Source of the DNA: Alphaproteobacteria bacterium
Lineage (GTDB): Bacteria > Pseudomonadota > Alphaproteobacteria > Thalassobaculales > Thalassobaculaceae
Assembly (NCBI GenBank): GCA_024742275.1
Contig: JANSYS010000007.1
Span: forward strand, 124,001-188,000
Direction of reading: 5' to 3'
DNA: 64,000 nt
The notes beneath the pieces were generated by a model that saw only the letters and a list, made by a program, of their open reading frames with translations, ran no database searches and was not told the origin of the DNA. Position 1 is the first letter of the stretch; each line of letters starts with the position of its first letter. Below are positions 1-64,000 of the stretch, piece by piece. Position numbers and translations under genes: made by a program.

Positions 1-1320
1 GAGAAACGCGTCGCAGCCTCTGCGGACACAGTTAAAAAATACTTACAGCTCGGCGCTGAAGTCGTGATCGAGTCCGGCGCGGGTGTCTCCGCCGCCGTTA
101 CCGATGACGCGTACAGCGCGGCAGGCGCCAAGATCGTGAAGACCGCAAAGGAAGCGATCGGCAACGCCGATGTGGTCTTGAAGGTCCGCAAGCCGCTCGA
201 AGACGAGATCGCGCTGCTCAAGACCGGTGCGCTGCTGATCTCGTTGATAGAGCCTCACAAGGATAAAGCAATCGTCGAGGCCCTGGCGAAGAAAGGCGTT
301 CGCACCTTCGCGCTGGAGCTGGTCCCCAGGATCACCCGCGCCCAGTCCATGGACGTTCTGTCATCCCAATCGAACCTCGCCGGATATAAGGCCGTTCTGG
401 ACGCGGCCGCCGTGTTTGGACGAGCCTTCCCGATGATGATGACCGCCGCCGGGACCGTCCCGCCGGCACGCTGCCTGGTGATGGGTGCCGGCGTCGCCGG
501 TCTGCAGGCGATCGCCACGGCCCGCCGCCTCGGCGCCATCGTCTCGGCGACCGACGTTCGACCGGCCGCCAAGGAGCAGGTGGAGAGCCTGGGCGGCACG
601 TTCGTCGCCGTCGAGGACGAGGAATTCAAACAAGCCGAAACCGCGGGCGGCTACGCGAAGGAGATGAGCGACGCCTACAAGAAGAAGCAGGCCGCGCTTA
701 TCGCCGAAACCATCGCCAAGCAGGACATCGTCATCACCACCGCCCTGATCCCGGGACGTCCGGCCCCGGTGCTGGTCACCGAGGACATGGTGAAGACCAT
801 GAAGCCCGGTTCGGTGATCGTCGACCTGGCGGTCGAGATGGGCGGGAACTGCCCGCTCTCGAAGCCGGGCGAGATCGTCGAGGCACATGGCGTCGCCATA
901 GTCGGCCATACCAACGTCCCGAGCCGTCTCGCTGTCGATGCGAGCGCGCTCTACGCCAAGAACCTGCTGAACTTCCTCACGCCGCTTGTCGATAAGGAGA
1001 GCAAGACCCTCAAGATCGACGAGGACGATGAAATCATCAAGGCGTCGACCATCACCAAGGGCGGCGAGATCACAAACGAGCAGATCAAGGCGTTGAAGGA
1101 CGAGCCCACCGCAAAGCAGCCGACCGCGACCAAACCGGCGCCGGCCAAGGCGGAAAAGGCGAAACCCGCCGCCAGGAAGTCACCGGCAAAGAAGCCGGCT
1201 GCCAGCAAGACCGTCGCTGCGAAATCCGACGGTTCGAAGGCCGCCGCTCCGAAAGCATCCGAAACCAAGCCGGACGCGGCGCCGGGAGCCGAAAGCTCCG
1301 ACGGCGACGCGAAGGCATAA
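1..1320 (+). CDS. pntAA: NAD(P) transhydrogenase subunit alpha part 1 (PntAA), 5'-truncated
   Basis: Soluble NAD(H)-binding domain I of the proton-translocating transhydrogenase, which moves hydride from NADH to NADP+ using the proton gradient. The frame is open from base 1 (it begins [18 protein letters not shown]), so the true start lies upstream; 439 residues are visible. The nucleotide-binding glycine loop GAGVAG sits near visible residues 162-167, followed by conserved segments such as [16 protein letters not shown]. From about residue 365 the protein continues into a Lys/Ala/Pro-rich tail of about 70 residues that the NAD domain does not need. pntAB follows after 13 nt and pntB after that, the split three-gene arrangement usual in alphaproteobacteria. 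Identity is certain; the role of the tail is unknown. Confidence 0.97.
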
Positions 1321-1333
1321 GGGAGAGACGCCG

Positions 1334-1780
1334 ATGTCCGACACTTCATCTCTCGCCGACAAGCTCCGGGACCTCGCCGAAGAGGCCAGGGAGCTGGCAG
1401 CCGAGGCCGCCGGCCTCGCGTCGCAGGCGGGCTCCGCGGCGCTAGACAAGACCGTCGCCGCGACCGCCCCCATGGCGCCCGCGGCCCAGAGCGGCGCTCT
1501 GGATCCGACCGTGGTCGGCCTAACCGTCTTCGTGCTGGCCTGCTTCGTGGGCTATTACGTCGTGTGGCGGGTTACGCCGGCCCTGCATTCTCCGCTGATG
1601 GCGGTCACCAACGCGATCTCGTCGGTGATCATCGTCGGCGCGCTGATCGCGGCCGGACCGGACAGCATGAACTTCTCCTCCGTCATGGGCTTCCTCGCCG
1701 TGGTGCTGGCCAGCGTGAATATCGCCGGCGGCTTCCTGGTGACGGAGCGCATGCTCGCAATGTTCAAGAAGAAGAAGTGA
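1334..1780 (+). CDS. pntAB: NAD(P) transhydrogenase subunit alpha part 2 (PntAB), membrane
   Basis: Forms part of the membrane domain II of the transhydrogenase together with the N-terminal half of PntB. About the last 90 residues hold three hydrophobic helices, with the conserved stretch [20 protein letters not shown] between the first two. The first 50 or so residues are an Ala/Glu-rich, helix-forming extension beginning [18 protein letters not shown], longer than typical for this short subunit. It stands 13 nt after pntAA and 16 nt before pntB, with a GGGAGAG Shine-Dalgarno just upstream of the ATG. Confidence 0.95.
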
Positions 1781-1796
1781 GGGAAGGACCCAAGCA

Positions 1797-3191
1797 ATGA
1801 GTGGCACCATCTCCTCGCTTATGTACTTGGTTTCCGGCGTGTGTTTCATCATGGCGCTGCGCGGCCTGTCGCACCCGTCCACCTCGCGGGCCGGCAACTA
1901 CTACGGCATGGCCGGCATGGCCATCGCCATCATTACCACCCTGACCCTGCCGGTCGTGCAGTCCTACGAGGTGATCATCCTGGGGCTGCTGATCGGCGGC
2001 ACGATCGGCGCGGTGATCGCCCGTAAGATCGAGATGACCGCCCTGCCGCAGCTCGTGGCCGGATTCCACAGCCTCGTCGGCCTCGCCGCGTGTTTCGTGG
2101 CCGCCGCCGCCTTCTACCGGCCGGACGCCTACGGCATCGGCGAGATCGGCGCGATCAGGACCGGGTCGCTGATCGAAATGGCGCTCGGTCTTGCGATCGG
2201 CGCGATCACCTTCACCGGCTCGATCATCGCCTTCGGCAAACTGCAGGGTCTGGTCACCGGCCGTCCTTTGGTCTTCAAGGGCCAGCACCCGCTGAATGCG
2301 GCGCTGGGCATCGCCGTGGTCGTCTTGATCATCTGGCTGTGCAGCACCCAGGACCCGACAGCCTTCTGGCTGATCTTCCTGGTCGCCCTGGCGCTGGGCT
2401 TCCTCCTGATCCTGCCGATCGGCGGCGCCGACATGCCGGTCGTGGTCTCGATGCTGAACTCCTACTCGGGATGGGCAGCTGCCGGCATCGGCTTCACGCT
2501 GGGCAACCACCTGCTGATCATCACCGGCGCGTTGGTCGGCTCGTCGGGCGCGATCCTGTCCTACATCATGTGTAAGGGCATGAACCGGTCGTTCATCAGC
2601 GTCATTCTCGGCGGCTTCGGCGGCGAGAGCGACGCCGCGGCGGCCGGCGGTCCCGGCGGCGACAAGACCGTCAAGTCGGGCAGCGCGGAAGACGCCGCCT
2701 TCATCATGGAGAGCGCGTCGTCGGTCATCATTGTTCCCGGCTACGGCATGGCGGTCGCCCAGGCGCAGCACGCGCTTCGCGAGATGGCCGACACGCTGAA
2801 GGCCAAGGGCGTGAAGGTGCGCTACGCCATCCACCCGGTAGCGGGCCGGATGCCGGGCCACATGAACGTTCTGCTGGCAGAGGCCAACGTACCCTACGAC
2901 GAAGTGCTCGAACTGGAAGAGATCAACCGCGACTTCTCCCAGACCGACGTGGCCTTCGTCATTGGCGCCAACGATGTCACCAACCCGGCGGCGAAGACCG
3001 ATCCGCAGAGCCCGATCTACGGCATGCCGATCCTGGACGTCGAGAACGCCAAGACCGTGCTGTTCGTGAAGCGCTCGCTCGCTTCGGGCTATGCCGGTGT
3101 GGAGAACGAGGTGTTCTTCCGCGACAACACGATGATGCTGTTCGGCGACGCCAAGAAGATGTGCGAGGAAATCGTCCAGTCGCTCGAATAG
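1797..3191 (+). CDS. pntB: NAD(P) transhydrogenase subunit beta (PntB)
   Basis: Carries the rest of the membrane proton channel and the NADP(H)-binding domain III. The first 260 or so of 464 residues are a series of hydrophobic helices. The C-terminal part has the domain III signatures VPGYGMAVAQAQ and GRMPGHMNVLLAEA, then VIGANDVTNPAA, all typical of PntB. Length matches the family. A Gly/Ala/Asp-rich linker near residue 280 joins the two halves. It is the last gene of the pnt operon and is followed by a GC-rich hairpin at 3217. Confidence 0.97.
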   Translation: MSGTISSLMYLVSGVCFIMALRGLSHPSTSRAGNYYGMAGMAIAIITTLTLPVVQSYEVIILGLLIGGTIGAVIARKIEMTALPQLVAGFHSLVGLAACFVAAAAFYRPDAYGIGEIGAIRTGSLIEMALGLAIGAITFTGSIIAFGKLQGLVTGRPLVFKGQHPLNAALGIAVVVLIIWLCSTQDPTAFWLIFLVALALGFLLILPIGGADMPVVVSMLNSYSGWAAAGIGFTLGNHLLIITGALVGSSGAILSYIMCKGMNRSFISVILGGFGGESDAAAAGGPGGDKTVKSGSAEDAAFIMESASSVIIVPGYGMAVAQAQHALREMADTLKAKGVKVRYAIHPVAGRMPGHMNVLLAEANVPYDEVLELEEINRDFSQTDVAFVIGANDVTNPAAKTDPQSPIYGMPILDVENAKTVLFVKRSLASGYAGVENEVFFRDNTMMLFGDAKKMCEEIVQSLE

Positions 3192-3216
3192 CCGCGACCG
3201 GCTTGCAGACAATCAA

Positions 3217-3243
3217 GGCGCCGGGGGCAACTCCGGCGCCTTT
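3217..3243 (+). terminator. GC-rich hairpin after pntB
   Basis: GGCGCCGG and CCGGCGCC form an 8-bp stem around an 8-nt loop, followed by TTT. It lies 26 nt after the pntB stop and between convergent genes, so it probably ends the pnt transcript; the short T-run makes it a modest intrinsic terminator. Confidence 0.6.
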
Positions 3244-3264
3244 CGCATACCTGCAGACCCGGCG

Positions 3265-4689
3265 TCACCGCACCACGGGCTCGATGCTCTCCTGAACCCA
3301 TCGGGCGATGCCGGCGAGGCGCCAATCCTCGTCGTGGCGCCCGATCACCTGCACTCCGACCGGCATCCCATCGACTGCTAGCATCGGCACCGTCACGCAG
3401 GGACATCCCACCGCCGACGTCCAGGCGTTGTAGGCAGGCAGGCCGGTGGTGTGGATCAGGCCCGGCTCCCCCTCCTGGGTCGCAGAGTCCACGAACTTCG
3501 GCGCCGGGCCCGTTGAGGACGGCGAGATCATCGCATCCGCCGTCGCCGCCACCGCTCTGAATCTGGCCCGCATCGCATCGCGCTTGGCCAGGGCCGCGCG
3601 GTAGTCGTCGATCGACATCTCCGACGCCATCGACAGGCGCTGGCGCATGCTCTCGCTGAGCTTGGTGACGTCCTTCTCGGCCAGATTGCGGAGGGTCCAG
3701 AGCATCTCCCAACCGCAGATGTCGCGGCACAGCAGCAGGCTCTCGGCGATCTCCGCCTCGAAGGCGTCGATATCGCCGTGACCGGCCCTGCGGACAATGT
3801 CGACTCCGGACGAGGCAATCCGGTCGATCAAGGTCTCGAAGGCGGTCTTGGTGACGTCGTCTGTCTGGTGCCACCCCTCGCTCTCCACAACGATCAGCCG
3901 CTGCGGCTTGCTGGCCACCGGGGTCGACTGCGGACCGTACAGACCCGGACACCCCGGATCGCCGCCGACGAAATGGGAGATCGCATGGGCGACCGCCCAC
4001 ATGTCGGCGATTCCGCCCGCATGGACCCCGAGATGGCTGTGGCTCATACCCTGGCGCTCGCCACGATGCAGGGCGCCGAGGGTCGGCTTGATCGCGGTAT
4101 TGGCGCAGAACCCGGCGGGACGGATGATCGAGCCTACGACCTGACTACCCAGCGCCGCCGGCACCATCCGCGCGCCGATCACCGCGGCAGAACCAGAGGA
4201 GGAACCGCCGGGGGTGCGCGACGGGTCGAACGGATTCGTAGTCGGCCCCGGATGGGAGAAGCCGAGCTCCGTAGTCACGGTCTTGCCCAGGACGACGGCG
4301 CCGGCGAGCCGCAGCGCCTGAACCGGAGCGGAATCCTCACCGGTCGTTCGCCCGGCGTAGAGCGGCGAGCCCATCTGGGTCGGCATGTCCTTGGTCATGT
4401 AGAGGTCTTTGATTCCGATCGGCATACCGTCGATCGGCGAAAGCGGCTTCCCCGTTCTCCAGCGGGCGGTCGAGGCCTCGGCCTGCCGCCTGGCGCCGCT
4501 CTCGTTCAGGGTGACCCACGCCTTGACCGCTCCCTCGCGGGCCGAAATGACATCGAGACAGCGTTCCAGATAGGCGCTCGGACTGTCCGCGCCGTTGGCG
4601 AAAGCGTCGCTGCTCCCCACATAGGTGAGCGGCCGGAACGTTGCCGGATCGTACGGAACGGACTTGTCGCTCCCCGATGACTCATTCAT
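3265..4689 (-). CDS. amidase (amidase signature family)
   Basis: A 474-residue amidase-signature enzyme, which hydrolyses amide bonds using a Ser-cisSer-Lys triad. Lys94 sits in PIGIKDL, the Gly/Ser loop GGSSSGS spans 161-167, and the nucleophile is probably Ser187 in VVGSIIRPA. Length matches the family. The substrate cannot be read from the sequence; family members include GatA-like proteins, but no gatB or gatC is adjacent, so this is likely a catabolic or detoxifying amidase. The start is supported by a strong AGGAG/GGTGGGAG Shine-Dalgarno region. It converges on pntB and stands alone on its strand. Confidence 0.9.
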   Translation of the reverse strand: MNESSGSDKSVPYDPATFRPLTYVGSSDAFANGADSPSAYLERCLDVISAREGAVKAWVTLNESGARRQAEASTARWRTGKPLSPIDGMPIGIKDLYMTKDMPTQMGSPLYAGRTTGEDSAPVQALRLAGAVVLGKTVTTELGFSHPGPTTNPFDPSRTPGGSSSGSAAVIGARMVPAALGSQVVGSIIRPAGFCANTAIKPTLGALHRGERQGMSHSHLGVHAGGIADMWAVAHAISHFVGGDPGCPGLYGPQSTPVASKPQRLIVVESEGWHQTDDVTKTAFETLIDRIASSGVDIVRRAGHGDIDAFEAEIAESLLLCRDICGWEMLWTLRNLAEKDVTKLSESMRQRLSMASEMSIDDYRAALAKRDAMRARFRAVAATADAMISPSSTGPAPKFVDSATQEGEPGLIHTTGLPAYNAWTSAVGCPCVTVPMLAVDGMPVGVQVIGRHDEDWRLAGIARWVQESIEPVVR

Positions 4690-4720
4690 CTCCCACCTCT
4701 CCTCTCACCCGGTTCGCCTC

Positions 4721-4939
4721 ATGCCCTTGTCCACAACTCTGATAATCATGGCGGCCAGTCTGGCTGGCGCCGGGCTAGCGTGGCACATGCAGAGGCGGCC
4801 GCGCGAGACCCTGGATCCGCCGCTGCCGATCCCATGGACGTTCCTGCAGATCCTCTGCATCGCAGTGACTCTCGCTTTGGCGGCGCACCTTATCTCTCTT
4901 CTCACCGGACACCGATTCAAAGGACGCTTCGGGTTCTGA
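4721..4939 (+). CDS. small two-helix membrane protein, unknown
   Basis: A 72-residue frame starting MPLSTTLIIMAASLAGAG with two hydrophobic segments (about residues 5-20 and 37-60) separated by an Arg/Pro-rich loop, ending in a basic tail. I do not recognise a named family. The frame extends upstream as far as 4625, but that would overlap the divergent amidase start, so the ATG at 4721 is preferred. No clear Shine-Dalgarno is visible, so it may be poorly translated or leaderless. Confidence 0.5.
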   Translation: MPLSTTLIIMAASLAGAGLAWHMQRRPRETLDPPLPIPWTFLQILCIAVTLALAAHLISLLTGHRFKGRFGF

Positions 4940-5121
4940 TCACCCATCCGCGGCCGCGGCCCGGAACGCGCGTCCATAGTCGATCAACAACATGCTTCGT
5001 CGCGACGAACAGACGCTTAGGGTTTCGTCGGCCCCGAGTTTTGCTAGGATGTGGCGGATCGTGACCGGACCCAAATCGCGACCGGGCCCATGGTGCGACG
5101 GCACAGGCGGCGAGGTGTTCC

Positions 5122-5847
5122 GTGACGGAACGCAAGGACATTCACAATTCCGACGTTCCCATCGTGTGCAGGGCCTGCGAGGCACGGCACAAGGGAATCT
5201 GCGGCGCGCTCTCGGGCGATGAACTGCTGCGCCTGAGCAAGCATACAGTAAAGCGGACGGCGGCCCGCAAGCAGGAGCTCATCCACGAGGAGGATGAAGT
5301 TCATACCTATTCGAACATACTCTCGGGGGCGGTGAAGCTGACCAAGCTGATGCCGGACGGACGCCAGCAGATCGTCGGGCTCCAGTTCGCGCCGGATTTT
5401 CTCGGACGGCCATTCGTCAGCGAAAGCAGTTTCGGCGCCGAAGTGGCGGCGGACGTCAAGCTCTGCAGCTTCCCCAAGGATGTTCTCGAAACCATGCTGG
5501 TCGAGAACCCCGAACTCGAAAACCGTCTGCTCCGCCAGGTGCTGAAGGAACTGGACGAGGCGCGGCAGTGGATGCTGGTGCTCGGGCGTATGACGGCAAA
5601 GGAGAAGGTCGCGAGCTTCCTGAGCCTGATCGCCAATCACATCGACCCAGAGCATGACGACGGCAGCGTGACCTTTGAACTGCCGCTGTCCCGGGCGGAG
5701 ATCGCCGACTATCTGGGGCTGACCATCGAAACCGTCAGCCGACAGTTCACGGCGCTCCGCAAGGACGGAATCATCGAGATCGAGGGCAACCGGCACATCG
5801 TCGTGCCCGACCGAGAGGCCCTGAAGGACGCGACGGGCTCCACCTGA
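5122..5847 (+). CDS. fnrL: FnrL, oxygen-sensing Crp/Fnr-family transcription regulator
   Basis: A 241-residue regulator of the FNR group. Cys16, Cys19 and Cys27 (CRACEARHKGIC) plus Cys115 (KLCSFPK) match the four ligands of the oxygen-labile 4Fe-4S cluster. A cyclic-nucleotide-binding fold covers about residues 35-140 and a dimerisation helix follows. The C-terminal helix-turn-helix contains LGLTIETVSRQFTALRKDG, whose E-x-x-S-R contacts recognise TTGAT-N4-ATCAA sites. Such sites occur at 6474 (before ccoN and the hemerythrin gene) and 30860 (before a stress-protein gene). It starts at GTG with GAGG seven nt upstream. I see no FNR box directly upstream of this gene. Confidence 0.95.
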   Translation: MTERKDIHNSDVPIVCRACEARHKGICGALSGDELLRLSKHTVKRTAARKQELIHEEDEVHTYSNILSGAVKLTKLMPDGRQQIVGLQFAPDFLGRPFVSESSFGAEVAADVKLCSFPKDVLETMLVENPELENRLLRQVLKELDEARQWMLVLGRMTAKEKVASFLSLIANHIDPEHDDGSVTFELPLSRAEIADYLGLTIETVSRQFTALRKDGIIEIEGNRHIVVPDREALKDATGST

Positions 5848-5854
5848 ACCTGCC

Positions 5855-6400
5855 TCAATCCGGAGCCAGCCGCCGCTGAGCGGGGGCGATCAACTGATCG
5901 CGTTCGCGATCGCTGTGCCGTCTGATGTTGTCGAAAAGACCGCGCAGCATGTAGCCGAGGGTGGCGGCGTCGTGATTCCGCTCGCCCGCCGCCCATTCGA
6001 TGATCACCTCGGCCAGTTCCTCAGCGGCGGCCTCGTCGGCCCGATGCTCCTCGACCAGCGTCCCGACGCTGTCGCGGCCAATGTTCGCCCCCAAGGCGGC
6101 AACGAGCACCGGCAGGATCTCCGCCTCCTCCCGAGCGTGTACCTCGCGCAGCACCATCCCCATACGCCGGGCCAACCGCAGATGGCTGCCGTTGTTCGGC
6201 AGTGCGGGGAGGCCGTCGGCCATCACCTCCAGTTCTTCGCAGATCGTCAGAAGACGGGCGTGACCGGATTCGAATTTCCGGATTGCTTCTCGCAGGCAGG
6301 GTCCACAGGCGTTTCCAATCATGACCGTCGTCCCGTCCGACTGGCGATCGCGTCTTCGCGCCCGCTCCGAATGCAGCCCGTCGACACCCCGCATCGCCAC
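5855..6400 (-). CDS. hemerythrin HHE-domain protein
   Basis: An alpha-helical hemerythrin-like protein with the expected His/Glu di-iron ligands spread over four helices: FESGHARLL, REVHAREEAEILP, LVEEHRADEA and IRRHSDRERD. Such proteins bind oxygen, nitric oxide or iron. The frame has a second possible start at 6322, giving a 155-residue protein that begins MIGNACGPCLREA. The longer start at 6400 is kept because it lies 39 nt from the predicted FNR-dependent transcription start; the extra 26 residues are Arg-rich and may be leader. The gene diverges from ccoN across one shared FNR box, which links it to microaerobic growth. Confidence 0.8.
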   Translation of the reverse strand: MAMRGVDGLHSERARRRDRQSDGTTVMIGNACGPCLREAIRKFESGHARLLTICEELEVMADGLPALPNNGSHLRLARRMGMVLREVHAREEAEILPVLVAALGANIGRDSVGTLVEEHRADEAAAEELAEVIIEWAAGERNHDAATLGYMLRGLFDNIRRHSDRERDQLIAPAQRRLAPD

Positions 6401-6473
6401 GATCCCGTTTTCCGTGGCCGCTCGGTGCGGCCTTGTACGGCGCTACGAATACTTGGCGACACCGCCCGGGTCG

Positions 6474-6487
6474 TTGATCGAGATCAA
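6474..6487. promoter_or_regulatory. FNR box, perfect palindrome
   Basis: TTGATCGAGATCAA is an exact TTGAT-N4-ATCAA site between the divergent hemerythrin and ccoN genes. On the minus strand a TATTCG hexamer (6451-6446) begins 22 nt past the box, the geometry of a class II FNR promoter at -41.5, which predicts transcription from about 6439 towards the hemerythrin gene. The same box is 66 nt upstream of the ccoN ATG. fnrL itself lies about 0.6 kb away. Confidence 0.9.
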
Positions 6488-6553
6488 GGAAAGCGGGCCG
6501 CTTAACGGACACCTTCCGCGCCGTGTCAACCACACGCTGCGGGAATCCGGATC

Positions 6554-8143
6554 ATGACTAAAGCGATCGAACTTTCCCTCGCGTCCCTCGTCGCCCTCCT
6601 CGCCTTGTTCATGGCGGCGGGAGCGCAGGACGCGGTTTTCGAGTTCCACTCATACCTCTTCCTCATCGTCGCGGTACTGGTCGCCTTCTGGCTGATCGGC
6701 CGCGACACCAGCAACGACGATCCGGACGGCTACATGGACGGGCCGGTGCGCCTCGGCGTGCTCGCTACCGTGTTCTGGGGAGTGGTCGGCTTCCTTGTCG
6801 GAGTCGTCGCCGCGGCCCAGCTCGCCTGGCCGGACCTGAACATCGAGCCCTGGTTCAATTTCGGCCGGATCCGACCGCTGCACACCTCGGCGGTGATCTT
6901 CGCCTTCGGCGGGAACGCGCTGCTCTGCACCAGTTTCTACGTGGTGCAGCGGACCTGCCGCGCCCGCCTGTTCGGCGGCGATCTCGCGTGGTTCGTGTTC
7001 TGGGGTTACCAGCTCTTCATCGTGCTGGCGGCGACCGGCTACCTGCTGGGGAACAGCCAGTCGAAAGAATACGCCGAACCGGAATGGTACATCGACCTGT
7101 GGCTGACCATCGTGTGGGTCGCCTATCTGCTCGTTTTCCTCGGCTCGATCCTGAAACGCAAGGAACCGCATATCTACGTCGCGAACTGGTTCTACCTGTC
7201 CTTCATCGTGACGGTGGCCATGCTGCACGTGGTGAACGCGCTGGCGATCCCGGTATCGCTGACCGGCTCGAAGAGCTACTCGCTGTTTTCCGGCGTGCAG
7301 GACGCGCTGACCCAGTGGTGGTACGGCCATAACGCGGTCGGTTTCTTCCTCACCGCGGGTTTCCTCGGCATGATGTACTACTTCGTGCCGAAGCAGGCGG
7401 AGCGGCCGGTCTATTCCTACCGGCTGTCGATCGTGCATTTCTGGTCGCTGATCTTCCTCTACATCTGGGCCGGCCCGCATCACCTGCACTACACGGCCCT
7501 TCCCGACTGGGCGCAGACCCTGGGCATGGTGTTCTCGATCATGCTGTGGATGCCGTCCTGGGGCGGAATGATCAACGGCCTGATGACCCTTTCAGGGGCA
7601 TGGGACAAGATCCGCACCGATCCGATCATCCGCATGATGGTCATGGCGCTCGCCTTCTACGGCATGTCGACCTTCGAGGGTCCGATGATGTCGGTGAAGA
7701 GCGTGAACGGGCTCAGCCACTACACCGACTGGACCATCGGCCACGTTCACTCGGGCGCACTCGGCTGGGTCGGGATGATCTCGTTCGGTGCGATCTACTT
7801 CCTGACGCCGCGCATGTTCGGCCGCGACCGGCTGTACTCCCTTAGGATGGTGAACTGGCACTTCTGGCTCGCCACCCTGGGCATCGCCGTCTACGCCGGT
7901 GTCATGTGGGTCAGCGGCATCATGCAGGGCCTGATGTGGCGCGAGTACGACCCCGAGGGTTTCCTGGTCTACTCGTTCGCGGAATCGGTCGATGCCATGC
8001 ACCCGTTCTACGTCGCCCGCGTCTTCGCCGGAGTGCTCTATCTCGCCGGCGGCCTGGTGATGGTCTTCAACATCGCCATGACCATGAAGGGACGCGAGCG
8101 CAGCGAACAGCCGATCGCCACCGTCTCGGTTCAACCCGCCTGA
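6554..8143 (+). CDS. ccoN: cbb3-type cytochrome c oxidase subunit I (CcoN)
   Basis: Catalytic subunit of the high-affinity C-family heme-copper oxidase, which reduces oxygen in the cytoplasmic membrane. All key residues are visible: His110 and His399 for low-spin heme b, His397 for heme b3, His259, His309 and His310 for CuB, and Tyr303 at the position of the cross-linked active-site tyrosine on the next helix. About 12 hydrophobic helices; 529 residues. The N-terminus is longer than in the Pseudomonas stutzeri protein by roughly 50 residues (one extra helix). First gene of a tight eight-gene run and preceded by an FNR box at 6474. Confidence 0.98.
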
Positions 8144-8152
8144 TCGGAGGAA

Positions 8153-8887
8153 ATGATGTCGATCCTCAACAGACACGAGAAGGTCGAGACCAACGCGACC
8201 CTGCTGCTGGTCCTGTCCTTCCTCGCGGTTACCATCGGCGGCATCGTCGAAATCGTGCCCCTGTTCTACTTGCAGAACACCATCGAGAAGGTCGAGGGGA
8301 TGCGTCCGTACTCGCCGCTCGAACTCAAGGGGCGCGAGATCTACCAGCGCGAGGGTTGCTACGTCTGCCACAGCCAGATGATCCGTCCGTTCCGCGACGA
8401 GGTGGAGCGCTACGGCCACTACTCCCTGGCAGCGGAAAGCATGTACGACCACCCGTTCCAGTGGGGCTCCAAGCGGACCGGTCCGGACCTTGCCCGCATC
8501 GGCGACCGCTACTCGAACGAGTGGCATGTCCAGCACCTTATCGAGCCGCGCTCCGTCGTGCCGGAGTCGATCATGCCGTCCTACGCCTTCCTGGCGGAAA
8601 CCGACCTGGATACGAACAACATTGCCGGCCATCTGACGACCAACCAGCTGCTCGGCGTCCCCTATGACGGCGAGATGGTGGAGAACGCGCTGGCCGACAT
8701 GAAGGCCCAGGCCGATCCGGACGCCGACTGGGACGGGCTGCTCGCCCGCTACCCGAAGGCCAAGACCGGGGACTTCGACGGCAATCCGAACCGTCTGACC
8801 GAAATGGACGCGGTCGTCGCCTACCTGCAGATGCTGGGGACGCTGGTCGACTTCTCGACCTTCGACCCCCAGGCCAACGCGCGCTGA
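8153..8887 (+). CDS. ccoO: cbb3 oxidase subunit II, mono-heme cytochrome c (CcoO)
   Basis: Membrane-anchored c-type cytochrome passing electrons from CcoP to CcoN. One N-terminal helix (about residues 16-40), then a periplasmic domain with the heme c motif CYVCH (Cys69, Cys72, His73) and a late Met-bearing segment (SIMPSYAFL). Two adjacent ATG codons follow GGAGGAA; the second, at 8156, has the better spacing, so the first residue may be absent. It begins 9 nt after ccoN. Confidence 0.97.
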
Positions 8888-8899
8888 GGAGGGTTCGCC

Positions 8900-9049
8900 A
8901 TGACCTACGACAGTCTGAGACAGGCCGCCGATAGCTGGGGTCTGCTCTACATGCTGATCATCTTCCTCGCGGTGATCGCCTACACGTTTCGACCGGGTGG
9001 ACGCAAATCGGCCGACGATGCCGCCGCCATCCCGCTTAAGGAGGACTGA
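8900..9049 (+). CDS. ccoQ: cbb3 oxidase subunit IV (CcoQ/FixQ)
   Basis: A 49-residue protein starting MTYDSLRQAADSWGLLYML, with a single transmembrane helix (about residues 14-30) followed by FRPGGRK and a short polar tail. Size, the post-helix FRP-type motif and its place between ccoO and ccoP identify it. It follows ccoO by 12 nt with GAGGAGGG as ribosome binding site and precedes ccoP by 3 nt. CcoQ stabilises the oxidase complex. Confidence 0.93.
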   Translation: MTYDSLRQAADSWGLLYMLIIFLAVIAYTFRPGGRKSADDAAAIPLKED

Positions 9050-9052
9050 GCC

Positions 9053-9916
9053 ATGAGCGAGAAGGAGATCGACGACGTCACCAATGTCGAGACCACCGGT
9101 CACGAATGGGACGGGATCAAAGAGCTGAACAATCCGCTGCCGCGCTGGTGGGTGTGGGTGTTCTACGCCACCATCGTGTTCGCGATCGGCTACTGCATCT
9201 ACTACCCCGCGATCCCGCTGATCGAGGGGGCGACCAAGGGTGTCGGCGGCTATTCCAGCCGGCTCGAGCTGCAGCAGACCATGGCCGACGTGGAGGCCGG
9301 GAGAGCGGACATGCTGGAGCGGATCCGTACGACCGACGTGACGGAAATCCGGGACGACCCGGAGCTTGCGCGATTCGCGTCGGCGGGTGGGGCGTCGGCC
9401 TTCAAGGTCTACTGCTCCCAATGCCACGGCAGCGGCGCCCAGGGGGCGGCGGGCTATCCGAACCTGAACGACGACGACTGGCTGTGGGGTGGCTCGGTCG
9501 ACCAGATCGCCCACACCATTCGACACGGCGTACGCTACGAGGAGGACCCGGAAACCCGGTACTCGGAGATGCCGGCCTTTGCAGGGGTCCTGCCGCGCGA
9601 GGAGGTGCTGGCCGTGGCCAACTATGTCCGCTCGCTCTCCGGTCTGGATCACGAAGGCACGGCGATGGAGACCGGGACCCGGGTCTATATGGAGAACTGC
9701 GCCGCCTGCCACGGCGATGACGGCCTCGGCAACACCGATCTGGGCGCGCCCAACCTGGCCGACGCGCTCTGGCTCTACGGCAGCAGCCACCAGGAGCTGG
9801 TCTCCCAGATCAACAATCCCAAGCACGGCGTGATGCCGTCTTGGGGCGACCGTCTCGGCGACGCGATGGTCAAGCAACTGGCCGTCTACGTGCACGGTCT
9901 GGGCGGCGGCGAATAG
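9053..9916 (+). CDS. ccoP: cbb3 oxidase subunit III, di-heme cytochrome c (CcoP)
   Basis: Receives electrons from soluble cytochromes and passes them to CcoO. The N-terminal signature NPLPRWWVWVFYATIVFA leads into one membrane helix (about 31-52). Two periplasmic heme c domains follow: CSQCH (Cys121, Cys124, His125) and CAACH (Cys216, Cys219, His220). At 287 residues it is the usual length. Its AAGGAGGA ribosome site lies inside the end of ccoQ, suggesting coupled translation. Confidence 0.97.
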   Translation: MSEKEIDDVTNVETTGHEWDGIKELNNPLPRWWVWVFYATIVFAIGYCIYYPAIPLIEGATKGVGGYSSRLELQQTMADVEAGRADMLERIRTTDVTEIRDDPELARFASAGGASAFKVYCSQCHGSGAQGAAGYPNLNDDDWLWGGSVDQIAHTIRHGVRYEEDPETRYSEMPAFAGVLPREEVLAVANYVRSLSGLDHEGTAMETGTRVYMENCAACHGDDGLGNTDLGAPNLADALWLYGSSHQELVSQINNPKHGVMPSWGDRLGDAMVKQLAVYVHGLGGGE

Positions 9917-9950
9917 CCGCCCCCGCACACAAGATTGGCGGAGATACCCG

Positions 9951-11525
9951 ATGACGACGGTTGACCAGAACGGCAAGGCAGGGGGCGGCCTCGAGCAATT
10001 CGACGTCGAACCGGTCAACCGTCGCGACCGCCAACAGCCGCTCTACGCGCCTCGCAAGAAGATACACCCGAAGCGTGCGGAGGGCGCCTTCCGCCGCTTC
10101 AAGTGGTTGGTGATGCTGGTCACCCTGGGAATCTACTACGCGACACCCTGGATTCGCTGGGATCGGGGAGAGTTCGCCCCGGATCAGGCGGTTCTGCTGG
10201 ATCTGTACAACCGACGTTTCTATTTCTTCTGGGTCGAGATCTGGCCGCAGGAATTCTACTACGTGGCCGGTCTGTTGCTGATGGCTGCCCTCGGCCTGTT
10301 CCTCGTCACCTCGTCCGTCGGCCGCGCCTGGTGCGGCTACACCTGCCCGCAGACCGTCTGGGTCGACCTGTTCCTGGTCGTCGAGCGGTTTATCGAGGGC
10401 GACCGCAACAAGCGCATCCGCCTCGACAAGGCGGCGATGAACGCCTCGAAGCTCGCAAAGCGCGTCAGCAAGCACGCGATCTGGCTGCTGATCGCGGTGG
10501 CCACCGGCGGCGCCTGGATCTTCTACTTCGCCGACGCGCCCACCCTGCTGTCGGACGTCGTGTCCGGCACCGCGCCGACCGTCGCCTACGGCACCATCGC
10601 CGTGCTGACCTTCACCACCTATTCGCTGGGCGGCTTGATGCGAGAGCAGGTCTGCACCTACATGTGCCCCTGGCCGCGTATCCAGGCGGCGATGCTCGAC
10701 GAGCACTCGCTGACCGTGACCTACAACGCTTGGCGGGGCGAGCCACGCTCCCGCCACCAGAAACGCGAGCAGACGGCCGGCACGGCGGCCGGCGACTGCG
10801 TCGACTGCAATGCCTGCGTCGCCGTCTGCCCCATGGGCATCGACATCCGCGACGGCCAGCAGCTCGAGTGCATCACCTGTGCGCTGTGCATCGACGCCTG
10901 CGACGACATCATGCAGAGGCTTGACCGGCCGAAGGGGCTGATCTCCTACTCGACGCTGGCCAGCTACGATCACAACATGCGCCTGGCGCAGCTCGCCGAC
11001 GGCACCATCGATCCCGGCCGCGTGCACACGCCCGAGGGCAGGATCGCGCCGGAGGTGCAGCACACCACCCTGCGCTCCATCCTCCGGCCGCGGACCATCG
11101 CCTACTTCACCATCTGGTCTCTGATCGGGCTGGCCATGGTGGTCATGCTGGCGACCCGGGAACGGCTGGAGCTCAACGTCCTGCACGACCGAAATCCGGT
11201 GTCGGTGACCCTGTCGGACGGGACCGTCCGCAACGGCTACACGGTCAAGATCCTCAACATGATGCCTGAGAAGCGGACCATCCTGCTGACCATCGAAGAC
11301 TTCCCAGAGAGCGCTATGCTGATGCCGCTGGAGAAGGACGAGCCGCGGCAGGCCATCTTCCTCGACGTCGATCCCGACAGCCTGCGCGCACAGAAGATCT
11401 TCGTCATCGCCGACCCGGGCGGTCTCGAGGGCCAGCAGACCCCCTTCCGGTTCCGCGTCCGGGACAGCGCCGGATCCGAGCGGGCGGAATACGACGCGAT
11501 CTTCGACAATGGAGGAGCACGATGA
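9951..11525 (+). CDS. ccoG: cbb3 oxidase accessory ferredoxin-like protein (CcoG/FixG)
   Basis: A membrane protein with two 4Fe-4S cluster motifs, proposed to act in copper reduction during cbb3 assembly. Several membrane helices flank the conserved segment GRAWCGYTCPQTVW. The double ferredoxin motif CVDCNACVAVCP / CITCALCIDACDD lies near residues 283-322, followed by another helix and a C-terminal immunoglobulin-like periplasmic domain. 524 residues, normal for the family. It follows ccoP by 34 nt and overlaps ccoH by 4 nt (ATGA). Confidence 0.96.
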   Translation: MTTVDQNGKAGGGLEQFDVEPVNRRDRQQPLYAPRKKIHPKRAEGAFRRFKWLVMLVTLGIYYATPWIRWDRGEFAPDQAVLLDLYNRRFYFFWVEIWPQEFYYVAGLLLMAALGLFLVTSSVGRAWCGYTCPQTVWVDLFLVVERFIEGDRNKRIRLDKAAMNASKLAKRVSKHAIWLLIAVATGGAWIFYFADAPTLLSDVVSGTAPTVAYGTIAVLTFTTYSLGGLMREQVCTYMCPWPRIQAAMLDEHSLTVTYNAWRGEPRSRHQKREQTAGTAAGDCVDCNACVAVCPMGIDIRDGQQLECITCALCIDACDDIMQRLDRPKGLISYSTLASYDHNMRLAQLADGTIDPGRVHTPEGRIAPEVQHTTLRSILRPRTIAYFTIWSLIGLAMVVMLATRERLELNVLHDRNPVSVTLSDGTVRNGYTVKILNMMPEKRTILLTIEDFPESAMLMPLEKDEPRQAIFLDVDPDSLRAQKIFVIADPGGLEGQQTPFRFRVRDSAGSERAEYDAIFDNGGAR

Positions 11526-12034
11526 GCGATCTCACCCCCGCCCCAGCACCGTCGAGCGCCGGTTCGTTCCGGCTCACTGGGCGACATGTTCTCTTCGGCA
11601 TGATCGCGTTCTTCGGCCTGATCGTGGCCGTCAACCTGACGATGGCCACCTTCGCCTCGATGACTTGGCCGGGACTGGTCGTGGCCAACTCCTATGTGGA
11701 GAGCCAGCGCTTCAACACCCGGCTCGAGCAGGCCCGCCAGCAGCAGGCGCTCGGCTTTACGCTGCGCTTCGAACAATCCCACGACACCCTGACCCTGGCG
11801 CTGCGCGACCTCGATGGAAACGGCGTTCGGATCCTGGGCGGTACCGTGCAGATCGGCCGCCCGGTGACCCGGACCGAGGATCGGATCATCGACGTGCCCG
11901 CCGCGCCGGACGGACTCGTCTCCATGCCGGACGCCCTCGCGCCCGGTCTTTGGGTCGCCGACGTCGCCCTGCTTCTCGAGGGAGACCTGGTCTGGCGCTA
12001 CGAGACCCGATTCTCGGTGAAAGGCGGCGACTGA
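11522..12034 (+). CDS. ccoH: FixH/CcoH family protein
   Basis: A 170-residue single-span membrane protein. A hydrophobic helix at about residues 20-45 is followed by AVNLTMATFASMTWPGLVVANSY and a periplasmic beta-rich domain. This matches FixH, needed for stable cbb3 oxidase in rhizobia and Rhodobacter. Its ATG overlaps the ccoG stop and ccoI begins 1 nt after its own stop, so the three are probably translated together. Confidence 0.9.
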   Translation: MSDLTPAPAPSSAGSFRLTGRHVLFGMIAFFGLIVAVNLTMATFASMTWPGLVVANSYVESQRFNTRLEQARQQQALGFTLRFEQSHDTLTLALRDLDGNGVRILGGTVQIGRPVTRTEDRIIDVPAAPDGLVSMPDALAPGLWVADVALLLEGDLVWRYETRFSVKGGD

Positions 12035-12035
12035 C

Positions 12036-14330
12036 ATGTCCTGCTGCGCCGCCTCCGCCTCACTGTCTGTTCCCGGCTCGGCCCACCGGCCGGATCGCAG
12101 CGAACTGCTGGACGCCTCCCACGACCTGGGAGATGGCCTCGTCTCGACCCGCCTCGCCGTGCCCGATGCCCACTGCGCCGGCTGTATCGCCGCCATCGAG
12201 AAGGCGGTCGGCGGCGTCGAGGGCGTGGAGGACGCGCGGGTCAATCTCGCCGGCAGATTCGTCACGGTGAAATGGCCCCGCGAGGCGGTCGATCCCGAGG
12301 CCGTGTTCGCCGCCCTCGACCGGGCGGGATACCGCTCCGGCCTGATGGACATGGCGGAGACCGGTCCGGACCCGGTGCTGCGCCGGCTGTTCATCGCACT
12401 CGCCGTCGCCGGCTTCGCCGCCGGCAACGTGATGCTGCTGTCGGTCTCGGTCTGGTCCGGCGCCGACGCCGCCACCCGCGACCTGTTCCATTGGATCTCC
12501 GCCGGCATCGCCGTTCCCGCAGTGGCCGTCGCCGGGCGGCCGTTCTTCGCCCCCGCGCTTCACGCGCTGAAAGCCGGTCGGCTGAACATGGATGTGCCGA
12601 TCTCCCTCGCGGTGATTCTCGCCGTGGCCCTGTCGCTGCACGAGACACTGACCGGAGGGACCCACGCCTATTTCGACGCCTCGGTTACGCTGCTCTTCTT
12701 CCTGCTGATCGGTCGCACGCTGGATCACGTCATGCGATCGCGTGCCGGGGCGGCGCTCCGAACGCTGGACCGCACAACACCCCGCGGCGCGGTCGTCGTC
12801 GCCGAGGACGGCTCCCACACATGGACACCGATCGGCGACATCGTCCCCGGTATGACGGTTTTCGTCGCCTCCGGCGACCGGGTGCCGGTCGACGGCACGA
12901 TTGCGTCCAGAAGCGTTACGGTGGACCTCTCCATTGTGACCGGAGAGAGCGATCCGGTCGTTCTGACCACGGGGGAGATCGTGGTTGCCGGCGCGCTGGT
13001 GGTCGAGGGCCCACTCGATCTGACCGCGACCAGGGCCGCGACCGCATCCTTCCTGGGCGAGATGCGCTCGATGCTGGAGGCGGCGGAAACGGCGCGCCCG
13101 GCATTGAGCCGCCTGGCCGACAGGGCTGCGGCTGTCTACGCGCCGGCCGTGCATCTCGTCGCCGCCGCCACTTTCGCCGGTTGGTTGGTCGCCGGGGACG
13201 GACTGCATCACGCGCTGACCACCGCGATCGCCGTGCTGATCATCACCTGTCCCTGCGCTCTCGGTCTTGCCGCACCGATCGTTCAGGTCGTGGCGGCAGG
13301 GCGACTATTGAAGAGCCGTATCCTCCTGCGTGACGGCGGCGCGTTGGAGACGCTGGCCACGGTGGATCGGGTCGTGCTGGACAAGACCGGCACCCTGACC
13401 ACTCCAACGGTCGATCGGGCGACACTGGGCGGGATTTCCGAGGAGGCCCGTGCCGTCGCCGCTGCGCTGTCATGCCAGAGTCGCCATCCCATAGCGCGCG
13501 CCATCGAGGCGGCCTGCGCCGGTGGCGTCGCCAAGGTCGACGGGATGCGGGAGGAAACCGGCCGCGGCATCGAAGGAACGCTGGCCGGGCGACGCTGGCG
13601 ACTGGGTCGAGCGGACTGGGCGTTGGACGCGGACGCGCTGGCCGCGCTGCCGGAGGAGCGCCGCGCATGGCCGGTACTGTCCCAAGACGGCGCGCTCGCC
13701 GCAACCATTCAGATCACCGACCGCCCGCGGCCCGGCGCCGACGCCGCCGTAGCGGCGCTCAAGGATCTCGGTCTGGCCCCGATCCTGCTGTCGGGCGACG
13801 GCGAGACCAAAGTGGCCGAGACGGCGCGATGGCTCGGCCTGCAAGACTGGAGTGCCGGGGCCACGCCGGCTGGCAAGATCGACGCGATCCGGCAGATGCA
13901 GGCCGATGGCCACCGGGTCCTCATGGTCGGCGACGGGCTGAACGACGCGCCGGCGCTCGCCGCGGCGGACGTGTCGATGGCCCCGAGCGCGGCCTCAGAC
14001 GTCAGCCGCAGCGCGGCGTCCATCGTGTTCCTGAGCGAAGACATGGGGGCCCTGCCGTCGGCGATCGCGGTCGCCCGCATGGCGCGGCGTCTGATCCTGC
14101 AGAATTTCGGACTGGCCGTCCTCTACAACGCGATCGCGATTCCCCTGGCCATCGCCGGCTATGCGACGCCGCTCTCCGCGGCCATCGCCATGTCGGCCTC
14201 CTCCGTCGTCGTCGTGGCCAACGCCCTGCGCCTCGCCTTGCCGGACCGCGCAGGGGGCGCCGTCAAACGGGCGACGCCCGGGAGCGAAGCCGTCACCGAT
14301 CTTCCCCCCGCTCTCGGAGCCCGCGCATGA
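12036..14330 (+). CDS. ccoI: copper-exporting P1B-type ATPase for cbb3 oxidase (CcoI/FixI)
   Basis: Moves copper across the membrane for oxidase assembly. An N-terminal heavy-metal domain has Cys47 and Cys50 (HCAGC). The transmembrane ion motif CPC is at 405-407 and the phosphorylation site DKTGT begins at Asp449. The hinge GDGLND follows, and the total of 764 residues fits the FixI group. Two further cysteines at residues 3-4 precede the metal domain. Its stop overlaps the ccoS start by 4 nt. Confidence 0.96.
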   Translation: MSCCAASASLSVPGSAHRPDRSELLDASHDLGDGLVSTRLAVPDAHCAGCIAAIEKAVGGVEGVEDARVNLAGRFVTVKWPREAVDPEAVFAALDRAGYRSGLMDMAETGPDPVLRRLFIALAVAGFAAGNVMLLSVSVWSGADAATRDLFHWISAGIAVPAVAVAGRPFFAPALHALKAGRLNMDVPISLAVILAVALSLHETLTGGTHAYFDASVTLLFFLLIGRTLDHVMRSRAGAALRTLDRTTPRGAVVVAEDGSHTWTPIGDIVPGMTVFVASGDRVPVDGTIASRSVTVDLSIVTGESDPVVLTTGEIVVAGALVVEGPLDLTATRAATASFLGEMRSMLEAAETARPALSRLADRAAAVYAPAVHLVAAATFAGWLVAGDGLHHALTTAIAVLIITCPCALGLAAPIVQVVAAGRLLKSRILLRDGGALETLATVDRVVLDKTGTLTTPTVDRATLGGISEEARAVAAALSCQSRHPIARAIEAACAGGVAKVDGMREETGRGIEGTLAGRRWRLGRADWALDADALAALPEERRAWPVLSQDGALAATIQITDRPRPGADAAVAALKDLGLAPILLSGDGETKVAETARWLGLQDWSAGATPAGKIDAIRQMQADGHRVLMVGDGLNDAPALAAADVSMAPSAASDVSRSAASIVFLSEDMGALPSAIAVARMARRLILQNFGLAVLYNAIAIPLAIAGYATPLSAAIAMSASSVVVVANALRLALPDRAGGAVKRATPGSEAVTDLPPALGARA

Positions 14331-14482
14331 ACATCCTGGCGATCCTGATCCCCGCGGCCTTGGTTCTCGGCCTGATCGGGCTGGTGGCCTTCCTGTGGGC
14401 GCTCCGCTCCGGCCAGTTCGAGGATCTCGACGGCGCGGCCGAACGCATCCTCCTCCCCGAGGACGATAGACCCAACCCGTAG
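14327..14482 (+). CDS. ccoS: cbb3 oxidase maturation protein CcoS
   Basis: A 51-residue protein starting MNILAILIPAALVLGLIG. One membrane helix (about residues 3-25) is followed by ALRSGQFEDLDGAAERIL, the CcoS hallmark (W/R-S-GQFEDLDGxAxRIL). CcoS is required for cofactor insertion into CcoN. It overlaps ccoI by 4 nt and ends the operon; a terminator hairpin follows. Confidence 0.95.
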   Translation: MNILAILIPAALVLGLIGLVAFLWALRSGQFEDLDGAAERILLPEDDRPNP

Positions 14483-14509
14483 AGGCGGCCCGGCAGCCGC
14501 CGAAAAGCA

Positions 14510-14537
14510 ACGGGGCCGATCCTAAGACCGGCCCCGT
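14510..14537. terminator. bidirectional terminator between ccoS and the ABC importer
   Basis: ACGGGGCCG and CGGCCCCGT form a 9-bp stem with a 10-nt loop. On the plus strand CCATCTTT follows; on the minus strand TTGCTTTTC follows. It sits between two convergent operons and can serve both. Confidence 0.75.
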
Positions 14538-14559
14538 CCATCTTTCCGTGACCGTCAGG

Positions 14560-16149
14560 TCACTTGAGCTCGAGGCTCAAGCCCTTGTAGAGGCCGGCGC
14601 CGTACAGACCATGGGCCTGGACCGGCTTCAGTTTCGGACCGGCGGCAACGAACATTGGCTCGTGGACCAGCGGAATCCAGACCACGGCGTCGTGAACCTT
14701 CTTCTGGATCTTCGCATAGGCCTCCGCGCGCCCGGCGTCGCTCAGGGCGCCACGGCCCTCGAACAGCCACTGGTCCGTCTCCTTGTCGTCCCAGTTCATC
14801 CGGTTCGGGCTCGGCATGTTCCCGGACGGGAAGTACAGGTTCAGCGCGTCGCCGGCCGACACGTACGGATAGCTCATCGTGTACATGTCGAAGTCCTGGG
14901 TCTTCAGCTTGCCCCAGACGACCGTGGCGTCGAACAGTTCGACCTTCATGTCGACGCCGACCTTGCGCAGGTCGCCCTGCACCGCCTCGGTGATCTGCCT
15001 CCAGATATTGGTGAAGCTGTAGGTGATCAGTTCGAGCTTCTGGCCGTCTTTGTAGCGGAAGCCGTCATCGCCCAGCGTCCAGCCCGCCTCGTCAAGCAGC
15101 GCCGCCGCTTTTTCCGGATCATAGCCGAAGAGTCCCTCATTGATCGCGTCACCGGCGTAGTCGAGGGTGCCTGGATGAACATAGGCGGTGGCCGGCTCGG
15201 CCTTGCCGAAGAACGGTCCCTCAGCGAGCGCCTTCTGGTCGACGGCCAGGTTGATCGCCTCGCGAACTTTGACGTCGGAGACGTTGTCGCGGGTGATCTT
15301 GAAGCCGATGTAGAAGGTCCAGAAGTAGAAGGGCGGCTGGGTGAGCGAGATCTGCGGATTGGCCTCGAGCTGATCGATCGACCAGTACGGCAGATACTGG
15401 GTCACGTCGCCCTGGCCGGTCTGAATGCCGGCGACCACGTTGTTCTCTTCCGGAACGATCTTCCAGACGACCTTGTCGACCTTGGCCGGTCCCGTGTTCG
15501 CGTAGAAGGACGGGCCCCAGGTGTAGGCCTCGTGCTTGGTAAGCACGAGCTCGTTGCGCGGCTCCCAACTCTCGAAGCAGTACGGGCCGGTGCCATCGAA
15601 GCCCTTCACGCCGAAATCATCGCCGAGTTCGTTGACCTGATCGACGTTGATGATCGTGTGGAAATGCTGGGTCATCTGGTAGAGCAGCTCGGAGTACGGC
15701 TGCTCCAGCTCGTATTCGACCGTGTAGTCGTCCACCGCACGGACTTCCTTCACGTCGCCGGCGCGGTTCTTGACCACGCCCTTGTCGAGGTTGAGCCAGC
15801 GATCGATCGTCGCTTTCACGTCGGCGGCGGTGAACTTCTTGCCGGAGCAGAACGTCACGTCATCCCGCAGGTGGAAGGTGTAGAGTGTGCCGTCGTCCGA
15901 CACCTCCCACGACTTCGCGAGAAGTGGGTGGATGGTCTTCATGTCCGGATCAAGCGAGACGAGCGTGTCGCCTGCCATGAACATGATCTCCGCCGTCGAT
16001 CGGGCGGTCGAGGTGTGCGGGTCGTAGCGGTCGGTATCAATCTGCCGCATGACCGTGACGGACGATTGAGCCGACGCCGAAGTCGACAACGGCACGGCGG
16101 CGGCGAGCGCCACTGCGCCCGCTGTGAGCCACTTGTTTACATGTCCCAT
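14560..16149 (-). CDS. ABC transporter substrate-binding protein, peptide family (family 5)
   Basis: A 529-residue periplasmic binding protein of the DppA/OppA type. A Sec signal peptide (MGHVNKWLTAGAVALAAAVP, ending near SASAQ) is followed by family-5 features such as DRYDPHTS near the start, TFHLRDDVTFCSGKKFTAAD and the C-terminal WIPLVHEPMFVAAGP. The start has an AGGAGG ribosome site 7 nt upstream. It is the last gene of a three-gene importer operon. Family members bind peptides, nickel, opines or sugars, so the ligand is unknown. Confidence 0.92.
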   Translation of the reverse strand: MGHVNKWLTAGAVALAAAVPLSTSASAQSSVTVMRQIDTDRYDPHTSTARSTAEIMFMAGDTLVSLDPDMKTIHPLLAKSWEVSDDGTLYTFHLRDDVTFCSGKKFTAADVKATIDRWLNLDKGVVKNRAGDVKEVRAVDDYTVEYELEQPYSELLYQMTQHFHTIINVDQVNELGDDFGVKGFDGTGPYCFESWEPRNELVLTKHEAYTWGPSFYANTGPAKVDKVVWKIVPEENNVVAGIQTGQGDVTQYLPYWSIDQLEANPQISLTQPPFYFWTFYIGFKITRDNVSDVKVREAINLAVDQKALAEGPFFGKAEPATAYVHPGTLDYAGDAINEGLFGYDPEKAAALLDEAGWTLGDDGFRYKDGQKLELITYSFTNIWRQITEAVQGDLRKVGVDMKVELFDATVVWGKLKTQDFDMYTMSYPYVSAGDALNLYFPSGNMPSPNRMNWDDKETDQWLFEGRGALSDAGRAEAYAKIQKKVHDAVVWIPLVHEPMFVAAGPKLKPVQAHGLYGAGLYKGLSLELK

Positions 16150-16229
16150 TTACTGGCCTCCTGGGGTGTTCCGGGGCGTTTGTGCCACGCCCCGCTCTTT
16201 GTCCCGCGCCGTCCCAACCCCCTTCGGGA

Positions 16230-17174
16230 CTATTGACGCAGGCGTGGATCGAGGACGTCCCGCAGCGCGTCACCGAGCACGTTGAAGGCGAGCACGATGA
16301 GGAAAATGACAAGGCTCGGGATCGTCGAGACGTGCGGCGCGAAGAACAGGAAGTTCCGTCCTTCCGACGCCATGGTGCCGAGTTCGGCGGTCGGCGGTTG
16401 AGCGCCGAGGCCGATGAAGCTGAGCGCGGCGCCGAGCAGGATGGTCTGTCCGAGCTGCAGCGTCAGATAGACGAAGATCGTCGACAGGCAGTTCGGCAGC
16501 AAGTGACGCCAGATGATGCGCATGTCGCTCATGCCGATGGCCCGGCAGGCGGTGATGTACTCCATCTGCATCTGCACCAGGGCCGCGCCCCGGGTGATGC
16601 GGGCGATGGTGGGGATCGCGGCAATGGTCAACGCTATCGTGATCGCGAAGATGCCGGCGCCCAGCACGGCGGCGATGGCGAGTCCGAACAGGATCGACGG
16701 GAACGACAGCAGAATGTCGACCAAGCGCATGATCGGACCTTCAAGCCGCCGGAAATACGCGGCGATCAGGCCCAGGGCCGACCCGATAAGGCCACCCGCC
16801 AGTACCGCCAGCAATCCCATGATCAGCGTCGTGCGCGTGCCGTAGAGCAACCGTGTCACAATGTCCCGCCCCTGACCGTCGGTGCCGAGCAGGTGTTCGG
16901 GCAGCCCTCCCTCTGTCCAGGACGGCGGCTTCAGCATGTTCCGCAGATTGTTGTCGTAGGGATCGTGAGGCGCGAGGACCGGCGCGAAGAGAGCGCAGAA
17001 CACGATGATCGCCAACACGATCGCCGACAGCATCGCTCCCTTGTCCCGGGCCAATTTGCGCAACACCGAGGAGCGGATCATGGACGTTCCCGCTCCAGGC
17101 TCGGCCTCCGGTCCAACCCCCGGAGCGGCCCCAGGAGTGCCCCCGGGCGGGTTTTGCATCTGAATCTCGGTCAT
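16230..17174 (-). CDS. ABC transporter permease, DppC type
   Basis: Inner-membrane permease of a peptide-type importer, 314 residues. A Pro/Gly-rich N-terminal stretch precedes the first helix, then the family segments HLLGTDGQGRDIVTRLLYG and the EAA-loop region EYITACRAIGMSDMRIIWRH. It ends in GDALRDVLDPRLRQ, typical of DppC. The ATG overlaps the stop of the upstream permease gene by 4 nt. A larger frame through this region is only an artefact of the upstream gene. Confidence 0.92.
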   Translation of the reverse strand: MTEIQMQNPPGGTPGAAPGVGPEAEPGAGTSMIRSSVLRKLARDKGAMLSAIVLAIIVFCALFAPVLAPHDPYDNNLRNMLKPPSWTEGGLPEHLLGTDGQGRDIVTRLLYGTRTTLIMGLLAVLAGGLIGSALGLIAAYFRRLEGPIMRLVDILLSFPSILFGLAIAAVLGAGIFAITIALTIAAIPTIARITRGAALVQMQMEYITACRAIGMSDMRIIWRHLLPNCLSTIFVYLTLQLGQTILLGAALSFIGLGAQPPTAELGTMASEGRNFLFFAPHVSTIPSLVIFLIVLAFNVLGDALRDVLDPRLRQ

Positions 17175-18112
17175 CCTGCCCTCACCCGCGGGTCCAGGAA
17201 GGCGTAGAGCACATCGACAATCAGATTCACCAGGATGAAGGAGAGGGCCAGGACCAGGATCGCCCCTTGGCTGAGCGCGTAGTCGGCGGAAACGATCGCG
17301 CCGACGGCCAGCCGCCCGACACCTGGCCAAGCGAACATGGATTCGGTGACCACCGCCCCGCCGAGCAGGAAGCCGATCTGCAGGCCGATCAGCGTAATGA
17401 CCGGGATCAAGGAATTGCGCAGGGCATGGGTCAGCACCACGGTCCGCTCGCTGACGCCCTTGGCTCGAGCGGTACGCACGAAGTCGCTGCCCAGAACCTC
17501 CAGAAGCGATGTCCGGGTCATGCGGGCCACAGGACCGATGAACACGCCGCCCAGGGTGATCGCCGGCAGCGCGATGTGACGCAGCCCGTCCAGCGTCCAG
17601 AGCGGACCACCGCGCCCCTGAAACGGCAAGAGCTGCCAATGGAAGCCGACATACTGGATCAGCATCAGGCCGAACCAGAAAATCGGCATGGACACGCCCG
17701 CGACCGACGCGGCCATGATGATGCGGTCGGAAATCTGCCCGCGGCGCACGGCAGCGAACGTGCCGAAAGCGATGCCGAGGGGCACCGCCCAAATCAGACT
17801 GGCGACCATCAACTCGATGGTCGGGCCCACGGTGTTGCCGAGTTCAACGATGACTTCCGAGTTGGAAATCAGGGACCGACCTAGGTCTCCTTGCAGAACC
17901 CGACCGAGATACATGCCGAACTGGACGATCACGGGCTCGTTCAGACCCATAGCCTCCCGGATGGCCTCCACGTCCGCGGCGCTTGCCGTGGGACCGGCAA
18001 GCACGGTCGCCGGGTCCGTGGGAACGACCTGCATAAGCAGGAAACCGATGAACAGCACGCCGATCAGGACCGGGATCGAGATCAGCAATCGGTGGGCAAT
18101 ATGATGCAGCAC
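17171..18112 (-). CDS. ABC transporter permease, DppB type
   Basis: First gene of the importer operon; inner-membrane permease of about 313 residues. The GTG at 18112 is chosen because AGGAG lies 10 nt upstream and the resulting N-terminus (LHHIAHRLLISIPVLIG) matches DppB proteins; the frame stays open to 18169. The EAA-loop DFVRTARAKGVSERTVVLTH and the ending VDVLYAFLDPRVRAG are typical. No gene for the two ATP-binding subunits follows or precedes it, so the ATPase must be encoded elsewhere or shared. Confidence 0.91.
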   Translation of the reverse strand: MLHHIAHRLLISIPVLIGVLFIGFLLMQVVPTDPATVLAGPTASAADVEAIREAMGLNEPVIVQFGMYLGRVLQGDLGRSLISNSEVIVELGNTVGPTIELMVASLIWAVPLGIAFGTFAAVRRGQISDRIIMAASVAGVSMPIFWFGLMLIQYVGFHWQLLPFQGRGGPLWTLDGLRHIALPAITLGGVFIGPVARMTRTSLLEVLGSDFVRTARAKGVSERTVVLTHALRNSLIPVITLIGLQIGFLLGGAVVTESMFAWPGVGRLAVGAIVSADYALSQGAILVLALSFILVNLIVDVLYAFLDPRVRAG

Positions 18113-18323
18113 CGCGAGGGCGCTCCTAACACAGGAAAACAGGACAGGCGTCTTACAACGACCGGGCAAAGGGTGACATGCACGGCCGGACGCGCGCTAG
18201 CCCCTGATTTTTAATTGTGCATCGCAGCAGTGCAATGGGTGAAATGCCGAATACAAGCCTAAATCGTAGGCAATACAGTCGGATTTTGCCTATCTTTCCG
18301 CCAAATCCAGGGGCGCCATCCTG

Positions 18324-18806
18324 CTAGTCGCCGACAACTGTGTATCCGCCGACCGGACGTCGGACCTTTAATGTCGATCCGACAACCTCGACCACCTCCA
18401 CGGACGTCCCGGTTTCGAGATCCTCATCACAGGCGATGCGCCATCGGGAGTCGCCGACCTTGGCGGCACCGAAACCGTTCACCACCGGCTCCGTCACGCC
18501 GACCCGCTGGCCGATCAGCGACGCGCCGCGCTGGTTCAGACCTTGGGCGGCGCCCAGATCTCCCTTCTGCCACCGCCGGACATACATCCGGACCGGCACG
18601 TAGGACAGGACGGCGAACAAACCGTAGAGGCCGATCTGATAGGCGGTCGGCATATCCACCGCCAACAGGACCACGCCCGTCGCCACACCGGCGATACCGA
18701 ACCACAGGAACAGGGTACCCGGCACGACGATCTCCAAGACCATCAGGGCGAACCCAAGCGTCACCCAATGCCAGGGTTCGGGCCGTATCACGAAGAGCTG
18801 CTCCAT
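18324..18806 (-). CDS. NfeD family membrane protein (short form)
   Basis: A 160-residue protein with three or four hydrophobic helices in the first 80 residues (WHWVTLGFALMVLEIVVPGT) and a small C-terminal OB-fold domain (SLIGQRVGVTEPVVNGFG to the end). This matches the short NfeD form without the protease domain. It lies 22 nt after the stomatin-like gene, the standard NfeD/SPFH pairing, and the two proteins probably form one membrane complex. Confidence 0.9.
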   Translation of the reverse strand: MEQLFVIRPEPWHWVTLGFALMVLEIVVPGTLFLWFGIAGVATGVVLLAVDMPTAYQIGLYGLFAVLSYVPVRMYVRRWQKGDLGAAQGLNQRGASLIGQRVGVTEPVVNGFGAAKVGDSRWRIACDEDLETGTSVEVVEVVGSTLKVRRPVGGYTVVGD

Positions 18807-18828
18807 GCTCGCCTCCTGCTGGCCGTGT

Positions 18829-19800
18829 CTAGGATCGGGCCGGGGTCCGCGAAACCGGCGGCGGACCGTCGCCAGAAACGCTGTTGAGCAATTCCTTGAT
18901 GCCGCCGATCGAGCCGATCAGCGATGCCGCCTCGAGCGGCATGAACACGGTCTTCTGGTTCGGCGACTGGGCAAAGGCGGTCAGTGCCTCGACGTATTTC
19001 TGAGCAACGAAGTAGTTTACCGCGTTGGTTCCCGTCGACCCGATCGCTTCGGCCACCAAGCGCGTCGCCTCGGCCTCCGCCTGGGCCAGGCGCTCGCGCG
19101 CTTCCGCCTGACGCTGGGCCGCCACAAGCTCGCCTTCGGCCTTCAGGATCTGGGACTGCTTGTCGCCTTCCGCCCGCTGGATCGCGGCGGCGCGATAACC
19201 CTCCGCCTCCAGGATTTCGGCCCGCTTTTCGCGCTCCGCCTTCATCTGGCTCGCCATTGCGTCCAGCAGATCCTTCGGCGGCGCGATATCCTTGATCTCG
19301 ACCCGCGTGATCTTCGTACCCCAAGGGTCCGTCGCCTCGTCCATGACGCGGAGGATCTGGTTGTTCATCTCGTCTCGCGAGGACAACGCGGAATCGAGGG
19401 CGGTGCTACCCAGAACCGAGCGGATATTGGTCAGCGCGAGGTTCACGACGGCCTGCTCCAGATCGCGCACCTCGTACGCGGCGCGGCGCGGATCGATCAC
19501 CTGGTAGAAAACGATGGCGTCGACCGTGCAGGACGCGTTGTCCTGAGTGATGACGTCCTGCTCGGGGATATCGAGCACGTTCTCCATCATGTTGATTTTC
19601 CGGCCGATCCGGCTGAACAGCGGGTTGATCAGCCCAAGCCCCGGCTCCAGCGTGGTCACATAGCGACCGAACCGCTCGACGGTCCACTGCTCGCCCTGCG
19701 GCACGATCCGAACACCCTTGGCCACCAGAAAGACCAGCACGATGCCCAAGACGATAAGGGCGACCTGTCCGCCCGAAATGAAGTCGACCACTGGAGACAT
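18829..19800 (-). CDS. SPFH/stomatin-like membrane protein (paraslipin, QmcA type)
   Basis: A 323-residue band-7 protein. An N-terminal hydrophobic anchor (about residues 10-26) precedes the SPFH domain with GVRIVPQGEQWTVERFGRY and ALTNIRSVLGSTALDSALSSRDEMN. The rest is a long Ala/Glu-rich coiled coil with repeated AEGDKQSQILKAEGE-type segments. Stomatins form membrane-attached oligomeric cages and are usually paired with NfeD, as here. Confidence 0.94.
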   Translation of the reverse strand: MSPVVDFISGGQVALIVLGIVLVFLVAKGVRIVPQGEQWTVERFGRYVTTLEPGLGLINPLFSRIGRKINMMENVLDIPEQDVITQDNASCTVDAIVFYQVIDPRRAAYEVRDLEQAVVNLALTNIRSVLGSTALDSALSSRDEMNNQILRVMDEATDPWGTKITRVEIKDIAPPKDLLDAMASQMKAEREKRAEILEAEGYRAAAIQRAEGDKQSQILKAEGELVAAQRQAEARERLAQAEAEATRLVAEAIGSTGTNAVNYFVAQKYVEALTAFAQSPNQKTVFMPLEAASLIGSIGGIKELLNSVSGDGPPPVSRTPARS

Positions 19801-19946
19801 GAATTCCTCGATTCGTCATAGGGTTCACCTGGCCCGGGACGCCGTTCGCGCCACCATCGGGTGATCCGCAACGAGAACGAGGCCCATTTTGGATAAATGG
19901 GCCTCGCGATATGTCTGTACAATCGGAATTCGGTCGGGCGACGTCG

Positions 19947-22121
19947 CTATCCGCCGAATGTTGCCTTGGCTTCGATCCGGCGACGGTGCAGCACCGGCTC
20001 GGTATAGCCGCTCGGCTGCTCCCGTCCCTTGAACACCAGATCGCACGCAGCCTGGAAGGCCACACTGCCGTCGAAGTCGGCCGCCATCGGACGATAGGCC
20101 GGGTCGCCGGCGTTCTGGCCGTCGACCACCTGCGCCATGCGCTTCATGGTCTCCATGACCTGTGCCTCGCTGCACACCCCATGGTGCAGCCAGTTGGCGA
20201 TGTGCTGGCTGGAGATCCGAAGCGTCGCTCGGTCCTCCATCAGCCCGACATCGTTGATGTCCGGCACCTTGGAGCACCCGACGCCCTGATCGACCCAACG
20301 CACCACGTAGCCGAGGATACCCTGGGCGTTGTTGTCGAGTTCGGCCTGGATATCCTCCGGCGACCAGTTGGGGCGAGCGGCCACCGGCACCGTAAGGATG
20401 TCGTCGAGCTTGGCCCGGCTGCGCGACCGGAGTTCGTCCTGACGCGCCTTCACGTCGACCGTGTGGTAGTGGGTGGCGTGCAGGGTCGCCGCCGTCGGCG
20501 ACGGCACCCAGGCGGTGTTGGCCCCGGCCTTGGGATGACCGATCTTCTGCTCCAGCATCGCCGCCATCAGGTCCGGCATGGCCCACATGCCTTTGCCGAT
20601 CTGCGCCTTGCCGGTCAGACCGCATTCGAGCCCGATATCGACGTTCCAGTTCTCGTAGGCGGCGATCCACGGGGCGGCCTTCATGTCGCCTTTGCGGATC
20701 ATCGGACCCGCTTCCATGGAGGTGTGCATCTCGTCGCCGGTACGGTCGAGGAAGCCGGTATTGATGAAGGCGACCCGGCTCTTGGCGGCGCGGATGCATT
20801 CCTTCAGGTTGACGGTGGTCCGCCGCTCCTCGTCCATGATGCCCATCTTCAGGGTGTTCGGCGTCATGCCCAACACCTGCTCGACCCGCCCGAACAGCTC
20901 GTTGGAGAAGCCGACCTCCTCGGGGCCGTGCATCTTCGGCTTGACGATGTACACCGAGCCGGCGCGGGAATTGTGCAGGCTCTGGCCGCCCTTCAGGTCG
21001 TGCAGGGCGATGGCACTGGTGAACATCGCGTCGAGGATGCCCTCGGGCACCTCGTTGCCGTCGCCGTCGAGCACCGCCGGATTGGTCATCAGATGGCCGA
21101 CATTGCGGACCAGCATCAGCGACCGGCCGTGCAGCGTCAGCGTGGAGCCGTCCGGCGCGGTGTAGCTCCGGTCGGGGTTCAGCTTGCGCTCGACCGTCTT
21201 GCCGCCCTTCTCGAACCGCTCGACCAGATCCGCCTTCATCAGGCCGAGCCAGTTGCGGTAGGCGAGCACCTTGTCCGGCGCATCGACCGCCGCGACCGAG
21301 TCCTCGCAGTCCATGATCGTGCTGACGGCGGATTCCAGAACGACGTCGGCCACATGGGCCGGGTCCGTCTTACCGATCGGATGAGAGGCGTCGATCACGA
21401 TCTCGGCGTGCATCCCGTTGCGCACCAGCAGTATGCCGGTGGGAGCGGCCGCGTCGCCCTTGTAGCCGACGAACTGACCAGGATCCTTGAGGCCCGTCGT
21501 GCCGGTGGACGTCGTCACCGTCAACGTTCCGCCATCAATGGCGTAGCCGGTCGAGTCAGCATGACTGCCGGACGCCAGGGGAGCGGACTCGTCCAGAAAC
21601 TTGCGTGCCCAGGCGATGACCTTCGCCCCGCGCGCCGGATTGTAGCCGCCCGCGCGCTCGGCGCCGTCTTCCTCTGAAATCGCGTCCGTGCCGTAGAGCG
21701 CGTCGTAGAGGCTACCCCACCGGGCGTTCGCCGCGTTTAGGGCATAGCGCGCGTTCATCACCGGAACGACGAGCTGCGGGCCAGCGATCGACGCGATCTC
21801 GGGGTCGACATTTGCGGTCTCGACCTTGAAGTCGGGTCCTTCCTCAACGAGGTAGCCGATTTCCTTCAGGAAAGCCTTATAGGCGGGCAGGTCGCCGATC
21901 GGTCCCGGGTTGGCCTTGTGCCAGGCGTCGATCTCCGCCTGTATCTTTTCGCGCTTGGCCAGCAGGGCGGCGTTGCGGAGAGCGAGATCGCGGACGATGG
22001 CGCCAAGGCCTTCCCAGAAGGCTGCGGCGTCGACGCCGGTTCCCGGAAGAGCCTCGTTGTTGGCGAAGTCATAGAGCTCCTTCGCCACCTGCAGTCCACC
22101 GACCTCTACCCGCTCCGTCAT
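19947..22121 (-). CDS. glcB: malate synthase G
   Basis: Condenses glyoxylate with acetyl-CoA to give malate. At 724 residues it has the length of isoform G, with a conserved N-terminus ([19 protein letters not shown]), the catalytic barrel motifs [14 protein letters not shown]-like (here [16 protein letters not shown]), [17 protein letters not shown] and the C-terminal [20 protein letters not shown]. The ATG is close to the upstream divergent region and stands alone. It is the expected consumer of glyoxylate from AllA encoded 2 kb away, though not in one operon. Confidence 0.97.
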
Positions 22122-22323
22122 GCGCTTGCTCCCTGACTTCGTCTGTTTTCGAACCGTTTTAAGCGGCTGGCGCTATAAACAGGATGGCCTAGTTTCGATC
22201 AAGGGAAACCTCCCTTCCGGCAAACGATCAATGCCGGAATCGGAACGGATCCGTCAGAGGTGAGTGGGCTTTCTCCGATGGACGACCGGTCCGTGCGTCG
22301 CTGATATCTTGGGCTCAATTCAA

Positions 22324-22349
22324 ATGCGGCCCGGTCCTATGCGGCCCGG
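22324..22349 (+). repeat. 11-bp direct repeat upstream of the PilZ gene
   Basis: ATGCGGCCCGG occurs at 22324-22334 and again at 22339-22349, separated by TCCT. It lies 50-75 nt upstream of the PilZ start in the 276-nt glcB/pilZ intergenic region. It may be a chance repeat or a binding site. Confidence 0.4.
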
Positions 22350-22397
22350 ACTCCCCGCCAGTACCAAGGGCGGCCAACCTGTGCTAGGCAGCGAGCG

Positions 22398-22766
22398 ATG
22401 AGGATACCTTTTCTATCTCGCCCGCGAACACCCGAGGTCGAGCGCCGCCGTCAACCGCGCCTGAAGGTGCGGGGCGATAGTTTCGTGCGGATAGAAGGAC
22501 GGGACGTGGCTCCGATCAACTGGTCGGAGGACGGCTTCCTGGCCGGCCCCTATTCCGGCGGCCTGATCGCCGGTCAGAAGGCAACAATCCGGATCGTCGT
22601 TCACGATTTTCATGACAAGGCAGGCAAGCTGGATCTGGAACTGAAGGTCGTCATCAAGCGCATCGACGGCCGAGGGATCGCCGGGAGGTTCTATTCCCCC
22701 GAACGGTACAAGCGGCATGCGATCCAGGAGTTCTACGCAGCCAAACTGAAGCAGCGAAAGACATGA
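22398..22766 (+). CDS. PilZ domain protein
   Basis: A 122-residue single-domain PilZ protein. The cyclic-di-GMP binding signature is present in outline: an Arg-rich segment RRRQPRLKVRG near residue 16 and NWSEDGFLAG (N-x-S-x-x-G) about 25 residues later. Beta-strand-like segments (ATIRIVVHDF, LDLELKVVIKRI) follow. The stop overlaps the next start (ATGA), so it is probably co-translated with the DUF188 gene. Confidence 0.8.
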   Translation: MRIPFLSRPRTPEVERRRQPRLKVRGDSFVRIEGRDVAPINWSEDGFLAGPYSGGLIAGQKATIRIVVHDFHDKAGKLDLELKVVIKRIDGRGIAGRFYSPERYKRHAIQEFYAAKLKQRKT

Positions 22767-23206
22767 GCGGCGCCAGGATCTTCGTCGATGCCGACGCCTG
22801 CCCGGTGCGGGACGAGATCGTGTCGGTCGCCGAACGCCTTGGTGTCGAGGTCTTCCTGGTGAGCAACCGAGGCTTCCGGGTCACCGAGCATCCGACCGTC
22901 CACAACATCGTCGTCAGCCAGGATCTCGATGCGGCGGACGACTGGATCGTCGGCAAGGTCGCAGCCAGCGATGTGGTGATAACCGGAGACATACCGCTGG
23001 CCTCCCGTTGCCTCGAAGCGGGCGCGCGGGTGATCGATCACAAGGGCAAAGCCTTCACCGCCGCCAATATCGGCATGGCCCTGAGCATGAGGGACCTAAT
23101 GAGCGACCTGCGCGCGATGGGCGAGGCCAAGGGCGGCGGCCCTGCCTTCACGCGCCAGGACCGGTCGCGTTTCCGCGAGGCGTTGGACAAGGCGCTAAGG
23201 ACCTGA
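22763..23206 (+). CDS. DUF188 / YaiI-YqxD family protein
   Basis: A 147-residue member of the UPF0178 family, recognised by the N-terminal IFVDADACPVRDEI and later VITGDIPLASRCLEAGA. The fold is PIN-like and conserved acidic residues suggest a nuclease, but the function is not established. It overlaps the PilZ gene by 4 nt and converges on an HTH gene 7 nt beyond its stop. Confidence 0.92.
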   Translation: MSGARIFVDADACPVRDEIVSVAERLGVEVFLVSNRGFRVTEHPTVHNIVVSQDLDAADDWIVGKVAASDVVITGDIPLASRCLEAGARVIDHKGKAFTAANIGMALSMRDLMSDLRAMGEAKGGGPAFTRQDRSRFREALDKALRT

Positions 23207-23213
23207 AGTCGGC

Positions 23214-23435
23214 TCACCCGTCCGGAGGTTCCTCCGGCTCGTAGGTCAGAAGGTCCGCCGGCTGACACTCGAGCACGTTGCAGATCCGGGAAAGCGTTTC
23301 GAACCGTATCCCCTTCACCTTGCCGGATCGAAGCAGCGACAGGTTCTGCTCTGTCATGCCGATACGCTCCGCCAACTCCTTGCCGCGCATCTTGCGGCGG
23401 GCGAGCATCACATCGAGGGTCACGACGATGGGCAC
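23214..23435 (-). CDS. small XRE-family HTH regulator (YozG type)
   Basis: A 73-residue helix-turn-helix protein. The GTG at 23435 gives VPIVVTLDVMLARRKMRGKE, matching the N-terminus typical of this family (VTLDVMLAxRKM). The HTH is ELAERIGMTEQNLSLLRSGK, followed by LSRICNVLECQPADLLTY. It begins 8 nt after the stop of a DUF2975 membrane protein gene, a pairing seen in many bacteria, where the HTH protein probably regulates the pair. Confidence 0.88.
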   Translation of the reverse strand: MPIVVTLDVMLARRKMRGKELAERIGMTEQNLSLLRSGKVKGIRFETLSRICNVLECQPADLLTYEPEEPPDG

Positions 23436-23443
23436 GGACGCGC

Positions 23444-23989
23444 TCAGACGAACTGACGGTTTTCGTCGGCGATCGCGGCGGCCTCGCGGAGTACCGTCGC
23501 CAGCGCCACCATCAGCAGGCCGATGGCGAACAGCACGACGTCCGTGCTGGACACGGAGATCTGAAGCTGGCGCGCGCCCGGCTCCGCCGCTCGGGTAAGC
23601 CAGACCGACAACAGCGCATGGGCGACGATCTTCGCGGGGATCACGGCGAGCAGCGAGACCGCGAACCGCCGCAACCGCACCGCGTTGTCGCGGTCGAAGA
23701 GATCGCCCTCGGCGAAGCGGCCGAACAACCGTGCGAGATGGAAAAACCCCCACATGCCGATCGCCGCCGGCAGCATGGAGATCGCATATCCGCCGATGCG
23801 GTCGCCCGTCAAAAGCTCGGAGAGGCGCAGGCCCGGCATCACGGAGGGTGCGAACGCCTCGAACCTGAGCCAGACACCGATCAGGATCACAGGGCCGGCG
23901 ACCGCCAACGCGAGGCTGACCCAGCGCATCGCGGCGGCAAACCGGCTCAGGCGCTCCCGCCGTCGTTCAGCCGTCAATGCTTCGACCAT
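23444..23989 (-). CDS. DUF2975 membrane protein
   Basis: A 181-residue protein with four hydrophobic helices (about residues 20-42, 68-90, 106-130 and 146-168) and the C-terminal REAAAIADENRQFV typical of DUF2975. Function unknown. GGAG lies 8 nt before the ATG. Upstream is an AT-rich stretch (24021-24060) unlike the rest of the region, which probably carries promoters for this gene and for the divergent lipoprotein. Confidence 0.85.
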   Translation of the reverse strand: MVEALTAERRRERLSRFAAAMRWVSLALAVAGPVILIGVWLRFEAFAPSVMPGLRLSELLTGDRIGGYAISMLPAAIGMWGFFHLARLFGRFAEGDLFDRDNAVRLRRFAVSLLAVIPAKIVAHALLSVWLTRAAEPGARQLQISVSSTDVVLFAIGLLMVALATVLREAAAIADENRQFV

Positions 23990-24067
23990 CGGATCGCTCC
24001 AAAACCATTGGACGGAATCGTTTTATAATGATTATTAATCAATATAAAACAATAATTTTGGTGTCCA

Positions 24068-24235
24068 ATGCCGAAAATCATCGCCTGCCTGCTCGGTCTG
24101 ACCGTCCTTACCGGATGCGCCGGTCAGGACGCTGAAGACGCCGCGATCCGTTGGGTAGGCAAGATGGCCCTGGCGGCCTGCGAAGCGGCTCCAAACTGTT
24201 CGACGATCGACAAAGGCGACCGCCGACGCGACTAG
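24068..24235 (+). CDS. small predicted lipoprotein
   Basis: A 55-residue frame, MPKIIACLLGLTVLTGCAGQ at its start: a short basic n-region, hydrophobic core and the lipobox LTGC with Cys17 as the lipidated residue. Two more cysteines follow (ACEAAPNC), and the tail is charged. It diverges from the DUF2975 gene across the AT-rich region, with TATAAT at 24024-24029 upstream. Its stop overlaps the allA stop tail to tail. Function unknown. Confidence 0.65.
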   Translation: MPKIIACLLGLTVLTGCAGQDAEDAAIRWVGKMALAACEAAPNCSTIDKGDRRRD

Positions 24236-24753
24236 AGCGGTTCGGGCTTCGTCATCACCCTCGGCATACGCCCGCGCCCGAGGGTCAGGGTCACGTCATG
24301 CGGCAGGTCGACGAACTCCTCGTCTTTCTCGCCGCCGTCTAGGAACATGACCGTGGCGAAGATCGCGGGCCGGTCGAGGACCGTCATCGGGTGGTGCCAG
24401 ACATTGGCGTTGTAGCTCACGCCCTGATCGCCCTTCGCCAGGAAAAGAACCAGATTCTCAGGGTCTGGAAGACCATCGGATCCATGGGGCGCTACCAGCA
24501 CGAGATAGCGCGCGACGTCGACCGGCAGGAACGCCTGACTGGAGAACTCGTGCCGTTCCATGGTCCGCGTGGTCAGCGGCACGGCGCTCGGCGGGGTCAG
24601 GCTGGTGCGGAAGCAGAGCCTTGCCGCCGGGCCGCGAAGGTTCTGAGCGGAGGCGGAATAGTCCACCCGGCCCGGACCCGTCGGAAGCTTCAACACATGG
24701 CCGTAGGGGGCGAAAGCCTCGGCGGTCAGCGGAATGGGGGTGAGAGCGCTCAT
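24232..24753 (-). CDS. allA: ureidoglycolate lyase
   Basis: Splits ureidoglycolate to glyoxylate and urea in purine degradation. The 173 residues carry the family motifs PYGHVLKLP, MERHEFSSQAFLP and GVSYNANVWHHPMTVLDRPA, with the paired histidines. Length matches AllA. GAGG lies 7 nt before the start. No other purine-catabolism gene is adjacent; glcB, which would use the glyoxylate, lies 2 kb away on the same strand. Confidence 0.9.
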   Translation of the reverse strand: MSALTPIPLTAEAFAPYGHVLKLPTGPGRVDYSASAQNLRGPAARLCFRTSLTPPSAVPLTTRTMERHEFSSQAFLPVDVARYLVLVAPHGSDGLPDPENLVLFLAKGDQGVSYNANVWHHPMTVLDRPAIFATVMFLDGGEKDEEFVDLPHDVTLTLGRGRMPRVMTKPEPL

Positions 24754-24842
24754 CGGGGGCCTCGGGGAACGAACCAGGAAACGGACCGGGCGAGCCTATC
24801 CGTCGCCGCGTCGGCGGTCATTGGCTTTCCACAACGTCGGCG

Positions 24843-25337
24843 CTAGAGCAGTCCTTTGGCCACGAGGTCCAGACGGCCTTTCTCCCAAATCGGCTCCGCC
24901 TCCTCCGGCGTCATCCGGCCGAAGCAGTCCATGTAGATCTCGGAGAGGCGCAAGAAGCCGGCCTTGTAGCGCGGCCCCCAAGTCTCGAGGTCCCACGGTT
25001 CGTCGGACGGCTCGACGGCGGTGTCGATGCCGCAGAACATGGCATCGACCATCCCCTCGGAAGTGCGCGGACGACAGGGGAGCAAGCCGTAGTCGAAATC
25101 CTCGAAGAACAGGATTCGCGCATCCTCTTCGGCGTTGCGCGTCCTGTAGACGATCCCGTCCACCGATGCGCCAGGATCCGCGACCAGCATCGGGAAACTG
25201 TCCTTTCGGACCCGGACCCGATGGTATCCGTACAGCGCCGCGGCTTCGAAGGCATCGTCCGCAACAGACCGACCCAGCACCAGCTCCAGCACGTCGCGAT
25301 CCATCAGTGTTCCGAAGAAGAAGTACCGCGTGGACAT
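24843..25337 (-). CDS. gamma-glutamylcyclotransferase-like (AIG2/GGCT family) protein
   Basis: A 164-residue protein with the GGCT substrate loop FFFGTLMD at residues 6-13 and the expected beta-barrel pattern (YHRVRVRKDSFPMLVADPG, VDGIVYR). A catalytic Glu is likely in FFEDFDYG. It may act on gamma-glutamyl amines. It ends 89 nt before allA on the same strand. A perfect 13-bp hairpin sequence lies in its 5' leader. Confidence 0.8.
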   Translation of the reverse strand: MSTRYFFFGTLMDRDVLELVLGRSVADDAFEAAALYGYHRVRVRKDSFPMLVADPGASVDGIVYRTRNAEEDARILFFEDFDYGLLPCRPRTSEGMVDAMFCGIDTAVEPSDEPWDLETWGPRYKAGFLRLSEIYMDCFGRMTPEEAEPIWEKGRLDLVAKGLL

Positions 25338-25811
25338 TTCCTGGGCCGTCCCACTCCATCGTGTCGCGCCGATCGTCTATCGGCCGCCGTCGCACCGATA
25401 GACGATCGTTCTTCTTCCGGCAACGGCAAGACAATGGGCAGGAGGCGTTCTGCACCGGCGATTTCATTGTCGCGGTCGCGACGACACTCATCGGCCAAGT
25501 CCGCGTCGAAGGTCGCCGTCGGCATCCATTTGGACGACGATAATGCCTTCGGCGGACCGCCGTCTCCCTCTCGCGGATGCACGAGTCGGTGGCGGTGAAG
25601 GACAGGACACGCTAGGTCCTTCTGGAGTTTCTGACGGCGGCCGTTTCGCGAGCGGCCCGTCCGGGCGACGGAAAACATCGATCCGTCGTGACGGCCGCGC
25701 CGCCCCGGACGGGACTTGCCCGTACGGGGATATGCGCCATTTGGCAGAAACGCCGGGATTTCGAGCCCTGATCGACGGGCCGCACTGACAGCTGAGTCGG
25801 GAAAAAGAGCA
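25338..25811. other. intergenic region between divergent GGCT-like gene and hemH
   Basis: 474 nt holding the leaders of two divergent genes. The only clear structure is the inverted repeat at 25371-25407. Frames in this stretch have mixed third-position composition and no recognisable protein, so I call no gene here. Confidence 0.5.
25371..25407. promoter_or_regulatory. perfect 13-bp inverted repeat upstream of the GGCT-like gene
   Basis: GATCGTCTATCGG (25371-25383) and CCGATAGACGATC (25395-25407) are exact inverses separated by 11 nt. The repeat ends 33 nt before the start codon of the minus-strand GGCT-like gene, so it could be an operator or a leader hairpin. There is no adjacent upstream gene for it to terminate. 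Confidence 0.6.
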
Positions 25812-26885
25812 ATGAGCCTTCGCACTACCGCCGAAATCGCCGGCGCCCCCGACCATCCGAAGATCAGGCTGGGCCGCGTCGGCGTCCTGCTGGTCAATCT
25901 CGGCACCCCGGATTCGACCCGCGTGCCGGATGTCCGGCGCTACCTGGCCCAGTTCCTGTCCGACCGGCGGGTGATCGAACTCAACCCGATCCTTTGGAAG
26001 GCGATCCTGCACGGCATCATCCTGCGGACGCGGCCGCCAAAGACGGCCGAGGCTTATCGGGCGATCTGGATGACCGAGACCGACGAGTCCCCGCTGCGCC
26101 ACTACACCCGGGAAGAGGCGGCCGGCTTGGCCGAACGGCTTGATCCGGCAGCCGACTCTTTGATGGTCGACTGGGCCATGCGGTATGGCACGCCGGCGGT
26201 CGGCGAGCGGATGCGGGCGCTGCAGGACGCGGGCTGCGACCGGATACTGATCGTCCCACTGTATCCCCAATACTCCGCGTCCACGACCGGAACGGTGATC
26301 GACGAGGTGGCGCGGGAACTGCTGGACATGCGCTGGCAGCCGGCTGTGCGCACCGCGCCCGCCTTCCACGACGACCCGGCCTATATCGAGGCGGTGGCCG
26401 TCGGGATCGAGCGGCATTTGGCGAGCCTGGACTGGGAGCCGGAGGTCATCCTCGCGTCGTTTCACGGCCTGCCGAAACGCTACTTCATGGCAGGCGACCC
26501 CTATCACTGCCACTGCGCCAAGACGGCCAGGTTGGTCCGCGAGCGGCTGGGGATGACCCCGGAGCGGTTCCGGCTCACCTTCCAGTCTCGGTTCGGCCGG
26601 GAGGAATGGCTGCAGCCCTATACCGACGAGACGATCGAAGCCCTGGCCCGAGACGAGGGGATCCGGCGTCTGGCGGTGGTCACGCCCGGTTTCGTCGCGG
26701 ATTGCGTGGAAACCCTTGAGGAAATCGCCATGCAGGGGCACGAGACATTCGAAGAAGCGGGCGGTACGCACTTCACCGCAATTCCCTGCGTCAACGCTTC
26801 GCCCGAAGCGATCGACATGCTCGCGTCGCTGGTGACCCGCGAGCTCGGCGGCTGGTGGGCGCCGGAAGCCGATACCGTAGCTTAG
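25812..26885 (+). CDS. hemH: ferrochelatase
   Basis: Inserts Fe2+ into protoporphyrin IX, the last step of heme b synthesis. The ATG at 25812 (GAAAAAGAG upstream) gives 357 residues; the frame is open further upstream but without family similarity. Visible motifs are VGVLLVNLGTPDS, LYPQYSASTTGTV and the active-site SFHGLPKRY with His218, then TFQSRFGREEWLQPYT. Cysteines in YHCHCAK follow the active site. A heme supply gene suits the oxidase genes in the window, but no FNR box precedes it. Confidence 0.96.
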   Translation: MSLRTTAEIAGAPDHPKIRLGRVGVLLVNLGTPDSTRVPDVRRYLAQFLSDRRVIELNPILWKAILHGIILRTRPPKTAEAYRAIWMTETDESPLRHYTREEAAGLAERLDPAADSLMVDWAMRYGTPAVGERMRALQDAGCDRILIVPLYPQYSASTTGTVIDEVARELLDMRWQPAVRTAPAFHDDPAYIEAVAVGIERHLASLDWEPEVILASFHGLPKRYFMAGDPYHCHCAKTARLVRERLGMTPERFRLTFQSRFGREEWLQPYTDETIEALARDEGIRRLAVVTPGFVADCVETLEEIAMQGHETFEEAGGTHFTAIPCVNASPEAIDMLASLVTRELGGWWAPEADTVA

Positions 26886-26901
26886 GGCGGAAGTCGGAAA
26901 C

Positions 26902-26922
26902 CGGCCGCCGAGACTGCGGCCG
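26902..26922. terminator. hairpin between convergent hemH and GGDEF genes
   Basis: CGGCCGC and GCGGCCG form a 7-bp stem with a 7-nt loop in the 60-nt gap between convergent genes. There is no T-run, so it is at best a weak or Rho-assisted end. Confidence 0.4.
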
Positions 26923-26945
26923 ACTCGTCCACGCGAAGAGCGAGG

Positions 26946-27521
26946 CTACGCGGCGCTCGGCGAGACGACCCGATTGCAGCCGGCCTGCCGCGCCGTATCG
27001 AGACGGGATTCGGCCCGCGCCATGATACCGGTGAGATCTGGAGCGTTCTGTCGCCCGGCCGCCGTGACGACATCAATGCCGATGCTCACCGTGACAGGGA
27101 TCGCGGAACCGTCATCGGCGAAGAACCCGAGGGACTGAACCATCCGCCGGAGTCGCTCGCCGACATCCTTGACGGCGGACAGGTCTATTTCGGTGTGAAG
27201 GATCGCGAAAGTCGTCTCGTCGATCCGGCCGACCACATCCCTGCCGCGCACTACGGTCTGAAGCTGCTGGGCGACGCCGCGGATGATCATGCTTCCGCAC
27301 TCTTGTCCGAAACGACCGACCAGAACGTCGAAATGGTCGATCTCGATCATCGTCAACGCCGAGGCCGACCGAAGCTGCCGACCGAGGCTGACGCGCGACC
27401 GGTCGACGAAACCATCGCGACCGATCAAACCGGAGAGCGGGTCTTCCACGTGACCCACGCTCGCGATCCGGATGCTTTCATCCATGCGGGAAGGAGCCCT
27501 ATGTCTCGTATCGTGCAGCAT
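26946..27521 (-). CDS. degenerate GGDEF-domain protein
   Basis: A 191-residue single-domain protein resembling a diguanylate cyclase: DPLSGLIGRDGFVDR (the D-x-L-T-G-L-x-N/G-R-x-x-F start), ALTMIEIDHFDVLVGRFG, GVAQQLQTVVRGRDVVGR and IPVTVSIGIDV. At the signature position it reads GRIDETTF where an active enzyme has R-x-GGDEF, so it is probably catalytically inactive. No sensor or membrane domain is attached. The start could be the internal ATG at 27485; neither has a clear ribosome site. Confidence 0.75.
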   Translation of the reverse strand: MLHDTRHRAPSRMDESIRIASVGHVEDPLSGLIGRDGFVDRSRVSLGRQLRSASALTMIEIDHFDVLVGRFGQECGSMIIRGVAQQLQTVVRGRDVVGRIDETTFAILHTEIDLSAVKDVGERLRRMVQSLGFFADDGSAIPVTVSIGIDVVTAAGRQNAPDLTGIMARAESRLDTARQAGCNRVVSPSAA

Positions 27522-27615
27522 CTGCGAACCGCGAACTGGAACTTAACGGCAGCAGTCTACCGCCAATCGGTAAACAATCCGTTTACCCGCGCGACTGTGC
27601 TCGTGGGTATGGCTT

Positions 27616-28509
27616 CTAGAGCGTGTCGATCGGGACTTTCAGGACCGGTTTCCCATCATCGCCGCGAGGAAGGTGTCCACCACGCATGTTCACCTGGATC
27701 GACGGGATGATCAGGCGCGGCATGGCCAGCGTCCGGTCGCGCTCCGTGCGCAGCCGCACGAAGGCGTCACGGTCCCGGCCTTCCGCGGACGTCCCGACAT
27801 GGATGTTACGGGCCTTCTCCTCGCCGACGGTCGTCTCCCAACGGATTTCTCGGCCGTTGGGGCCGTAATCGTGGCACATGAACAGGCGCATCTTGTCCGG
27901 CAGCGAAAGGACCTTTTGAATCGAGTCGTAGAGTTGACCGGCATCGCCGCCGGGGAAATCGGCCCGCGCCGTCCCGCCATCCGGCATGAACAGCGTGTCG
28001 CCGACGAAGGCCGCGTCCCCAAGGACATGGGTCATGCAAGCAGGGGTATGGCCAGGCGTATGGATGGCGATACCGGTCAGCGACCCGACGCTGTACGTGT
28101 CGCCATCCTCGAACAGCCGGTCGAACTGACTGCCGTCGCGCTGGAAAGCAGTGCCCTCGTTGAACACCTTTCCGAAGGTCTCCTGCACTTCGACGATCCC
28201 GGCGCCGATACCGATCCGTCCGCCGAGCCGTTCCTGGATGTAGGGAGCCGCGGACAGATGGTCCGCGTGAACGTGGGTCTCGATCAGCCAATCCAGGCTC
28301 AACCCCTTAGCCCGAATGAACGCGATCACCTCGTCCGCATGAGCGTGGGACAGGCGGCCGGCGGCATAGTCGATGTCGAGCACCGAGTCGTAGATCGCGC
28401 AGGCGTTGGTCTCCGGGTCCGCCGCGACATGGCAGATGGTATTGGTGGCCGGGTCGAAGAAGCTGGTGACGGCGGGGTGTTTCGCCATGTCGATCGGGTA
28501 GCTGCCCAT
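27616..28509 (-). CDS. MBL-fold hydrolase, persulfide dioxygenase/glyoxalase II-like
   Basis: A 297-residue metallo-beta-lactamase-fold enzyme. HVHADH is at 79-84, followed by HTPGHTPACMTHV, VGDTLFMPDGGTARADFPGGD and LFMCHDYGP, which resemble the mononuclear-iron persulfide dioxygenases (ETHE1/Blh) rather than hydrolytic glyoxalases. It would oxidise glutathione persulfide in sulfide detoxification. An internal Met8 is an alternative start. No rhodanese or sulfide:quinone reductase gene is adjacent, so the substrate is inferred from family only. Confidence 0.82.
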   Translation of the reverse strand: MGSYPIDMAKHPAVTSFFDPATNTICHVAADPETNACAIYDSVLDIDYAAGRLSHAHADEVIAFIRAKGLSLDWLIETHVHADHLSAAPYIQERLGGRIGIGAGIVEVQETFGKVFNEGTAFQRDGSQFDRLFEDGDTYSVGSLTGIAIHTPGHTPACMTHVLGDAAFVGDTLFMPDGGTARADFPGGDAGQLYDSIQKVLSLPDKMRLFMCHDYGPNGREIRWETTVGEEKARNIHVGTSAEGRDRDAFVRLRTERDRTLAMPRLIIPSIQVNMRGGHLPRGDDGKPVLKVPIDTL

Positions 28510-28624
28510 GTCACTCCTCCCGGTTGGCGCCGTCTCGCGCGTTGAACCGTCTCCACTTTATATGGGAGGCGGCTCTCCGGGAATCGACCATTGGTACGGA
28601 ATGCCGCAACCGAGGCGGAGAGAC

Positions 28625-29509
28625 CTAGCGCCGCCAGTTGATCGCCACCACACCGGCGATCGCCGCGACGACCCCGGACATGACGGTCGGCGTCAAAGTC
28701 TCGCCCAGCACCAGTACACCGAGCAGCACGCCCACCCCGGCCCGCAGGTAGCTCTGACTTGCCACACCGAGGGAGCCGAGCGTGCGGACCAGCCGGAAAT
28801 ACAGCAGCAGGGCGATACCGGTGCAGGCCACCCCGAGCACCAGGGCCGCGGCCACCGCCTTCATGGACGGCGCCAGTTTCCAGGGCCCGTCGAGCATCAG
28901 GCTTGCCGGAATCAGTACGGCCGCGGCACAGAGCATGGTGCCCGCCGCCGTCACCACCGGCGGCAGATGGGAAAAGCGACGGCCATGCAGAGCGGCCCCG
29001 GCATAAAGCGCGGCACTAGCCAGCACCGCGATCTGGGCGATGACCTGCCCGCCGAGCCCGTTCAGCGCGTCGGTGCCGACGATCAGCAGCACGCCGCCAA
29101 GGCCGAGACAGGTACCGGCCAGCCGCAGCCCGCCAGTCGCCTCATGTCGGGTGACCAGGGCGGTGGCCAGGAAAACGAAGAGCGGCGAGGTCGAGTTGAG
29201 CACCGCCCCGAGCGCGCTCTCGATCTGCCGCTGCCCCCAGGCCAGCAGGGTCCAGGCGCCGTAGCTGTTGAGAAAGGCCTGCAGGAACAGCCTCGCCCAG
29301 ATCACCCGTCCGACCGGAAGCCGTTCGCCCTGGACCAGCGCGATACCGAGGAGCAGCACCGCCGCAACCGTCACCCGCACGGCGATCAGGGTGACCGGCG
29401 GGATCTCCGCTACCGCGACCTTCAGCAGCGGATAGGAACCGCCCCAGAGCAGGGCCAGACAGCCAAGCAGGGAAAACTCCAGAAGTGGAGGAGTGGCGCG
29501 GACGGTCAT
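28625..29509 (-). CDS. EamA/DMT-family transporter
   Basis: A 294-residue inner-membrane protein with ten hydrophobic helices arranged as two EamA repeats; the first begins LLWGGSYPLLKVAVAEIPP and the second around residue 150. Such proteins export amino acids or other metabolites; the substrate cannot be assigned. It diverges from the MFS gene at 29628. Confidence 0.87.
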   Translation of the reverse strand: MTVRATPPLLEFSLLGCLALLWGGSYPLLKVAVAEIPPVTLIAVRVTVAAVLLLGIALVQGERLPVGRVIWARLFLQAFLNSYGAWTLLAWGQRQIESALGAVLNSTSPLFVFLATALVTRHEATGGLRLAGTCLGLGGVLLIVGTDALNGLGGQVIAQIAVLASAALYAGAALHGRRFSHLPPVVTAAGTMLCAAAVLIPASLMLDGPWKLAPSMKAVAAALVLGVACTGIALLLYFRLVRTLGSLGVASQSYLRAGVGVLLGVLVLGETLTPTVMSGVVAAIAGVVAINWRR

Positions 29510-29627
29510 GGCAGGCGTCTCATTCTGTGGCGATGATCCACGCTAGCCGCAGTGCGGGCCGGGACGGTGCGGCACAGACCGAACCATACCGCTTTCGCCG
29601 ATCCGGCCCCCCGTCTACCGTTGTCCC

Positions 29628-30812
29628 ATGAGACCCCTGCTGACCATCCCGCCCTGGCTGCGGGTCGCCATCGGCGCCCAGTGCGGATTGCTGATCGGCA
29701 TGGGTCTCGGACGCTTCTCCTACACGCCGATGGTGCCGGCACTGATCGGCTCCGGCAGCCTGAGCGGATCCGAGGCCGGGTATGTCGGGGCGGTCAATCT
29801 TGGCGGCTATCTGGCCGGCGGTCTCGCCGTCCCCTGGCTGCTGCGCAGGGCCGACCGGGTGTTCTGGCTGCGGGTCGCGATGGCGCTGTCGGTGCTCAGC
29901 CTGGTCGCCAGCATCGTCCCCGGCGGCTTCCTCTGGCTCGCGGTCTGGCGCGGGCTGGTCGGTATCGCCGTCGCGGTGATCATGATTCTCGGCATTTCCA
30001 GCGTGACGGCGACGGCACCGACGGGGCGCACCGGTCTCGCCACGGCGATCGCCTATACCGGCGTCGGGATCGGGATCCTGCTGTCCGCTGCCGGGCTACC
30101 CTGGCTGTTGGCGATGGGGGAGATCTGGGCGTGGACCGGCACGGCAGCGATCGGCCTGCTGGCCCTTGGTCTCGGCCTGTGGGCCTGGACCGGCCCCGCC
30201 GCGTCGGCGGCCCGGGCGATCCCGCCGCCGCCGGCGACACTCGGCGCGGCGCGCGGGGACGGCCTGCGATTGGTCCTGGCCCAGGGCCTGTTCGCCGTCG
30301 GGCTGGTGCCGCACTCGATTTACTGGGTCGACTACCTCGTCCGCGATCTCGGCTGGACGGCTTCCTTAGCCGGGATGCAATGGATGCTGTTCGGCGGCGC
30401 CGCGATCGCCGGCACCCTGATCTGGGGCCGGTTCGCCGATCGGGTCGGCTTCCGGCTCGGCCTGATCGCCGTCTATCTGAGCATGGCCCTCGGCGCCGTC
30501 CTGCCGGTTCTCGTCACGGCCGCACCCGCTATCCTCGCCTCCAGCCTGCTGGTCGGCGCCCAGCCGGGCCTGACGGCCATCATCGCCGGTCAGGCCCAAC
30601 GGGTGATGGGCGCCGGCTCCATGCTCGGTCTTTGGCGTTGGATGGTTCTATCGGTGGGCGCCGCCCAACTCGTGGGCGGATACGGGTTGGTCGCCCTGTT
30701 CAATGAGACCGGGTCGTATGCCGCGGTCTTCGGGGTCGGTGGGCTCGCCTTCACGGCCGGCGCCGTGCTGGTCGCCGGCTTGAAGGGCGGAGGACCCGAC
30801 CGGTTGGCGTAA
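29628..30812 (+). CDS. YbfB/YjiJ-family MFS transporter
   Basis: A 394-residue protein with twelve predicted helices. The early motif GLGRFSYTPMVPALIGSG in helix 1 is the signature of the YbfB/YjiJ subgroup of the major facilitator superfamily. Substrate unknown. It is monocistronic; an FNR box and the stress-protein gene follow. Confidence 0.88.
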   Translation: MRPLLTIPPWLRVAIGAQCGLLIGMGLGRFSYTPMVPALIGSGSLSGSEAGYVGAVNLGGYLAGGLAVPWLLRRADRVFWLRVAMALSVLSLVASIVPGGFLWLAVWRGLVGIAVAVIMILGISSVTATAPTGRTGLATAIAYTGVGIGILLSAAGLPWLLAMGEIWAWTGTAAIGLLALGLGLWAWTGPAASAARAIPPPPATLGAARGDGLRLVLAQGLFAVGLVPHSIYWVDYLVRDLGWTASLAGMQWMLFGGAAIAGTLIWGRFADRVGFRLGLIAVYLSMALGAVLPVLVTAAPAILASSLLVGAQPGLTAIIAGQAQRVMGAGSMLGLWRWMVLSVGAAQLVGGYGLVALFNETGSYAAVFGVGGLAFTAGAVLVAGLKGGGPDRLA

Positions 30813-30859
30813 GCGAACCCCGAAGCGTACGCCGTCTCCGTCGGGCGGGCACCTGTCGA

Positions 30860-30873
30860 TTGATCGACATCAA
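30860..30873 (+). promoter_or_regulatory. FNR box upstream of the universal stress protein gene
   Basis: TTGATCGACATCAA is an exact TTGAT-N4-ATCAA site 58 nt before the ATG at 30932. A class II promoter at -41.5 would start transcription near 30908. It is identical to the ccoN-side box except for two of the four spacer bases, which supports a shared regulator, FnrL. Confidence 0.88.
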
Positions 30874-30931
30874 GGCGTGGATCGCCCGATAGCGGCACGG
30901 TGCTCAAGGCTGACGCTGAGGAGGAAGAAGC

Positions 30932-31345
30932 ATGACCGCCAAGATCCTCGTCCCTGTGGACCTCGAGCACTCCGACAAGCTGGCCAAGGCGCTCGACGTC
31001 GCCGGGGCGATCGCGAAAACCGAGAACGCGCAGATCTGTTTTCTCGGCGTCACGGGGACCGAACCGAGCCCCGTCGCCGCCACACCGAAAGCCTACGGCG
31101 CCAAGCTGGTCGCTTTCGCGCAAACACAGGCGACGAACCGAGGTCTGACCGTTTCCTCGAAGACTGTCGCGGTGCATGACGTACCGGTCGATCTCGCCAA
31201 CGCGATCTTGGACGGTGCAGAGGAATTCGGCGCAGACCTGATCGTCATGGCCTCGCACCTGCCCGGCCTCCAGGAGCATGTGTTCGCGACAAACGCCGGA
31301 TACGTCGCCAACCATGCCCCGATCTCGGTCTACGTGGTGCGATAG
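30932..31345 (+). CDS. universal stress protein (UspA family)
   Basis: A 137-residue single-domain stress protein beginning TAKILVPVDLEHSDKLAKAL and containing EEFGADLIVMASHLPG. The C-terminal ATP-binding motif G-2x-G-9x-G(S/T) is not present (the segment reads ASHLPGLQEHVFATNAGYVA), so it belongs with the non-ATP-binding UspA type. GGAGGAAG lies just before the ATG. The FNR box upstream predicts induction at low oxygen, as for several stress proteins in other bacteria. Confidence 0.9.
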   Translation: MTAKILVPVDLEHSDKLAKALDVAGAIAKTENAQICFLGVTGTEPSPVAATPKAYGAKLVAFAQTQATNRGLTVSSKTVAVHDVPVDLANAILDGAEEFGADLIVMASHLPGLQEHVFATNAGYVANHAPISVYVVR

Positions 31346-31371
31346 GCCGACCGTCACTGCAGGGTGGCTAA

Positions 31372-31419
31372 GAGGTTTGGCTGCCGAGAGGTTTGGCTGC
31401 CGAGAGGTTTGGCTGCGGA
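31372..31419 (+). repeat. three tandem copies of a 16-bp unit
   Basis: GAGGTTTGGCTGCCGA is repeated three times head to tail (31372-31387, 31388-31403, 31404-31419); the third copy differs only at C to G in position 14. It lies between the stress-protein gene and an MFS gene, outside coding sequence. Probably a slippage-generated tandem repeat. Confidence 0.9.
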
Positions 31420-31536
31420 CAGCACAGGCGCAACACGCTAGGCTGACGGAAAAACAGCCTTGGAAACGCCCTTCATGCCCTTTTTTCCTGCGTGGGTCCG
31501 GCGCGGCCGCGCCGAGCCGTTCCGGTGCGCCCACCC

Positions 31537-32793
31537 ATGAACGCTCCTGGCGGCGAGTGGCGTCCCGAAGACCGTCGGGCGTTGCGCAACATCCTGATCC
31601 TGCTCGGCGCGTTTTTCGTCGTGGTCCAGATCAACCGCTCGGCCGGTGGCGTGCTCGCCAACTATCTCGGCAGCAATCGAGCGATGTCGCCGACCGACAT
31701 CGGCACGGTCATGGGCGCAATGTTCTTTGCCTCCGCCCTGGTTCAACTTCCGACGGGTCTGCTGTTCGACCGGATCGGCGCCAAGCGGACCATGGTCGCC
31801 ATGGGTCTTGTGGCGGTCTGCGGGATCGTGATCTTCGCGGTGGCGGAGAACACCTGGGCTCTGGTTGCCGGTCGCTTCGCGATCGGTCTCGGCCATGGCG
31901 GAGTGATCACCGCCGTCTACCTAATTGCCATGGGTTGGGCACCGGCGGATCGGGTCGCCCAGTCGACCGCCAGCCTGGTCGGAATCGCCGGCGGAATCGG
32001 CGGCGTTCTCGCGACGGCGCCGCTGGAGATGCTGCTGTCGGAAGCCGGACTCACCGCGACCTTCCTCGTGATCGCCGCCCTGACGCTGATCCTCACCTTC
32101 GTCATCCAGATTTCCGTGCGCGACGGACCCGCGTCAACCGGCGTCAAGCGCGACCCCGAGACATTTGCCGAATCGCTGAGAGGTCTCTGGCAGGTGATCC
32201 GGATGCCGGAACTGCGGCGGATCTACGCGATGGGGTTCTGTTTCACGGCACCGTTCATGACCATCGGCGGTCTTTGGGCCGGCCCGTACTTCACCGACGT
32301 CCAGGAGCTCAGTCACGAGCAGGCATCCCTCGCCCTGCTCATCATGGTCATTGCCCTGCATGTCGGGACCTTCGCCTACGGCCCGCTGGAGCGCCTCGCA
32401 AGATCGCGCAAGCGGCTGATCCTTGGCGCCGTAGGGCTCGAGGTGACCTGCCTCGCCGTGCTGGCCATTTGGCCGACAGCACCGATCTACGTCGCCGGCC
32501 CGATCCTCTTCGTCTTCGGCTGCGTGGCGCCCTTCTTCGTGGTCCTGGCCAGCCACGCCAGGGGTTTCGTGCCTCCGCACCGCGCCGGTCGGGCGATCAC
32601 CACGATCAATCTCGCCGGGCTAACCGGCGTCTTTCTTCTGCAGACAGCGACTGGAGCGGCTATCGACTGGGTCGAGGCGACCGGCGGCGCCGCCGAAACC
32701 GGTCACCGGATCGTATTCGTCCTGGTGATTGCCGCCCTCAGCGTGTCGGCGCTGTTCTACGCTCGCCAGCCGGAGAAGCCGAAGGACGCCTAG
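31537..32793 (+). CDS. MFS transporter
   Basis: A 418-residue protein with about twelve helices. Features include NRSAGGVLANYLG in helix 1, LPTGLLFDRIGAKRTMV (the MFS motif A between helices 2 and 3) and GRFAIGLGHGGVITAVYLI. The ATG at 31537 is preferred; the frame opens at a GTG 45 nt earlier, adding an Arg/Pro-rich stretch. The substrate is unknown. The neighbour DsbA-like gene is convergent, only 4 nt beyond its stop. Confidence 0.86.
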   Translation: MNAPGGEWRPEDRRALRNILILLGAFFVVVQINRSAGGVLANYLGSNRAMSPTDIGTVMGAMFFASALVQLPTGLLFDRIGAKRTMVAMGLVAVCGIVIFAVAENTWALVAGRFAIGLGHGGVITAVYLIAMGWAPADRVAQSTASLVGIAGGIGGVLATAPLEMLLSEAGLTATFLVIAALTLILTFVIQISVRDGPASTGVKRDPETFAESLRGLWQVIRMPELRRIYAMGFCFTAPFMTIGGLWAGPYFTDVQELSHEQASLALLIMVIALHVGTFAYGPLERLARSRKRLILGAVGLEVTCLAVLAIWPTAPIYVAGPILFVFGCVAPFFVVLASHARGFVPPHRAGRAITTINLAGLTGVFLLQTATGAAIDWVEATGGAAETGHRIVFVLVIAALSVSALFYARQPEKPKDA

Positions 32794-32797
32794 GCGA

Positions 32798-33553
32798 TCA
32801 GCCGCCGGCGCGCGCCTCGGCCACCAGTTCCGCGAGCTGCTCCTTGGAGACGGCTCCCGGGATGATCTGGTTGCCGATGGTGAAGGCCGGCGTTCCCTGG
32901 ATCTCCAGCGCCTGAGCCAACTGATAGGACTTGCGGATGTGCTGCTGCAAGACAGGGTCGGCCATGTCCTTCTTGAGAGTCTCGATGTCGAGACCGGCTT
33001 CCAGCGCCACCTGCCAGATCGCCTCGGTGCTCAGGCGACCGCGCAGTCCGAGCAGCGCCGTGTGAAATATCTCGTACTTGCCCTGGCGCTGGGCGGCGAG
33101 CGAAGCCACCGCCGCCGTCTCTGACTCCGGGCCGAGGATCGGGAACTCCTTAAGGATCAGACGGATATTCCCATCCTCCTGCACCAGATCCAGCAGCGGT
33201 TTCATCATCGTCTTGCAGTAGCCGCATTGGTAATCGAAGAACTCGACGATGGTCACGTCTCCGTCCGGATTGCCGAGCACCGGGTCCGCCGGATCGCGTT
33301 CCAGCGGCGCACGGTTATCGACGAGCGCCTGTTTGGCGGCGGCGCTTTTTTGCGCTTCCTCGCGCGCCTGCATGATCGCCACGCTCTCCAGGATGATCTC
33401 CGGGTGCTGCAGGATGTAGTCCCGCACCAGCGCCTCGATCTCCGCCTTGCGGTCGACCGACAGCGGCCCGTCATGGGCGCGCGCCGGCGGCGTGGGCAGA
33501 GCCGACGAGAGAAGCAGGACGCCACAAAGGGTGGCGAGGGCGGTGCGAAACAT
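32798..33553 (-). CDS. DsbA-family thiol oxidoreductase (Com1/ScsC-like)
   Basis: A periplasmic thioredoxin-fold protein of 251 residues with a signal peptide (cleavage near PPARA). The active site is CGYC (Cys110-Cys113) in EFFDYQCGYCKTMM, and a cis-proline loop appears as GTPAFTIGN. An N-terminal helical segment (residues 32-80) before the fold is typical of Com1-like proteins. The ATG at 33553 follows CGGAG by 7 nt; the frame runs on further upstream without family similarity. It lies downstream of the BepA-like gene on the same strand. Confidence 0.92.
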   Translation of the reverse strand: MFRTALATLCGVLLLSSALPTPPARAHDGPLSVDRKAEIEALVRDYILQHPEIILESVAIMQAREEAQKSAAAKQALVDNRAPLERDPADPVLGNPDGDVTIVEFFDYQCGYCKTMMKPLLDLVQEDGNIRLILKEFPILGPESETAAVASLAAQRQGKYEIFHTALLGLRGRLSTEAIWQVALEAGLDIETLKKDMADPVLQQHIRKSYQLAQALEIQGTPAFTIGNQIIPGAVSKEQLAELVAEARAGG

Positions 33554-33644
33554 CGCGGTCTCCGGAAATGAAAACGCGTCCATCCTGTCGCAGGTGGATC
33601 TGTGCGTCCACCGCCGCAGACGGTCACCGGTATTCACGGTGGCG

Positions 33645-35033
33645 TCATTTCTTCCGGCTCGCGGCCCGCTCGCGCTTCGCAAGTTCCTCGATATCGAGGG
33701 CTCGCAGCATGGCCGGCGTACCGGAAGCCAGCATGCTCTGCGCGCGCTTCGCCTGCGCTTCGGCCGATGTCCAGTCGCTCTGCCGGACCGCCTCCTCGGC
33801 CAGCGACAGGGCCGCTTGGCCGATGTCCCCGAGCCGCCCTTGAGCGGTCGCAAGCTGGCGCCAGAAGAACGGCCATGCGGATTCCGACCGCTTCGCGCTC
33901 TGCAGATGATCCAGAGCCTTCTGGTCCGACGCCGGATCGTTTTTGGCCAACAGGACCTGCGCCAACGAGACCTCCAACAGGCCCGTCTCCGGTGCGAGTT
34001 CGTTGGCTTTCTCCATCGGTCCCACCGCCTCGTCGATCCGCCCGGATTCGAACAAGAGCTGGCCCTCCAGTTCGTGCAGGTAAGGGTCTTCTGGCGCGTC
34101 GGCGATGAGATCGCGGGTCAAGGCGATCGCTTTCGGGTAGTCCGGTACTTCGCGGTAGGCGATTGCCCGGGCCAGGCGTGCCGGCGTGCTGGTATCGGTT
34201 TCCGGATATTTGCGGAACGTCAGCGAGGGCGACCGGATGAAGCCGTGCAGCTTGGCCACCATGCGGTCGAACCGGGCGGTCTGCTCCGGGGTCGCCGGGA
34301 TGTCCGCGTAGGGAGAAGTCCGAACATGTTCCTCGACCGCGTTGAGACGGTCCCGGGTGAACGGGTGGGTGGACAGATAAGGCGACTGGCGCTGGACCGA
34401 CAGCAATTCCTGCGACGCCAGTTCTTCGAAGAACCGCGCGAGTCCGCGCGCCGATTGCCGGGTCGTATCGAGGAAGCGTAGAGCCGCCTGATCGGCCGCC
34501 GATTCCTGCGCTCGGCTATAGCTTAGGAAACTGCGGGTTGCGGCAGACTGGCCGCCCATCGCGATCGCCGCCCCCGCGTCGCCGCGGCCGGTCGCGACCG
34601 CCGTCGCCACACCGACGATCGCGGACAGCAGCGCGGTTGTCGTGGCCGACGCGATCGCATCCGATGTCCTGGCCAGATGTCCGCCGGCAATATGGCCGGT
34701 TTCATGTGCGATCACGCCGATCAATTCGAGCGGGGATCGCATGGCCATGATCAGGCCGGTGTTCAAGAACAGGTTCTGTCCCCCGGCGACGAAGGCATTC
34801 AACCGATCGTCATTGATCAGGTAGATCGACACCGCTTCCGGACTGAGCCCGGCGGCCTGGAACAGTGGCGTGGCCAAGTCCCGGATGGTAGCTTCGATTT
34901 CCGCGTCCCGGATGAGGCTGCGCGTCTGCGCGTTCGCGCCCGAGGTCAATGACAGAACCAGACATGCGACGGTCAGAGTCGCGAGTATCCAGCGCCCCGG
35001 TTCAATGATGATTCGCTTCACGCCAGCGTCCAC
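33645..35033 (-). CDS. M48-family metalloprotease with TPR repeats (BepA-like)
   Basis: A 462-residue periplasmic zinc protease. A signal peptide (ending near GANAQ) is followed by the M48 domain with HETGH (His110, Glu111, His114) and a later Glu ligand in SRAQESAADQAAL. From about residue 290 the protein is made of TPR-like helical repeats (PEDPYLHELEGQLLFESGRI and similar). BepA/YfgC-type proteins check assembly of outer-membrane proteins such as LptD. The start overlaps the putative start of the divergent lipoprotein gene by about 29 nt. Confidence 0.92.
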   Translation of the reverse strand: MDAGVKRIIIEPGRWILATLTVACLVLSLTSGANAQTRSLIRDAEIEATIRDLATPLFQAAGLSPEAVSIYLINDDRLNAFVAGGQNLFLNTGLIMAMRSPLELIGVIAHETGHIAGGHLARTSDAIASATTTALLSAIVGVATAVATGRGDAGAAIAMGGQSAATRSFLSYSRAQESAADQAALRFLDTTRQSARGLARFFEELASQELLSVQRQSPYLSTHPFTRDRLNAVEEHVRTSPYADIPATPEQTARFDRMVAKLHGFIRSPSLTFRKYPETDTSTPARLARAIAYREVPDYPKAIALTRDLIADAPEDPYLHELEGQLLFESGRIDEAVGPMEKANELAPETGLLEVSLAQVLLAKNDPASDQKALDHLQSAKRSESAWPFFWRQLATAQGRLGDIGQAALSLAEEAVRQSDWTSAEAQAKRAQSMLASGTPAMLRALDIEELAKRERAASRKK

Positions 35034-36666
35034 ACAGCATCGTTCTCGCCCCCTGACACAGTATCCCCCGGACGCCCCCGGGGAAAGGTTCCGGTCGTCG
35101 GAACCACGACGTCGCCACCGCGGCGCCCTCGCGCTGGTCGCAGCGCTGCTGTTGTCGGCCTGCGGATCGGACGCCTTCGACCTGTCCGAAGGCTTTTATG
35201 GGACAGTGGTAGCCGAGGAGCCGCGCGCGGCGTTGCTGGCCCGCGATGTGCTCGTCGATGGCGGCTCGGCCGCCGACGCGGCGGTCGCCACGTTCTTTGC
35301 TCTGACGGCGACGCTCCCGAGTTCCGTCGGAATCACCGCGGGCGGGTCCTGCGTGGTCCACGATCCCGGAGCCAGAACGCTCCAGCGCCTGGAGTTTCTC
35401 CCTCAATCGTCGAGCGCCACAGGAAACGCCACCACGCTGCCGCTCGCGCCGCGTGCCATGTTCGCGCTCCATGCCCGCCACGGCAGGAAGCCGCTCAGCG
35501 AACTGATCATCCTCGGCGAACGGATCGCCAGGTTCGGCGCGCCGGTCAGCCGAGCCTTCGCCGGCGAACTCGCGCGGGACGGCCGCGCGCTGACTGCAGA
35601 TCCGGCCGCCGCCGCGATTTACTGGCCGGATGGGCGACCCGTTGCCCAGGGAACCGAGCTTGCCCAGGTCGAGTTGGCATCGGCCTTGGCGCGGTTGCGC
35701 TCTGAAGGTGTCGGAACCCTGTACATCGGCGGTCTCGCGAGGACCTTCATCGAAAGCGCGGCCGACGCGGGCTATTCGGTCGACCCTGAGCGCTTGCGCA
35801 CAGCGCTCCCGACCTGGCGGCCGGTCGCGGACGTCGAGCACGACAACCATTTCTGGGGCATCGCCGCGCCGACCAGGGGCGATATACGTCTGGCGGAGGC
35901 GTCGCTCGGCATGATCTTCAAGGAGGGCGGTTGGGACACCAGAAACGCCGGTGCCCGCGCCCATCTCCTGGCCGAGGCGGAAAGCCGGGCCTCCGTTCTG
36001 GCCATGACCGACGCGCCGATCACGCCCTCAGCTCTGGAAGCGGCGATCGCCAGCTACGATCCATCCCGCCAGTCCAGTGCGGCTACGGCGCCGCAACTCG
36101 CCGCCACCCTCGGGGCCGACGCCGATCGTCGGGCCGGAGCGACCTCTTTCTTCGCCGTGGACCCGACCGGGCTGGCCGTCGGTTGCGCCGTCGGGTTCGG
36201 CGCGCCTTTCGGAACCGGCAAGCTCATGGAAGCGCTTGGGAGTTTCATCGCTCCGCCCAACGGCGAAGTGGTGAATGGTCCCGGCGCCTTCTCCCTGGTC
36301 GTCGGGAACGTGAACACCGGACAGTTCCAGATGGCCGCTTCGGGCGCCGGAGGCCGGCGGGCGCTTTCGGCGGTTATCGCCACCACCCTCGACCACTGGG
36401 TCCGCCAGGTACCGCTGGACGAGGTGGCCGTCATCCCGCGCAGTCACTTTGCCGGCGGGACCAATACAGTTTTTGTAGAGCCCGAAACCCCATCGGGCGA
36501 GCGGGGCGACCTGGAGCGACGAGGCTACAAGGTTGCATCCGCCGAGCAGATTGGTACCGGCAGCGTATTCCGGTGCCTCGAAGGTCTGCCTCGGCGCGAG
36601 ATCCAATGCGGCGTCGCAAAGGATCCGCGGAGCACGGGTCTGATGTTCTTCGAGTTTGGAGGCTAG
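35005..36666 (+). CDS. gamma-glutamyltransferase-like lipoprotein, divergent
   Basis: About 553 residues. After a long basic n-region there is a lipoprotein signal (LALVAALLLSACGS, Cys53). The body is recognisable as the gamma-glutamyltransferase fold: VDGGSAADAAVATFFALTA near the start, PSSVGITAGGSCVVHD, and a small-subunit start reading GATSFFAVDPTGLAVG. Active enzymes have T-T-H-x-S-V-V-D here; the Thr is kept but the next residues differ, and the glycine loop is altered (GFGAPFGTGKL). Activity is therefore uncertain. Start: ATG 35005 or 35008, overlapping the divergent protease gene; no in-frame ATG lies between there and the signal peptide. The aminotransferase gene begins 3 nt after the stop. 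Confidence 0.75.
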   Translation: MMIRFTPASTQHRSRPLTQYPPDAPGERFRSSEPRRRHRGALALVAALLLSACGSDAFDLSEGFYGTVVAEEPRAALLARDVLVDGGSAADAAVATFFALTATLPSSVGITAGGSCVVHDPGARTLQRLEFLPQSSSATGNATTLPLAPRAMFALHARHGRKPLSELIILGERIARFGAPVSRAFAGELARDGRALTADPAAAAIYWPDGRPVAQGTELAQVELASALARLRSEGVGTLYIGGLARTFIESAADAGYSVDPERLRTALPTWRPVADVEHDNHFWGIAAPTRGDIRLAEASLGMIFKEGGWDTRNAGARAHLLAEAESRASVLAMTDAPITPSALEAAIASYDPSRQSSAATAPQLAATLGADADRRAGATSFFAVDPTGLAVGCAVGFGAPFGTGKLMEALGSFIAPPNGEVVNGPGAFSLVVGNVNTGQFQMAASGAGGRRALSAVIATTLDHWVRQVPLDEVAVIPRSHFAGGTNTVFVEPETPSGERGDLERRGYKVASAEQIGTGSVFRCLEGLPRREIQCGVAKDPRSTGLMFFEFGG

Positions 36667-36669
36667 GCC

Positions 36670-37809
36670 GTGCGGGGGCCATCATCGCGGGGAGACGTCG
36701 ATCCGTTTATCGTCATGCAGGTCATGGCGGCAGCAGCCGAGCGCGAGGCCGCGGGCGGCGACGTTCTGCACCTGGAGGTCGGACAGCCGTCAACCTCCGC
36801 GCCGAAGGGCGTTCTGGCCGCAACCCGCGCCGCCCTCGATACCAACCTGATCGGCTACACGCTCCCGCTCGGCCTGCCGGACCTTCGCCAGAGGATCGCG
36901 GGGCATTACCGGGATTGGTACGACGTCGACGTTCCGGCAGAACGTATCGCGGTAACGACGGGTTCGTCCGGCGGGTTCACTCTCGCCTTCCTGTCAGCCT
37001 TTGAGCACGGCGCGCGGGTGGCCCTAGCGTCTCCCGGATATCCGGCCTACCGGAACATTCTGAGCGCGCTGGGTGTAGACGTCGTGGACCTGCCGACAGA
37101 AGCCAACGATCGTTTCCAGCCGACCGTCGCGCGCCTGAACGACTCTGGCCCGTTGGATGGGGTGATCGTCGCGAGCCCGTCGAACCCGACCGGGACGATG
37201 CTCGACGCGCCGGCCATGAAGGCGATCGCGGATTGGTGCCGGACCAACGACGTGCGCTTGATCTCGGACGAGATCTACCACGGGATCAGCTTCGGGCACC
37301 GCTCCGTTTCCGCCCTCGAAAGCGCCCCGGACGCCCTGGTGATCAACAGTTTTTCCAAGTATTTCTCGATGACCGGTTGGCGGATTGGTTGGATGGTCGT
37401 ACCTCCGGACCTGATCGACGCGGTTGAACGGCTCGCTGCGAACTTCTTCATCTCACCGCCGACCCTGTCGCAAATCGGCGCCACCGCCGCCTTCGATTGC
37501 TACGATGAGGCACAGGCAAACGTGGCCCGCTACGCGCGGAATCGGGAGATTCTTCTGAACGACCTGCCGTCTGCGGGCCTAACCGATCTCGCGCCGGCCG
37601 ACGGGGCTTTCTACATCTACGCCAACGTCGCGCAGCACACCAACGACAGCGAGGACTTCTGCCGTCGCATGCTGGCTGAAATCGGCATCGCCTGCACGCC
37701 GGGCACCGACTTCGACCCCGCCCGCGGCCACGCAAGCATCCGGCTTTCTTTTGCCGGATCGGGAGAGGACATGGCCGAGGCGTGTCGACGGCTTAAGGGA
37801 TGGCTGTGA
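36670..37809 (+). CDS. class I/II pyridoxal-phosphate aminotransferase
   Basis: A 379-residue fold-type I aminotransferase. The PLP-binding Lys230 is in NSFSKYFSMTGWRIGW. Other signatures are ASPSNPTGTM, ISDEIYHGISF and the C-terminal RLSFAGSGEDM. It starts at GTG 3 nt after the GGT-like gene, so the two are probably co-translated. The amino-acid substrate cannot be read from the sequence; the coupling hints at use of an amino acid released by the neighbour. Confidence 0.92.
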   Translation: MRGPSSRGDVDPFIVMQVMAAAAEREAAGGDVLHLEVGQPSTSAPKGVLAATRAALDTNLIGYTLPLGLPDLRQRIAGHYRDWYDVDVPAERIAVTTGSSGGFTLAFLSAFEHGARVALASPGYPAYRNILSALGVDVVDLPTEANDRFQPTVARLNDSGPLDGVIVASPSNPTGTMLDAPAMKAIADWCRTNDVRLISDEIYHGISFGHRSVSALESAPDALVINSFSKYFSMTGWRIGWMVVPPDLIDAVERLAANFFISPPTLSQIGATAAFDCYDEAQANVARYARNREILLNDLPSAGLTDLAPADGAFYIYANVAQHTNDSEDFCRRMLAEIGIACTPGTDFDPARGHASIRLSFAGSGEDMAEACRRLKGWL

Positions 37810-37885
37810 GCGCCATCCCGGAGCATGGGTCGGACAGTCCGTTCACACGGCGATCATGGTCGCCGAAGCAATAGGGGCCAGCAGA

Positions 37886-37903
37886 CGGCACCATCCGGTG
37901 CCG
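37886..37903. terminator. hairpin between convergent aminotransferase and rne
   Basis: CGGCACC and GGTGCCG form a 7-bp stem around a 4-nt loop in the 112-nt gap between convergent genes. No T-run follows on either strand. Confidence 0.4.
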
Positions 37904-37921
37904 CCCGATTGCGCCGACGCC

Positions 37922-40786
37922 TTAACGGCGCCACCAACCCTTGCGCGGTTTCTCCACCGGCTTGTCGAGCGTCCGGACCTCGATCGGCACCGAACTTAGA
38001 TTCTGCGCCGCCGGTTCCGCCGTCTCAGTCGGTGCCTCGACTGCCGTACGGTCCTCGCCGACTTCGCCGCTCAGCGGCTCCTCAGCCGCAGGCCCCGTGT
38101 CCGGACTTTCCGCCACCGTTTCGGCGACGGGCGCCTCGGCCGCAGGCGTTTCAGCGGCCGGCGCTTCTGCCGCGGCATCTTCATCATCCGTCTTCTTTCG
38201 ACGGCGTGGGCGCTTGGCCGCAGGCTTCTTGGCCGGTTTAGCCGCTTTTGCCGGCTTCTCCGGTACGTCCTCCGCCGCAGTCCCTGCCCCAGTCTCCGCC
38301 GCAGTCTCCGCCGTCTCAGTTTCCGGCGTCGCGACCTCCGGAGCCGAAACGTTTTCTTCAGCCACATCCACGGTTTCTGTGGGAGCCGCGGGCACCTGAT
38401 CGGATGAGTTCTCTCCCAAGTCAGCCTGCTCCGACGTCACCTCGGCAACGGCGGCAGAGGCCGCGACGGCTGGCTCGCCAACAGCGTCCGAGGCGCGGGC
38501 ATCCTCGTCGCCGTCGTCATCGTCATCCGAGGTACCGGATCCGGACTCCTCCGATCCCTCTTCACCATCGCGCCGACGGCGCGACCTCCGGCGACCGCCG
38601 CGGCGCCCGCGCCGACGACGCTTGCGGCCGTCACCGGACTCGTCGTCATCGTCTCCGTCACCGCGCTCATCGCCGTCGGCGGCGGTTTCCTCGCCATCGC
38701 CCTCGGCATCCGAGTCGTCAGGCCGCTCGCCCCCGTCCTCGGATCGATCATCCGATCGCTCTTCTCCACGTTCGTCGCCGCGATCCTCCGGCCGACGGCG
38801 ACCTCCCCGGCGACGGCGGCGGGAGCGACCGCGCCCCTTGCGCTCCTCCTGCTCCTCGCGGGTCTCGTTATCGGCCTCGTCCTCGTCGTCCTCCACGAGA
38901 TCGGCCTCGTCCTCCTCGATCTCGGCGGCGTTGGCGGAGCCGGCGGCGACCGCGCTCTGGAATGCGGCCCGTTCGTCAGCTGTCTTCGGGCGCAGGCGCT
39001 CCAACCGATGATCCGGCGGCACCAGACTGTCGTCCTGCTCCAGGATGACCCGCGTGCCGTAACGCAGTTCGATCTCGGCCAGTCGATCGCGCTTCTGGTT
39101 CAGGATGTAGAGGGCGACCTGGGCCGGCACATGAACGGCGATCTCCGCCGCGCGATTGCGCAGCCCCTCCTCCTCGATGACGCGCAGAATATGCAACGCC
39201 GTGCTGTCGATGGAGCGGATGTAGCCCGATCCTTTACAGTGCGGACAGACCTGGGTGCTGGCCTCGACCAGAGAGGGCCGCAGGCGCTGGCGCGAGAGCT
39301 CCATGAGGCCGAAATGGCTGATCCGGCCGATCTGGATGCGCGCCCGGTCCGACTTCATCGCCTCCTTCATGCGGCGCTCGACCGCATGCTGGTTACGCGA
39401 CTCCTCCATATCGATGAAATCGATCACCACAAGACCGGCGAGGTCACGCAGGCGCAGCTGACGAGCCACCTCGTCGGCGGCCTCCAGATTCGTCTTGAGG
39501 GCCGTCTCCTCGATGTTCCGCTCAGACGTCGAGCGGCCCGAGTTGACGTCGATCGCGACCAGCGCCTCGGTCTGATTCATGACGATGTAGCCGCCGGACT
39601 TCAGCTCCACCACCGGACTGTGGATGGCGTCGAGTTGACTCTCCACCTGGAACCGGTGGAGCAGCGGAACGTGGGTGTCCTTGTAGCGCTTCACCCGCTT
39701 GGCATGGCTCGGGATCAGCGTTTTCATGAAGTCCTTGGCGATCCGGTAACCGTCATCGCCGTCGACCAGAACCTCGTCCAGATCGCGGGTGTAGAGGTCG
39801 CGGATCGACCGCTTGATCAGGTTAGCCTCCTCGTAGATCAGGCACGGAGCGGTGCTGTCTAGGGTGGTCTGACGGATCTCGTCCCACAGCCTCAGCAAAT
39901 ACTCGTAGTCCCGCTTGATCTCCGCCTTGGTCCGCTGCGAGCCGGCGGTACGGACGATGACCGCCATCCCCTCCGGCACGTCGAGACCCTCGACGATCTG
40001 CTTCAGCCGCTTGCGATCGCCCACATGGGTAATCTTTCGGCTCACCCCACCGCCCCGCGCGGTATTCGGCATCAGCACGCAATAGCGGCCGGCGAGCGAC
40101 AGATAGGTGGTGAGGGCAGCACCCTTGTTGCCACGCTCCTCCTTGACGACCTGCACCAGCATGATCTGGCGCCGGGCGACGACTTCCTGGATTTTGTAGC
40201 GGCGGTTGGAAGGCTTGCGCCGACGGCGCACCTCTTCCATCGCGTCGCCGCCGACGGTTTCGGGCCGTGCGCCCTTCTTGGTTTGGACCCGGACTTCTGC
40301 CGCCCGGGCCGGAACCTCGTCCCCGCTCTCCTCGGGCTCATCGTACTCGGTGTCGCTATCCCGGGCGTCGCTGGCGTCTCCAGCCGGCCCTTGGTCAGCG
40401 TCCTCCGAACCGTCCTGGTCCTCGCCCGACGTATCTTCGCCCGACGTGTCGTCGTCGGCACCGGACTCGTCATCGACGTCGTCGTCCTCGGCCATCGCTT
40501 CGGCCTGCTCCTCACGGAGCAGCGCCTCCCGATCCTCGATCGGGATGCGGTAGTAGTCGGGGTGAATTTCGGAGAAGGCGAGAAAGCCGTGGCGGTTGCC
40601 GCCGTACTCGACGAACGCCGCCTGAAGGGATGGCTCGACCCGGGTAACCCGGGCGAGATAGATATTCCCTTTAAGCTGCTTCTTTGATGCCGTCTCGAAG
40701 TCGAAGTCGTCGAGCTTGTTGCCGTCGACCACCACGACCCGGGTCTCTTCCGGGTGGGTGGCATCGATGAGCATACGCTTGGTCAT
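37922..40786 (-). CDS. rne: ribonuclease E
   Basis: The main mRNA-decay and rRNA/tRNA-processing endonuclease. The ATG at 40786 (GGAG upstream) begins MTKRMLIDATHPEETRVVVV; the frame opens earlier without similarity. The S1 domain is split by an acidic insertion (roughly residues 75-170, Asp/Glu/Ser-rich). The catalytic core has LVVIDFIDMEES with the magnesium-binding Asp, and the zinc-link cysteines Cys514 and Cys517 (CPHCKGSG). From about residue 630 the 954-residue protein is low-complexity: acidic tracts, Arg-rich blocks (RRRRRGGRR), and Ala/Glu/Pro repeats, the expected scaffold for degradosome partners and RNA. It ends RKGWWRR. Confidence 0.96.
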   Translation of the reverse strand: MTKRMLIDATHPEETRVVVVDGNKLDDFDFETASKKQLKGNIYLARVTRVEPSLQAAFVEYGGNRHGFLAFSEIHPDYYRIPIEDREALLREEQAEAMAEDDDVDDESGADDDTSGEDTSGEDQDGSEDADQGPAGDASDARDSDTEYDEPEESGDEVPARAAEVRVQTKKGARPETVGGDAMEEVRRRRKPSNRRYKIQEVVARRQIMLVQVVKEERGNKGAALTTYLSLAGRYCVLMPNTARGGGVSRKITHVGDRKRLKQIVEGLDVPEGMAVIVRTAGSQRTKAEIKRDYEYLLRLWDEIRQTTLDSTAPCLIYEEANLIKRSIRDLYTRDLDEVLVDGDDGYRIAKDFMKTLIPSHAKRVKRYKDTHVPLLHRFQVESQLDAIHSPVVELKSGGYIVMNQTEALVAIDVNSGRSTSERNIEETALKTNLEAADEVARQLRLRDLAGLVVIDFIDMEESRNQHAVERRMKEAMKSDRARIQIGRISHFGLMELSRQRLRPSLVEASTQVCPHCKGSGYIRSIDSTALHILRVIEEEGLRNRAAEIAVHVPAQVALYILNQKRDRLAEIELRYGTRVILEQDDSLVPPDHRLERLRPKTADERAAFQSAVAAGSANAAEIEEDEADLVEDDEDEADNETREEQEERKGRGRSRRRRRGGRRRPEDRGDERGEERSDDRSEDGGERPDDSDAEGDGEETAADGDERGDGDDDDESGDGRKRRRRGRRGGRRRSRRRRDGEEGSEESGSGTSDDDDDGDEDARASDAVGEPAVAASAAVAEVTSEQADLGENSSDQVPAAPTETVDVAEENVSAPEVATPETETAETAAETGAGTAAEDVPEKPAKAAKPAKKPAAKRPRRRKKTDDEDAAAEAPAAETPAAEAPVAETVAESPDTGPAAEEPLSGEVGEDRTAVEAPTETAEPAAQNLSSVPIEVRTLDKPVEKPRKGWWRR

Positions 40787-41404
40787 GTGTCGATGTCTCC
40801 GTGTCGCGCCGCAACGACCGCAAGCGTGGCTGCGGTCCCGCGCGGTCGGCGACGCGGAACGGCGTCGGCCCAGGCGCGGAGAGTAACGGCGCGGTTTGTA
40901 ACGTCGGCGTACCTGCGGCACGCCGGATGCGGTCGAAGGAACAAGCCTCGGTGGGATCGGACACGGCGCCGCGACCCTCACACGCCCCGGGGGCGGGAAG
41001 GAGTCGGGTTGCCGCGGGCGACATGACGGTCGCCGTCGTCGGACTGTTCCAAGTTGCAGGTCTCACGTCGGTCGGTCCTGCGCGGGGACGGAGACAAGGA
41101 TTCGCTCCGGGCCCGAAATCGATAAAAGTCTCGCGTATCCTCGTAACCCTTTGGCCTAAAAAGGCGCGCACGAATCCGCACACGGTCTTCGAGGACGAAT
41201 GCACCATACTGTTCCAGGCGCATACTAACAATCCAAAACTTCCGAGCCGCTCGATTTGCCCGCGGTTTCCGCCCGGCCCCCATCGGAAATTGAGGGACAA
41301 CTGGAATTTAGCTTCCTAGAAGCATGAAATTAATTGGAATTATTGCCTTTGCGCTTCGCCTTGGCTAAACTGGTGGGGCTTTCAATCGGATCGGGGGGCA
41401 GGGA
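40787..41404. other. intergenic region between divergent rne and amiC
   Basis: 618 nt without a convincing gene. The rne side may be a long untranslated leader, as RNase E genes often have for autoregulation; a hairpin CGGCGT/ACGCCG spans 40905-40925. The amiC side is more AT-rich and holds a promoter candidate at 41343-41371. Open frames here are Arg-rich in both directions and have no family signature. Confidence 0.5.
41343..41371 (+). promoter_or_regulatory. sigma70-type promoter candidate for amiC
   Basis: TTGCCT and TAAACT separated by exactly 17 nt, in the most AT-rich part of the intergenic region. Transcription would begin near 41378, about 27 nt before the first ATG of the amidase gene. 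Confidence 0.5.
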
Positions 41405-42673
41405 ATGTCGGGATGCGCGATCAGGTCGACCCGGCGGTATGGCGGGGCGGCTATGGATGCGCTTCGGTTCTGCCTGCTCGCGTTGGCAGCGGTCGTGACC
41501 GTTATCGCAACGGCGCTTCCGGCCTTCGCCGTCGATCTTCCCGTCGTGTCGAACCTACGGGTCGGAACCCACCCCGACAAAGTCCGCATCGTCCTGGACA
41601 TGGACCAGCGGGTGGATTTCTCCATCTTCCTGTTGCCCGATCCGTATCGGGTCGTGATCGACGTGCCGGAAGTGGCGTTTCGCCTCCCTGAAACCACCAC
41701 CGACCGGACGATCGGCCCCGTGGCCGGCTGGCGCTACGGTCAGTTCCGCGCCGGAACGTCGCGCGTCGTCATCGACGCGAGCAGCCCGGTCCAGGTCAAA
41801 TCGGCGTTCGTCCTGCCTCCGTCGGGCGCCCAACAGTATCGGCTGGTTATCGACCTCGTCCCCAGCACGCGCGATGCGTTCCTCACGGACTCCGACGCAT
41901 CGATCAAGCGGCACGTCGCCCTCAGCGCCCCACGAATCTCCCCTCCGCCCGCCGCGCCGGCGCCCCTGCCGACCTCGGACGACCGATTGACCATCGTGAT
42001 CGATGCCGGCCATGGCGGCGTTGACCCCGGCGCCATCGGGCATGAAGGGGCATATGAAAAGGACATCGTCCTGGCCGCAGCCCGCACCCTGAAGGAATCG
42101 CTGGAGGCGACCGGACGATACAAGGCCGTCCTGACCCGCGAGGACGACAGCTTCATACGCCTGCGCGAGCGTATCGCGATCGCCCGGCGGGTGGACGCCG
42201 ACCTGTTCCTCTCCCTCCATGCGGACTCGATCGGCGACGCTTCGCTCCGCGGTCTTTCCGTCTACACACTCTCGGAGAATGCCTCGGACAAGGAGGCGGA
42301 GGCGCTGGCGACCAGCGAGAACAAGGCCGATATCGTCGCCGGTATCGACCTGTCCCATCAGGAGCCCGAGGTCACCAACATCCTTATCGACCTGGCCCAA
42401 CGCCGAACCATGAACTATTCGGCCCGTCTCGCCGGCTATGTCGTGCGCGAGATGGAGCGTGAGACCAAGCTGCTGGGTCGCCCGCACCGGTTTGCCGGTT
42501 TTGCCGTTCTCAAGGCGCCGGATGTCCCGTCGATCCTCGTGGAACTCGGTTTCCTGTCGAACCGCGAGGACAACAAGCGACTGCAGGATCCGGCCTACCG
42601 TCGCAAGGTCGCCGCCGGCCTTACCCGCGCCATCGACAGGTATTTCCAGGGCGTCCAGGCGGCCTTCCGCTAG
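41405..42673 (+). CDS. amiC: N-acetylmuramoyl-L-alanine amidase (AmiC type)
   Basis: A periplasmic cell-wall amidase that cuts the bond between MurNAc and the stem peptide, needed for daughter-cell separation. The signal sequence is [20 protein letters not shown], followed by an AMIN domain (about residues 40-150) for localisation, a proline-rich linker, and the Amidase_3 domain with [15 protein letters not shown] (first zinc His), a Glu in [18 protein letters not shown] (second His) and the catalytic Glu in [10 protein letters not shown]. The ATG at 41405 follows a purine-rich GGGGGCAGGGA; the ATG at 41453 gives a more typical signal peptide. The stop overlaps the hppD stop tail to tail. Confidence 0.93.
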
Positions 42674-43767
42674 GCCTGCGCTTTCAGCACCCCGCGGTTA
42701 ATCTGATCCTGCTCGATGCTCTCGAACAGCGCTTTGAAGTTGCCCTCGCCGAAGCCCTCGTCGCCCTTGCGCTGGATCAGTTCGAAGAAGATCGGGCCGA
42801 TCACCGTGTTGGTGAAGATCTGCAGCAGCAACCCGCTGTCCTCGGTCGGCGCGCCGTCGATCAGGATGCCCCGCGACTTGAGCGCGTCGATATCCTCGCC
42901 GTGATTCGGCAAGCGGCCGTCGAGCATCTCGTAGTAGGTCGCCGGCGGCGGCGCCATGAACTTCATGCCGAGTCCGCGCAGACCGTCGACGGCGGCATAG
43001 ATGTCGTCGGTCCCCATGGCGATGTGCTGGATTCCCTCGCCCTTGTACTGGTCGAGATACTCCGCGATCTGGCTCTTGTCGTCAGAGCTCTCGTTGATCG
43101 GAATGCGGATCTTGCCGCACGGGCTCGTCATGGCCCTGGACTTGAGGCCGGTAAGCTTGCCCTCGATGTCGAAGTAGCGGATCTCGCGGAAATTGAAGAG
43201 CGTCTCGTAGAAGCTGCCCCAGACGTCCATCCGGCCCATGTGAACGTTGTGGGTCAGGTGGTCGATATAGGTGAGGCCGACGCCGGCCGGATCCTGCTCC
43301 TCCCCGTCGATCGGCACGAAATCGACGTCGTAGATCGAACGCTCGCCGTAGCGGTCGACCAGATAGATCAGGCTGTCGCCGATGCCGTGGATCGCCGGGA
43401 TATTCAGTTCCATCGGCCCCACCTTACCCTCGAACGGCTTGGCGCCAAGCTTCACCGCCCGCTCGAAGGCGGCCGCCGCATTCTTGACCCGGAAGGCGAT
43501 CGCGCAGCAGGACGGACCGTGAACCTTGGCGAACGCCTGCGCGAAGCTGTCCGGCTCACCGTTGACGATGAAGTTGACGCCGCCCTGCCGATACAGGGTG
43601 ACGTTCTTCGAGCGGTGCTTCGCGACCGCCCGGAAGCCCATGGCGGTGAACAGCTTCTCCAGATCCGCCGTATCCGGGGCCGTGTACTCCACGAACTCAA
43701 ACCCGTCGGTGGCCATCGGATTTTCCGGCGTACCCTCGGGAACGGGAGGAAGGGTTGTAGTGGCCAT
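42670..43767 (-). CDS. hppD: 4-hydroxyphenylpyruvate dioxygenase
   Basis: Converts 4-hydroxyphenylpyruvate to homogentisate in tyrosine breakdown. The ATG at 43767 is fixed by AGGAGG six nt or less upstream; the frame opens 30 nt earlier. The 365 residues contain the three iron ligands: His in [13 protein letters not shown], His in [13 protein letters not shown] and Glu in FFELIQRKG. The later homogentisate genes (hmgA, fahA) are not in the window. A divergent MarR gene and a palindrome at 43831 suggest local control. Confidence 0.96.
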
Positions 43768-43830
43768 GGATACCTCCTGACTTTCGCAAACGGACAACGC
43801 GCCGGTCGCAGCGCGCCGACGAACGTGTTA

Positions 43831-43844
43831 GTTACATATGTAAC
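43831..43844. promoter_or_regulatory. 14-bp palindrome, likely MarR operator
   Basis: GTTACATATGTAAC is a perfect palindrome in the 135-nt space between divergent hppD and the MarR gene, 64 nt upstream of the hppD start. Two further flanking positions on each side also pair (TT on the left with AA on the right). Size and symmetry suit a MarR dimer. A second short palindrome, CCGATATCGG, is at 43879-43888, near the MarR start. Confidence 0.7.
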
Positions 43845-43902
43845 AAATGAGTCGATTGGTTGCAACTGAAACCATATACCGATATCGGACCGGAAACACG
43901 CC

Positions 43903-44376
43903 ATGCCCGACAGCCCGCCCTCGACGACAGACGCACCGCTCATGCTCGACAGGTTCCTGCCCTACCGGCTGGCGGTGCTGGCGAATACGGTGTCCAAGGG
44001 CATCGCCCGGCTCTACGCTGAGCGTTTCGGGATCACCATTCCGGAGTGGCGGATTCTGGCGATCCTTGGAGCGTTCGGTCCGGCAACGGCCTCGGAAATT
44101 CAGGGGCGATCCGCGATGGACAAGGTACAGGTGAGCCGGGCAATCGCGCGCTTGACGGAAGCGGCCCTGATCCAGCGCACGGTCGATCCCGACGATCGGC
44201 GGCGCCAGACCATCGCAATGACGGCGGAGGGCGAGCGGGTCTACCGCGAGATCGTCCCGCTGGCCCGGTCGCGGGAGGCCGCGCTGCTGGAGGGGTTCAC
44301 ACCTGAAGAGCGGGAGATGCTGGACAGACTGCTGGACCGCCTGCAGACCCGGGCGGCGGCTGAGGAAATTCCTTAA
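43903..44376 (+). CDS. MarR-family transcription regulator
   Basis: A 157-residue winged-helix regulator: TIPEWRILAILGAFGPATASEIQ then MDKVQVSRAIARLTEAALIQ as recognition helix, and the wing DPDDRRRQTIAMT. Helices at both ends would form the dimer. It diverges from hppD with a palindrome between them, so it probably represses or activates hppD in response to an aromatic ligand, as HpaR/HpdR-like regulators do. Confidence 0.9.
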   Translation: MPDSPPSTTDAPLMLDRFLPYRLAVLANTVSKGIARLYAERFGITIPEWRILAILGAFGPATASEIQGRSAMDKVQVSRAIARLTEAALIQRTVDPDDRRRQTIAMTAEGERVYREIVPLARSREAALLEGFTPEEREMLDRLLDRLQTRAAAEEIP

Positions 44377-44385
44377 TCCAGATCA

Positions 44386-44409
44386 CATTCCGGATTTTTT
44401 CGCGGAATG
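44386..44409. terminator. hairpin between convergent MarR and FAD-oxidase genes
   Basis: CATTCCG and CGGAATG form a 7-bp stem with a T-rich 10-nt loop, 10 nt after the MarR stop and in the gap between convergent genes. A moderate terminator candidate. Confidence 0.4.
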
Positions 44410-44437
44410 CTGATTGAATGCCCGAGCAATCGCGCCA

Positions 44438-45547
44438 TTACGCGATCATCTCCGCCACATGGTCGGCGATCGCCAGGCTGGACGTCACCCCCGGGCTCTC
44501 GATGCCGAACAGGTTCACCAGACCCGGCACGCCGTGATCTGCCGGGCCTTGAACCATGAAGTCGACCGCGGGTGTGCCGGGCGCCTGGATCTTTGGGCGG
44601 ATGCCGGCATAGCCCGGCTGCAAGGCCCCGTCCGGCAGGCCCGGCCAGTACTTGCGGATGGCGGCGTAGAAACTGTCGGAGCGGCGCGGGTCGACGTCGT
44701 AGTTGATCTCGTCGATCCACTCCACATCCGGACCGAACCGGGCCTGGCCGCCGAGATCGAGGGTCAGATGGATGCCCAGCCCCGCCTGCTCCGGGGCCGG
44801 GTAGATCAGGTGGGTGAAGGGTGCGCGCACGCCGGACAGCGAGTAGTAGTTGCCCTTGCAGTAGAAGTGCGGCGGCACCTTGTCGGCCGGGAAGCCCATC
44901 AGGCTGGCGGCCAGCGGCTGGGCGTGCAGGCCGCCGGCGTTCACCACGGTCTTCGCCTTGAGCAGCATCGGATCCGCGCCGCCGACGGCGATCTCGATGC
45001 CCTCCTCGCCGACCTTGCCGCCGGCGACCGGGGCATGGAAGGCGATCATGCCACCCCGTTCCTCGGCATCGCCCTGGAGGGCGAGCATATAGGAATGGCT
45101 ATCCAGAACGCCGGTCGACGGCGACCAGAGCGCGGTGACGCAGCGCAGCTCAGGCTCCATCGCGGCGACTTCGTTGTGAGATTTGAACTCAAGATCGGTC
45201 ACGTTCGCCTTCACCGCGCGATCCTGAATCTGCTGCAACGCGGGGAGCTGATCCTCGGCTGTCGCCACGATCAGCTTGCCGAGCTGCTTGTACGGCACGC
45301 CGTGTTCGTCGAGATAGCGGTAGAGCTTGTGCTTCCCCTCGACACAGAACTTCGCCTTCAGCGAGCCCGGCGGGTAGTAGATCCCGGCATGGATCACCTC
45401 GGAGTGGCGCGAACTGGTCTCGGTGCCGATTGCCTCGGCGGCCTCGAGGATCAGCACCTCGCGCCCGGCCAACGCCAGAGCCCTGGCCACCGCGAGGCCG
45501 ACCACGCCCGCACCGATGACGACCGCATCGACCTGTTCCGCACTCAT
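44438..45547 (-). CDS. FAD-dependent oxidoreductase (DAO family, L-2-hydroxyglutarate oxidase-like)
   Basis: A 369-residue flavoprotein. The Rossmann FAD motif is [21 protein letters not shown] at the N-terminus, followed by [21 protein letters not shown], the signature of the LhgO/L2HGDH group, and the C-terminal [20 protein letters not shown]. It would oxidise a 2-hydroxy acid. The ATG at 45547 overlaps the stop of the upstream dehydrogenase gene by 4 nt; the apparent extension beyond that is out-of-frame reading of its neighbour. Confidence 0.88.
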
Positions 45548-46449
45548 TTCCCAGCTCCCTCCAGACCACCGAGTTCCGCCATCACGTCGACCAGAAGTGG
45601 GACATGCTTCTCGCCGTGCCCGGTCGAGCACGCCAGCGTGTAGAGTTGCAGCGCCGCAGATCCGAAGGGAGAGGGCAGCCCGGCCTCGGCGGCGATATCG
45701 GTGTAGTAGCCGACGTCCTTGCGAGCATTCGCCATGGCAAACTGGAGCCCCGAGGCGTCGCCGTCGACGGCATAGGCCATGATCTTCTGGAACATGCCGG
45801 AATTCACCGCTCCGGCGGACACCACCTCGCGCAGCTTGCCGAGATCGACCCCGGCCGCCCGCGCCGTGGTCGCCGCTTCTGCGATCAGAGCCGACATGGA
45901 CATGCTCATGAAGTTGTTGATCAGCTTGAGCGCATGGGCCGCGCCCAGCGGACCGATATGGAAGATGTTGCGGGCATAGCACTCCAATACCGGCCGCGCT
46001 TTCTCGACCAGAGGATCGGGACCGCCGATCAGGACGTTAAGCGTTCCCTCCATCGCCTCCTTCGGCGTCATCGTCATCGGCGCGTCGATCAGGTCGATCC
46101 CCTTTTCCGCCAGTGCCGCCGCTACGCGTCGGGTGGAAGCCGGTTCCGCCGTGCTGGTGTCCAGCACCAGGGTTCCCGGCCCGGCTCCCTCGACGATCCC
46201 GTCGGCGCCAAGGCAGACCTGCTCGACCACCCGGCTGTTAGGCAGGCACAGAACGACAATGTCGGATGCGGCGGCAAGGTCCTTGGCGGTCGGGGCTTCC
46301 GCCGCCCCTTCCGCCTTGAGTGCCTCCACCGGCCCGCGGTTGCTGTGACCCAGGACGGTCAGAGGATATCCCTTGGCCAGGATGTTGCCGGCCATACCCC
46401 GGCCCATCAGGCCGACGCCGGCAAAGCCGACCTTCGGTCGATCGGTCAT
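45544..46449 (-). CDS. 3-hydroxyisobutyrate dehydrogenase-family oxidoreductase
   Basis: A 301-residue NAD(P)-dependent beta-hydroxyacid dehydrogenase. The nucleotide motif is [21 protein letters not shown], the substrate loop lies in [22 protein letters not shown], and the catalytic Lys is in [12 protein letters not shown]. The ATG at 46449 is preferred because GGGAGG lies 8 nt upstream; an ATG at 46455 is only 2 nt from it. Probably co-translated with the FAD oxidase downstream. Substrates in the family include 3-hydroxyisobutyrate, tartronate semialdehyde and succinic semialdehyde. Confidence 0.9.
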
Positions 46450-46602
46450 TCTCATTTCCTCCCAAAGGCTCTTCCCTCTTCGCATAGCCGATTGTCGCCC
46501 CGCCCTCCAACCCCTGGTTTGCGCAGAACGCGGATTGACCGGACTCCTATCGGCGGGCTGCAATCCTTTCAAAACCAGACAAGAACCACGTGGGAGGAAG
46601 GA

Positions 46603-47400
46603 ATGGGTGACCCGGTTCCGGCAATCGCCGAGCACGAGGCGACGGGGGCGGTCGCGGCGACCTTCGACGATATCAGGGCGACGCTGGGAATACCGGTTGT
46701 CAACCTGATCTGGCGCCACCTGGCGACAATCGACGGCGGACTGGACTGGGCTTGGGGCGCAGCCAGGCCGATCTACGCGAGCGGCAGAGCCGGACAAGCT
46801 GCCAATGCTCTGTTTGCCCGACTCCCGGTCGCCATGCCCGAGCCGCTGGCACCCGGCGCTCTCGCCGCAGTTGGCGTTTCGGACAGGGACCTGGACACGG
46901 TTCGTGCCATCGCCTCCGGCTACAACCGCGGCAACGGTCTCAACCTGCTCGCGCTCGGCGCGCTGTTGGTGCCGCCATCGGGACCAGCGCCGACCGAGGA
47001 TGCCGGCCCAACGCCCGATCCGTCAGCACCGATACCCAAGGTGCTCTCTCGACAGGACGTTGATCCGCATGTCTGGGATCTGGTGTTGGCGCTGAACGGG
47101 CTCGGCGCCCGGCCGGAGGAACCGATCCTGGCGACGATGTACCGGCATCTCGCCTACTGGCCCGGCCTTCTGGCACTGATGCATGCAGGCTTCGCGCCGC
47201 TTGCCGCCGACGGGCGTCTACAGACCGCGATCGCCACCAGCCGAAGCATGGCGCTTGCCCAGTCCGGGCGCCTCGCCCATCTGCGGGCGGATGCGGGACC
47301 GGCGCCGGCCCAGGCGGTGGCCGCCCTGGAGGAGTTCACGCAGCACGTCATCTGCCGGATGATCCCGATCTGCTTCGCGTTTTCCCGCTGGGTCGGGTGA
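46603..47400 (+). CDS. DehI-like (halocarboxylic acid dehydrogenase family) protein
   Basis: A 265-residue, mostly helical protein. The N-terminal EATGAVAATFDDIRATLGIPVVN and later IASGYNRGNGLNLLALGAL resemble the D/L-haloacid dehalogenase DehI family in position and spacing. The catalytic residues of DehI could not be checked by eye, so dehalogenase activity is only a possibility. GGGAGGAAG just upstream supports the ATG. It diverges from the dehydrogenase gene and precedes an acyl-CoA synthetase gene. Confidence 0.65.
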   Translation: MGDPVPAIAEHEATGAVAATFDDIRATLGIPVVNLIWRHLATIDGGLDWAWGAARPIYASGRAGQAANALFARLPVAMPEPLAPGALAAVGVSDRDLDTVRAIASGYNRGNGLNLLALGALLVPPSGPAPTEDAGPTPDPSAPIPKVLSRQDVDPHVWDLVLALNGLGARPEEPILATMYRHLAYWPGLLALMHAGFAPLAADGRLQTAIATSRSMALAQSGRLAHLRADAGPAPAQAVAALEEFTQHVICRMIPICFAFSRWVG

Positions 47401-47504
47401 ACCGCTGAGAATCGAGCCGCGGGCTCCAAACCTGGACGCGTGATGACCGTGTGCTCTTGCCCGCGTCCCGCGCTCGCGCTTTGATCGGCGAAAAGGGAGA
47501 TCCT

Positions 47505-49145
47505 ATGCTCGACCCAGCCACCAGCTACGAGGAGGCGTGCCGCCGCTTTTGCTGGCAGGTACCGGAGCACTACAACATCGGTGTCGATATCTGCGACCGC
47601 CACGCTGACGGGGGAGCCGGTACGGCGCTGATTCACGTTCACGCCGACGGAACCGTCCGCGAGGTTTCCTTCACCGAATTGAAGCGCGCCTCGAACCGGC
47701 TGGCGAATGTACTGGTTGGGAACGGTCTGGCGCGCGGCGACCGTGTGGCGATCCTGCTGCCCCAGCGCCCGGAGACCGCGATCGCCCATATCGCCGCGCA
47801 CAAGGCCGGCATGGTCTCGGTCCCGCTTTTCACCCTGTTCGGAGAAGACGCACTCCAGTATCGCTTGGCCGACAGCGGAGCCGCGGCATTGATCACGGAT
47901 CGCGAGAGCCTGGCCAAGATCGCCGCCATCCGCGATCAGCTACCGGACCTGAAACTGGTCCTGGTCGCCGACGAGAGCCGCGACGGGTCCGACTGGGAGG
48001 CCTTCGCCCCGGCGCTCGCCGCCGCCTCCGAACGGTTCAAGCCGGTCGACACGCTGGCAGACGACGCCGCGATCATCATCTACACCTCGGGCACCACCGG
48101 CCCGCCCAAGGGCGCGCTGCACGCCCACCGAGTGCTGCTCGGCCACCTTCCCGGCGTCGAATTTCCGCAGGAGTTTTTTCCGAAGCCGGGCGATCGGTTC
48201 TGGACGCCGGCCGACTGGGCCTGGATCGGCGGACTGATCGACGTGCTGCTGCCGTCTCTGCATCATGGCGTGCCGGTCGTCGCCCATCGCTTCGCCAAGT
48301 TCGATGCGGAGGCCGCCTTCGAGTTCATCGCCCGACACGGGGTGCGCAACGCCTTTCTTCCGCCCACCGCGCTGAAGATGATGCGGCAGGTGCCGGGCGC
48401 GCATTGCGCGACGATGCGATCGATCGGCTCGGGGGGCGAATCCCTGGGGTCCGAGTTGCTGGAGTGGGGCCGTCGCACCTTCGGCTTCACCATCAACGAA
48501 TTCTACGGACAGACCGAGTGCAATCTGGTCGTCGGGAACTGCGCCTCAATCATGGAAGTGCGCCCCGGCTCCATGGGCAAACCGATCCCGGGCCACGAGG
48601 TCGCCATCGTCGACGGCGACGGGAACCCGGTTCCAGCAGGGGAGGCCGGCGCCATTGCCGTGCGACGCGGTGATCCGGTGATGTTCCTGCGCTACTGGAA
48701 CAAGCCTGAGGCGACGCGGGACAAATACGCCGGCGACTGGATGCTGACCGGCGATCTCGGCCGATGCGACGCGGACGGATATCTGCACTATGTCGGCCGC
48801 GACGACGACGTGATCACCTCGGCCGGCTATCGAATCGGTCCGGGTGAAATCGAAGACTGCCTGATGACTCACCCGTCGGTAGCGCTGGCGGCGGCCATCG
48901 GCGTTCCCGACCCGCAGCGCACCCAGGCGGTGAAGGCCTGTGTGGTGCTTGCCGAGGGACACTCGGCGAGCGAAGATCTGAAGCGGTCGATCCAGAACCA
49001 CGTCAAGACGCGCCTCGCCGCCCATGAATACCCGCGCATCGTCGAGTTCGTCGACGATCTGCCCATGACCACGACCGGCAAGATCATGCGGCGCGTCCTG
49101 CGCGACCGGCATGAGAACCAGAACCCCAAGGGAGACCCCGCGTGA
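47505..49145 (+). CDS. AMP-forming acyl-CoA synthetase
   Basis: A 546-residue adenylate-forming enzyme. The ATP loop is IIYTSGTTGPPKGALHAH, followed by NEFYGQTECNLVVGN, GDLGRCDADGYLHYVGRDDDV (the hinge Asp) and the catalytic Lys in TTTGKIMRRVLRD. The ATG at 47505 with GGGAG upstream is preferred; the frame opens 54 nt earlier. It belongs to the acetyl-CoA-synthetase-like medium-chain group; the acid is unknown. Its stop overlaps the next start (GTGA). Confidence 0.9.
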   Translation: MLDPATSYEEACRRFCWQVPEHYNIGVDICDRHADGGAGTALIHVHADGTVREVSFTELKRASNRLANVLVGNGLARGDRVAILLPQRPETAIAHIAAHKAGMVSVPLFTLFGEDALQYRLADSGAAALITDRESLAKIAAIRDQLPDLKLVLVADESRDGSDWEAFAPALAAASERFKPVDTLADDAAIIIYTSGTTGPPKGALHAHRVLLGHLPGVEFPQEFFPKPGDRFWTPADWAWIGGLIDVLLPSLHHGVPVVAHRFAKFDAEAAFEFIARHGVRNAFLPPTALKMMRQVPGAHCATMRSIGSGGESLGSELLEWGRRTFGFTINEFYGQTECNLVVGNCASIMEVRPGSMGKPIPGHEVAIVDGDGNPVPAGEAGAIAVRRGDPVMFLRYWNKPEATRDKYAGDWMLTGDLGRCDADGYLHYVGRDDDVITSAGYRIGPGEIEDCLMTHPSVALAAAIGVPDPQRTQAVKACVVLAEGHSASEDLKRSIQNHVKTRLAAHEYPRIVEFVDDLPMTTTGKIMRRVLRDRHENQNPKGDPA

Positions 49146-49735
49146 GCCTGCATATCGACTACTACATCTCGACCTCCAGCCCGTGGAGCTATCTCGGCTC
49201 CGGCCGGTTCATGGACATCGTGAAGCAGACCGGCGCGACGGTCGGCGTGCATGCGGTCGATTTCGGAGCGGTGTTCGCGGTCTCCGGCGGCCTGCCCCTG
49301 CCGAAGCGCGCGCCGCAGCGTCAGGCCTATCGCTGGATGGAGATGAAGCGCTGGCGCGACAGTCTCGGCATTCCGCTGGTACTGGAACCCAAGGCGTTTC
49401 CAATAACGACGCCGATCTCCTCGCTCGCCATCATTGCCGCCCGCGAGAGCGGCGCCGACGCCTTGGCTCTGAGCGACGCGCTACTCACGGCGCTGTGGCG
49501 GGACGATCGGAACACGGGCGATACGGACGTCGTAAGAGCGGTCGCAGACGAGGTCGGACTGGACGGAGCGGCCATCGTCGAGGCCGCGCCGGGATATACG
49601 GACAGGCTCGCCGCCGACACCCAGAAGGCGATCGACGCCGGCGTGTTCGGCGCCCCCAGCTACGTCCTGCCGGACGGCGAGATCTTCTGGGGCCAAGACC
49701 GCATCGACCTGCTCCGCTGGCGCCTCGGTCTTTGA
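49142..49735 (+). CDS. 2-hydroxychromene-2-carboxylate isomerase-family protein
   Basis: A 197-residue thioredoxin-fold (kappa-GST/HCCA isomerase) protein: IDYYISTSSPWSYLGSGRF with the catalytic Ser of the family, and the C-terminal GVFGAPSYVLPDGEIFWGQDR with the cis-Pro. It probably uses glutathione to isomerise an aromatic-degradation intermediate. GTG start overlapping the acyl-CoA synthetase stop implies co-translation. Confidence 0.9.
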   Translation: MSLHIDYYISTSSPWSYLGSGRFMDIVKQTGATVGVHAVDFGAVFAVSGGLPLPKRAPQRQAYRWMEMKRWRDSLGIPLVLEPKAFPITTPISSLAIIAARESGADALALSDALLTALWRDDRNTGDTDVVRAVADEVGLDGAAIVEAAPGYTDRLAADTQKAIDAGVFGAPSYVLPDGEIFWGQDRIDLLRWRLGL

Positions 49736-49739
49736 CGCC

Positions 49740-50588
49740 ATGCCCGCGCGTCCCGTCGTTTCGATCATCACCGACGAGGTCAGCCAGGACCTGGAGAAGG
49801 TACTGGCTTTCATGGCAGAGCATTCGGTCGAACGGGTGGACATCCGTTCGGTGGACGACCGGAACGTCATCCTGTTCGACAACGATGCACTCGCCCGGCT
49901 GGCCGACCGGCTGAACGCGGCAGGACTTACAGTCGGCTGCTACTGCTCGCCGCTGCTGAAGTGGACCCGGCCCGGCATGCCAGTGCCGGCCGGCACCAAT
50001 TTTCATGGCTTCGATCCGAACGCGATGAGTCACGAGACCGCCATGGTCCACGCCTTCGAGGTGGCGAACGCTCTTGGCGCCCGTCAGGTCCGAATATTCT
50101 CTTACCTCGCCTATCCGGGCTTCACGCCGGCCGACCTGGACGACGACCTGCAAGTTCTGCTCGACCTGGCCGAGGCCTATGAGGTGGATCTGGTCCTGGA
50201 GAACGAGCATGTCTGCAACGTCGCCACCCTCGCCGACATCGTCGCGGTCGCAGAGCATCACCCGCATCCGCGGCTGAAGGCGGCGATCGACATCGCCAAC
50301 CAGCTATCCGCCGGCCATCCCCCGCCGAGCGAGGCCGATATCTCCAAGGCCGCCCGCCTTGGCGGCACCGTCCATGTGAAGGATCTCGCAGCCGACGGGG
50401 GCTATGTGCCCGTCGGCCAGGGGACCGTCGATCATGGGACGAGCCTCGGGGCGATCCTGAACGCGGCGCCTGGCGGCGAGTTGGCGATCGCCATCGAGAC
50501 CCACATGCCCCACGACGGACCGGCCGCCACCGCCGCCTCCCTCGCCGCGCTAAGACGGATGCTCGAGGCGATTGGCGAAGGGACTTGA
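49740..50588 (+). CDS. sugar phosphate isomerase/epimerase-family TIM-barrel protein
   Basis: A 282-residue AP-endonuclease-2 type barrel. Metal-ligand segments are visible: DLVLENEH, LKAAIDIANQLS and GTVHVKDLAADGG, then AIETHMPHDG. Starts 4 nt after the isomerase gene, making a three-gene plus-strand unit with the acyl-CoA synthetase. The substrate is unknown. Confidence 0.87.
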   Translation: MPARPVVSIITDEVSQDLEKVLAFMAEHSVERVDIRSVDDRNVILFDNDALARLADRLNAAGLTVGCYCSPLLKWTRPGMPVPAGTNFHGFDPNAMSHETAMVHAFEVANALGARQVRIFSYLAYPGFTPADLDDDLQVLLDLAEAYEVDLVLENEHVCNVATLADIVAVAEHHPHPRLKAAIDIANQLSAGHPPPSEADISKAARLGGTVHVKDLAADGGYVPVGQGTVDHGTSLGAILNAAPGGELAIAIETHMPHDGPAATAASLAALRRMLEAIGEGT

Positions 50589-50652
50589 TCCTGTCGCCGC
50601 GACACGCTTGAGTCGGTGCCGGTAGGGGGCCTTCCACATTAGGAGACCGACC

Positions 50653-51069
50653 ATGTCGACGATCCTTCCCTTCCTTCGCGGGGGCCGCACCGCCGCACTG
50701 CTGTTCTTCTGTATCGGCCTGCTGGCCGCTTGCGGTTCCGATCGCGAAGAACTCGCAAAGCTCGCGCCCTTCGGTGCCGAGCCACGCGAGAGCTGCGGCG
50801 AAACATCCAGGGGAGTCTCGCTCGAAGACCTGGACGGCGATGTCGAGGATTGGTCGATCGAAGAGGCCCGGGACGAGCTTGGCCCGCCGCAACTTCTCTT
50901 GACCGAAGGGGCCATCCGCCGGGCCGGTTGGTACGACGTGGTTCTCGGCCAGAAAACCTGCGGCACCCTATTGGAGATCCTGGAGCGTGGCGACCAGCGC
51001 ATCGTCACCGTCCGCGATCTGAAGGCGCACGAGATCTGGGGTGTCCTGGACGGCAAGTTCCCAAAATAG
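50653..51069 (+). CDS. predicted lipoprotein, unknown
   Basis: A 138-residue protein with an Sec/lipoprotein signal (TAALLFFCIGLLAACGS; lipidated Cys in LLAAC). The mature part is acidic with two further cysteines (RESCGETS, GQKTCGTL), which could form a disulfide. I recognise no family. AGGAG lies 9 nt before the ATG. It stands alone between the TIM-barrel gene and the queuosine genes. Confidence 0.75.
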   Translation: MSTILPFLRGGRTAALLFFCIGLLAACGSDREELAKLAPFGAEPRESCGETSRGVSLEDLDGDVEDWSIEEARDELGPPQLLLTEGAIRRAGWYDVVLGQKTCGTLLEILERGDQRIVTVRDLKAHEIWGVLDGKFPK

Positions 51070-51180
51070 GAGAGCAGAGGACAGTGGTCGGGGTGCCTCA
51101 CAGGCCCAGCCTCTCGACATTCCGAGGCTGCGGCGTTAGAACCCCGCGCTTTCCGCGCTCTTGCCGTTGAGGTGCCGTCC

Positions 51181-51750
51181 ATGCGCACGCATACCGCCGA
51201 ACGTTCAGCCCTGATTGCCGCGATGGTGGCCATCGGCCTCGTGGTCGTGGTCTCCAACATCGCCGTCGGCTACCCGATCAACGACTGGCTGACCTGGGGC
51301 GCGTTCACCTATCCGATCGCTTTCCTGGTCACAGACCTGTCGAACCGGATTCTCGGGGCCGCCGCGGCGCGGCGCGTGGTCTATGCCGGTTTTGCAGTCG
51401 GCGTCGGCCTGTCGCTTTATTTTGCCGATCCGCGCATTGCCGTAGCGAGCGGGAGTGCTTTCCTCGTCGCCCAGCTGCTTGACGTATGGATTTTCAACAA
51501 GCTGCGTCAGGGCACCTGGTGGCGGGCGCCGCTGATCTCCTCCCTGGTCGCATCGGCCGTCGATACGGCGATCTTCTTCTCGGCCGCCTTCGCCATGACC
51601 GGCCTGCCCTGGGTCACCTGGGCGCTCGGCGACTATGCGGCCAAGCTCGCCATGGCGGCGATCCTGCTGGTGCCTTTCCGGATGCTCGTCGGCCTGCTGC
51701 CGGCCGAGTGGCGGAACGCCCCGACGGAGATGCCGACCCGTACCGCCTGA
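51181..51750 (+). CDS. queuosine precursor transporter (VUT family, YhhQ-like)
   Basis: A 189-residue, six-helix inner-membrane protein. [33 protein letters not shown] and the later [18 protein letters not shown] match the VUT family, which imports preQ0/preQ1. The ATG at 51181 is chosen (GAGG 8 nt upstream); a GTG at 51172 is an alternative. queA starts 13 nt after its stop, which supports a role in queuosine precursor uptake. Confidence 0.9.
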
Positions 51751-51763
51751 GGGTCGGCGGCGG

Positions 51764-52797
51764 ATGCGCGTCGATCTTTTCGACTACACCTTGCCGGAGG
51801 AGCGGATCGCCCGCTTCCCTGCCCGCCCGCGCGAGTCGGCCCGCCTGCTTGATCTGACAGGCGGCGGGATGGCCGACCGGGTGGTGCGGGACCTGCCGGA
51901 CGTCTTGCGTCCCGGCGACCTGCTGCTGTCCAACGACACGCGCGTCATTCCCGCCCGTTTGAGAGGACGACGCGGCGAAGCCGGGATCGAAGTGACCCTC
52001 CACAAGCGCGAGGGCGAGAGCACCTGGCGCGCTTTCGCCCGCCCGGCGAAGAAACTTCGGCCCGGCGACCGGATCGTCTTCGCCGACGAGCTGGCGGCCG
52101 ACGTCTCCGCCAAGGGCGAGGCCGGTGAGGTCACACTGACCTTCGACCGGGGTGGACCCGATCTGATGTCCGCGCTGGAGGCCTACGGCACCATGCCGCT
52201 GCCGCCCTACATCAAGCGCGGGTCGGAGGAGAGCGAGAACGACTCCGAGGACTATCAGACGGTCTTCGCCGCCCGCGACGGCGCGGTCGCGGCACCGACG
52301 GCCGGACTGCATTTCACCCCAGGGCTGCTGGCCGCAATCGAGGCCAGGGGCGTTCGCCGCGCGATGGTCACCCTGCATGTCGGGGCCGGCACGTTCCTGC
52401 CGGTAAAGGTCGACGATACCGACGATCACAAGATGCATTCGGAATGGGGCGAGATTTCGCCGGCAACCGCGGCGGCCATCGCGGAGACGCGCGCCGCCGG
52501 CGGCCGTATCGTGGCGACCGGTACGACCACGCTACGGGTGCTGGAAGCGGCGGCGCGGGACGACGGCACGGTTCCGTCCTGGTCCGGCGATACCGACCTG
52601 TTCATCACGCCCGGCTACCGCTTCAAGGCGATCGACGTGCTGCTGACCAACTTCCATCTTCCGAAGTCGACCCTCCTGATGCTGGTCAGCGCCTTTGCCG
52701 GTCGGGAGAGGATTCTCGCCGCCTACGCGCACGCCATCGCCGAAGGCTACCGCTTCTTTTCGTACGGCGACGCCTGCCTATTGGAGAGGAGCGCGCC

Positions 52798-52801
<4 letters not shown>
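51764..52801 (+). CDS. queA: S-adenosylmethionine:tRNA ribosyltransferase-isomerase (QueA)
   Basis: Builds epoxyqueuosine on preQ1-modified tRNA by adding the ribosyl part of SAM. 345 residues, normal length. The start [20 protein letters not shown], then [24 protein letters not shown] and [12 protein letters not shown] are classical QueA motifs, as is [19 protein letters not shown] near the end. The ATG at 51764 fits the family; longer frames upstream overlap the transporter gene. Its stop overlaps the tgt start (GTGA). Confidence 0.97.
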
Positions 52802-53922
<1,121 letters not shown>

Positions 53923-53994
53923 GAGCGCCGAAGCGGGCAACTCCCGAGATAGGCTTTGCCGGGAAGACGGATACGGGGGAGGCACAGATCGCGC

Positions 53995-55092
53995 ATGACC
54001 GACGCACCGACCCTCGCCGACCGCATCAAGGCCGAAGCCCGAAACGCGGGATTCGACGCGGTCGGCATCGCTCCTGCCGAAATCGGCGCTCGGGAGCAGG
54101 CGCGGCTCGACGCCTTCGTCGACGCCGGACAGTATGGCGAGATGGCCTGGATGGCCGAGACCGTCGACCGCCGCCGCGACCCGAAAACCCTGTGGCCCGA
54201 GGCGCGCAGCGTCATCGTCTGCGCCATGAACTACGGCCCCGAACACAATCCGCTGTCCGATCTGGAACAGACCGACCGGGGTGTCATCGCCGCCTACGCC
54301 CGCAACCGGGACTACCACGATCTGGTGAAGAAACGACTGAAACGAATCGCCCGCTGGATGCATGCCGAACTGGGCTGCGGCGTGAAGGTTTTCGTCGACA
54401 CGGCTCCAGTGCTGGAGAAGCCTCTCGCCGCCCAGGCAGGTCTCGGTTGGCAGGGCAAGCACACCAATCTGGTCAGCCGAGATCATGGCTCCTGGCTGTT
54501 TCTGGGTGAGATCTTCACGACGCTGGAACTGCCGACCGACAGGCCGGAGACCGACCATTGCGGTTCCTGCCGGCGCTGCCTCGACATTTGCCCGACCGAC
54601 GCGTTCCCGACCCCCTATACCCTCGATGCGCGGCGCTGCATCAGCTACCTGACGATCGAGCACAAGGGTCCGATCCCGATGCAGTTCCGCGCCGCCATGG
54701 GGAACAGGATCTACGGCTGCGACGATTGCCTTGCCGTTTGCCCCTGGAACAAGTTCGCGGAGACCGCCAAGGAGGCGGCATTCGTCGCCCGCGACGACCT
54801 CACTCTACCGGCGCTCGGCGAGTTGGCCGCTCTCGACGACGCGGCGTTCCGATCCCGCTTCTCCGGCTCTCCGATCAAACGCACGGGGCGCGATCGTTTC
54901 GTCCGTAACGTTCTTATTGCGTTAGGAAACTCCGAAAACCCTGAGGCCATGAATGCGGTCGTGCCGCGATTGGATGACTCGAGCCCGCTGGTCCGCGGAG
55001 CGGCCGTATGGGCCTATCGGCGCCTGGGAGGAAAACCGCTCGACCGACCGGCGCTGGAGACGGATCCGCAGGTCCTGGCTGAATGGCGTTGA
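53995..55092 (+). CDS. queG: epoxyqueuosine reductase (QueG)
   Basis: Cobalamin- and iron-sulfur-dependent reductase making queuosine from epoxyqueuosine. 365 residues from the ATG at 53995. The N-terminal cobalamin domain carries [10 protein letters not shown] and the catalytic-region [25 protein letters not shown]; two 4Fe-4S sites are [12 protein letters not shown] and [10 protein letters not shown] with an extra Cys in ARRCISYL. The end (residues 290-365) is HEAT-like. A GGGGGAGG ribosome site is 12 nt upstream. 72 nt separates it from tgt. Confidence 0.95.
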
Positions 55093-55098
55093 TCACAT

Positions 55099-55125
55099 GT
55101 AAAATTTATTTTTGTAAATTTTTAC
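55099..55125 (+). promoter_or_regulatory. AT-rich inverted repeat before the PAS_5-queF unit
   Basis: GTAAAATTT (55099-55107) and AAATTTTTAC (55116-55125) are near-perfect inverses around an 8-nt loop, in a stretch of almost pure A/T inside a GC-rich region. It lies 6 nt after the queG stop and about 60 nt before the next gene, so it may be a promoter or operator for the PAS_5-queF pair. Confidence 0.45.
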
Positions 55126-55182
55126 TAATTCCTAATGGGACTGTCGGACACTGGCGCCTGATCAAACGAGAGGGACCGATCC

Positions 55183-55686
55183 ATGCGCGAGCGCACCACG
55201 CGGACCCACGACGGTATATGGATTCGTCCGCTGGAGGATCCGACGCAGCTTCACGACGTCCATCAGCGCGCTGTGTTCGAGTTCTGGCTTGCCGCCCGCA
55301 CAGACGAGGATATGCCGCCTCCGGCCCGAATAGACCCGATTGAGCTCCCTAAGGGCAGCTTGCCGATGATCCTGGTCAAGGAATGTGAAGCGAGCACCGG
55401 TCGCTACCGCACCCGCCTGGCCGGCACAGCCTTTCGGGAAGCCACGGGTTTCGACGGCACCCACCTCTATTCCGACAGTCTCGACGGGAGCGCCGGGACC
55501 GTAGACCGCTTCAACTGGGCGGTCGGCGAAAGGAAGCCTTATTGGTATCAGGGGTCGCTGGCGTTCAGCACAAACGACCTGAAGCAATTCAGCGTGCTAG
55601 TACTGCCCTTCGCCGAACCCGATCAACCGGTCACCCGGCTGTTGTGCGTGTTCGATTTTGACCCCGATACGGATGCGAGCCGATGA
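55183..55686 (+). CDS. PAS_5-family PAS domain protein
   Basis: A 167-residue single-domain protein. [44 protein letters not shown] and the C-terminal [11 protein letters not shown] resemble the PAS_5 family common in Rhodospirillales and rhizobia, where a ligand-binding PAS fold stands without an output domain. The stop overlaps the queF start by 4 nt (ATGA), so the two are probably made together. The link to queuosine synthesis is unexplained. Confidence 0.75.
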
Positions 55687-56150
55687 GCGACCAGACACTC
55701 TACAGCGGCCTGAACCATCTGGGTGCCACGAGCACCCTCCCCGCATCGCCGGAGGACGCCGTCCTGGAGCGTGTGGAGAACCCGCACCGGGGTACCGACT
55801 ACGTCGTTCGCTTCACCCAGCCGGAGTTCACCTCGCTCTGCCCGGTGACGGGTCAGCCGGACTTCGCGTTCCTGATCATCGACTACGTTCCCACCGATTG
55901 GCTGGTCGAGAGCAAATCCCTAAAGCTGTATCTGGGTGCTTTCCGAAATCACGGCGCCTTCCACGAGGGCTGCACCCTCGACATCGCCAAGCGGCTTGTC
56001 GATCTGCTGAGGCCGAAATGGCTGCGGATCGGCGGCTACTGGTACCCGCGCGGCGGTATGCCGATCGACGTCTTCTATCAAACGGGCGAACCGCCGGCGG
56101 GCCTATGGATCCCGAGCCAGGACGTGCCGGTCTACCGTGGACGCCCGTAG
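55683..56150 (+). CDS. queF: NADPH-dependent 7-cyano-7-deazaguanine reductase (QueF)
   Basis: Reduces preQ0 to preQ1, the substrate of Tgt. A unimodular QueF of 155 residues: the nucleophile Cys in [13 protein letters not shown], the NADPH-binding [20 protein letters not shown] and the ending [17 protein letters not shown]. It is the last of the queuosine genes and is coupled to the PAS_5 gene. Confidence 0.96.
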
Positions 56151-56214
56151 GGCAGCGCCGTCACGCGGAAGCCCACCGGCGCGGTAGATCGGTTGGCGGA
56201 CAAACTCAAACACC

Positions 56215-56430
56215 CTACCAATCCGCACTCGCATGCCAGCGCCCACGTTCGGTCTGGCCGTTCACCATGAGGCTCTTGAAATAGATCTTCGGGAGGAAAG
56301 CACTCCGGTTGCTCAGCACGACATGCACTTCCGTTGCGAACGACCGTGACGTCCACCGGTCCTCCTCGTCGTAAAACGTAACCAATCCTTCGATAGGGCC
56401 AACGGCGGCGGAAACCGACTCCGCCCTCAC
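56215..56430 (-). CDS. possible small protein, unknown
   Basis: A 71-residue frame from GTG in the gap between queF and the next plus-strand gene. It has coding-like third-position GC and a plausible amphipathic composition (GLVTFYDEEDRW, FLPKIYFKSLMVNG). No family is recognised and no clear ribosome site is seen, so it may be chance. Otherwise the 320-nt stretch 56151-56470 holds nothing I can name. Confidence 0.35.
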   Translation of the reverse strand: MRAESVSAAVGPIEGLVTFYDEEDRWTSRSFATEVHVVLSNRSAFLPKIYFKSLMVNGQTERGRWHASADW

Positions 56431-56470
56431 GCAAAAGTTGAACGGCGTGGCCCCTCCGAGGAAACTGGGA

Positions 56471-56926
56471 ATGCCTGCCGCAGCAGGACCGAACGCGAAG
56501 GGCGGCGCCCTCTCCCAGTGCCAAGCGCGGGATCTGGCCCAATTCTGCGATTTCGAGGATCAGCCCGGGTCGACCTGCCAGTTGATCGGGCAGCGGGATC
56601 TGAAAGCGGCGGGATGGGCCACGGACCGGCTGCTAGATGCCGCGGCGGCGATCACACGGGACCTGCCGGACGGCCCCGAGGACGGTCCCGAGGACGGGCC
56701 GCCACGAGTTTCCTACCTCCACCAGTTGGTCCAGTCCGCCGCTGAGGCGGGTCGCTGGGAACGGGCCGAGGCGTTTCTCGAGGACCTGCAGCGGGAGCCT
56801 CCCGTTCGCGAATCCCGATACGTCGACAGTGACGCCGTTCGGGGTTACGCGCTCCTGCGCCATTGGCTCACCGACGTCGTCGCCGCGCGCGACATCGGCA
56901 TCCCGCTTCCCACGGTGCCCGACTAG
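56471..56926 (+). CDS. hypothetical protein
   Basis: A 151-residue soluble protein starting MPAAAGPNAKGGALSQ. It contains SQCQARDLAQFCDFEDQPG, CQLIGQRDLKAAGWATDRLL and an unusual Asp/Pro repeat (GPEDGPEDGP) before a helical second half (YLHQLVQSAAEAGRWERAEA). I recognise no family. The ATG at 56471 has GAGGAAA upstream; a TTG 33 nt earlier is possible. The next gene starts 69 nt after its stop. Confidence 0.6.
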   Translation: MPAAAGPNAKGGALSQCQARDLAQFCDFEDQPGSTCQLIGQRDLKAAGWATDRLLDAAAAITRDLPDGPEDGPEDGPPRVSYLHQLVQSAAEAGRWERAEAFLEDLQREPPVRESRYVDSDAVRGYALLRHWLTDVVAARDIGIPLPTVPD

Positions 56927-56995
56927 AACGCGCGCCCTGGACCCGATGCGCGGGCCCGGTCAGGATGGGCGGGTCCAACGGAAGGCGTGTCCACA

Positions 56996-57805
56996 ATGCC
57001 CGCTCTGCCCCCCGGAGTCGTCACCGCCGACAGCGTGACCAAGCCGACCGACGCCTGGTCGGGATCGGTATTGGTCTCTGGCTCCCACGGCGGCATCTAT
57101 GCAGCCTACTGCGCCGCCAAGGCGGGCGTCCGGGCGATGATCCTGAACGATGCCGGGCGGGGGAAGGACGATGCCGGGATCGGCGGAGCCGCCTGGTGCG
57201 ACGCGCTGGGTCTGGCCTATGCCGCGATCGACACGATGTCGGCCCGGATCGGCAATGCGGAGGACATGGTGGCGCGCGGTGTGATCTCAACCGTCAACGG
57301 CATCGCTCGCGCCGTCGGGGTCGCAGAGAACCAGACGGTGATGGAGGCGGCCAGACGATTGACCTCGGCGCCAATGCCGATCACCGAGATGCCGAGCTAC
57401 GAGGAAGCGCGCATCGATCTGCCGCCCGGTCCCAGCGGTCGGCGCATCGTCCTTGCAGACTCCGCCTCCCTGCTCGGCCCCGAGGACATCGGACAGGTCA
57501 TCGTTTGCGGAAGCCACGGCGGCATGCTGGGAAACGATCCGCTTACCGCCCTCAAAGTCGACGGCTATGCGGCCTTCTACAACGACGCAGGCGGCGGCGC
57601 GGACGGTGCCGGATTTACGCGGCTTCCAGCCCTGGACGCGCGCGGAATCGCCGCCGGCACCGTCTCCGCGATGAGCGCCCGGATCGGCGATGCGCGCTCA
57701 ACATACGAAGATGGGATCCTGAGCCGCGTCAACGAAACCGCCAGACAGCTCGGCGGCACCGCCGGTATGTCGCTGAAGGAATTCGCCGCGCGCCTTGTCG
57801 CCTGA
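56996..57805 (+). CDS. internally duplicated protein with SHGG/NDAG motifs, unknown function
   Basis: A 269-residue protein made of two copies of one roughly 110-residue unit. The same three motifs recur with constant spacing: GSHGG at 29-33 and 172-176, NDAG at 51-54 and 196-199, MSARIG at 81-86 and 226-231. Between them the hydrophobic pattern also repeats (GSVLVSGSHGG versus GQVIVCGSHGG; ISTVNGIARAVG versus LSRVNETARQLG). No signal peptide or membrane helix. The Ser-His-Gly-Gly and Asn-Asp-Ala-Gly loops look like a conserved ligand or metal site. The ATG at 56996 has GGAAGG 10 nt upstream; GTG 56987 is the alternative. It lies upstream of the EthD-like and hyuAB genes. Confidence 0.75.
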   Translation: MPALPPGVVTADSVTKPTDAWSGSVLVSGSHGGIYAAYCAAKAGVRAMILNDAGRGKDDAGIGGAAWCDALGLAYAAIDTMSARIGNAEDMVARGVISTVNGIARAVGVAENQTVMEAARRLTSAPMPITEMPSYEEARIDLPPGPSGRRIVLADSASLLGPEDIGQVIVCGSHGGMLGNDPLTALKVDGYAAFYNDAGGGADGAGFTRLPALDARGIAAGTVSAMSARIGDARSTYEDGILSRVNETARQLGGTAGMSLKEFAARLVA

Positions 57806-57921
57806 ACGGCGCAACGACGTCACATTCCGTCGGCCCGTTCCAAGAATTGCCCTTGGCAGCGCCCCACCATACGGGTTGAGATCGGAGACCGTGGTCAGGC
57901 TGGGCTCCCACCTGCCGGACG

Positions 57922-57939
57922 GGTAGGCATGGTCCTACC
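57922..57939 (+). promoter_or_regulatory. short inverted repeat upstream of the EthD-like gene
   Basis: GGTAGG and CCTACC flank CATGGT, 26 nt before the ATG at 57966. A possible operator or small leader hairpin for the downstream three genes; it may be chance. Confidence 0.3.
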
Positions 57940-57965
57940 TTCATCGACCCCTGACGGAGAGAGAG

Positions 57966-58652
57966 ATGCCGCTATACGGCAAGGGCATGCTGGTCACCTT
58001 TACCGAGGTCGCCGGCGAGCACGAGGAAGAGTTCAACGAGTGGTACAACCGCGAGCACATCGACGAGCGGGTCTTCATGCCCGGGTTCAAGCGGGCGCGC
58101 CGCTACGTCGCCGCCGACGATCAGGCCAAGGTCAAATACTTCGCGACCTACGAGACGGACAGCGTCCGAGATCTATGCGCGCCGGAGTACATGAAGCTTC
58201 TCGGCGACCAGTCGCCCTGGTCGAAGAAGGTCATGGCGCTGTTCACCCATTTCGACCGGTTGACCATGGAATGCACGGTGGACTTGACCCACGGCTTCAC
58301 CGGCGCCGCCGGACTAGCCCGGTTCTTTCCCGCCGATGCACAGAAAGCCGCACTCCGCGAAGCGCTTGCAGAAAAGTTCCTTCCCGAAGTGGTGAAACGC
58401 CCCGGCGTTCTTGGTGCCTGCGTGCTCGAGAACGACCTCGACGTCGTGGCCGAGGGCATCAAGGCCCAAGGCAAACCGATCCCGGACGGCATGAAGCAGG
58501 AATGGCTGGTCATCCTCGACACCGACACGCCGACGACGGCGACCTCGGCCCTGGAGTCAGTCTTCGGCAACGACGTCCTGCAGCCGTTCGACCTTCCCTC
58601 CTCCGCCGTAGACGCCTCCGGCTACTTCATGACGTTCGGCAATCAACGCTAA
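57966..58652 (+). CDS. EthD-like dimeric alpha/beta-barrel protein
   Basis: A 228-residue protein with two ferredoxin-like halves. The N-terminal FNEWYNREHIDERVFMPGFKRARRY resembles the E-W-Y-x-x-E-H motif of EthD and related small barrel proteins, followed by YFATYETDSVRDL. The second half (from about residue 110) repeats the fold pattern more loosely. A GGAGAGAG ribosome site precedes the ATG. hyuA follows after 10 nt, so it is probably part of the same transcript and may act on the same compound. Confidence 0.7.
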   Translation: MPLYGKGMLVTFTEVAGEHEEEFNEWYNREHIDERVFMPGFKRARRYVAADDQAKVKYFATYETDSVRDLCAPEYMKLLGDQSPWSKKVMALFTHFDRLTMECTVDLTHGFTGAAGLARFFPADAQKAALREALAEKFLPEVVKRPGVLGACVLENDLDVVAEGIKAQGKPIPDGMKQEWLVILDTDTPTTATSALESVFGNDVLQPFDLPSSAVDASGYFMTFGNQR

Positions 58653-58662
58653 CGGAGCGCGC

Positions 58663-60714
58663 ATGTCCTGGTTCATCGGTGTCGATGTCGGCGGCACGTT
58701 CACGGATTTCTATGCGGTCGACCGCGAGACCGCGCAGGTTGTCGTCCATAAAACGCCATCGACACCGCACAACCCGGCGGAAGCGATCCTCGAGGGACTC
58801 GACGCATTGTCGACGGCAAACGGGATCAAGGCGGACGCGATCACCCGGTTGGCGCACGGTACCACCGTTGCAACCAATGCCCTGATCCAGCGAAAAGGAG
58901 CACCGCTGGCGCTGATCACCACCGAAGGGTTCCGCGATCTCTTGGAGATCGGACGGCAGATCCGGCCGAAAATGTACGACCTGAAAGCCGACGCACCGCC
59001 GCCTCTGGTTCCGCGCAAACACCGCTTCGAGGTGCGCGAGCGGATGATGGCGGACGGCACACCCCGTATCGCCCTCGAAGAGTCTGCGATCGATGCGGCG
59101 ATCGACCAAGTGGCGGCGTCCGGCGCCGAGGCCGTGGCGGTGTGTCTTCTCTTCGCGTTTCTCAACCCGGAGCACGAGCAGCGGATCGGTAGACGGCTGG
59201 CGGAGAGGTTGCCGCATGTGGCGGTCTCGCTGTCGAGCGCGGTTCAGCCGGAATTCCGGGAGTTTGAACGGTTCTCGACCGCCGCGCTGAACGCTTATCT
59301 ACAGCCTCTGATCGGGCGGTATATGCGTCACTTGGGGAGGGAGTTGGAGGAGCGGGCACCGAACGCGCGCCTAGGCATCAACCAGTCGAGCGGCGGGCTG
59401 ATGTCCGTCGACCGGGCGGCCGACTTCCCGGTGCGCACAACCTTGTCGGGGCCTGCGGCCGGAGCGGTGGGCGCCGCCCATGTGGCGCGGCTGGCCGGCA
59501 AGCCGAACGTGGTAACGCTGGATATGGGCGGCACCAGTGCCGATGTGGCGCTGATTCGCGATTTCGAAGCGGAGATCGGCTTCGGGCGCGACGTCGCCGG
59601 ATTCCCGGTGCGCCTGCCGATAGTGGACGTGGATACGGTGGGCGCGGGTGGTGGCTCCATCGCGTGGTTCGACCGCGACGGACTTCTCAAGGTCGGACCG
59701 GCGTCGGCCGGCGCAGTACCGGGTCCGGCCTGCTACGGCCGCGGCGGAACCGAGCCAACCGTATCGGACGCCAATCTTCTGCTCGGCCGACTGTCGGGCA
59801 CCCTGATCGGCGGCGCGATGGCTCTGGACCGGAGCCGCGCCGAAAAAGCTATCCGACCCGTCGCCGAGCGGCTGGGCTTCACCCTTGAAAGGACTGCGGA
59901 GGGTATTCTCGGGATCGTTACGGCGAATATGGTCCGCGCCCTGCGAACCGTCTCTGTGGAGCGCGGTCACGATCCGCGCGATTTCGTTCTGATGCCGTTC
60001 GGCGGCGCCGGGGCTCTACACGCCGGAGACGTCGCCCGCGCATTGGACATGTCGGAGATCATCATCCCACCGGCGCCGGGAATTCTCTGCGCCCAAGGTC
60101 TCGTGGTCTCCGATCTGAAGGAGGACTTCGTGGCCACCGCCCGCCTGTCTCTGACCGATGCGAACCGAGCCGCAATCGATGCAGCCGTCGCGCCGTTGGC
60201 CGCCTCAGCTCGGGCTTGGTTCGAGACCGAAGGGATCGCACCGGCGCGGCGACGCCTACGGCTGTCGATCGATCTGCGCTATATAGGCCAGAACTTCGAA
60301 CTTCTGGTGCCGACGGATGAGACCGACGGCTCGGACCCGGCCCTGCCCGAGATCGGAGAACTGAAGCGCCGGTTTTTCGAGGCCCACGAAAAGACCTACG
60401 GCCACTACACCGCAGACGACCCGATCGAGACGGTAAATCTGCGACTGACGGCAATCGGCGAGGCCGATCGCATTCCTCCCCCGGCAGCAGAAGGCGACAA
60501 CAACCGGCATCCAAAGCCGACGACACATCGGGCGGTCTGGTTCGAAGGTGCGGAGCATCATACCCCGGTCTATGACCGCGCCGCGCTGGCACCCGGTCAT
60601 CGCTTCGTCGGTCCCGCCATTGTCGATCAGCTCGACGCCACGACCGTCGTCCACCCCGGCGACACTGTCTCGGTCGATGCCGCCCTGAACCTGATCATCG
60701 AGGTGTCGAAATGA
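58663..60714 (+). CDS. hyuA: hydantoinase/oxoprolinase subunit A
   Basis: A 683-residue subunit of an ATP-dependent hydantoinase/5-oxoprolinase-type amidohydrolase. The ASKHA ATP motif is GVDVGGTFTDFYAVD at the start, then LAHGTTVATNALIQRKG, LSGPAAGAVGAAHVARLAG, TLDMGGTSADVALI and MPFGGAGALHAGDVARAL. It normally works with HyuB, whose gene overlaps this stop by 4 nt. The substrate (hydantoin, N-methylhydantoin, oxoproline or another cyclic amide) cannot be told from the sequence; acetone carboxylase-like enzymes are related but have a third subunit, absent here. Confidence 0.94.
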   Translation: MSWFIGVDVGGTFTDFYAVDRETAQVVVHKTPSTPHNPAEAILEGLDALSTANGIKADAITRLAHGTTVATNALIQRKGAPLALITTEGFRDLLEIGRQIRPKMYDLKADAPPPLVPRKHRFEVRERMMADGTPRIALEESAIDAAIDQVAASGAEAVAVCLLFAFLNPEHEQRIGRRLAERLPHVAVSLSSAVQPEFREFERFSTAALNAYLQPLIGRYMRHLGRELEERAPNARLGINQSSGGLMSVDRAADFPVRTTLSGPAAGAVGAAHVARLAGKPNVVTLDMGGTSADVALIRDFEAEIGFGRDVAGFPVRLPIVDVDTVGAGGGSIAWFDRDGLLKVGPASAGAVPGPACYGRGGTEPTVSDANLLLGRLSGTLIGGAMALDRSRAEKAIRPVAERLGFTLERTAEGILGIVTANMVRALRTVSVERGHDPRDFVLMPFGGAGALHAGDVARALDMSEIIIPPAPGILCAQGLVVSDLKEDFVATARLSLTDANRAAIDAAVAPLAASARAWFETEGIAPARRRLRLSIDLRYIGQNFELLVPTDETDGSDPALPEIGELKRRFFEAHEKTYGHYTADDPIETVNLRLTAIGEADRIPPPAAEGDNNRHPKPTTHRAVWFEGAEHHTPVYDRAALAPGHRFVGPAIVDQLDATTVVHPGDTVSVDAALNLIIEVSK

Positions 60715-62417
60715 GTGCCAAGAGCAAGGCCGCCGGACCGGACCCGATCACCACCGAGATCGTCTTCAACGCACTCCAATCGGTGGCGGACGAGAGTTTC
60801 GTGGCGCTGATGAAAAGCGCTTATTCCACCAACATCAAGGAACGGCACGATCATTCCACGGCGATCGTGGACAGGACAGGACGATTGGTGGTCCAGGCAT
60901 CCGGGTCGATTCCGATTCACCTCGCCTCGATGCTGGGATTGATGCAGAAGCTGCTGGCGAAATACCCGCTCTCCGAGATCCATGAGGGCGACGTATTCTG
61001 CGCGAACGATCCGCATGTTGGCGGGGGCACACACCTGCCCGACGTCAATCTGGCAATGCCGGTCTTCGCCGATGGCGAACTGGTCGGCTTCGTGTGCAAC
61101 ATCGCACATCATGCGGATGTCGGCGGGATGTCCCCAGGTTCGATGGCCGGTGGGATGACATCGATCTATCAGGAAGGGCTGCGAATCCCACTCATCAAGC
61201 TGTTCAGGCGTGGGCAGTTAGACCAGGACCTGTTCGACCTGATCCTTCTCAATGTGCGAGTCGTGGAGGAGAGGCGGGGCGACTACAACGCTCAGTTCGC
61301 CGCCCTTCGTCTGGCTCACCGACGCCTCCTAGACATCATCGACCGCAACGGCCGCGACACCGTGTCGGCGGTTTTCGACGGCATCATCGAGCGAACCTAT
61401 GCCCGAATGAAGGAAAGCATCGCCGCGATCCCCGATGGCACTTACCGGTTCGAGGACTTCATGGACAATGACGGGGCCGGGCTGGACGACATCAGGATCG
61501 CGCTTGCCGTCACCATCGACGGCGACAACGCCGTGTTCGACTTCACCGGCACTCAAACGCAGGTACCCGGCAATGTGAACATCCCTCTGAATGGAACGAT
61601 CGCCGCCGTGTGCTACGTCCTGAAGGCCATGCTGGATCCGGAGATACCGAACAATCATGGGGTCATCGACGCGGTGACCGTGACAGCTCCATCCGGAACG
61701 GTGGTGAGCTGTGTCGAGCCGGCCTCCGTGGCGTCCCGGGCGCATACCTCGCAGCGCATCGTCGATGTGGTGATCGGGGCGCTGGCAGACGCGCTCCCGG
61801 ACAAGGCGGTCGGGGCGGCGAATGGGGCGAACTCGATGGCGATCTTTGCCGGGACCGATCCGCGGTCCGGGCGGCCGTATGTTTATCTCGAGACTCTCGG
61901 GGGTGGGTTTGGCGGTCGGAACGACCGCGACGGGAAAGACGGGGTACAAGTCCACATCACCAACACCTCCAACCTGCCTGTCGAAGCAATCGAGATGGAG
62001 TACCCGTTGCTGGTCGAAGCCTACGGCCTGATCGAGGATTCCGGAGGGGCTGGAACCTGGCGCGGAGGCCTCGGCCTGCGCCGAGTTGTGACGCCGGTCG
62101 ATCACGACTGCGTCTTCACAGGGATCGGAGAGCGCTTCCGCCACCAGCCCTGGGGCGTGTTCGGCGGAAAACCAGGCGGATCCGGGAAGTTCTCGTTAGA
62201 GACCCGCGACGGCGCCATGCGGGAGATGCCGACGAAGTTCGGGGACGCCCTGCTGCGCGAGGGGGAGCGGGCGATTGTGGAAACGCCGGGCTCCGGCGGC
62301 TATGGACCGCCGGAGGGACGCCTGACTGAGACCCTGACGGAAGACTGGGACTCGGGGAAGTTCAGCGCTGGGTACATGCGCAGGCACTACGATTGGGTAC
62401 CGCCGTCCAGGGATTGA
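60711..62417 (+). CDS. hyuB: hydantoinase/oxoprolinase subunit B
   Basis: A 568-residue partner of HyuA. Family motifs: ERHDHSTAIVDRTGRLVVQA, CANDPHVGGGTHLPDVNLAMP, the metal-rich HHADVGGMSPGSMAGG, and VEAIEMEYPLLVEAYGLIEDSGGAG. Length is typical. The start is coupled to hyuA. The last 31 nt overlap, tail to tail, the first gene of a phage-like minus-strand module; the C-terminus (AGYMRRHYDWVPPSRD) seems intact. Confidence 0.94.
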   Translation: MSAKSKAAGPDPITTEIVFNALQSVADESFVALMKSAYSTNIKERHDHSTAIVDRTGRLVVQASGSIPIHLASMLGLMQKLLAKYPLSEIHEGDVFCANDPHVGGGTHLPDVNLAMPVFADGELVGFVCNIAHHADVGGMSPGSMAGGMTSIYQEGLRIPLIKLFRRGQLDQDLFDLILLNVRVVEERRGDYNAQFAALRLAHRRLLDIIDRNGRDTVSAVFDGIIERTYARMKESIAAIPDGTYRFEDFMDNDGAGLDDIRIALAVTIDGDNAVFDFTGTQTQVPGNVNIPLNGTIAAVCYVLKAMLDPEIPNNHGVIDAVTVTAPSGTVVSCVEPASVASRAHTSQRIVDVVIGALADALPDKAVGAANGANSMAIFAGTDPRSGRPYVYLETLGGGFGGRNDRDGKDGVQVHITNTSNLPVEAIEMEYPLLVEAYGLIEDSGGAGTWRGGLGLRRVVTPVDHDCVFTGIGERFRHQPWGVFGGKPGGSGKFSLETRDGAMREMPTKFGDALLREGERAIVETPGSGGYGPPEGRLTETLTEDWDSGKFSAGYMRRHYDWVPPSRD

Positions 62418-62596
62418 GAGACCCGGCGGACGGTCGCATCCCGAAGCGCCACCAGAATGTCGAAGACAGGCGAGAGAACCGCGCCAACCACGGCCGCGAC
62501 TTCCGCTGGCATTGGCGTCTGGGGAAAGGCGGCGTTCCAGGACCAGGCAACGAGAACACCGGACCCGACAGCCGCCCCGGTCACCGTCGGCTTCAT
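62387..62596 (-). CDS. small membrane protein, holin-like, phage-associated
   Basis: A 69-residue protein starting MKPTVTGAAVGSGVLVAWSW. It has a hydrophobic N-terminal half and the segment PMPAEVAAVVGAVLSPVFD, which resembles small phage proteins annotated as holins or holin-associated. Its ATG overlaps the stop of a 46-residue upstream frame (ATGA), with GGAG nine nt upstream. Assignment rests on size, hydrophobicity and neighbours. Confidence 0.55.
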   Translation of the reverse strand: MKPTVTGAAVGSGVLVAWSWNAAFPQTPMPAEVAAVVGAVLSPVFDILVALRDATVRRVSQSLDGGTQS

Positions 62597-62733
62597 CGCC
62601 CGTCTCCTCGCAAAGGATGCGTGAACCTGTCGAGAGCGGCACCGCCGGACCTGCGGGAATGTCTCTTCGCGCCCCTGGGATTTAGGATTGGCAGTCCGGT
62701 CAAGAGCCCGTGGTTGGCGACTGCTGCAGCCAT
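62593..62733 (-). CDS. 46-residue phage-associated small protein
   Basis: Reads MAAAVANHGLLTGLPILNPR, then a basic stretch rich in Arg and Gly, ending LRGDGR. AGGAG lies exactly 7 nt before the ATG and the stop overlaps the next start, so it looks translated as part of the phage-like operon. No family recognised. Confidence 0.5.
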   Translation of the reverse strand: MAAAVANHGLLTGLPILNPRGAKRHSRRSGGAALDRFTHPLRGDGR

Positions 62734-62764
62734 AAGAGTTCTCCTTTCATAGATCTGAATGCAA

Positions 62765-62965
62765 TCAGGGAGCTGGCAGTCCTATGAGAGCGGCCAGGCC
62801 GCCCAAGACAGAGAGGGCGATCGCGCATAGGATGCCGAGAAGAAAGGCCTCGATCCTGCCTACTCGGCGTTCTAGGTCCCGTAGACGGAAATTCGATACT
62901 GCGCCTTCGCAGGACTGCCTCTCGCGAAGGGTCGGTGTCGCCTGGTTCACGTTGTAGTCACGCAT
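62765..62965 (-). CDS. small single-helix membrane protein, phage-associated
   Basis: A 66-residue protein starting MRDYNVNQATPTLRERQ, with a charged helix RLRDLERRVGRIEAF followed by a C-terminal transmembrane segment (about residues 40-63). GGAG lies 8 nt upstream of the ATG at 62965; an earlier Met adds 7 residues. Resembles small phage membrane proteins of the lysis region, but no family is certain. Confidence 0.6.
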   Translation of the reverse strand: MRDYNVNQATPTLRERQSCEGAVSNFRLRDLERRVGRIEAFLLGILCAIALSVLGGLAALIGLPAP

Positions 62966-63018
62966 CGCTCGTCTCCGCTGATGCAACCAGGGCTTTCGGA
63001 CCGCCTCGTGCCAAGACG

Positions 63019-63444
63019 CTAGTAATCAGCGCCCATAGCCTCGACGATCATCTTTCCGCCTGTAACGCTAAGGGTGATCGTGACCCCCAACACAGCATTG
63101 CCTGGCAAGTCGAACGTCTGCGCGGGATCATTTTGATCGATCACCATCACACGGCCGGCATTTGAAGTTGTATCGGAGAAGCTGTGGGCCGGAATCGCAA
63201 CATCCAGGCGCGGAAGGTAGGTCCAACTGCCACCGCCGTTCATCGAGATAAAAAATCGGACCGCCGTCGCCGTGACCGTCGCCGAGGCTCCGACATGCAG
63301 GCCCGTGATCCGGGTACCGTCACTGCCCGCGCTGATCACCGTAGCAATCGTGCCCGATCCGTCGGTCGCTGTGTTCGGAGCACTGACGCCAACCACCGAG
63401 TGACGGGGCGATTGGGGCCAAGCGGGCGTATTCGTGAGAGCCAT
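63019..63444 (-). CDS. phage-like structural protein
   Basis: A 141-residue beta-rich protein (MALTNTPAWPQSPRHSVVGV at the start, then alternating Thr/Ser/Val strands such as ATVTATAVRFFISMNGGGSW). It has few charged residues, resembling phage decoration or tail proteins. GGAG lies ten nt before the ATG. It lies between the small membrane genes and a second beta-rich gene in one strand-consistent set. Confidence 0.6.
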   Translation of the reverse strand: MALTNTPAWPQSPRHSVVGVSAPNTATDGSGTIATVISAGSDGTRITGLHVGASATVTATAVRFFISMNGGGSWTYLPRLDVAIPAHSFSDTTSNAGRVMVIDQNDPAQTFDLPGNAVLGVTITLSVTGGKMIVEAMGADY

Positions 63445-63495
63445 CTTTCTGGTCTCCTCGCAATTGTGGGACTTCTCGAGGGATACTGCGGCGCG

Positions 63496-64000
63496 CTAGA
63501 GACCGAGCGCGTAGAAGGCGCCTAGCGTAACGGCGTAACTCTGCAAGTTCGCGGCGTTGAGGATTGAATACTCATTCGCGTTCAAATCTGCCGTCAACAT
63601 TGGAGCCGGGTCCAACTGGATCGCACGTACCACCATGAAGGGATGACCAATCACCCAATCGGCCGCCACGCCTCCGGTCGACGCGATGGTAGCGTCGATG
63701 ACCAACGCATGACCGACGAACGAGCTCACGGTTCCGACGACGAAGACAGTCAAATCCGAAGCGCTGGCGGCGCGAACCAGGGTCCCCACCGGCAGGAAAA
63801 CATCGTCCGCATGCTGATGGGTCGTCAGAGTTACCTGACCGACCTCGGCGAAGAACCCCGTGGACGACGTCGCATACACACCGGATATGGACGCGCCCAT
63901 CTCGGCGACCGATCTCAGGATTGCCGGGAGACCGCTGGACTCGTCGGCATAAGCATTTCCCTCCACGTTCGCCTGGGTATAGGTCGTTCCGGCGATAGTG
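63496..64000 (-). CDS. phage-like structural (tail) protein, 5'-truncated at the window edge
   Basis: The frame is open from the window edge to a stop at 63496, so its start lies beyond 64000. The visible part, including TYTQANVEGNAYADESSGLP, is Thr/Ala/Val-rich and beta-type, as in tail-fibre or baseplate proteins. A GTG at 63966 could be read as a start, but similarity in composition continues through it. Confidence 0.55.
   Translation of the reverse strand, partial: TIAGTTYTQANVEGNAYADESSGLPAILRSVAEMGASISGVYATSSTGFFAEVGQVTLTTHQHADDVFLPVGTLVRAASASDLTVFVVGTVSSFVGHALVIDATIASTGGVAADWVIGHPFMVVRAIQLDPAPMLTADLNANEYSILNAANLQSYAVTLGAFYALGL

Follow-up and report, generated by a model that had tools for sequence, protein, structure and literature searches.

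The gene at 56996-57805 of the window, by which we mean the whole 64,000-nucleotide stretch of alphaproteobacterial DNA analysed here, encodes a protein that is an internal duplication of a single-domain ancestor, its halves being true copies of each other. Across its relatives the gene travels mainly with a trio of genes for thiamine-dependent (ThDP) carbon-bond enzymes rather than with hydantoin genes, which points to an undescribed pathway for the breakdown of acids. The family is unnamed in the libraries that we searched, and we found no description of it in the literature searched. The features discussed below are as follows:

56996..57805, + strand: duplicated protein, 269 aa plus stop, from ATG
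56996..57379, + strand: half 1 (residues 1-128), with D12, S30-H31-G32-G33, N51-D52-A53-G54, R84-I85-G86, G95 and N101
57380..57442, + strand: linker, present once only, with E137 (97/102 rows) and R139 (93/102)
57443..57802, + strand: half 2 (residues 150-269), with D155-S156, S173-H174-G175, N196-D197-A198-G199, A228-R229-I230-G231, G240 and N246
57966..58652, + strand: 228-aa gene, called "EthD-like" in the earlier note; Pfam DUF4286 at 26.9 bits (cut-off 25.8), ABM weak
58663..60714, + strand: hyuA, with Hydant_A_N, Hydantoinase_A and Hydant_A_C; a local, not general, neighbour
60711..62417, + strand: hyuB, with Hydantoinase_B; a local, not general, neighbour

An alternative in-frame GTG at 56987 would add three residues, and the ATG is preferred because the GGAAGG at 56980-56985 suits it. 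Scanning 56800-58800 for promoters and terminators turned up nothing promoter-like; two weak terminator-like sites were seen, both on the other strand. Three motifs occur in each half, SHGG at residues 30 and 173, NDAG at 51 and 196 and MSARIG at 81 and 226, and their offsets of 143, 145 and 145 residues are those from which the earlier note had read a duplication. Alignment of one half with the other upholds that reading, with a raw BLOSUM62 score of 168 over about 120 residues that was reached by none of 2000 shuffles (mean 34.7, sd 6.5, maximum 72). The secondary structure predicted in the full-length AlphaFold model follows the same order of elements in both halves, at offsets of 143-148. 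Free-standing half-size homologues also exist (L024 and L129, 131 and 134 aa), so a single domain either came first or can stand alone.

Conservation was scored over 102 rows. Most of these (73) come from an alignment of the window protein with its counterparts in 72 of the 80 best loci, the best of at least 458 relatives found in a scan of genome contigs and, being picked by similarity to the window protein, not evenly drawn; the others are 26 rows of a further alignment (A1), partly from the same organisms, and three divergent members. The 73-row alignment leaves out three loci with an in-frame stop in the match (L055, L066, L093) as well as L037, L040, L079, L099 and L101. The histidines and aspartates that the earlier note expected to be conserved are nearly so throughout, with H31 in 99 rows, H174 in 101, D52 in 98 and D197 in all 102, and the serines of SHGG are equally constant (S30 in 102, S173 in 100). 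The Asn of NDAG is more variable (N51 in 79/102, N196 in 75/102). N101 is found in 101/102 rows and N246 in 102/102, and G95/G240 and A104/A249 are in all 102 each. Paired positions are not all equally constrained, D12 being kept in 85/102 rows versus 100/102 for D155. Positions invariant in the 73-row alignment include S30, H31, D52, G61, G95, N101, A104 and E137 in half 1 and the linker; in half 2 they include D155, S156, S173, H174, G175, D197, A198 and R209, followed by I230, G231, S235, G240, N246, A249 and G257. Among the divergent members, L033, L034 and a paralogue in genome G195 have Tyr at the H31 position, and the G195 paralogue has Ala at the H174 position.

Near-invariant Ser-His, Asp, Ile-Gly, Asn and Gly positions thus coincide in both halves, in agreement with the two equivalent sites proposed in the earlier note. 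In the model, D12/D155, S30-H31/S173-H174, N51-D52/N196-D197 and N101/N246 are placed at the end of a strand, in its final two residues or immediately beyond them. This position of the conserved residues at strand ends in the element list suggests a predicted crest of site residues in each half.

The AlphaFold models have a pLDDT of 96.4 for the full-length protein and 96.3 for half 1 alone, with the same order of elements. When VIA-align was used for a second look at the top 1000 of Foldseek, the best solved match was TA1206 (PDB 1qw2) for both queries: residues 130-268 of the full model matched it with Z 8.4 at 3.2 A over 95 of 102 residues, and the half 1 model with Z 7.8 at 4.0 A over 85 residues. 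The runners-up reached Z 5.2 and 5.5, respectively, so 1qw2 stands about 2 to 3 higher, at a level near 8 that can arise without kinship. Foldseek itself returned no match at E <=0.001 for the full model or for half 1, and 1qw2 had E 1.8 for the whole model. 1QW2 is described in PMC9425974 as a COG3377/DUF1805 protein linked to Trm11, and a DUF1805-like query of ours also identifies 1qw2 as a DUF1805 protein.

The sequence searches meet the same family, at weak scores. DUF1805 is the Pfam family most often matched at E <=1, by 22 of 27 members and by 26 of 71 halves (71 of the 74 prepared halves, from 37 of the 73 rows), and several of these matches span at least 50 of the 64 profile positions, in one or the other half. 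The window protein scores 19.0 bits against DUF1805 (PF08827), under the gathering cut-off of 29.5 bits. That cut-off is passed by three of 20 singly scanned relatives, L033 (31.7), L002 (31.1) and L016 (30.7), by summed stretches of which no single one reaches E 0.01. Passing a Pfam cut-off is no proof of DUF1805 kinship here, because five of the same 20 relatives pass that of the unrelated IMS family, the Y-family DNA polymerases (cut-off 23.2 bits; L034 36.2, L013 27.6, L033 26.0, L011 24.2, L016 23.8). The DUF1805 matches often take in most of the profile, at the same place in either half, whereas the IMS matches do not. An hhalign comparison with eight DUF1805 proteins aligned no more than the C-terminal 34-37 columns, a third of the repeat, at probabilities of 52% and 36%; the better run covered the last 34 columns at E 1.4e-4. 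There are also differences. The eight aligned DUF1805 proteins are 84-100 residues long versus about 120 for each half of the window protein, they lack the SHGG and NDAG motifs that the window protein has, and the window protein is duplicated, unlike DUF1805/YunC proteins. Kinship with DUF1805 is likely, though not settled, and we would describe the window protein as DUF1805-like in fold without assigning it to DUF1805.

The earlier note could not place the protein in a known family, and this stands: the window protein falls under every Pfam and NCBIfam cut-off, and its NCBIfam match is one of chance. Among the 73 members, NCBIfam gave four families, with a best E of 1.2e-4 and at most two members each. 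No credible solved relative was found by sequence, and nothing speaks for a phage origin, with no match among 50,697 phage records and a best PHROGs E of only 0.028. The IMS domain was matched by 19 of 27 members at E <=1, and Foldseek aligned about 28 residues to a Y-family polymerase at 1 A. We rejected kinship with these polymerases, as only about 30-50 of the 148 IMS profile positions match and the remaining domain is absent. Residues 72-125 do resemble a beta-alpha piece of Y-family DNA polymerases in both sequence and backbone, which is likely a recurring local structure.

DUF1805 genes have a setting of their own on plasmids. Eight plasmids were examined, and on four of them, three conjugative and one mobilizable, a DUF1805/YunC gene lies just before a histidine kinase/ATP-binding phosphorelay gene (L118:3057-5875, L119:3965-5822, L124:3084-5801, L125:3078-5821), with a divergent response regulator. 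A PAS-domain gene stands ahead of DUF1805 in three of these four, and in L119 a transposase takes its place. The arrangement suggests a sensory role in plasmid transfer for these kinase-adjacent genes. The remaining four plasmids are all from Bacillota; L120, L121 and L122 have other neighbours and L123 is without annotation.

In the window, the 228-aa gene and then hyuA and hyuB follow on the same strand, in the positions that the earlier note gave. Its use of the hydantoinase genes as a general clue to function is not supported, however. In the 80 best loci, tblastn found hyuA near the gene in six and hyuB in five, both together in only five (L036, L037, L038, L041, L087), four of which are close relatives of the window; the L037 protein is 79% identical to the window protein. 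The 228-aa gene is a same-strand neighbour within 3 kb in 13/80, and amidase genes occur in 8/80. On a quick tree with long branches and loci of unequal length, from which L037 was left out, hyuAB is found in all but one of the five rows in the window's clade (the window, L036, L038 and L041; support 96) and in L087, which lies elsewhere, requiring 3 changes. HyuA/HyuB hydantoinase-oxoprolinase operons adjoin the gene on its downstream side in the window and in a small number of relatives; they are not general partners. Upstream, the gene is preceded by queuosine genes at about 51750-56150, QueF-like by Pfam and tgt, queG and queA by reading, and the window's queG has a same-strand match within 3 kb in 11/80 best loci. 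An opposite-strand gene downstream (63496-63966, - strand) is conserved in the window, L037, L038 and L040; its window and L038 copies gave no Pfam match at E 0.01.

The commonest partners, though of different protein families, are ThDP enzymes: an acetolactate synthase-like (ALS-like) enzyme and the E1 pair of a 2-oxo acid dehydrogenase. By tblastn (E <=1e-10, 40% coverage, so that paralogues can enter the counts), ALS-like genes were near in 48 of the 80 best loci, E1-beta in 45 and E1-alpha in 43, with ALS-like or E1-alpha in 60; an SDR gene was near in 22. These counts are quoted first because our simple gene caller overlooked the target gene at 19 of the 81 loci. Its own clusters, over the 81 loci including the window, contained ALS-like genes in 39, E1-alpha in 36 and E1-beta in 28, at median identities of 65%, 60% and 68%. 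Where flanks were complete (34 loci), at least one ThDP gene was present in 27, the exceptions being L037, L040, L058, L061, L074, L085 and L114. On the same tree the ThDP neighbours are scattered over all parts, with 15 changes.

Co-occurrence across genomes follows the same line. Of 240 genomes sampled from the class, 24 have the gene, one of them as a single half. With cut-offs of 1e-85 for E1-alpha and 1e-130 for ALS, set so as to separate orthologues from paralogues present in the window's genome, an ALS-like orthologue was found in 21 of the 240 and an E1-alpha orthologue in 19. All 19 of the latter genomes also have the ALS-like gene, and all 19 have the window-type gene, versus 5 of the 221 others. 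This co-occurrence spans 14 family codes (Fisher p 6e-24, which ignores kinship, the 240 genomes not being independent). The gene has ALS-like or E1-alpha within 12 kb in 16 of these 19 genomes; the remaining three, which include the window's genome, are draft assemblies in which the genes sit on separate contigs. The gene occurs without an ALS-like or E1-alpha orthologue in G011, G066, G081, G196 and G200 (the single half), one of these five genomes being only 77% complete, and the ALS-like gene occurs without the window-type gene in G053 and G087.

In the window's genome, which has one copy of the gene, ALS-like, E1-beta and E1-alpha form a trio on a contig other than that of the window gene (C27:53268-57204), behind genes that we took, by eye, for methylmalonyl-CoA mutase and MeaB (L141:7266-16679, G000:C27). 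Pfam confirmed the E1 and ThDP domains. No E2 gene lies near this E1 pair; the three E2 matches of the genome are on C38, C48 and C17, and the two other E1-alpha matches are on C38 and C17, so the pair on C27 seems to be without an E2 of its own. The C27 trio can be regarded by itself as an orphan ThDP module.

Members found in other settings share a theme, which is the catabolism of small acids. Two haloarchaeal members adjoin a RuBisCO-like gene and an acid-sugar kinase gene, with TRAP transporters, and another member from the class has RuBisCO-like and acid-sugar kinase genes plus a PGDH_C dehydrogenase. For two distant members, L031 and L149, the adjoining kinase and RuBisCO-like genes have OiaK or OiaX as their best NCBIfam models. 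The likeness to an OiaK/OiaX-type acid-sugar pathway lies in these neighbour genes, and the 3-oxo-isoapionate pathway is not established there because all four scores (536, 454, 446 and 505 bits) are below the curated cut-offs of 700 bits. CoA-pathway genes surround the Rhizobium and Rhodococcus members, and neither the haloarchaeal nor the Rhizobium members have an annotated hyu gene nearby. A Ponticoccus member, which has a DnaA-type gene on one side and PQQ dehydrogenase genes on the other, adds nothing to the acid theme. A phylum search with a profile at E 1e-6, with few candidates scored per genome, found it in 4 of 299 sampled genomes, counting the window's own and one half-size copy, and it is on 13 of 72,556 plasmid records, five of them haloarchaeal, with Rhodococcus plasmids also represented. 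The member on an Aminobacter plasmid (L033:7779-8729) begins with a stretch resembling a twin-arginine signal (MNRRIFLGS...), so one branch of the family may be exported.

What the protein does can be approached from these data with some caution. Since we found no homologue with a known activity, enzymatic action is something we infer, and the reading that we tentatively favour is that of an enzyme that readies an oxo or hydroxy acid for the ThDP enzymes, an Arg holding its carboxylate and His and Asp shuttling protons. The nearest competitor, unlikely in our estimate while deserving some weight, is a ligand-binding or regulatory protein whose two sites sense an oxo acid or a nucleotide and regulate either the ThDP enzymes themselves or their expression. 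The kinase-adjacent position of DUF1805 genes, the nearest fold relatives, on half of the eight plasmids is in its favour; the pattern was not seen on the other four, however, and no DNA-binding or transmitter family was matched among the 27 members scanned. Regulators are moreover already at hand at the loci, with HTH_IclR in 5 and IclR_C in 6 of 82 scanned neighbours (82 of the 119 neighbour genes within two places, 195 being within three, after the ThDP, hyu, 228-aa, tgt and queG clusters had been set aside), and the near-invariant Ser, His, Asp, Arg and Asn at the predicted strand ends look catalytic.

The Ser-His of SHGG, near-invariant in both halves, might instead be taken to indicate a lactonase or other hydrolase, as might a gene read as SMP-30/lactonase-like near the L149 member, for which NCBIfam gave only a sub-cut-off ScyE-family match. 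We consider this improbable. In a nucleophile elbow the Ser is not directly followed by His, whereas in SHGG it immediately precedes it; the three divergent members have replaced H31 by Tyr; and Abhydrolase_6 matches are weak (8 of 71 halves at E <=1, best 0.011). Very improbable, finally, is the idea put forward in the earlier note, that the protein acts with HyuAB in binding or opening a cyclic amide or its product. It can appeal to the same-strand order with hyuAB in the window, L036, L037, L038 and L041 and to the few loci with amidase genes. The rarity of loci with both hyu genes (in L087 on the opposite strand), the spread of the more common ThDP neighbours over the tree, and the sugar-acid or CoA-pathway settings of the haloarchaeal and Rhizobium members all argue against it, and we found no pointer to ring opening.

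Based on the enzyme reading, we can present a rough proposal. The protein would be a head-to-tail fusion of two TA1206/DUF1805-like alpha/beta domains, both carrying the same crest, formed by conserved residues at the C-terminal strand ends, and it would take part in degrading small oxo or hydroxy acids. For the majority of sampled relatives it would serve as the non-thiamine partner of the module of ALS-like and E1-alpha/E1-beta enzymes, which in the window's genome would work with no E2 gene beside the E1 pair. An imported or generated acid would be converted to a 2-oxo or acyloin form, the substrate of the ThDP enzymes; the SARIG arginine could grip the carboxylate while the His of SHGG and the Asp of NDAG shift a proton, as in a keto-enol isomerase, an isomerase or tautomerase type of chemistry being the one we would expect. 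In the window's lineage, the gene has come to adjoin the DUF4286-like gene and hyuAB, which may supply the substrate by amide hydrolysis. More cautiously still, the protein could form, together with the E2-less E1-alpha/E1-beta pair and the ALS-like enzyme, an undescribed four-protein route that splits or joins the carbon chains of oxo acids, with a DUF1805-type fold acting as a two-site enzyme.

We found no described function for the DUF1805 fold (TA1206) in the literature searched, and a function here would give a first handle on it; the two-site enzyme reading, if true, would as far as our searches show be the first function for this fold. The unnamed family, in turn, gains a testable context in the ThDP module, and we would regard it as a known fold that occurs here in duplicated form and in a new gene setting.
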